A DNA stretch of 20,626 nt from a virus. The notes under the pieces are model-generated. The model was not told where the DNA came from. It worked only from the letters and a program-made list of their open reading frames with translations, and made no database searches. The DNA lies in IMG/VR virus record IMGVR_UViG_3300042350_001896, positions 1-20,626 of that record; one strand, given 5' to 3'. Numbering within the stretch: the stretch's first letter is position 1; each line of letters starts with the position of its first letter. This document shows, in pieces, positions 1-20,626 of this stretch. The translations under genes and the position numbers were made by a program.

Positions 1-195
1 AGCTACAGCCCTAACGGCTACAAAACCCGTTCCGCGGGTCTTGAGTGGTGGGATGGGTTCTTTGCCTACGTGGCCAACGAGACTAAGCTGGCGCAGGGGT
101 TCGAGTCCAACGGCCGTGTGTGGCGTCCTGACCTCGAATGGATCGTCAACCCGGCGAACTTTGCCAAGATCATCGATGGGAAGTACCAAAAATGA
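1..195 (+). CDS. C-terminal end of a phage replication-type protein (partial, 5' end outside window)
   Basis: The reading frame is open from base 1 to the TGA at 193-195 and encodes the last 64 residues of a protein that starts upstream. The tail has the pattern W-x-P-D-L-E-W-I followed by N-P-A-N-F-A-K-I-I and finishes D-G-K-Y. In my knowledge this Trp/Asp/Asn-rich ending is common at the C terminus of phage replication-initiation or DnaD-like replisome-organiser proteins. No catalytic domain lies inside the window, so this rests on the tail motif and on the neighbouring recombination genes. The stop overlaps the next start as ATGA (192-195), which suggests translational coupling. A different DNA-metabolism protein with the same tail is possible. 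Confidence 0.6.
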   Translation, partial: SYSPNGYKTRSAGLEWWDGFFAYVANETKLAQGFESNGRVWRPDLEWIVNPANFAKIIDGKYQK

Positions 196-602
196 GCTTC
201 GTAAAAGCAGACGTCAAAGTGGTCGACGCCCAGGACTCTGAGGTCCAGCAGACCATGTGCCAAGCCAGTGGATGTCCAAACCGCTGGATCATCAATGACG
301 CCAAGGGCAAGCTGTGCCGGTGGCATCACTACTCTGAGCCCGTCGATTGGCCGCGGATCACCAGCGAGCTTCGCATGGGTAAGACGCCGTCAAAGCCTGA
401 GGCCAAGTCTCAGGGAGGTGCGCTCTCAGAGGAGAGACGTAAGGCCCTTGCAGACTTCAAGTCTTTTGCCCGCGGTGATCGTGGATTAGACCGAAGCTGG
501 GCTTACAAGCTGAAAGCGAAAGAAGAGGCTGGTGAAAGGATCAGCATCGTTCAAAAACAACTCTGGCGCGACGCGCTAAGGCATCGGGATGACGAAGATT
601 GA
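192..602 (+). CDS. Small phage protein with a Cys3-His zinc-binding-like cluster
   Basis: This 136-residue protein starts at the ATG at 192. A longer frame opens at 138, but the 192 start gives the ATGA overlap usual in this operon. The N-terminal half has C23-x4-C28-x13-C42-x2-H45, in the context GCPNRW and LCRWHH, which could hold one zinc ion. The C-terminal half (about 75-136) is rich in Lys, Arg and Glu and predicted helical. Small proteins with this short Cys/His cluster sit beside replication genes in many beta-proteobacterial phages, and their function is unknown to me. The position between a replication-type protein and a resolvase suggests a nucleic-acid accessory role, but no enzyme motif is visible. 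Confidence 0.75.
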   Translation: MSFVKADVKVVDAQDSEVQQTMCQASGCPNRWIINDAKGKLCRWHHYSEPVDWPRITSELRMGKTPSKPEAKSQGGALSEERRKALADFKSFARGDRGLDRSWAYKLKAKEEAGERISIVQKQLWRDALRHRDDED

Positions 603-849
603 AGCGCAAGCAATCCTCAACAAGGTCCGGGAAGGGAATGGGTCCAGCATTAGTCTGGCCCAAATCAATGCCGCCCTCCATCTCACCGGAGACCTTGGAA
701 TGGCAGAGGCAGTGCGAGGCGAGGGACTGGATACGCCGATACCACGAGAAGACAAAACAACTTGGAGCCAGTGGGGCGAGACAGTGGTGGTCGAAGATTT
801 GCGAGGATTTAGAGCGTATTCGTGGCTCCGCCGCTTTGGCCGATCTTAG
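589..849 (+). CDS. Small phage protein, N-terminal half phage-like, C-terminal half doubtful
   Basis: The ATG at 589 overlaps the preceding stop by 14 nt. Residues 1-36 (MTKIEAQAILNKVREG, then a segment ending LTGDL) resemble the N terminus of a common family of short phage proteins of unknown function. After residue 36 this frame loses protein-like character: third-position G/C falls to about one half and the tail is irregular. At the same place the +1 frame starts to encode a convincing protein (695 onward). Either two short genes overlap here, or one gene has been split by an indel or a ribosomal frameshift near 690-697. I am confident of the N-terminal part only. Confidence 0.5.
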   Translation: MTKIEAQAILNKVREGNGSSISLAQINAALHLTGDLGMAEAVRGEGLDTPIPREDKTTWSQWGETVVVEDLRGFRAYSWLRRFGRS

Positions 850-1072
850 GAAGCGAATGAATGAAGAGCGTATTCACAATCCACTTGGCCTTCCCCAGCC
901 CAGAACTGTTCCCCAATCGAACCAAGGGCAAGCACTGGGGGTCGATGTACAAGGCCAAAACCGAAGCAGTGACGTCGAGCTTTCTGCTGACCAAGCTCCA
1001 GGCAAAGAACTGGGAGCCGACCACCAAAGATCTGCGCGTAACGGTGACCTTTTTGATGCCGGACAAGCGTAA
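695..1072 (+). CDS. Phage protein with WQRQCEAR motif; start and true end uncertain (frame disturbed)
   Basis: From about 695 the +1 frame encodes E-W-Q-R-Q-C-E-A-R-D-W, then RQWWSKICEDLERIRG and LADLRKRMNEER. That is a coherent, helical, charged protein of about 57 residues with good third-position G/C. The W-Q-R-x-C-E-A-R opening is common in small phage proteins of unknown function. Two things are odd. No ATG stands at the start of this segment: the TTG at 695 has GGAGA only 2 nt upstream, and the ATG at 638 lies in the preceding gene. The frame also runs to 1072, far into the resolvase gene, and residues after about 58 look like a shadow of that gene. A natural end would be expected near 858-864, where TGA codons sit in the other two frames. 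Confidence 0.45.
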   Translation: MEWQRQCEARDWIRRYHEKTKQLGASGARQWWSKICEDLERIRGSAALADLRKRMNEERIHNPLGLPQPRTVPQSNQGQALGVDVQGQNRSSDVELSADQAPGKELGADHQRSARNGDLFDAGQA

Positions 1073-1235
1073 GCGAGATGCCGACAACTGTCTGTCCGCA
1101 GCGAAGTCTGCGCTGGACGGTGTCGCGCAAGCCCTGAAGGTCGATGACTTTCAGTTTCAGCCCGTGCAAGTCTTCCGAAGGTTCGGAAAAAAGCCGGGAG
1201 CCATGATCGTTGAGATCGAAAGAGGAGAAGAGTGA
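861..1235 (+). CDS. rusA: RusA-type Holliday junction resolvase
   Basis: This 124-residue protein has the length and layout of the RusA family, small dimeric endonucleases that cut four-way DNA junctions symmetrically during phage recombination and before packaging. The N terminus has F-P-S-P-E-L-F-P-N-R-T-K-G-K-H-W, the family's P-N...H-W signature. The acidic core reads R-D-A-D-N (D73, D75, N76), followed by L-D-G-V (D86) and K-V-D-D (D95, D96). These match the conserved aspartates that bind magnesium in E. coli RusA. The start sits in an ATGAATGA sequence. The stop overlaps the next start as TGATG, preceded by AGAGGAGAAG. A Ref-like nuclease follows about 1 kb downstream, so two small recombination nucleases share the operon. 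Confidence 0.93.
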   Translation: MKSVFTIHLAFPSPELFPNRTKGKHWGSMYKAKTEAVTSSFLLTKLQAKNWEPTTKDLRVTVTFLMPDKRKRDADNCLSAAKSALDGVAQALKVDDFQFQPVQVFRRFGKKPGAMIVEIERGEE

Positions 1236-1441
1236 TGAAAACCTTGATTGCTGTACTGATTGCCGCCACGAGCGTCTTTGCTGCTCCGTTGGCGTTTGCG
1301 CGTGCTGGTACGTTGGTTTCCTGTGATTTTGTGAGCACCCAGCAAGGCGCTCGATACATCGGCACCTATTGCGTGGACTATGCGTGCTCGTACACCACGA
1401 CCCGCATCTTCACCAGCTACTGCCCGTACTCGATTCGGTGA
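1235..1441 (+). CDS. Small exported protein with four cysteines
   Basis: The chosen start is the ATG at 1235 (TGATG overlap with the resolvase, AGGAG upstream) rather than the GTG one codon earlier. The 68-residue product opens with a textbook signal peptide: MKT, a hydrophobic stretch LIAVLIAATSVFAAPLAFA, and a likely signal-peptidase I cut after A-F-A. The mature part is about 46 residues, rich in Tyr, Thr and Ser, with four cysteines (SCDF, YCVD, ACSY, YCPY) that could form two disulfides in the periplasm. There is no lipobox Cys at the cleavage site. No function is recognised. An exported product among replication genes suggests an envelope role such as exclusion or receptor masking, which is inference only. 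Confidence 0.8.
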   Translation: MKTLIAVLIAATSVFAAPLAFARAGTLVSCDFVSTQQGARYIGTYCVDYACSYTTTRIFTSYCPYSIR

Positions 1442-1444
1442 GAC

Positions 1445-1924
1445 GTGAAAAAGAAGAAGTACAAACCGAGGCCCGTCAATCCGATGGCCTACATGATGGC
1501 GATGCAAGGCGCCGCTAAGCTAACCGTCGATGACGTGCTCCGGTTTGTATTTCCTGTCGACATCGCTGTGAATAAGGCCCGTGAGGGCAACATCGACAAG
1601 CAAGGATGGCAAGCAATTTTCAACGCCATCAACATGCTTGAAGAACTGGTCCGCATGCGTGTGGCCAGCGATGAAGACAACATGATTGATGACTTGCAGC
1701 AGACCGTGATATCGATCCTCGATCGAACGAGGCAGCGCGGCACCAAGGCGCTGTATGCCGATGAGGTAACGGTACTGATGGATCTGCGAGCAGCGTATGC
1801 AGACGTTTTGGCTGGACTCACCCACAGCCAGTACTACGACGCCGAGGCGGCCGTTCAAAGGCGGTTACGTCGCGTAGTGGGAGAAAAGCCCCCGAAGGGT
1901 GTTCACATCATTTCAGAAAGCTGA
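1445..1924 (+). CDS. Conserved phage protein of unknown function, mostly helical
   Basis: The protein has 159 residues and starts with GTG at 1445, three bases after the preceding stop. I see no ATG near the N terminus and only a weak GGTGAG ribosome site. The basic opening M-K-K-K-K-Y-K-P-R-P-V-N-P followed by A-Y-M-M-A-M-Q-G-A-A is one I associate with a widespread phage family of unknown function near recombination genes. The rest is predicted to be long amphipathic helices with no Cys/His cluster and no nucleotide-binding motif. It ends 3 nt before the next gene. Homologues, if found, would mainly define the N-terminal N-P-x-A-Y-M-M-A segment. I cannot assign a role. Confidence 0.75.
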   Translation: MKKKKYKPRPVNPMAYMMAMQGAAKLTVDDVLRFVFPVDIAVNKAREGNIDKQGWQAIFNAINMLEELVRMRVASDEDNMIDDLQQTVISILDRTRQRGTKALYADEVTVLMDLRAAYADVLAGLTHSQYYDAEAAVQRRLRRVVGEKPPKGVHIISES

Positions 1925-1927
1925 GAC

Positions 1928-2272
1928 ATGTCCGAGAAAATCATTGACCCCAACGAAGCGATCGACTTCATGATCGCCAACAGCAAGAAGTACGCGCAGG
2001 CCAGAGCCAACCGGATCTACGTGGAGGAGTACCGCAAGACCATGAAGGCCGAGCTATGCAAGACCGCCCTGGCCCATGGGTTTGAAGCCGTCAACGCGCA
2101 GGAGCGCGAGGCATATGCGGACCCCAACTACAAAGCACACCTGCTGGCCATCAAATCGGCCGTAGAGGAAGAAGAACGCCTGCGGTGGCTCATGGTGGCA
2201 GCCCAGGCCCGAATCGACGTCTGGCGGTCCATGGAGGCCAGCAATCGCATGATTGACCGAGGGGCTCAGTGA
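1928..2272 (+). CDS. Conserved helical phage protein of unknown function
   Basis: This 114-residue protein starts at ATG 1928 and ends in a GTGA overlap with the Ref-like nuclease gene. It is highly charged and predicted all-helical. It contains Y-V-E-E-Y-R-K-T-M-K-A, then Q-E-R-E-A-Y-A-D-P-N-Y-K and E-E-E-E-R-L-R-W. I know this combination from a common small phage family, usually next to recombination nucleases. It has no metal site or known catalytic motif. Tight coupling to the Ref-like nuclease suggests that they work together, for example as a DNA-binding or accessory factor, but that is inference. Confidence 0.8.
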   Translation: MSEKIIDPNEAIDFMIANSKKYAQARANRIYVEEYRKTMKAELCKTALAHGFEAVNAQEREAYADPNYKAHLLAIKSAVEEEERLRWLMVAAQARIDVWRSMEASNRMIDRGAQ

Positions 2273-2547
2273 ACATCAAGCAGTGGAAGAACGCCGTGGC
2301 CGATCTGGGCTGCGGCATGTGCAGGCGCCTGGGATATCCCGGGACGCCCGCCCAGCTACATCATCCGAGGGCCGGTGTTGGAATGGCGCAACGCCAGAGC
2401 GACTGGCTGGTGATCCCTCTGTGCGAGCACCACCACACCGGCAGTAAAGGATGGCACGGCACCCGGGACGATTTCAAGCGTCACAGCGTAGGGGAGCTAG
2501 ACATCCTGGCCGACACCCTCGAACTGCTAATCCCCTCAAAAAAGTAG
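2269..2547 (+). CDS. Ref-like (RecA-dependent) HNH family nuclease
   Basis: The start is the GTG at 2269, overlapping the previous stop as GTGA. The 92-residue product matches the compact core of the phage P1 Ref family, HNH-fold nucleases that cut DNA in RecA-coated recombination structures. The visible zinc/HNH elements are C15-x2-C18 (GCGMC), the H31-H32 pair after A-Q-L (LHHPR), the conserved Q-R-x-S-D-W-L-V-I-P-L-C segment (41-52) and C52-E-H54-H55-H56. A G-W-H-G motif at 61-64 completes the usual order. P1 Ref is longer, with a disordered N terminus absent here, as in many lambdoid versions. The exact substrate and RecA dependence are untested for this copy. Confidence 0.87.
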   Translation: MNIKQWKNAVADLGCGMCRRLGYPGTPAQLHHPRAGVGMAQRQSDWLVIPLCEHHHTGSKGWHGTRDDFKRHSVGELDILADTLELLIPSKK

Positions 2548-2551
2548 GGGA
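2531..2551 (+). other. Inverted repeat at the end of the Ref-like gene (possible weak terminator)
   Basis: TCCCCT (2531-2536) and AGGGGA (2546-2551) can pair around a 9-nt A-rich loop that contains the stop codon of the Ref-like gene. No T-run follows, so it is not a classical Rho-independent terminator. It lies 16 nt upstream of the -35-like element of the first leader module. Inverted repeats also sit just upstream of the other two modules, but their sequences are unrelated. Confidence 0.35.
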
Positions 2552-2567
2552 ATTGCAACAAGGGGTA

Positions 2568-2604
2568 TTGCAGCGACTTTAATTTCATGTTGAAATCTGT
2601 CTTA
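2568..2604 (+). promoter_or_regulatory. Predicted promoter of leader module 1
   Basis: TTGCAG (2568-2573) stands 17 nt before TGAAAT (2591-2596), with TG at 2588-2589 making an extended -10. The predicted transcription start is A2604, 8 nt after the -10 end. The surrounding sequence ACTTTAATTTCATGTTGAAAT matches modules 2 and 3 closely, which is better evidence than the hexamers alone. It would transcribe the small-gene cluster from 2640 onward. Confidence 0.6.
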
Positions 2605-2618
2605 CGGCAATCGAGCCG
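2605..2618 (+). promoter_or_regulatory. 5' stem-loop of leader module 1
   Basis: CGGC (2605-2608), loop AATCGA, GCCG (2615-2618). It begins one base after the predicted transcription start and is followed by AGAAAGG before the ATG at 2640. In modules 2 and 3 the stem reads CTGC/GCAG, so the second base pair has changed from T-A to G-C on both sides while pairing is kept. A role in mRNA 5'-end protection or as a dyad operator is inferred. Confidence 0.5.
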
Positions 2619-2639
2619 GTTTACAGAAAGGTGATCAAC

Positions 2640-2957
2640 ATGGACAACAACATCGCAACTCTCGACGCAGTCTCCGCAGTCGCAAGCCTCTCCTCTGACA
2701 TCGACGCACTCTACGTGCTGGACCAGCAAGCCAAGAAGCTGGCCGATCAGATCAAAAAGCTCAAGGCCGATATCGCCAACAAGTACGGCGAAGGCGAGCA
2801 CAAGGGCGAACTGCACAGCGTCTCTGTGCAACTGGTTTCAGTTGCTGGCACCGTGGACTACAACAAGCTCTGCGTGGCCTACGGCATCACCGAAGAAGTA
2901 CTCGACACCTTCCGCAAGGAAGGCCGTGCCGACGTTCGCGTCAGCCCCAAGAAGTAA
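2640..2957 (+). CDS. Small phage protein with N-terminal coiled coil, unknown function
   Basis: The ATG at 2640 is preferred over an in-frame GTG at 2631, because AGAAAGG gives correct spacing to 2640 and the GTG lies within the ribosome site. The product has 105 residues. Residues 5-50 are helical with a likely coiled coil (LDQQAKKLADQIKKLKADI). The segment K-Y-G-E-G-E-H-K-G-E leads to a short beta region, and the last third (VDYNKLCVAYGITEEVLDTF) looks like a small helical domain. I know similar short phage proteins of the layout K-Y-G-x-G-x-H-x-G-x followed by V-D-Y but not their function. It is the first gene after leader module 1, so it is probably well expressed early. Confidence 0.78.
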   Translation: MDNNIATLDAVSAVASLSSDIDALYVLDQQAKKLADQIKKLKADIANKYGEGEHKGELHSVSVQLVSVAGTVDYNKLCVAYGITEEVLDTFRKEGRADVRVSPKK

Positions 2958-2970
2958 TCAGGAGGCCGCG

Positions 2971-3183
2971 ATGAAATACAAGCTCAACGTGGCCCGAGAT
3001 GTCGACACCGATGAACCCGGCGTCTTCATCCTCAACCTTCCTGGTGGATGGAAGTTCAACCATGACCCGATGGCCTTATGTCACACCTACGCATACGACT
3101 CGATGAAAGAGTTGCGTGCAGACATCAAGGACTCAGTCGAGCCATGCGACTGTGACGAATGCAAGCGAATGCTTGCCAAGTAA
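2971..3183 (+). CDS. Small acidic phage protein with C-terminal CDCDEC cluster
   Basis: The ATG at 2971 is preceded by AGGAGG with good spacing. A longer in-frame extension to 2842 lies inside the previous gene and lacks protein character. The 70-residue product begins MKYKLNVARDVDTDEPG, has a predicted beta segment (VFILNLPGGWKF), and ends in a helix carrying E-P-C-D-C-D-E-C-K-R (about 57-66). The three closely spaced cysteines, with one more at about residue 37, could bind a metal ion. No known family is recognised. A hairpin with a TTCG loop follows 6 nt after the stop. Confidence 0.72.
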   Translation: MKYKLNVARDVDTDEPGVFILNLPGGWKFNHDPMALCHTYAYDSMKELRADIKDSVEPCDCDECKRMLAK

Positions 3184-3189
3184 TCAACC

Positions 3190-3205
3190 GGGGGCTTCGG
3201 CCCCC
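3190..3205 (+). terminator. GC-rich TTCG-tetraloop hairpin (attenuator or weak terminator)
   Basis: GGGGGC, loop TTCG, GCCCCC form a perfect 6-bp stem capped by the exceptionally stable C(UUCG)G tetraloop. It lies between the stop at 3183 and the ATG at 3222. It is followed by ATCATCGG rather than a T-run, so full termination is unlikely. Partial termination, blocking of 3' exonucleases or mRNA segmentation is more likely. A similar hairpin stands after the capsid gene at 19790-19807. Confidence 0.6.
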
Positions 3206-3221
3206 ATCATCGGAGAACATC

Positions 3222-3524
3222 ATGCTGACACTGAACGACATCAATATCATCGAGTGCGACGAGGAGGCCACTGAGGAGGAGTACTTCCTGGCCATACAGC
3301 GAACCATCAACAGCGGCATGTGGGGCCTTCAGGGCTCGTACGGCCGCACCATGATGGAGGCCATCGAGAGCGGCCGCTGCATGCTGGGCAAGAGCCGCGC
3401 ACGCGACTACTACGGCAACACCATCCCTGGTCGAGACGACGTGCAAGAGGGCACCAAAGGCAGCTACGACTATGTGGCCGACGCCATGGGCTCTGAGTGG
3501 GCCGACATGATGGCGGAGGCTTGA
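3222..3524 (+). CDS. Small acidic phage protein of unknown function
   Basis: The ATG at 3222, preceded by CGGAGAA, is chosen over an upstream in-frame extension from 3159 that would run through the GC-rich hairpin. The product has 100 residues and is acidic at both ends (ECDEEATEEEYF; MGSEWADMMAEA). The middle contains W-G-L-Q-G-S-Y-G-R-T-M-M-E-A-I-E-S-G-R-C, a helix with a Gly-rich turn that looks conserved, and an R-A-R-D-Y-Y-G-N-T-I-P segment. A short acidic protein expressed early could mimic DNA or bind a host protein, but nothing in the sequence proves it. Confidence 0.72.
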   Translation: MLTLNDINIIECDEEATEEEYFLAIQRTINSGMWGLQGSYGRTMMEAIESGRCMLGKSRARDYYGNTIPGRDDVQEGTKGSYDYVADAMGSEWADMMAEA

Positions 3525-3525
3525 A

Positions 3526-3684
3526 ATGAAAGAAGCCGTGATGATGATCGTGGGCACCGTGATGGTGGCCATTTCCCTTACCGTGCTGGAGAACAACCTG
3601 GACCTCCAGATGCCCATGCTGATCTTTGGCGCCCTGCTCGCTGCCGCGGGGCTGCTGCTCGACGAGGACCGCCGCCATGACTGA
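3526..3684 (+). CDS. 52-residue membrane protein with two predicted helices
   Basis: The ATG at 3526 is one base after the previous stop, with GGAGG at 3514-3518. The frame ends at TGA 3682-3684 and overlaps the next gene by 8 nt. Residues about 4-21 (AVMMIVGTVMVAISLTVL) and 29-45 (MPMLIFGALLAAAGLLL) are each long enough to cross the membrane. They are joined by a short loop (ENNLDLQ), and the tail is D-E-D-R-R-H-D. Both ends are therefore predicted on the same side, probably the cytoplasm. There is no signal-peptide cleavage site. Such hairpin membrane proteins can be superinfection-exclusion factors or holin-like, but placement among early genes argues against lysis. Function unknown. Confidence 0.68.
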   Translation: MKEAVMMIVGTVMVAISLTVLENNLDLQMPMLIFGALLAAAGLLLDEDRRHD

Positions 3685-3874
3685 CATCAACCAAGCCATC
3701 ATGCTGGCCGTATTCGCTGCCCGTAAGGTCAAGCGTAGTGTGGAGGAGATGAACTCTTGGGTGGATGACCACTTCGACGTCAAGTACGGCGTGACCGAAG
3801 ACATCGAAGCTCTGGAGCGGGCCATCAAGGCGCTCAAAGAGGTGGTGGATCAGAACACTAGGGAAAGCACCTAG
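3677..3874 (+). CDS. Small helical phage protein, unknown function
   Basis: The ATG at 3677 lies inside the end of the membrane-protein gene (8-nt overlap), which argues for coupled translation. The 65-residue product is predicted all-helical: an N-terminal helix INQAIMLAVFAARKVKRSVEEM, then D-D-H-F-D-V-K-Y-G-V, then a second amphipathic helix EALERAIKALKEVV. Helix 2 could form a short coiled coil and a dimer. No family recognised. Its stop codon TAG lies within an inverted repeat that precedes leader module 2, so this is the end of the first small-gene cluster. Confidence 0.7.
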   Translation: MTDINQAIMLAVFAARKVKRSVEEMNSWVDDHFDVKYGVTEDIEALERAIKALKEVVDQNTREST

Positions 3875-3875
3875 T
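3857..3875 (+). other. Inverted repeat upstream of leader module 2
   Basis: ACTAGG (3857-3862) and CCTAGT (3870-3875) pair around GAAAGCA, including the stop codon of the preceding gene. It touches the -35-like TTGATC. No T-run follows. It could be a weak terminator separating units or an operator next to the -35. Confidence 0.35.
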
Positions 3876-3913
3876 TGATCCCCCACTTCAATTTTGTGTT
3901 AAACTCCCAATCA
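3875..3913 (+). promoter_or_regulatory. Predicted promoter of leader module 2
   Basis: Extended -10 TGTTAAACT (TG at 3897-3898, TAAACT at 3900-3905) has a poor TTGATC at 3875-3880 at a long 19-nt spacing. The extended -10 probably carries most of the activity. The predicted start is A3913, 8 nt after the -10, the same geometry as modules 1 and 3. The upstream ACTTCAATTT block is shared with module 3. Confidence 0.6.
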
Positions 3914-3927
3914 CTGCAATCGAGCAG
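3914..3927 (+). promoter_or_regulatory. 5' stem-loop of leader module 2
   Basis: CTGC (3914-3917), loop AATCGA, GCAG (3924-3927). It starts directly after the predicted +1 A and is followed by GAAAGGAAATGAC and the ATG at 3948. The loop is identical to that of module 1, although the stem differs by one compensated pair. Confidence 0.5.
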
Positions 3928-3947
3928 GTTCACTGAAAGGAAATGAC

Positions 3948-4415
3948 ATGAACTACTTCAACATCAACGCCGCCCTCGAAGTCACCGCCATCTCCGGCAA
4001 GCTCCCTGAGGATGCCGTCGGCAATCCCGACGCATGGTGGGCCAAGACTGATGGCACGCACGGCACCGGCTGGGCCAACCGCAACGACTTCGACAGCATG
4101 ATGCTGGCGCAACAGATCGCCGACAGCGCCACCCGCCTTACCGGTCGCACCTACATCGCCACCGACGCTGGTGAGGGTTGCTATCCCCGCTTCGACGTGA
4201 TCGAGGCCCCTGCTGTGGGCGACGAGGTGTCCTACGCATTCAACGGCGACTACTACCCCTGCGGCAGGATCACCAGCATCAGCAAGACCATGAAGCTGAT
4301 CACCACCGACACCGGCCGCAAGTTCTACCGCCAGGGCAACAGGGGTCTGTGGCTCAACGGTGGCATGTGGTCCCTGGTGGCTGGCCATATCAGCCGCATG
4401 AACCCCGAGTTCTGA
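3948..4415 (+). CDS. Phage protein of unknown function with an SH3-like beta segment
   Basis: This 155-residue protein is the only gene between leader modules 2 and 3, so it seems to be a single-gene transcription unit with a strong GAAAGG ribosome site. Residues 1-60 contain W-W-A-K-T-D-G-T-H-G-T-G-W-A-N-R and a helix with M-M-L-A-Q-Q-I-A-D-S-A. Residues 85-130 (VGDEVSYAFNGDYYPCGRITSISKTMKLITTDTGRKFYR) alternate in the way of a small five-strand SH3/KOW-like barrel, the type used for RNA or protein contact. This resembles short phage proteins with the V-G-D-x-V-S-x-x-x-N-G-D-x-Y-P-x-G motif. That is fold inference only and no catalytic residue is seen. Confidence 0.75.
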   Translation: MNYFNINAALEVTAISGKLPEDAVGNPDAWWAKTDGTHGTGWANRNDFDSMMLAQQIADSATRLTGRTYIATDAGEGCYPRFDVIEAPAVGDEVSYAFNGDYYPCGRITSISKTMKLITTDTGRKFYRQGNRGLWLNGGMWSLVAGHISRMNPEF

Positions 4416-4422
4416 TCGAGAC

Positions 4423-4452
4423 GGGCCTGTGAGAAAAAACACTTGCAGGCCC
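4423..4452 (+). other. Inverted repeat overlapping the -35 of leader module 3
   Basis: GGGCCTG (4423-4429) and CAGGCCC (4446-4452) form a perfect 7-bp stem with a 16-nt A-rich loop. The right arm covers the TTGCAG -35-like element at 4443-4448. It could end the upstream transcript or act as an operator. The lack of a T-run and the large loop speak against efficient termination. Confidence 0.4.
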
Positions 4453-4481
4453 ACTTCAATTTCGTGTTAAACTTCTAACCA
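4443..4481 (+). promoter_or_regulatory. Predicted promoter of leader module 3
   Basis: Extended -10 TGTTAAACT (TAAACT at 4468-4473, TG at 4465-4466) has TTGCAG at 4443-4448, 19 nt upstream. The predicted start is A4481, 8 nt after the -10. ACTTCAATTTCGTGTTAAAC is nearly identical to module 2. It would drive the run of small genes from 4515. Confidence 0.6.
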
Positions 4482-4495
4482 CTGCAACAGAGCAG
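4482..4495 (+). promoter_or_regulatory. 5' stem-loop of leader module 3
   Basis: CTGC (4482-4485), loop AACAGA, GCAG (4492-4495), directly after the predicted +1 A. GAAAGGA lies 6 nt before the ATG at 4515. The stem equals module 2 while the loop differs at two bases, as expected if pairing matters more than loop sequence. Confidence 0.5.
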
Positions 4496-4514
4496 GTTTA
4501 ACGAAAGGAACATC

Positions 4515-4778
4515 ATGGACCGCAACCGCTGCATCGCCGAGATCGAGACCTACGTCGCAGGCATCCCCTGCATCATCGGCGTGACCGACTACGAAGCCTA
4601 CGTGCCCGCCTACATCAGCGGGCCTCCCGAGTACTGCTACCCGTCCGAGGGTGGCTATGGCGACTACATCCTGCTGGACCGCAAGGGTTACCGTGCCAAG
4701 TGGCTGGAGCGCAAGCTCAATGACCGCATCGAGCGCGATATCCAGGAAGAGATCTTCAATCACATGGAGGGCAAGTAA
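4515..4778 (+). CDS. Small conserved phage protein of unknown function
   Basis: This 87-residue protein follows leader module 3. Its core reads G-P-P-E-Y-C-Y-P-S-E-G-G-Y-G-D-Y-I-L-L-D-R-K-G-Y. The P-x-E-G-G-Y segment followed by a D-x-x-G turn and a W-L-E-x-K-L helix (WLERKLNDRIERDI) is a layout I know from many small phage proteins of unknown function. The N-terminal half is predicted beta (CIAEIETYVAGIPCIIGVTDYEA) and the C terminus is a basic helix. No enzyme motif. It is followed after 2 nt by the next gene, which argues for one mRNA. Confidence 0.78.
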   Translation: MDRNRCIAEIETYVAGIPCIIGVTDYEAYVPAYISGPPEYCYPSEGGYGDYILLDRKGYRAKWLERKLNDRIERDIQEEIFNHMEGK

Positions 4779-4780
4779 TC

Positions 4781-4975
4781 ATGACCGCAGCCGTAGAACT
4801 CAACACCCGTATCGAAACCACCGAGCATGGCGAGTGCGTGTTCATCGACCAGTTCGATGACGACATCTGGCTCTCCCTGCAAGTCCGTGGTGGCAGCGCC
4901 CGCTGCACACTGACCAAAGATCAGGCCCGCGAGATGATCGCAGCCATCCAGCGCGTGCTGGACCACAACGCCTGA
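4781..4975 (+). CDS. Small phage protein, predicted beta sheet plus helix
   Basis: This 64-residue product starts 2 nt after the previous stop, with GGAGGGCAAG as ribosome site. Residues 10-42 (IETTEHGECVFIDQFDDDIWLSLQVRGGSARCTL) look like two or three beta strands. Residues 44-62 (KDQAREMIAAIQRVLDHNA) form one amphipathic helix. A beta-beta-beta-alpha micro-domain of this type with T-x-x-Q-A-R-x-M-I-A-A-I is common in phage proteins of unknown function. The sequence does not show which partner it binds. Confidence 0.72.
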   Translation: MTAAVELNTRIETTEHGECVFIDQFDDDIWLSLQVRGGSARCTLTKDQAREMIAAIQRVLDHNA

Positions 4976-4984
4976 TCAGCGTCT

Positions 4985-5006
4985 GTTCAACGGACGTTCA
5001 ACGGGG
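4985..5006 (+). repeat. Tandem 11-bp direct repeat
   Basis: GTTCAACGGAC (4985-4995) is followed at once by GTTCAACGGGG (4996-5006), with 9 of 11 positions identical. It fills the short gap between two genes and places a G-run (GGGGG) 6 nt ahead of the ATG at 5012, so the second copy may double as the ribosome site. It is probably a small slippage duplication. Confidence 0.5.
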
Positions 5007-5011
5007 GCTGC

Positions 5012-5206
5012 ATGATCAACGACGACGAAACCCTTTTAATGCTCCTTTACGAGGCTGGATTCCCCGCGGAGGTAGTGAGGGACCACCTCGACCAGTTCAG
5101 GGCCTTGTCGATCGAAATAAGGGCCTCCGAGCAGGAGTTCTGGGGCAAGTACCTCGTCCGGTGCGCCAAGCACGCCCGCAAATCAAACGAAAGGGCCCAG
5201 AAATGA
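5012..5206 (+). CDS. Small helical phage protein, unknown function
   Basis: This 64-residue protein starts with ATG at 5012 behind a G-rich repeat. It is predicted to be helical throughout (ETLLMLLYEAGFPAEVVRDHLDQFRALSIEI, then a basic tail CAKHARKSNERAQK). The acidic, leucine-rich first half and Lys/Arg-rich last 15 residues suggest a protein- or nucleic-acid-binding adaptor, but I recognise no family. The stop overlaps the next start as ATGA (5203-5206). Confidence 0.65.
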   Translation: MINDDETLLMLLYEAGFPAEVVRDHLDQFRALSIEIRASEQEFWGKYLVRCAKHARKSNERAQK

Positions 5207-5463
5207 AGCGCGTGACGCTACCCATCACCCCGGAGATCGAGATGATCCAGAACCGCCTCAAGCAGGGCACCGGGATCAGCATGACCTACGTCCAGGTGAT
5301 CGACTATCTGGCTCACTTCTACCTCGATCGCAAAGACGAGGAGGCCATCACGCCGGTGCAGGTCGATGTCTACGACTTTTTGGACATCGTCAGCCAGCGG
5401 GAAGACGTGGTCGGTAACCCCATCATTTGGGCCGAATGGCCAACGAAAGCGGGGAAGGTATGA
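5203..5463 (+). CDS. Small phage protein, possible ribbon-helix-helix-like N terminus
   Basis: The product has 86 residues and starts at ATG 5203 in an ATGA overlap; an in-frame extension to 5161 lies inside the previous gene. Residues 2-8 (KRVTLPI) form a short basic beta strand. Helices follow: T-P-E-I-E-M-I-Q-N-R-L, then T-Y-V-Q-V-I-D-Y-L-A-H-F-Y-L. A strand-helix-helix order with a basic strand is that of Arc/MetJ-type DNA-binding dimers. However, the helix lengths are not typical and I rate this as a weak hint. The C-terminal third (VYDFLDIVSQREDVVGNP) is of unknown nature. The stop overlaps the next start as ATGA. Confidence 0.65.
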   Translation: MKRVTLPITPEIEMIQNRLKQGTGISMTYVQVIDYLAHFYLDRKDEEAITPVQVDVYDFLDIVSQREDVVGNPIIWAEWPTKAGKV

Positions 5464-5690
5464 CCAGGGAAGAGGTGGCGGCCTTGATTGAGCAGATCCC
5501 GCGGGGCATACACGTGGACGAGTTCATCGTGATGTTGGCCACGAAGGCGGCCGAGTATGAGCGGGAGCAGTGCGCTCAGATCTGTGAATTTTTGATAAAC
5601 AACAACGGCAGCCATGACCAGTACGACGAAGGCTGTTGGGATTGCGCTGACTTCATCAGGGACAGAAGCAAAGAGAGCGAAGAAGACTAG
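5460..5690 (+). CDS. Small phage protein with Cys-containing R-E-Q-C-A-Q-I-C helix
   Basis: This 76-residue protein starts at ATG 5460 (ATGA overlap). The middle helix A-A-E-Y-E-R-E-Q-C-A-Q-I-C-E and the later G-C-W-D-C-A-D-F-I-R-D-R-S match a pattern I know from the C-terminal part of many phage proteins of unknown function. Such proteins have E-R-E-x-C-A-x-x-C-E, then a variable loop, then C-A-x-x-I-R-x-R. The four cysteines in two helices could bind a metal ion or form a helical hairpin. A related R-T-R-E-R-C-A-D-I-A-E helix occurs in the gene at 6838-7128. Confidence 0.72.
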   Translation: MTREEVAALIEQIPRGIHVDEFIVMLATKAAEYEREQCAQICEFLINNNGSHDQYDEGCWDCADFIRDRSKESEED

Positions 5691-5699
5691 GAGCAGAAC

Positions 5700-6518
5700 A
5701 TGAATCCCCGAGTAGCAGATCTTGCATCAAAGGTGGGTTTTGACGCCGCCGATTACACGTGGTTCGACTTCGCTGAATTGGACGACGGCGCCGAGGAGGA
5801 GCTTACGAAGATCGGCCGCCAGCATGGCTGGGACACGGAGATGCGCCACCTCAACGAGTTCCTGACGCCGTCTGACCACATGGCCATCATCCAGCCCGCG
5901 TGGCCGGAAATCGCCTTCACCTACGACAAGTACATCAAGTTCGGCGGGTATGAAGGCGCGGCCGCCATGCTGTGGACGAATGATGGGTTCAACAGCCCCA
6001 TGGTGATCGTCACTGAGAAGCGGGTGAAGGTGGTCGGCAGCGAAGATGACGCTCCAGAGGGCACCAATGTGGTCGTGCACCAGAAGCTCATGCAAGCCGC
6101 AGTTAAAGGCGGCATGGCCGAGCGTGATGCCCTGCAACTGTACGAGGACGCCTGCATCAGCGCCGTGAACTACGCCTGTTTGGTCAACCTGAGAGCGCAC
6201 ACCACCGAGCAGGTGGTCACCGCTCACATGGCTAAGGGCATGGAGTTCATCAACCGCAAGCGCAGGGCCAAGCGCGAGCCGCTGGTGTACTCATGGAACA
6301 CGATCGAACTGAAGCCTGAGCCGCAGGTAAAGCAGCCTCACAAGGGCGGTACGCATGCCAGCCCAGCCAGACATAAGCGCAGGGCACACATGAGGCGCCT
6401 GCGGTCTGGCGGGTTCACGTGGATACCCGAGATGTGGGTAGGAAAAATCGAAAACGGGTTCATCGTCCACGACTATGTGCCCGACCGTGAATTGACCGGA
6501 GAAAGGACATCAGCATGA
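5700..6518 (+). CDS. Phage protein of unknown function with basic C-terminal THASPARHKRRAH motif
   Basis: This is the largest early unknown (272 residues). Residues 1-190 look like one globular alpha/beta domain, with W-F-D-F-A-E-L-D-D-G at 21-30, an aromatic Y-D-K-Y-I-K-F-G-G-Y stretch near 75-84, and helices at 125-180. Residues 184-193 are very basic. Residues 216-259 carry K-G-G-T-H-A-S-P-A-R-H-K-R-R-A-H-M-R-R-L-R-S-G, then W-I-P-E-M-W-V-G and V-H-D-Y. This His/Arg-rich tail recurs at the end of early phage proteins with otherwise different N termini and may bind nucleic acid. I do not know its function. The ribosome site AGGAG is at 5689-5693, and the stop overlaps the next start as ATGA. 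Confidence 0.78.
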   Translation: MNPRVADLASKVGFDAADYTWFDFAELDDGAEEELTKIGRQHGWDTEMRHLNEFLTPSDHMAIIQPAWPEIAFTYDKYIKFGGYEGAAAMLWTNDGFNSPMVIVTEKRVKVVGSEDDAPEGTNVVVHQKLMQAAVKGGMAERDALQLYEDACISAVNYACLVNLRAHTTEQVVTAHMAKGMEFINRKRRAKREPLVYSWNTIELKPEPQVKQPHKGGTHASPARHKRRAHMRRLRSGGFTWIPEMWVGKIENGFIVHDYVPDRELTGERTSA

Positions 6519-6835
6519 GCAACTTACGACAAGCCGCGGAGAGGGCCTTAGAAAAATTAGAAGAACAGCTTGTTCAGGTCGACCTGGAATCAGGATTTCA
6601 AAGAAACTTGAAGCAAATCGAAGATGAGGGCTGTCTGTGGGATGAAATCATCGCCCTCCGCAAAGCTCTTGCCAAGTCTGAGCGCAAAGAACTGCGCGAC
6701 CACTTTGCAGCTAAAGCCATGAACGGGTTGCTTGCCGCGGGGAGAGATGCCCAATATGGGGACTCAACCATGGACGACCTTGCGGAGGCTTCGTACCGCA
6801 TTGCGGACGCCATGCTTGATGCCAGAGAGGGTTAG
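6515..6835 (+). CDS. Helical phage protein of unknown function (DHFAAKAM motif)
   Basis: This 106-residue all-helical protein starts in an ATGA overlap. The C-terminal half has L-R-D-H-F-A-A-K-A-M-N-G-L-L-A-A and then A-E-A-S-Y-R-I-A-D-A-M-L-D-A-R. I know this combination from short phage proteins of unknown function, in which a F-A-x-x-A-M-x-G-L-L helix precedes I-A-x-x-A-Y-x-x-A-D-x-M-L. The N-terminal half is a charged coiled-coil-like segment (AERALEKLEEQLVQVDLE). Third-position G/C is somewhat lower here than in the terminase genes. It ends 2 nt before the next ATG. Confidence 0.78.
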   Translation: MSNLRQAAERALEKLEEQLVQVDLESGFQRNLKQIEDEGCLWDEIIALRKALAKSERKELRDHFAAKAMNGLLAAGRDAQYGDSTMDDLAEASYRIADAMLDAREG

Positions 6836-6837
6836 CA

Positions 6838-7128
6838 ATGAGCCGCGAACCATTTTTTCACCCCCAAGAGCTTTTTGAGATAATCAACTCTCTGGGTATG
6901 CCGATAAAGTGGGCGTCCAAACGTGCTGGACACGAGGCGCAGCTTCAGGAGTTTGCGAACATCGTGGCCGAGAGAACGCGGGAGCGGTGCGCCGATATCG
7001 CCGAAACTGCCGCCCAGCACTGGTACGAGTTCGCCATGGCCAAGGACAGCCGGGTAGAGGTGGGAGCCACCGCCCATGCTGCTGCCAAACTGGTGGCCAA
7101 GGCCATCCGGGAGGGGAAAACCCCGTGA
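6838..7128 (+). CDS. Small phage protein with R-E-R-C-A-D-I-A helix
   Basis: This 96-residue protein starts at ATG 6838, two bases after the preceding stop, with GAGAGG at 6825-6830. The N terminus reads M-S-R-E-P-F-F-H-P-Q-E-L-F-E-I-I. A central helix carries A-E-R-T-R-E-R-C-A-D-I-A-E-T-A, related to that of the 5460-5690 product. The end is an alanine-rich helix (ATAHAAAKLVAKAIREG). It is predicted entirely helical without catalytic motifs. It overlaps the next gene as GTGA (7125-7128). Function unknown. Confidence 0.72.
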   Translation: MSREPFFHPQELFEIINSLGMPIKWASKRAGHEAQLQEFANIVAERTRERCADIAETAAQHWYEFAMAKDSRVEVGATAHAAAKLVAKAIREGKTP

Positions 7129-7313
7129 GAACCCCGAAGGCCATCTGGATGATCAGAACCAGGGCAGGCTCCTACGTGAAGGCCGATCCAACCCTGGGAT
7201 TCCCATACCGATCCTTCCGGACAAAATCCGACGCCATGAAATGGATGGAAACTTGGCCCCAGCCGGACTCAAAACTGGTGAAGGTGAGAATCCGAATCAC
7301 CGAAGAGCTATAG
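7125..7313 (+). CDS. Very small basic protein, unknown function
   Basis: The start is the GTG at 7125 (GTGA overlap), with GGGAGGGG at 7109-7116. The same frame is open much further upstream, but that part is a shadow of the previous gene. The 62-residue product is basic and predicted beta-alpha-beta: KAIWMIRTRAGSYV, then F-R-T-K-S-D-A-M-K-W-M-E-T-W, then KLVKVRIRITEEL. Such a compact fold could be a small nucleic-acid or protein binder. It is the last gene before the packaging unit, which begins behind a possible promoter at 7332. Confidence 0.6.
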   Translation: MRTPKAIWMIRTRAGSYVKADPTLGFPYRSFRTKSDAMKWMETWPQPDSKLVKVRIRITEEL

Positions 7314-7331
7314 GGCGCAACTACCCAACAG

Positions 7332-7351
7332 CATCAATTTCAGCTTAAAAT
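7332..7351 (+). promoter_or_regulatory. Degenerate fourth copy of the leader core (possible promoter)
   Basis: CATCAATTTCAGCTTAAAAT resembles the ACTTCAATTTCGTGTTAAACT core of modules 2 and 3. It includes TAAAAT at 7346-7351 as a -10. The TG of the extended -10, a recognisable -35 and the downstream stem-loop are all missing. Its position 31 nt before the terminase ATG would suit a packaging-unit promoter, but the evidence is weak. Confidence 0.35.
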
Positions 7352-7381
7352 CGTTGGCGTCAATGTCTCTGGAAGAATGAG

Positions 7382-7966
7382 ATGCCACGCAAGTCAACCA
7401 AGAAGGCCGCAGAAGCGCCAGAAACCCCTATCGCTGGGGTAGAGCAGCCCGCGCCTCAAAAACCCGCCCAAAAGGCCAAGGTAGGCCGCCCCACCACCTT
7501 CTCCCAGCACATTGCTGACGTCATCTGTATCCGGATAGCTGAAGGGGAAAGCCTCAGGGAGATCGTAAAGGACGAAGGGATGCCCGATCGGTCCACGGTT
7601 TACGATTGGTTGCTGCGTCACTCTTCATTTGCCGACCAATACGCACGCGCCAGAGAAGAGCAGGCCGACACCCTGGCCGACGAGATCATCGCCATCGCCG
7701 ATGAGCAGCCCGAAGTCATTGCCGTGACGAACAAGCAAGGCGAACTGATCGAGCACAAGCTGGACGGCGCCTTCCTCCAGTGGCAGAAGAACCGGATCGA
7801 CGCCCGTAAGTGGACCGCCATGAAGCTCAAGCCCAAGAAGTACGGCGACAAGCTGGCGCTGGGCGGAGACGCCGAAAACCCCCTGAAGGTCGAAGCAGAC
7901 ATCAGTATCTTCGACGCCCTGATCAAGAACATCGAGGCCAAGCGACAAACAAAAGCCCATGGCTGA
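7382..7966 (+). CDS. terS: Terminase small subunit
   Basis: This 194-residue protein directly precedes and overlaps the large terminase gene by 8 nt, the standard arrangement. Residues 1-33 are a disordered Lys/Pro/Ala tail. Residues about 35-80 hold G-R-P-T-T-F followed by a helix-turn-helix (G-E-S-L-R-E-I-V-K-D-E-G-M-P-D-R-S-T-V-Y-D-W-L) that would recognise the packaging site on phage DNA. Residues 81-108 (FADQYARAREEQADTLADEIIAIAD) form the coiled-coil oligomerisation segment typical of the family. The C-terminal K-K-Y-G-D-K region is also usual in these proteins. It would form a ring that loads the large subunit onto DNA. Confidence 0.9.
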   Translation: MPRKSTKKAAEAPETPIAGVEQPAPQKPAQKAKVGRPTTFSQHIADVICIRIAEGESLREIVKDEGMPDRSTVYDWLLRHSSFADQYARAREEQADTLADEIIAIADEQPEVIAVTNKQGELIEHKLDGAFLQWQKNRIDARKWTAMKLKPKKYGDKLALGGDAENPLKVEADISIFDALIKNIEAKRQTKAHG

Positions 7967-9380
7967 TCCGCTGATCGAGACCCTCAAGGACGAGGAGGTT
8001 CGGCAGAAATACGCCCTACTGCCTCCCGAACGGAGGGCCGCCTTCGAGTGGCGCACCAAGTGGCTATCCACCGCCCACGACCATCAGATCCTGCCCCCTG
8101 GGGACTGGTGGACCATCTGGCTGCTGCTGGCTGGCCGCGGTGCAGGGAAAACCCGTACAGCAGCGGAGCAGATCGGCTGGTGGGCCTGGGAGCAGCCTGG
8201 GACCCGGTGGCTGGTGGCCGCCCCGACATCCATGGACGTCCGGTCCACGTGCTTTGAGGGTGAGTCTGGCCTCCTGGCCGTGATCCCTGAGGTCCTGATC
8301 GCCGACTACAACCGGGCGTACCATGAGATCAAGCTCACCAACGGCAGCCTGATCAAGGGCGTCCCGGCGTCTGAGCCTGAGCGTTTCCGCGGTGGCCAGT
8401 ATCACGGGGCATGGCTGGACGAGTTGGCCGCCTGGGAGTACCTGCAAGAGGCGTGGGACATGATCATGTTCTCCGTCCGCCTGGGAACCCAAACCCGCAT
8501 CATGGCTACGACTACCCCGAAGCCGAAGGACCTGATCGTGGACCTGATCGGCCGGGAGGGCGACGACGTCCACCTGACGACGGCCAGCACCTACTCGAAC
8601 ATCGAGCACCTTGCGCCTAGCTTTCAGAAGCAGATCCTCCAGTACGAGGGCACTAAGCTCGGCCGCCAGGAGATCTACGCCGAGATCATCGACCCGGAAG
8701 AGGGTGGCATCGTCTCCCGCGACTGGTTCCGCCTGTGGCCAGCAGACAAGCCCATCCCCCGGCTGGAGTTCGTCCTGCAATCCTACGACTGCGCCTTCAC
8801 CGAGAAGGCCAACAACGACCCAACCGCGGCCATCACCTTTGGGGTGTTCAAGCCCCAGGATGGCGGGATGTCGGTGCTCATCATCGACTGCTGGCAGGAC
8901 CGGCTCCAGTATCCGGACCTCAAGCCCAAGGTCATCGAGGAGTACGAGACCGTCTTCGGGGAGGGCAAGGACCGCAAGCGAGTGGATCTGGTCCTGGTCG
9001 AGGACAAGGCCGCGGGCATATCCCTGATCCAAGACTTACAGCGGGCCCACGTGCCGGTGCGGTCATATAACCCCGGCCGAGCAGATAAGGTCCAGCGCCT
9101 GTCCATCGTGGCCAACATCATCCGGGCCGGAAGGGTATGGGTGCCGGAGTCGATGAATAAGAAAGGGTATGTCCGGGACTGGGCCGAGGGAATGGTTTCC
9201 CAGGTGTGCTCATTCCCCAATACTGACCACGATGATTTCTGCGATGCCTTATCCCAGGCCCTGAGATATTTACGGGATGCAGGATTCCTGAATATCGACC
9301 CGGCTCCTCCCGATGAATTGGACGACGAGGATTACATCGATGCGGGAGTAAACCGACGTGAGAACCCGTATGCAGTTTGA
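7959..9380 (+). CDS. terL: Terminase large subunit (packaging ATPase and nuclease)
   Basis: This 473-residue motor protein pumps DNA into the prohead through the portal and cuts it. The N-terminal ATPase has a Walker A L-A-G-R-G-A-G-K-T (57-65), Walker B G-A-W-L-D-E (150-155, catalytic E155) and coupling motif A-T-T-T-P (183-187). The C-terminal RNase-H-like nuclease has S-Y-D-C-A-F-T-E (first acidic residue), V-E-D-K-A-A-G (second) and N-T-D-H-D-D-F-C-D-A-L (third cluster). All key residues are present and the length is normal. The A-G-R-G-A-G-K-T form of Walker A is typical of the branch often labelled DNA-packaging protein. The tail after about 450 is acidic and may contact portal. It is translated from an ATG overlapping terS. 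Confidence 0.97.
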   Translation: MADPLIETLKDEEVRQKYALLPPERRAAFEWRTKWLSTAHDHQILPPGDWWTIWLLLAGRGAGKTRTAAEQIGWWAWEQPGTRWLVAAPTSMDVRSTCFEGESGLLAVIPEVLIADYNRAYHEIKLTNGSLIKGVPASEPERFRGGQYHGAWLDELAAWEYLQEAWDMIMFSVRLGTQTRIMATTTPKPKDLIVDLIGREGDDVHLTTASTYSNIEHLAPSFQKQILQYEGTKLGRQEIYAEIIDPEEGGIVSRDWFRLWPADKPIPRLEFVLQSYDCAFTEKANNDPTAAITFGVFKPQDGGMSVLIIDCWQDRLQYPDLKPKVIEEYETVFGEGKDRKRVDLVLVEDKAAGISLIQDLQRAHVPVRSYNPGRADKVQRLSIVANIIRAGRVWVPESMNKKGYVRDWAEGMVSQVCSFPNTDHDDFCDALSQALRYLRDAGFLNIDPAPPDELDDEDYIDAGVNRRENPYAV

Positions 9381-9429
9381 CCGCACGAGAGTATCATTGC
9401 GGTTAATTTCGTCTTCGAGAGGCTAGGCT

Positions 9430-12400
9430 ATGGCCGACTTTGGAAAGCAGCTTGCCGACATGGTTCTCGGGTCAATACCGGAAGAGAAGCCGTCGGCGCC
9501 TTCGCCGCTTCCGGCCATGCCTTCAAACGTCCCGATTACCGGCGAGATCAAACCTTACGACCCGACATTCCGGGAGATCGCTGCGAGCAAGCTCCAGCGC
9601 GGTATGGAAGCCCTTGGGGTTGATCGATACAAAGCACGCCAGCGGGCTGAGACCCTGATGGGTGGCACAAGCAGCAACTTGCCGCTGGGCATGGGGCTGG
9701 CCGACATCGTCCCGTTCCTGGGTACGGCCATGCAGACTCAAGAGGCTGCCCGCGGTCTCGAAGCAGCAGGTGAGGCAGCCAAGCAGGGTGACTACATCGG
9801 CGCCGGTGTGGAGGGCGTCTTCGGCGCTGTGGGCATGATCCCCGGCATGAAGGGCACGGCATCCGCAACTAAGGCTCTGGCACAAAAGGCCAGGACTCCT
9901 CCAATTCAAGGTAGAATTGAAGACCGTTCGATTCCCGTCCCGATGAGGACGCCGGAGTCTGCTGCGCCAGTGGCGCCTGTAAAACCACAAGGAGTCACGT
10001 ATGAAACAACCCAAGAAGGACCGTTCTATCGAGTCCGCCCAAACCTACCTCAAGCAACTGGGCGACAGAATCGCGGAACGAAAGAAGGTGTTGGGCGCCC
10101 CCAAGGTATCCTCGGACCAACTGGAAGCGATGTTTCGCAATCAGTTACGGACGAAGCAATTCAGCAAATGATGAAGCAGCCGGACAACTTCGTCCGGCAA
10201 GTGGCTGACCAGTACAGCCGCAAGAATGCAGGTGGCCCCTACCAACTGCCCGAAATCCCCGAGTCATCGCTACTGAAGCAGGCCCCGATCGGCCGCGTCT
10301 TCGGTTTGGCCGCCACTGATGACCCGCTTTACAAAACCGCGGTCTTTGACGCCTACGCCAAGAAGTACCCCACCCTGGTGGAGAAGTCTGGCGCCCAGAA
10401 CTACGACCAACTGATGGAGGCGTCGTACCGGCAACTGGCCAAGGAGACTGAGCAACAGTTCCGCGCCCTGCCGATCAATATGTCCTATCACCGCGCTGGT
10501 GAGGGCAACTACGACAACAGCAAGGAACTGCTGCGCGACATCTACGGCAACCGCCACATGTACGTGTACCAGGGCGGTGACCCCCACGACTTCCTGAACG
10601 CCGTCGATCCCAATACCGGCCTGAACACCAATGAGATGTTCCGGGCCGTGCACGACTTCTTTGGCCACGCCATCCACGGCAACCAGTTCGGCCCCAAGGG
10701 GGAAGAGATTGCCTGGGCCGCCCACAGCAAGATGTTCTCGCCCCTGGCCCGCTTGGCCATGACCAGCGAAACCCGCGGCCAGAACAGCTTCGTGAACTAC
10801 ACCCCGCTGAACGCCGAACTGAAGGCCCGCATCAACGAATTGAACGGCCAAGCCTATGAGGCCCGCCGACGTGGCCAGACGGCCATGCTGGACGAGATCA
10901 ACAAGGATCTGGGCGAGGCATGGCAGCAGTTCCAGTTCGCGCCCCAGAAGAGCGTGATCCTGCCGCCTGAGTTCCTCGACCTGAACTACAAGGGTGGCAT
11001 GCCCTCCTCTGTGCAGCCGCTGATCAAGCCAGAGGCCGGTACAACCACCGCGGCCCAATTGACGCACTTCAGCACCCGGCCAGACCTGTCTATGACCGAC
11101 CCCCGTATGTACGGCACCGGCATCAAGGGCGAGGAAATGGCCCGCTTGAAGGACACGCCGGGAGCGGTCATGGAGCGCAGCTACTTCTACGCTGGCCAAC
11201 CCGGCATGATCACGCCGGAGCCAGGGCTGGGCCCATACCGCTATGGCGCTGAGTCTCAGGGCCTGTATGACGTGGCAGCCGACCCGCTGAAGCTGCGGAC
11301 CCTGGCCGCCGAAAGTAGCCGCATCCCTTACACCGCGCCAGCCAACAAGGGTCTGGTGCAGGGCAGCCCATTCACGGACGTAGAGCGACTGGCCAAGGAG
11401 TATGGCTACGAGGGCGTGCTGAACCCCAACCTAACCAAACCCACGGCCATCATGTTCAAACCCACACCAGTGCGCCCATATGCGGGCGGAGGCGCCGTCA
11501 AGGACGCCATCAAGGACAAGCTCAAGGACATGCTTGGCGTGGCCAAAAAAGAAGTGCCCGAGCAGAAGATGATGATGGGCGTCTATCGTGGCTACACCGG
11601 TGAACTGGCCGATGACCCGTCGCTGTCTGCTACCCCGCAGCGCAAAGTGGCCGAGTACTATGCCAACCGCCGAGCCGCAGAGCGTGGTGGCGATCCCCAC
11701 GTTGAGATGCTGATGGTCGACCCGTTCGCTGGCCGCCAGTACGGTCTGGCCATTCCGATCGACAAGTACAACCGCGACGTCACCGTCACCAAAGCCCGGG
11801 AACTCAAGCCTGAGGACGTGAAGGCCCGCACCCAACTCAAGAAGAAGGGTGGCCGGGTTCACATCTCTGACAACCTCGACACCATGCGCCTGTCAATGGC
11901 CGCCGGTGGTTACGTCAGCCCTGATCCGATGCGCGATGAGCTAAAGGGTCTGCTGGGCATGGCCGGTGGTGGCGGCATCAAGGAAAAGCTCAAGGAGAAG
12001 ATCAAGGAGGTCGTCAAGCCCGCCTTCACTCAGAAGCAGCTTGAGTCTACCGCCGAGAAGATGGCCGACAAGATCAAAGCCGACAACCCCAAGCTCTCTG
12101 ACGCTGATGCCATGAAGAAGGGCCTGCGTCAGGCCGAGCAGAAGCTCAAGTGGGAGAAGGTTGAGAAGCCCGCCCTGGAGAAGACTTACGGCGCCCTGGA
12201 GAAGTCCAAGTTCAGCGCCTCCCTGCCGGAGCGTCAGCGCAACGTGCCTGAGGTTGTGGAGAAGCGAATTCAAGAGACCCGCGACTTCCTGGCCCAGCCG
12301 GTGGAGCCTTGGACGCCTCCCCGCAAAGAACTGCAAGCCTTCGACCGTGAGCGCATCAAGGAAGCCCTAGAGGGATTTCCCGGCATCGAGCAGACCCGCT

Positions 12401-13374
12401 TCCCGCGGTACAAGCCTGCCCGTGCTGACCTGAGCCACATCGAAGAGATCTACGAAGACCCGGTCAACCGGGAACTGATCAAGGGCCAGATCACCCGCGG
12501 CCTGCCGTTGGGTGGCGAGACGTTCTATGCGTCTCTCTATCCCCTGAAGCTCGCAGCCCTAGAGCGCGGCATCCCCGAGGAGAAGTTCAACCTCTTCGTG
12601 CACAGCATCGCCCCGGCATCGGCCCGCAACTCGATCATGAACGAGATGGCCGTGGGCCAGTTCCTGCGCGACATGCGTGCTCGTGGCCTGCCCCTCGATG
12701 AGGAGACGGTCACCCGCGAGATGGCCAAGTTCAAGGACCAATACGGCACCGGACTGCCGCTGATGCCTGTGCACCGTGAGGGCGTGAAAAACGTCTTGGA
12801 GGGAAATCAGGACCTGCGCGAACTACTCAAGGCCGACATCCCGACCAACTACAAGATTCCGACTTACGGCACTCAGAAGGCTGGCGACTTCGGTCAGTCA
12901 GTGGTGCTGGACGTCCATGAGGCAGCAGGCCAAACCCGCGGCAGCCGCTTCCATCCCTACTTCACTGAGCAGGGTGGTTTTGGCCCGACCGAGTACGGCG
13001 CGGCCGAGGGCAAGATGCTGGACATCGCTGGTGAGCTTGGCATCCCTGGCGGCATGGCCCAGGCTGGTCGCTGGTTCGGCGGCGGTGAATTAACGGGCCT
13101 GAAGTCTCCGCGTGGCGATGCGCTGGACCTGCTGGAGCGCCAAACGGCGTACACCTTGCAGGGCTCTGGCATCACGCCGACCCCGCGCAACATCCGCAAC
13201 TACATCCTCAACATGATTGATACCGGAGAGGGTGTGCTGATGCCGTGGTTCAAGAAGGAAGGCATGCCTGACCTACGCACCGAGAAGAAGAAGGGCGGCG
13301 CTGTCAAGAAGAAGCGCAAGGTCAAGATCACGAACAACAAGGACGCCCAGATGCTGGCGGCCCTTATCCGATAA
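9430..13374 (+). CDS. Giant multidomain phage protein, probably packaged and injected (polyvalent-type)
   Basis: The product has 1314 residues and starts at ATG 9430 (GAGAGG upstream). It lies between terminase and portal, a usual place for ejected proteins. Visible order: residues 80-160, a Gly/Ala-rich hydrophobic region; about 235-535, a conserved domain with H408-D-F-F-G-H413, E425-E426 and H432, resembling a metal site; 543-625, an ADP-ribosyltransferase-like segment beginning L-T-H-F-S; 685-703, a Gly hinge plus Lys/Asp helix; 717-800, a second such segment with Y-R-G-Y, S-A-T-P-Q and H-V-E; 804-823, a K-K-G-G-R-V tag; 845-863, a second hinge; 864-960, charged helices; 998-1285, a conserved C-terminal domain with D-V-H-E-A-A-G-Q-T-R-G; and a final K-K-G-G-A-V tail. 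Domain functions are inferred from motifs. Residues about 155-245 have weak coding character because another ORF overlaps there. Confidence 0.85.
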   Translation: MADFGKQLADMVLGSIPEEKPSAPSPLPAMPSNVPITGEIKPYDPTFREIAASKLQRGMEALGVDRYKARQRAETLMGGTSSNLPLGMGLADIVPFLGTAMQTQEAARGLEAAGEAAKQGDYIGAGVEGVFGAVGMIPGMKGTASATKALAQKARTPPIQGRIEDRSIPVPMRTPESAAPVAPVKPQGVTYETTQEGPFYRVRPNLPQATGRQNRGTKEGVGRPQGILGPTGSDVSQSVTDEAIQQMMKQPDNFVRQVADQYSRKNAGGPYQLPEIPESSLLKQAPIGRVFGLAATDDPLYKTAVFDAYAKKYPTLVEKSGAQNYDQLMEASYRQLAKETEQQFRALPINMSYHRAGEGNYDNSKELLRDIYGNRHMYVYQGGDPHDFLNAVDPNTGLNTNEMFRAVHDFFGHAIHGNQFGPKGEEIAWAAHSKMFSPLARLAMTSETRGQNSFVNYTPLNAELKARINELNGQAYEARRRGQTAMLDEINKDLGEAWQQFQFAPQKSVILPPEFLDLNYKGGMPSSVQPLIKPEAGTTTAAQLTHFSTRPDLSMTDPRMYGTGIKGEEMARLKDTPGAVMERSYFYAGQPGMITPEPGLGPYRYGAESQGLYDVAADPLKLRTLAAESSRIPYTAPANKGLVQGSPFTDVERLAKEYGYEGVLNPNLTKPTAIMFKPTPVRPYAGGGAVKDAIKDKLKDMLGVAKKEVPEQKMMMGVYRGYTGELADDPSLSATPQRKVAEYYANRRAAERGGDPHVEMLMVDPFAGRQYGLAIPIDKYNRDVTVTKARELKPEDVKARTQLKKKGGRVHISDNLDTMRLSMAAGGYVSPDPMRDELKGLLGMAGGGGIKEKLKEKIKEVVKPAFTQKQLESTAEKMADKIKADNPKLSDADAMKKGLRQAEQKLKWEKVEKPALEKTYGALEKSKFSASLPERQRNVPEVVEKRIQETRDFLAQPVEPWTPPRKELQAFDRERIKEALEGFPGIEQTRFPRYKPARADLSHIEEIYEDPVNRELIKGQITRGLPLGGETFYASLYPLKLAALERGIPEEKFNLFVHSIAPASARNSIMNEMAVGQFLRDMRARGLPLDEETVTREMAKFKDQYGTGLPLMPVHREGVKNVLEGNQDLRELLKADIPTNYKIPTYGTQKAGDFGQSVVLDVHEAAGQTRGSRFHPYFTEQGGFGPTEYGAAEGKMLDIAGELGIPGGMAQAGRWFGGGELTGLKSPRGDALDLLERQTAYTLQGSGITPTPRNIRNYILNMIDTGEGVLMPWFKKEGMPDLRTEKKKGGAVKKKRKVKITNNKDAQMLAALIR
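10001..10171 (+). CDS. Overlapping 56-codon ORF inside the giant gene (+1 frame)
   Basis: ATG at 10001 has AAGGAG 6 nt upstream. The 56-residue product is basic and helical: MKQPKKDRSIESAQTYLKQL, then G-D-R-I-A-E-R-K-K-V-L-G-A-P-K-V, then Q-L-E-A-M-F-R-N-Q-L. By hand count 39 of 56 codons (70%) in this frame end in G/C. The giant gene's own frame has only 21 of 57 (37%) over the same bases, against 37 of 49 (76%) just downstream. So coding constraint moves to this frame for the length of the ORF. Its TGA (10169-10171) overlaps ATGATG in the giant gene's frame, as at a coupled gene junction. No function is known. The ORF could be an overprinted gene, or a former separate gene over which its neighbours fused. 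Confidence 0.6.
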   Translation: MKQPKKDRSIESAQTYLKQLGDRIAERKKVLGAPKVSSDQLEAMFRNQLRTKQFSK

Positions 13375-13388
13375 GAGAAGGTTAGAAC

Positions 13389-15911
13389 ATGGCCACTGAA
13401 TTCCCCATTGATCCCGAGTACGGACGATTCATTGAAGGCATCCCTGACGAGGCGATGGAAGAGGAAGACATCGAGGTCGAACTGCCTCCTGAAGAGGCGG
13501 AGATCGAAGAGCTTCCCGATGGGTCGGCCGTAGTCAAGATGGAGACCGAAGGGCCGATGGAAGACGAGGACTTCTACCAGAACCTCGCCGAGACCGTCGA
13601 CCCCATGAAGCTGGACTCGATGGCCCTGCGATTCATCGATCTGGTTAAGAAAGACAAGCAGGCCCGCGAAGAGCGAGACAAGCAATACGAAGAGGGACTG
13701 AAGCGCACCGGCATGGGCAAGGATGCTCCTGGTGGCGCCACCTTCATGGGCGCCTCAAAGGTTGTGCACCCTGTCATGGCTGAAGCCTGCGTGGACTTTG
13801 CCTCCCGCGCCATCAAGGAATTGTTCCCGCCGGATGGCCCGGTGCGGACCAAGATCCTGGGCGTTGCTGACGAGGAGAAAGTTCAACGCGCCGAGCGCAA
13901 GCGCGACTACATGAACTGGCAGTTGACGGAGCAGATTGAAGAGTTCCGCGATGAGCAGGAGCAGCTTCTGACCCAGCTACCCCTGGGCGGCTCTCAGTAC
14001 CTCAAGCTCTGGTACGACGAGGACAAAAAGAGGCCCTGCGCTGAGTTCATGCCCATCGATCGCGTGATCGTACCGTTTGCCGCGACAAACTTCTACACGG
14101 CACAGCGTGCAACCGAAGTGCACGACATCACCGAGTGGGAGTTCAAGCGCCGCATTCGTTCGGGTTTGTACCGAGACATTAGTCTCATCCGCGCAACAAT
14201 GGAGCCGGAAGAGTCCAAGGCCCAGAAGGCCAACGACAAGATCGAAGGCCGCAAGTTTGAGGACAACGAAGACGGCGTGCGCGTCGTCTATCACATCTAT
14301 ACGTGGCTGGAGATCGACGAAGACGGCCGGTCCAAAGGCGAAAGCGCCCCGTACGTGCTCATGATCGATGAGCTTGAGAACGAGGTGGTGGGCCTGTACC
14401 GCAACTGGGAAGAAGGCGACGAGACCATGACCAAGCTCGACTGGGTCGTGGAGTTCAAATTCATCCCCTGGCGCGGTGCTTACGCCATCGGCATGCCTCA
14501 CCTTATCGGTGGACTGTCTGCCGCTCTGACGGGCGCCCTGCGTGCTTTGCTGGACTCCGCGCACATCAACAACGCGGCAACCATGCTCAAGCTCAAGGGT
14601 GCCAAGATCTCTGGCCAGAGCCAGCAGGTGGACGTCACCCAGGTCTGCGAGATCGAAGGCGCCCCAGGCGTGGACGACATCCGCAAGATCGCCATGCCCA
14701 TGCCGTTCAATCCGCCGTCTCCGGTGCTGCTGGAGCTTCTGGGCTGGCTGGATAAGGCCGCCAAGGGTGTGGTGACCACCGCGGAAGAGAAGATCGCTGA
14801 CGTGACCTCCAACGCGCCGGTGGGCACGACTCAGGCACTCATCGAGCAGGGCGCCGCCGTGTTCTCTGCGATTCATGCCCGACTGCATGACTCCCAGGCT
14901 CGGGTGCTCAAGATCCTGGGCCGCCTGAACCGGTGGTACCTGGAAGACCAGCGTAAGGGCGAGATCGTCGCCGACCTGGAGATCGACAAGGAAGACTTCC
15001 GCCGCAACACCGACGTGGTGCCGGTGTCTGATCCGCACATCTTTTCCGAGACCCAGCGTATGGCCCAGATTCAGGCCGTGCTGGCCCGGGCTGACAAGTA
15101 CCCGGATCTGTATGACCGCAGGGCTGTGGAGGAGCGATTCCTCAAGCAGATCAAGATCCCTGGCATCAACGAGATCCTCAAGAACACCCCGGCACCGGAA
15201 GAGCGCAACCCGGCCGACGAAAACGTGGCCATGGCTATCGGGCAGAACGGCTATGCCTACATCCACCAGGACCATCTGGCTCACATTCAGAGCCACCTGG
15301 ACTTCGGCCTGAACCCGGCTTTCGGTGGTAATCCCATCATGGCCTCGATCTACCTGCCGCGTGCCCTGGAGCACATCAAGCAGCACATGGTCCTGTGGTA
15401 CCTCAACCGTACCAATGGCTACGTGACCAAGGCCCGCAACAACCGGCCGATCACCGAGCAGGAGTACGAAGACGTGCGCCTGACGGCCGAGATCGACAAG
15501 GTGTTTGCCCTGGCGTCTCAACACGTCGCCGAAGATGCTCAGAAGGTCTTCGAGCAGGTGGTGCCCAAGGTCCAGGAAATGCTCCAGGCTATGCAGCAAC
15601 TCACGCCTAAGCCGCAATTGCCGCCTGAGGCGCAGGTTCTCATGGAGACCAGCATGGCCGAGACCAACCGTCGCGCCCAGCGTGATCAGGGTGAGCTTGC
15701 CCTACAGAACCAGAAGATGACTCTGGATGCCGAGAAAGATGCTCGCCGTGAGCAGATTGACGTGGCGCTGAATGCCGCGGACAACCTCACGAAGGAGCGT
15801 ATTGAGACTGCACGTTTGACGCAAAAAGACGCCGAACTGCAATCAGAGCAGTTTGAAACTGCAATTTCGCTTCAGAACGAAGCACAACGCCGACTACTTG
15901 GAGGTTTCTAA
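13389..15911 (+). CDS. Portal protein (head-tail connector)
   Basis: This 840-residue protein would form the dodecameric ring at one vertex of the head through which DNA enters and leaves. The first 70 residues are very acidic and include E-E-L-P-D-G-S-A-V-V (40-49). The conserved portal-type core has G-A-T-F-M-G-A-S-K-V-V-H-P, A-C-V-D-F-A-S-R-A-I-K-E-L-F-P-P-D-G-P-V-R, later A-L-T-G-A-L-R-A-L-L-D-S-A-H-I-N-N-A, and V-G-T-T-Q-A-L-I-E-Q-G. That core is typical of long portals in phages of aquatic bacteria. The last 150 residues are Gln/Glu-rich coiled coil (barrel and internal tail). AGAAGG is the ribosome site, and the stop overlaps the next start as TAATG. The large size suits a podovirus-like connector, but tail type cannot be decided here. 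Confidence 0.9.
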   Translation: MATEFPIDPEYGRFIEGIPDEAMEEEDIEVELPPEEAEIEELPDGSAVVKMETEGPMEDEDFYQNLAETVDPMKLDSMALRFIDLVKKDKQAREERDKQYEEGLKRTGMGKDAPGGATFMGASKVVHPVMAEACVDFASRAIKELFPPDGPVRTKILGVADEEKVQRAERKRDYMNWQLTEQIEEFRDEQEQLLTQLPLGGSQYLKLWYDEDKKRPCAEFMPIDRVIVPFAATNFYTAQRATEVHDITEWEFKRRIRSGLYRDISLIRATMEPEESKAQKANDKIEGRKFEDNEDGVRVVYHIYTWLEIDEDGRSKGESAPYVLMIDELENEVVGLYRNWEEGDETMTKLDWVVEFKFIPWRGAYAIGMPHLIGGLSAALTGALRALLDSAHINNAATMLKLKGAKISGQSQQVDVTQVCEIEGAPGVDDIRKIAMPMPFNPPSPVLLELLGWLDKAAKGVVTTAEEKIADVTSNAPVGTTQALIEQGAAVFSAIHARLHDSQARVLKILGRLNRWYLEDQRKGEIVADLEIDKEDFRRNTDVVPVSDPHIFSETQRMAQIQAVLARADKYPDLYDRRAVEERFLKQIKIPGINEILKNTPAPEERNPADENVAMAIGQNGYAYIHQDHLAHIQSHLDFGLNPAFGGNPIMASIYLPRALEHIKQHMVLWYLNRTNGYVTKARNNRPITEQEYEDVRLTAEIDKVFALASQHVAEDAQKVFEQVVPKVQEMLQAMQQLTPKPQLPPEAQVLMETSMAETNRRAQRDQGELALQNQKMTLDAEKDARREQIDVALNAADNLTKERIETARLTQKDAELQSEQFETAISLQNEAQRRLLGGF

Positions 15912-16069
15912 TGGCACAGCAAGACAACAGTCTGTTTATCCCGATGCACAAGCGTATCGCCATGGGCGAGAAACTTGACGGCACGTCCCTGCAACCCAAA
16001 GGCCAGCCCACCAAGGCACCGGCCAGCAAACCCCAAGGAGGTGCACTCGCCCAGGCCAAGAAAAAATGA
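15911..16069 (+). CDS. 52-residue Lys/Pro/Gln-rich protein between portal and GroES genes
   Basis: The ATG at 15911 overlaps the portal stop (TAATG), with TGGAGG upstream, and the TGA at 16067-16069 overlaps the next start (ATGA). This double coupling supports a real gene. The product begins M-A-Q-Q-D-N-S-L-F-I-P-M-H-K-R-I-A-M-G-E and continues with a disordered stretch rich in Pro, Lys and Gly (QPKGQPTKAPASKPQGG), ending A-K-K-K. It may be a small virion or assembly peptide that binds portal or DNA through its basic tail. I recognise no characterised family. Confidence 0.68.
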   Translation: MAQQDNSLFIPMHKRIAMGEKLDGTSLQPKGQPTKAPASKPQGGALAQAKKK

Positions 16070-16251
16070 GACAGGTATCTGACCTCATCGCGGCCATCAA
16101 GGCACGCCAAGCTGAAATAAGGCTGTCCCTAGCGGTGGGAAACACTGCGTCTTGGGAGGCGTACCAGCGCGTTGTTGGTCATTATCAAGGGCTTGAAGAA
16201 TCCCTTGAAATCTTAAATAACCTCTTAAAGGAACCAGATGAAGATGAATGA
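16066..16251 (+). CDS. Small helical protein (61 aa), unknown function
   Basis: It starts at ATG 16066 in an ATGA overlap and ends 14 nt inside the GroES-like gene. It is predicted as two amphipathic helices: VSDLIAAIKARQAEIRLSLA and A-Y-Q-R-V-V-G-H-Y-Q-G-L-E-E-S-L-E-I-L, with an acidic end E-P-D-E-D-E. The pattern fits a helical hairpin. I recall similar tiny proteins with the W-x-x-Y-Q-R-x-V-G-x-Y-x-G-L motif in the head clusters of other phages, function unknown. Its position suggests an assembly role. Confidence 0.72.
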   Translation: MRQVSDLIAAIKARQAEIRLSLAVGNTASWEAYQRVVGHYQGLEESLEILNNLLKEPDEDE

Positions 16252-16678
16252 GCCGGAAGCGTTTAGCGACGCTGACATTGCTTGGGCTTTCCCGAGTGTA
16301 GACCCCGGTGCGAAACCTCTTGGTGGACGCATTCTTGTGCAATTGCGTCGGACCAAAAAGAAGGCGACCAGTGCCGGGATTATCTTGGTCGAAGAGACCA
16401 AGGAAACCGAGAAGTGGAACAACATGGTGGCGAAAGTCATTGAGATTGGTCCGCTGGCCTTCCGCAACCGCGATACGAACGAGCCGTGGCCTGAGGGTTC
16501 ATGGTGCGAGGCAGGTGATTACATCCGCGTCCCGAAGTGGGGCGGCGACCGGTGGGAAGTACCCGTACCGGGCGAGGAGAACGACCTAGAAGACCCCGCG
16601 CTGTTCATGATCCTCAACGACCACGAGGTGATTGCCAAAGTCACCTGCAATCCGTTGCTGATGCGATCGTTTATCTAA
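16238..16678 (+). CDS. Phage GroES-like co-chaperonin
   Basis: The product has 146 residues. The ATG at 16238 is preferred over the one at 16244 because AAAGGA has better spacing. After a 25-residue leader the sequence follows the Cpn10 barrel: G-G-R-I-L-V-Q-L-R-R (29-38), a loop K-K-K-A-T-S-A-G-I-I-L-V-E-E (40-53), V-A-K-V-I-E-I-G-P (64-72), A-G-D-Y-I-R-V-P (92-99) and M-I-L-N-D-H-E-V-I-A-K-V (124-135). The S-A-G-I-I-L piece matches the mobile loop of GroES (S-A-G-G-I-V-L), which docks on GroEL. Phage versions such as T4 gp31 cap host GroEL so that it can fold the capsid protein. This one lies six genes before that protein. The inserted P-W-P-E-G-S-W-C segment (83-90) lengthens the roof region. 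Confidence 0.87.
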   Translation: MKMNEPEAFSDADIAWAFPSVDPGAKPLGGRILVQLRRTKKKATSAGIILVEETKETEKWNNMVAKVIEIGPLAFRNRDTNEPWPEGSWCEAGDYIRVPKWGGDRWEVPVPGEENDLEDPALFMILNDHEVIAKVTCNPLLMRSFI

Positions 16679-16687
16679 GGAGCGACT

Positions 16688-17680
16688 ATGAGCACTGACA
16701 AACAAGACGACGACCGAATTGAAGTCAAGGAGGAACTCGACGGCTCTGCCGTTGTGGCCCTTCCTGACACCATCCCGAATCCTCAGGCCGATGAAGGCGA
16801 AGAGGAAGAGGCCCAGCCAGAAGTGGCTGCTGCCGAAGGTGGTGCTGCCGGGGATGACCCGGACAACGAGGACCACCCGGACGATAGCGAGGCCCTGAGG
16901 GCCGCCAAACGCGCCCGCCGCAAGGCCAAGCGCGAACTGGTCAAGCGCACCAATGTCGAGAAGGACCACAAGCTGGCCCTGCTTGAGCGGCAGAACCAGG
17001 AGCTTTTGGAGCGCCTATCTGCTGTTGAGCGCAAGACTCACTCGGCGGATCTGGCTCGCATCGACAAGGCTATTGAGGACATGAATGTGCGCCTGCAATA
17101 TGCCAAGGCAAAGATCGCCGAGGCAACCAATGCAGGAGACGGTGAAGCACTGGCCAAGGCTCAAGAGCTTTGGTACGAAGCCCGCCAGCAGGTCGACACC
17201 CTCAATAACCTGAAGAAGACGGCAGTCCAGCCGCAGCGCCAGCAAAACATCCCGGACCCTCGCCTGCAAAGGCTTGCGGCTGACTGGATGGATCGCAACC
17301 GCTGGTACAAGCCTGACAACAAGGATATGGACAGCCGAATTGCCAAACAGATTGATGAGGCACTGACGGCTGAAGGGTGGGACCCTATGAACAGAGAATA
17401 CTGGGAAGAGCTTGATAATCGCTTGCAACAGTATCTCCCCCACCGATACAATCGAAATACAGACGAATATCCGTCTGCTCGAAGTAAACCAAGGAGTATC
17501 GTGACTGGATCAGGACGCGAATCATCCACACGTGCCGGAGGCGCGAATACCTTTACGCTCACAGCAGAACAAGTGCGGGCGATGAAGGATGCGGGCTTTT
17601 GGGACGATCCGGATAAACGGAACAAGATGATCAAGCGTTATGCGATCGAAGCGCGTAAAACTCAAGGATACAGGAGCTAA
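16688..17680 (+). CDS. Scaffold-like head assembly protein
   Basis: This 330-residue protein lies between portal and capsid genes. Residues 1-68 are extremely acidic and include E-E-L-D-G-S-A-V-V (15-23), also found in the portal. Residues 70-90 are basic (KRARRKAKRELVKR). Residues 90-170 form a long coiled coil (HKLALLERQNQELLERLSAV). A conserved region L-A-A-D-W-M-D-R-N-R-W-Y and W-D-P-M-N-R-E-Y-W-E-E-L-D follows at about 195-245. The C terminus (280-330) is a basic helix-turn-helix-like segment. The acidic N terminus, coiled coil and basic C-terminal helices are the classic layout of internal scaffolds that guide capsid assembly and then leave. An internal GTG with its own AGGAG (17501) could give a C-terminal 59-residue product. 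Confidence 0.8.
   Translation: MSTDKQDDDRIEVKEELDGSAVVALPDTIPNPQADEGEEEEAQPEVAAAEGGAAGDDPDNEDHPDDSEALRAAKRARRKAKRELVKRTNVEKDHKLALLERQNQELLERLSAVERKTHSADLARIDKAIEDMNVRLQYAKAKIAEATNAGDGEALAKAQELWYEARQQVDTLNNLKKTAVQPQRQQNIPDPRLQRLAADWMDRNRWYKPDNKDMDSRIAKQIDEALTAEGWDPMNREYWEELDNRLQQYLPHRYNRNTDEYPSARSKPRSIVTGSGRESSTRAGGANTFTLTAEQVRAMKDAGFWDDPDKRNKMIKRYAIEARKTQGYRS
17501..17680 (+). promoter_or_regulatory. Possible internal in-frame translation start in the scaffold gene
   Basis: GTG at 17501 (codon 272) is in frame with the scaffold gene and has AAGGAG at 17491-17496, 4 nt upstream. The AGG arginine codon in that site is one the neighbouring genes use sparingly. The product would be the last 59 residues: a Ser/Gly linker followed by A-E-Q-V-R-A-M-K-D-A-G-F-W and basic helices. 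In other phages a nested C-terminal scaffold product is made in this way (lambda Nu3 inside gene C). This is a hint, not proof. Confidence 0.4.
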
Positions 17681-17682
17681 TG

Positions 17683-18231
17683 ATGGAATCACGTCTTAAA
17701 AAATCTCTGAAGGCAGGCGGCCGCCAAGATCGCGCGAGCGAGGACGCCACCCGTCAACCGCCTCAGGAAAAGTTCATTTCAGCGCAGGAACGTCGCAAGA
17801 TGTGGAGCGATGAGTGGACGCAGTCGGCTTTGCCTAAAGTTCCGGAGCTTCCGGGATGGCACTTGTGCTGGCTTTCAACCACCAACAGTTACGACAGCAT
17901 TGATAAGCGTATGAGGCTTGGGTACGTTCCGGTCATGGCCGATGAGTTCCCCGGGTTCCAAAATTACCGTGTCAAGGCTGGTGAGCATGTTGGACAAATC
18001 TCGTGTAACGAGATGCTGCTGTTTAAGCTGCCCATGGACGTCTACCAAGACCTCATGACGCAGTGGCACTACGAGAAGCCCCGTGAGGAGGAGGAGAAGA
18101 TCCGAGTCCAAGTGGAAAACCTTCAAGGAGCGCGTGACAGCAACGGGAAATCCCTTGTGCGGTTGGAAGGAGACGGGCTAGGCAAATTCGATCCACAGCC
18201 AACCAATACCGCCCCCGTTTTTGAGGGGTAA
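17683..18231 (+). CDS. Head-region protein of unknown function
   Basis: Two ATG codons stand in tandem (17680 and 17683). AGGAG at 17672-17676 is 3 nt from the first and 6 nt from the second, so I choose 17683 (182 residues). Residues 1-40 are basic and disordered. Residues 45-120 are globular, with M-W-S-D-E-W-T-Q-S-A-L-P, P-G-W-H-L-C-W-L-S-T-T-N, R-M-R-L-G-Y-V-P-V, and G-E-H-V-G-Q-I-S-C-N-E-M-L-L-F-K-L-P. Next come Y-Q-D-L-M-T-Q-W-H-Y and a charged helix. Proteins of this layout often sit between scaffold and capsid genes, where W-H-x-x-W-L-S-T and E-x-x-L-x-K-x-P seem conserved, but I know no established function. Confidence 0.75.
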   Translation: MESRLKKSLKAGGRQDRASEDATRQPPQEKFISAQERRKMWSDEWTQSALPKVPELPGWHLCWLSTTNSYDSIDKRMRLGYVPVMADEFPGFQNYRVKAGEHVGQISCNEMLLFKLPMDVYQDLMTQWHYEKPREEEEKIRVQVENLQGARDSNGKSLVRLEGDGLGKFDPQPTNTAPVFEG

Positions 18232-18251
18232 CTAGGACAAGGAGTAAGACA

Positions 18252-18848
18252 ATGTCTGCTACTAATGCTCCGTTCGGTATGCGCCCTGCGTTCCACCCGT
18301 CTGGTCTGGATCGCGCTCAGGCGCTTGCTGGCGGCATCGTCTCGGGCTATAGCTCGGACATTCTGAAGGGCCAGCCTGTCAAGTATGTGACCGGCGGGAC
18401 CATTGAACAGGTGACTGGTACAGAAGCCTTCGTCGGCGCTTTTGCTGGCGTTGAGTGGACTGACACCACCGGTCGTCGTCGCGTGTCGAACTACTGGCCT
18501 GCCAACACGGCATACCAGACTGGTTCGTGCGTGGCCTATTTCTACAACGATCCCAACATCGTTTATGAAATTCAGGCTGACGGCCCGGTTGCTCAGTCTT
18601 CGATCGGTGACGAGGCTGATTTCGTCAACCTGACCGCGGGTTCAACCACTACCGGACTTTCGCAGTGCCGTCTGAATTCGAGCCTTGCTGGCGCGAACAA
18701 CGTCGGTCAAATGCGGATCGTCGACATTGCCCCGTATCCAGGCAATGACTGGGGTGATGCTTTCACGATCGTCCGCGTGACGGTTGCCGAGCATCAGTTT
18801 GCTCAAGTTCGCGTCGGCGGTGCTAACTACACCCCGGTTGCTATTTAA
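18252..18848 (+). CDS. Head decoration-like structural protein
   Basis: This 198-residue protein lies directly upstream of the major capsid gene (14-nt gap). It is rich in Gly, Ala, Thr, Ser and Val, has no long helix, and is predicted all beta. The start A-P-F-G-M-R-P-A-F-H-P-S-G and the motif F-V-G-A-F-A-G-V-E-W-T-D, then Y-N-D-P-N-I-V-Y-E-I-Q-A-D-G-P, are typical of small structural proteins next to the capsid gene in phages with HK97-type heads. Such proteins probably decorate the shell. AAGGAG is the ribosome site. Third-position G/C is lower than in the terminase genes, as is common for highly expressed virion genes. A fibre or stabiliser role cannot be excluded. Confidence 0.75.
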   Translation: MSATNAPFGMRPAFHPSGLDRAQALAGGIVSGYSSDILKGQPVKYVTGGTIEQVTGTEAFVGAFAGVEWTDTTGRRRVSNYWPANTAYQTGSCVAYFYNDPNIVYEIQADGPVAQSSIGDEADFVNLTAGSTTTGLSQCRLNSSLAGANNVGQMRIVDIAPYPGNDWGDAFTIVRVTVAEHQFAQVRVGGANYTPVAI

Positions 18849-18862
18849 GGAGGGCATAAGTC

Positions 18863-19780
18863 ATGGCAGCCCCGATGCGTAGTACAGACTTTCGTTCCAT
18901 CGTTGAGCCAATCCTCAACGAATGTTTCGATGGAGTCTATGATCAACGTGCCGACGAATGGTCGCGTGTTTTCCGCGAGCAAGAAGGCATTCCCCGCAAC
19001 TATCACGAAGAGCCGGTCCTGTATGGATTTGGCGCTGCTCCCCAACTGCCTGATGGCACTCCGGTGTCTTATCAGCAGGGTGGTGTGCTCTTCCTCAAGC
19101 GTTACGTGTACAACGTATATGGTCTGGCATTCAGCTTGACCAAGGTGCTGGTGGAAGACGGCGACCATATCCGTATCGGTCAGGTTTACGCTCGTCACCT
19201 TGCTCAGTCGCTGATTGAGACCAAGGAGACCCTGTGCGCCAACGTGCTGAACAATGCCTTCACCGGCGGTTCGTACGCAGGTGGCGACGGCGTGGCCCTG
19301 AACTCCGCTTCTCACCCCATCGTCAACGGTACGTTCAGCAACCTGCTGACCACCGCCGCGAACCTTTCGCAGACGTCCCTGGAGCAGATGCTGATCCAGA
19401 TCCGTCAGGCTGTGGACAACAACGGCAAGAAGATTCGTCTGGTGCCCCGCCAACTGGTGGTCGCTCCTGGCAACCTCTTCCAGGCCGAGGTGCTGCTGAA
19501 GTCCGTGCTGCGTGCAGGTAACGCAAACAACGACATCAACCCGATCAAGTCTATTGGCTTGCTCGACGAGGGTGCCGCTGTTCTGTCGCGTCTGACCAGT
19601 GCCACCGCATGGTGGGTGCAGACCGACGCTCCTGAGGGTATGAAACTCATGATGCGTCGCAAACTGGAGAAGACCATGGAAGGCGACTTTGAGACCGACA
19701 CCATGCGCTACAAAGCAACTGAGCGTTACGATGTTGGCTTCACTGACTGGCGTGCCATGTACGGCACTCCGGGCGTCTAA
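18863..19780 (+). CDS. Major capsid protein (HK97-fold type)
   Basis: This 305-residue protein, with a strong GGAGG ribosome site, stands in the expected place after scaffold and decoration genes. The opening is an N-terminal helix (F-R-S-I-V-E-P-I-L-N). The central part has K-R-Y-V-Y-N-V-Y-G-L-A-F-S-L-T-K-V-L-V-E-D-G-D and E-T-L-C-A-N-V-L-N-N-A-F. The typical P-domain/A-domain turn L-V-P-R-Q-L-V-V-A-P-G-N-L-F-Q-A-E follows, and near the end Y-D-V-G-F-T-D-W-R-A-M-Y-G-T-P. The phrase L-V-V-x-P-x-L-x-x-x-A, as in Mu-type gpT heads, is a strong sign of the fold. There is no long N-terminal delta domain, consistent with a separate scaffold. A stable hairpin follows the stop. Confidence 0.9.
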   Translation: MAAPMRSTDFRSIVEPILNECFDGVYDQRADEWSRVFREQEGIPRNYHEEPVLYGFGAAPQLPDGTPVSYQQGGVLFLKRYVYNVYGLAFSLTKVLVEDGDHIRIGQVYARHLAQSLIETKETLCANVLNNAFTGGSYAGGDGVALNSASHPIVNGTFSNLLTTAANLSQTSLEQMLIQIRQAVDNNGKKIRLVPRQLVVAPGNLFQAEVLLKSVLRAGNANNDINPIKSIGLLDEGAAVLSRLTSATAWWVQTDAPEGMKLMMRRKLEKTMEGDFETDTMRYKATERYDVGFTDWRAMYGTPGV

Positions 19781-19789
19781 AAATGGGTT

Positions 19790-19807
19790 GGGAGGCTTCG
19801 GCCTCCC
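19790..19807 (+). terminator. TTCG-loop hairpin after the capsid gene
   Basis: GGGAGGC, loop TTCG, GCCTCCC make a perfect 7-bp stem, followed by TCTTC. It starts 9 nt after the capsid stop. The following sequence is only modestly T-rich, so it may act as a partial terminator and as a 3' stabiliser. Either would raise capsid mRNA relative to downstream genes. The next ribosome site (AGGAG) begins 7 nt later. Confidence 0.65.
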
Positions 19808-19825
19808 TCTTCACAGGAGATCACT

Positions 19826-20275
19826 ATGTCACAAACTTATATCGGTTCTACCTTGCGTACCGGTAGTGACACGCTGACTGACTCTACCGACGGCGGATTC
19901 GTCGTCGTGAGCCAGACAACGACTGTTACTACTGCCGCCGCAGGTACTGCGACGAGTGCGACGCTGACTCTCCCTGCTTCTTCTCAGATCATCAATTTTT
20001 TCCTTGACACGATCCAAGACGAAGTGGTTGGGGGTGGCACCGCAACCGCGATCAACGCAACCATTGGCACCGCAGCCGCAGGAACTCAGTACCTGTCGGC
20101 CACGGATGTGATTGGCGGCGGTCGTATCGCACTTTCTTTCACCACCGCTCAGTGCGCGGCGATGGACGATATTGGTACCAACCAATCCGTCGTCATCACC
20201 GTCGACCCTAACGGTACGATCAGCACGACGCAAGGCATCTATCGCCTGACCGTTGTGTATGCTCAGAAAGTTTGA
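19826..20275 (+). CDS. Virion-type protein rich in Thr, Ala and Gly, probably structural
   Basis: This 149-residue protein starts at ATG 19826 with CAGGAG upstream. It is very rich in Thr, Ala, Gly and Ile with almost no charged residues, and predicted all beta. Segments include F-V-V-V-S-Q-T-T-T-V-T-T-A-A-A-G-T-A-T-S-A-T-L-T-L-P and I-I-N-F-F-L-D, then T-A-I-N-A-T-I-G-T-A-A-A-G-T-Q-Y, and finally G-I-Y-R-L-T-V-V-Y. This composition suits a second decoration protein or a head-completion subunit; proteins of this kind often follow the capsid gene. No catalytic motif and no tail-fibre repeat are seen. Exact role unknown. Confidence 0.7.
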   Translation: MSQTYIGSTLRTGSDTLTDSTDGGFVVVSQTTTVTTAAAGTATSATLTLPASSQIINFFLDTIQDEVVGGGTATAINATIGTAAAGTQYLSATDVIGGGRIALSFTTAQCAAMDDIGTNQSVVITVDPNGTISTTQGIYRLTVVYAQKV

Positions 20276-20286
20276 GGGGGCACATC

Positions 20287-20626
20287 ATGGGCCAATTCAA
20301 ACCTATGGTCAAAATGATGACCACGGAGCCTACCGTTGAGTTGAAACTCAAAAAAGGCGGCAGTGTCGCAATGCCCAAGATGAAGTCTGAGGGCAAAGGC
20401 ATGGGTCACAAGAAGATGGCCGATGGTGGTGGCGCTCTGAGTGCCATTGCTGGTACGCCCGCTCTTGTGGGTCGTCCCGCTGTAAACGCTCCTGTCCGCG
20501 CCCCGGGCAAGCCCTCGATGTCGGCACGCCGCAAGGCTATGGCCGCTCGTCCTGCTATGAAAGATGGCGGCGAGTCGAAGGCTGAACACAAGGCTAAAAC
20601 CTCGAAGATGAAGGGTCTTGAAAAAG
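20287..20626 (+). CDS. Lys/Gly/Met-rich protein, start only (cut by window end)
   Basis: An ATG at 20287 with GAGGGGG upstream opens a frame with no stop through base 20626 (113 residues seen). It begins M-G-Q-F-K-P-M-V-K-M-M-T-T-E-P-T-V-E-L-K-L, then K-K-G-G-S-V-A-M-P-K-M-K-S. It continues in a Lys, Gly, Ala, Pro and Met-rich, apparently disordered sequence with A-D-G-G-G and K-D-G-G-E. The K-K-G-G-S-V element matches the K-K-G-G-R-V and K-K-G-G-A-V tags in the giant protein at 9430-13374. A basic, disordered virion-associated protein that binds DNA or other head proteins is a reasonable inference. The C terminus is outside the window. Confidence 0.68.
   Translation, partial: MGQFKPMVKMMTTEPTVELKLKKGGSVAMPKMKSEGKGMGHKKMADGGGALSAIAGTPALVGRPAVNAPVRAPGKPSMSARRKAMAARPAMKDGGESKAEHKAKTSKMKGLEK

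Follow-up and report, generated by a model that had tools for sequence, protein, structure and literature searches.

The window, by which we mean the whole 20.6 kb viral fragment that was analysed, carries a terminase small subunit gene (7382-7966), a terminase large subunit gene (7959-9380, + strand), a giant ORF of 1314 aa (9430-13374, + strand), a portal protein gene (13389-15911, + strand) and a major capsid-like protein gene (18863-19780). The giant ORF lies in a late-gene setting with the terminase and portal genes on either side, and its product is of the polyvalent type, with proteins named large polyvalent and ART-PolyVal among its structural neighbours. Like the phage polyvalent proteins described by Iyer et al. 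2017 (PMC5512222), it is very large and its gene has terminase and portal genes as neighbours; overlapping or nested ORFs did not come up in a term search of that paper. Residues 358-458 match phrog_3170 in PHROGs, a family of unknown function, and searches of the giant ORF against Pfam, NCBIfam and PADLOC gave no match. By eye, the C-terminal half (11020-13374) has an ADP-ribosyltransferase-type look, for example at GVYRGYTGE, with no confirming profile match.

A conserved domain of the giant protein is here called dom (10180-11019, + strand; giant residues ~251-530). Its most conserved motif, HDFFGH...GEE (10651-10707, + strand; invariant as HDxxGH...GEE), is possibly a metal site. No credible family match to dom was found in Pfam, and a Foldseek search of its predicted fold against the PDB returned weak, non-global matches only. 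The best of these were aromatic amino acid hydroxylases (E 0.03, prob 0.15, TM 0.11), and with such weak scores a similar metal site in dom is at most hinted at.

Immediately upstream of dom, a 56-codon ORF, here called P1 (10001-10171, + strand), is wholly nested in the giant ORF in its +1 frame. It begins with an ATG that follows a Shine-Dalgarno-like AAGGAG (9989-9994, + strand) by 6 nt. The first-pass annotation had described this ORF, its frame, its start and its ribosome binding site correctly, and its hand count of third-position G/C (GC3; 70% in the +1 frame against 37% in the giant frame) was reproduced at 70% against 36-37% over the ORF, as was the recovery of the giant frame just after it (34 of 43 codons). 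Its reading of these figures fared less well. The signature does not switch exactly at the ORF, as had been claimed, since the giant-frame dip starts at ~9850, about 150 bases earlier, and 70% is an ordinary value for a +1 frame that averages 64% over the whole gene. In the proline-rich linker upstream of the P1 start (9850-9999), giant-frame GC3 is already low (24 of 50 codons). The informative figure is the giant-frame low itself, which reaches 0.34; 56-codon windows that start elsewhere than in 9700-10200 never fall below 0.64. With the giant protein fixed and its synonymous codons drawn at random, the +1 frame would be open here with a probability of ~0.25, so that the ORF by itself is not beyond chance in this sequence and its significance comes from relatives.

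Conservation of the nested ORF among relatives

Relatives were collected by scanning viral contigs with P1, the giant N-terminus and dom as queries, and are metagenomic contigs nearly throughout. The P1 alignment over diverse relatives is highly variable and unsuited as a scan query; one scan returned more than 579 relatives of dom, 80 of which were kept. By HMM score, P1 occurs in the same +1 frame and the same place in at least 125 of 128 distinct dom loci, so that the 56-residue product does have homologues, and the three loci without it are distant relatives with 38-39% identity in dom. Wherever the dom locus is complete (96 loci, leaving out L035, in which a contig end cuts the region), P1 is always in the +1 frame and the giant frame is free of stops across it. 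The same holds for all 98 non-redundant loci aligned in detail. Among relatives P1 has 53-64 codons and its stop usually lies 8-20 nt upstream of the dom start, reaching at most 13 nt past it in two loci. The length of open giant frame upstream of P1 varies by locus from 7 to 938 codons. Of 84 distinct P1 starts, 75 have an upstream tetramer resembling a Shine-Dalgarno site, as against 9.5% of other ATGs, and the ATG itself is found in aligned relatives, so that P1 appears to have a start of its own. The overlap of P1 and the giant frame is old and stable.

The P1 profile matched no other place within the 98 loci, and in none of them did P1 stand as a gene of its own ahead of the large proteins, which is where the first-pass annotation had suggested looking. 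MW202545 and Caulobacter phage RW, both related in the terminase large subunit (TerL), have no P1 beside the TerL gene; the 71-aa gene after TerL in MW202545 is unrelated by eye. In three loci (L090, L092 and L094) P1 and dom lie together downstream of the portal gene and not between the terminase and portal genes, and from this difference in gene order we regard the pair as a movable unit. In another locus (L071), the terminase large subunit encoded upstream of dom seems, by eye only, to have an intein-like insertion (CLPAGTRISMADGTRKAVEDVAVGDKVLT...EYIANGIVVHNC).

No match to P1 was obtained with tblastn against annotated phages and plasmids, and none that was credible in Pfam, PHROGs, NCBIfam, PADLOC or PDB sequences, where hits were marginal and inconsistent. 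The best PDB hit, 8fjf (E 0.0009), covers just 18 positions and was not relied on. P1 is not listed in the annotations that could be checked, and a literature search of incomplete coverage found no report of the gene.

Selection in both reading frames

If only the giant frame were functional, the +1 ORF would follow from base composition and from a conserved motif of the giant protein. The chance of ~0.25 that a single ORF of this length stays open suits this explanation, as does the N-terminus of P1 (MKQxKKxxSTES), whose residues the giant motif YETxQEGPFYRV partly determines; over P1 codons 2-13 the dN/dS of P1 is 1.28, which is not below 1. Past codon 13, however, dN/dS falls to 0.21 for P1 (0.49 for the giant frame), and giant-frame synonymous sites are constrained inside the ORF and not after it, with third-position divergence of 0.33-0.43 within the overlap against 0.56-0.67 in dom. 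Across 30 independent close pairs, dN/dS was 0.24 (0.18-0.33) for P1 and 0.32 (0.24-0.40) for the giant frame in the overlap; the control, the same +1 frame outside the ORF, in dom, gave 0.96. Identity in the +1 frame was also twice what the giant protein would impose. In 196 diverged pairs, with differences at over half of the third positions in dom, it was 0.302, when 0.138 ± 0.004 was expected with the giant proteins fixed and synonymous codons drawn at random. Along the gene (1417 pairs), the ratio of observed to expected +1-frame identity was 1.94 and 2.14 inside the ORF and 0.98-1.15 over the next ~250 residues. The excess stops at the ORF end, and this along-gene comparison also sets a limit on any bias due to shared ancestry. 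Together with the ribosome binding sites at 75 of 84 starts, these results make a functional giant frame with an idle +1 frame highly improbable.

The converse, with P1 as the sole real product of the overlap, a giant protein that begins only after it and a giant frame that stays open there by accident, is brought to mind by one short clade in which the giant start codon stands only 16-28 nt ahead of the P1 ATG. Against it, the reciprocal test on the same pairs, with the P1 proteins fixed and synonymous codons random, gave a giant identity of 0.319 observed versus 0.147 ± 0.004 expected, and the dN/dS of 0.32 bespeaks purifying selection on the host frame. Random synonymous P1 codons would often create a giant-frame stop, yet none occurs in the 98 loci; the product of these chances over 31 clusters is ~1e-58, a figure not to be taken literally, as the relatives are phylogenetically dependent and the clusters not independent. 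The giant motif at the start of the overlap is, moreover, confidently predicted to form a beta hairpin. We therefore consider a P1-only explanation very improbable as well.

Constraint on the RNA or DNA, such as a regulatory structure or a packaging site, could also slow divergence, and the region does adjoin the terminase genes. Divergence nevertheless tracks the codon phase of P1, whose third position is the most variable past codon 13, and the length of P1 varies among relatives with the +1 frame kept. The RNA fold is ordinary (z = -0.52), and an Rfam search across the region gave no match. A nucleic acid signal in place of a second protein is accordingly extremely improbable.

Conservation was thus not confined to the giant frame. 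The same +1 frame is kept across diverged relatives, with purifying selection on both frames, and the first-pass annotation's proposal of true dual coding is upheld by the two-frame tests. On this comparative evidence, we conclude with high confidence that P1 is a genuine nested gene and that 10001-10171 is dual coding. In the first 12-13 codons the giant motif YETxQEGPFYRV is the main constraint; in the remainder it is P1, with weaker constraint on the giant frame.

Predicted structures of the two products

The product of P1 is basic (pI 10.3 in the window; family median 10.1), and AlphaFold2 predicts two helices at residues 8-31 and 38-55 (pLDDT 79), a putative helical hairpin in keeping with the basic helical protein first proposed; a pTM of 0.36 leaves the arrangement of the helices uncertain. 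A fold search with P1 gave no match. The giant-frame overlap together with dom is well predicted (pLDDT 88, pTM 0.87). In this model the first 13 residues of the overlap, YETTQEGPFYRVR (10000-10038, + strand), form a beta hairpin that shares its bases with P1 codons 1-13, where both frames are constrained. Residues 31-47 (10090-10140, + strand) are predicted to be disordered, with pLDDT below 50, and this segment covers P1 helices. According to these models, the bases of the P1 helices would mostly encode a disordered giant-protein linker in the other frame, and those of the loose P1 N-terminus the giant hairpin.

A second nested ORF family

A distant dom family, that of MW202675 (ct7L0027), carries a +1 ORF of its own, P2, in a place equivalent to that of P1. 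P2 has the sequence PxHILxHAPKRENFQTQEEYEEALAFFKHRTKHLLK and, MW202675 aside, could be recognised in 12 of the 16 loci that were fetched; of the other four, L331 is cut by a contig end and L341-L343 are without it. The P2 loci are L326 (4777-4914), L345 (2122-2328; OL906435.1 2122-2328), L102, L328-L330 and L332-L340. The giant frame is free of stops across P2. Under the same null, observed over expected +1 identity is 2.33 inside P2, 1.26 over the next 50 codons and 0.99-1.03 beyond, and giant third-position divergence is 0.335 within P2 versus 0.55-0.59 outside, so that here, too, both frames are conserved. Profile comparison could not demonstrate homology between P1 and P2 (hhalign probability 0.3%). 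A similar 69-aa ORF behind AGGAGG is present in the cultured cyanophages MinM2, Pag-Yong1 and Pra-JY27, and in Planktothrix phage Pag-Yong1 a distant relative of the giant protein is annotated 'large polyvalent protein'. P1 itself was found in no cultured phage. The records inspected for P2 list only the giant gene at that place. Since the P1 product is in no library checked either, such genes are probably missed systematically.

Discussion

Nested genes are known in phages, an example being Rz1, the lysis lipoprotein of the Rz/Rz1-type gene pairs of tailed phages. P1 is like Rz1 in being short, wholly nested on the same strand in the +1 frame and provided with its own start. It differs in its product, a predicted soluble basic helical hairpin, and in its location in the packaging and head region, and its sequence has neither the cysteine of a lipobox nor a hydrophobic signal. 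P1 also resembles the overprinted genes of Microviridae, such as E and K of phiX174 (PMC8227390), in yielding a second protein from another frame of an existing gene. Microviridae, however, are small ssDNA phages with tight limits on genome size, unlike the close relatives of the window, which lie in contigs of ~52-57 kb. Compaction alone is a weak explanation for P1, because tailed phages have room for separate genes, and coupled expression or overprinting is more likely. Nested phage genes as such are already known; P1 adds a family that is absent from Pfam, PHROGs, NCBIfam and PADLOC, and what is unusual is its fixed tie to one domain and the existence of a second family.

From what is established about Shine-Dalgarno initiation, we infer that P1 is translated by internal initiation. 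Ribosomes would initiate at the internal Shine-Dalgarno site, translate 53-64 codons of the +1 frame and usually finish 8-20 bases before the dom codons, and other ribosomes would read the same bases as giant protein. The coding burden would be split unevenly, with the first ~12 codons serving the giant protein and its beta-hairpin motif, across the loose N-terminus of P1, and the rest serving the helical hairpin of P1, across the giant protein's disordered linker.

As to function, P1 may act as a small protein partner to the polyvalent protein that carries dom, either an assembly or loading chaperone or an inhibitor or immunity factor in the producing cell. This role is the likeliest because P1 stays with dom despite changing upstream sequence and gene order (L090, L092 and L094), and nesting would let both proteins be made in the same place and at the same time; we put it forward tentatively. 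The separate +1 ORF at the equivalent place in the distant dom family speaks for a partner. Against it, dom occurs with no nested ORF in Mel-JY33, in L341-L343 and in actinophages, for example ErnieJ gp101, and homology of P1 to P2 could not be shown.

The origin of the overlap is a separate matter, compatible with dual coding in either direction. P1 could have been an older gene between the terminase genes and dom, over which the giant frame grew by fusion. P1 looks structured in the models and much of the giant overlap disordered, and with a disordered linker over a structured P1 it is equally conceivable that the giant frame grew over P1; the sequences upstream of P1 are also exchangeable. 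A stand-alone P1 is, however, found in none of the 98 loci examined, and dom is more widespread than P1 and also occurs without it, which suggests that dom is older and favours P1 arising in the linker. We regard an origin by fusion as possible but rather unlikely, and the fusion over an older small gene that the first-pass annotation had raised finds no direct support as a recent event.

Conclusions

P1 represents clear, conserved dual coding in tailed phages, and the predicted division of labour, with P1 helices encoded across a disordered stretch of the giant protein, makes it a neat case from nature of two proteins sharing the same DNA. It is conceivable, if somewhat doubtful, that polyvalent proteins recurrently carry a nested +1 gene just ahead of their HDxxGH domain, in at least two distant families (P1 and P2), and that this gene encodes a dedicated co-translated partner of the domain, such as an inhibitor or loading factor. 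The equivalent ORF in cultured cyanophages makes this question open to bench testing.
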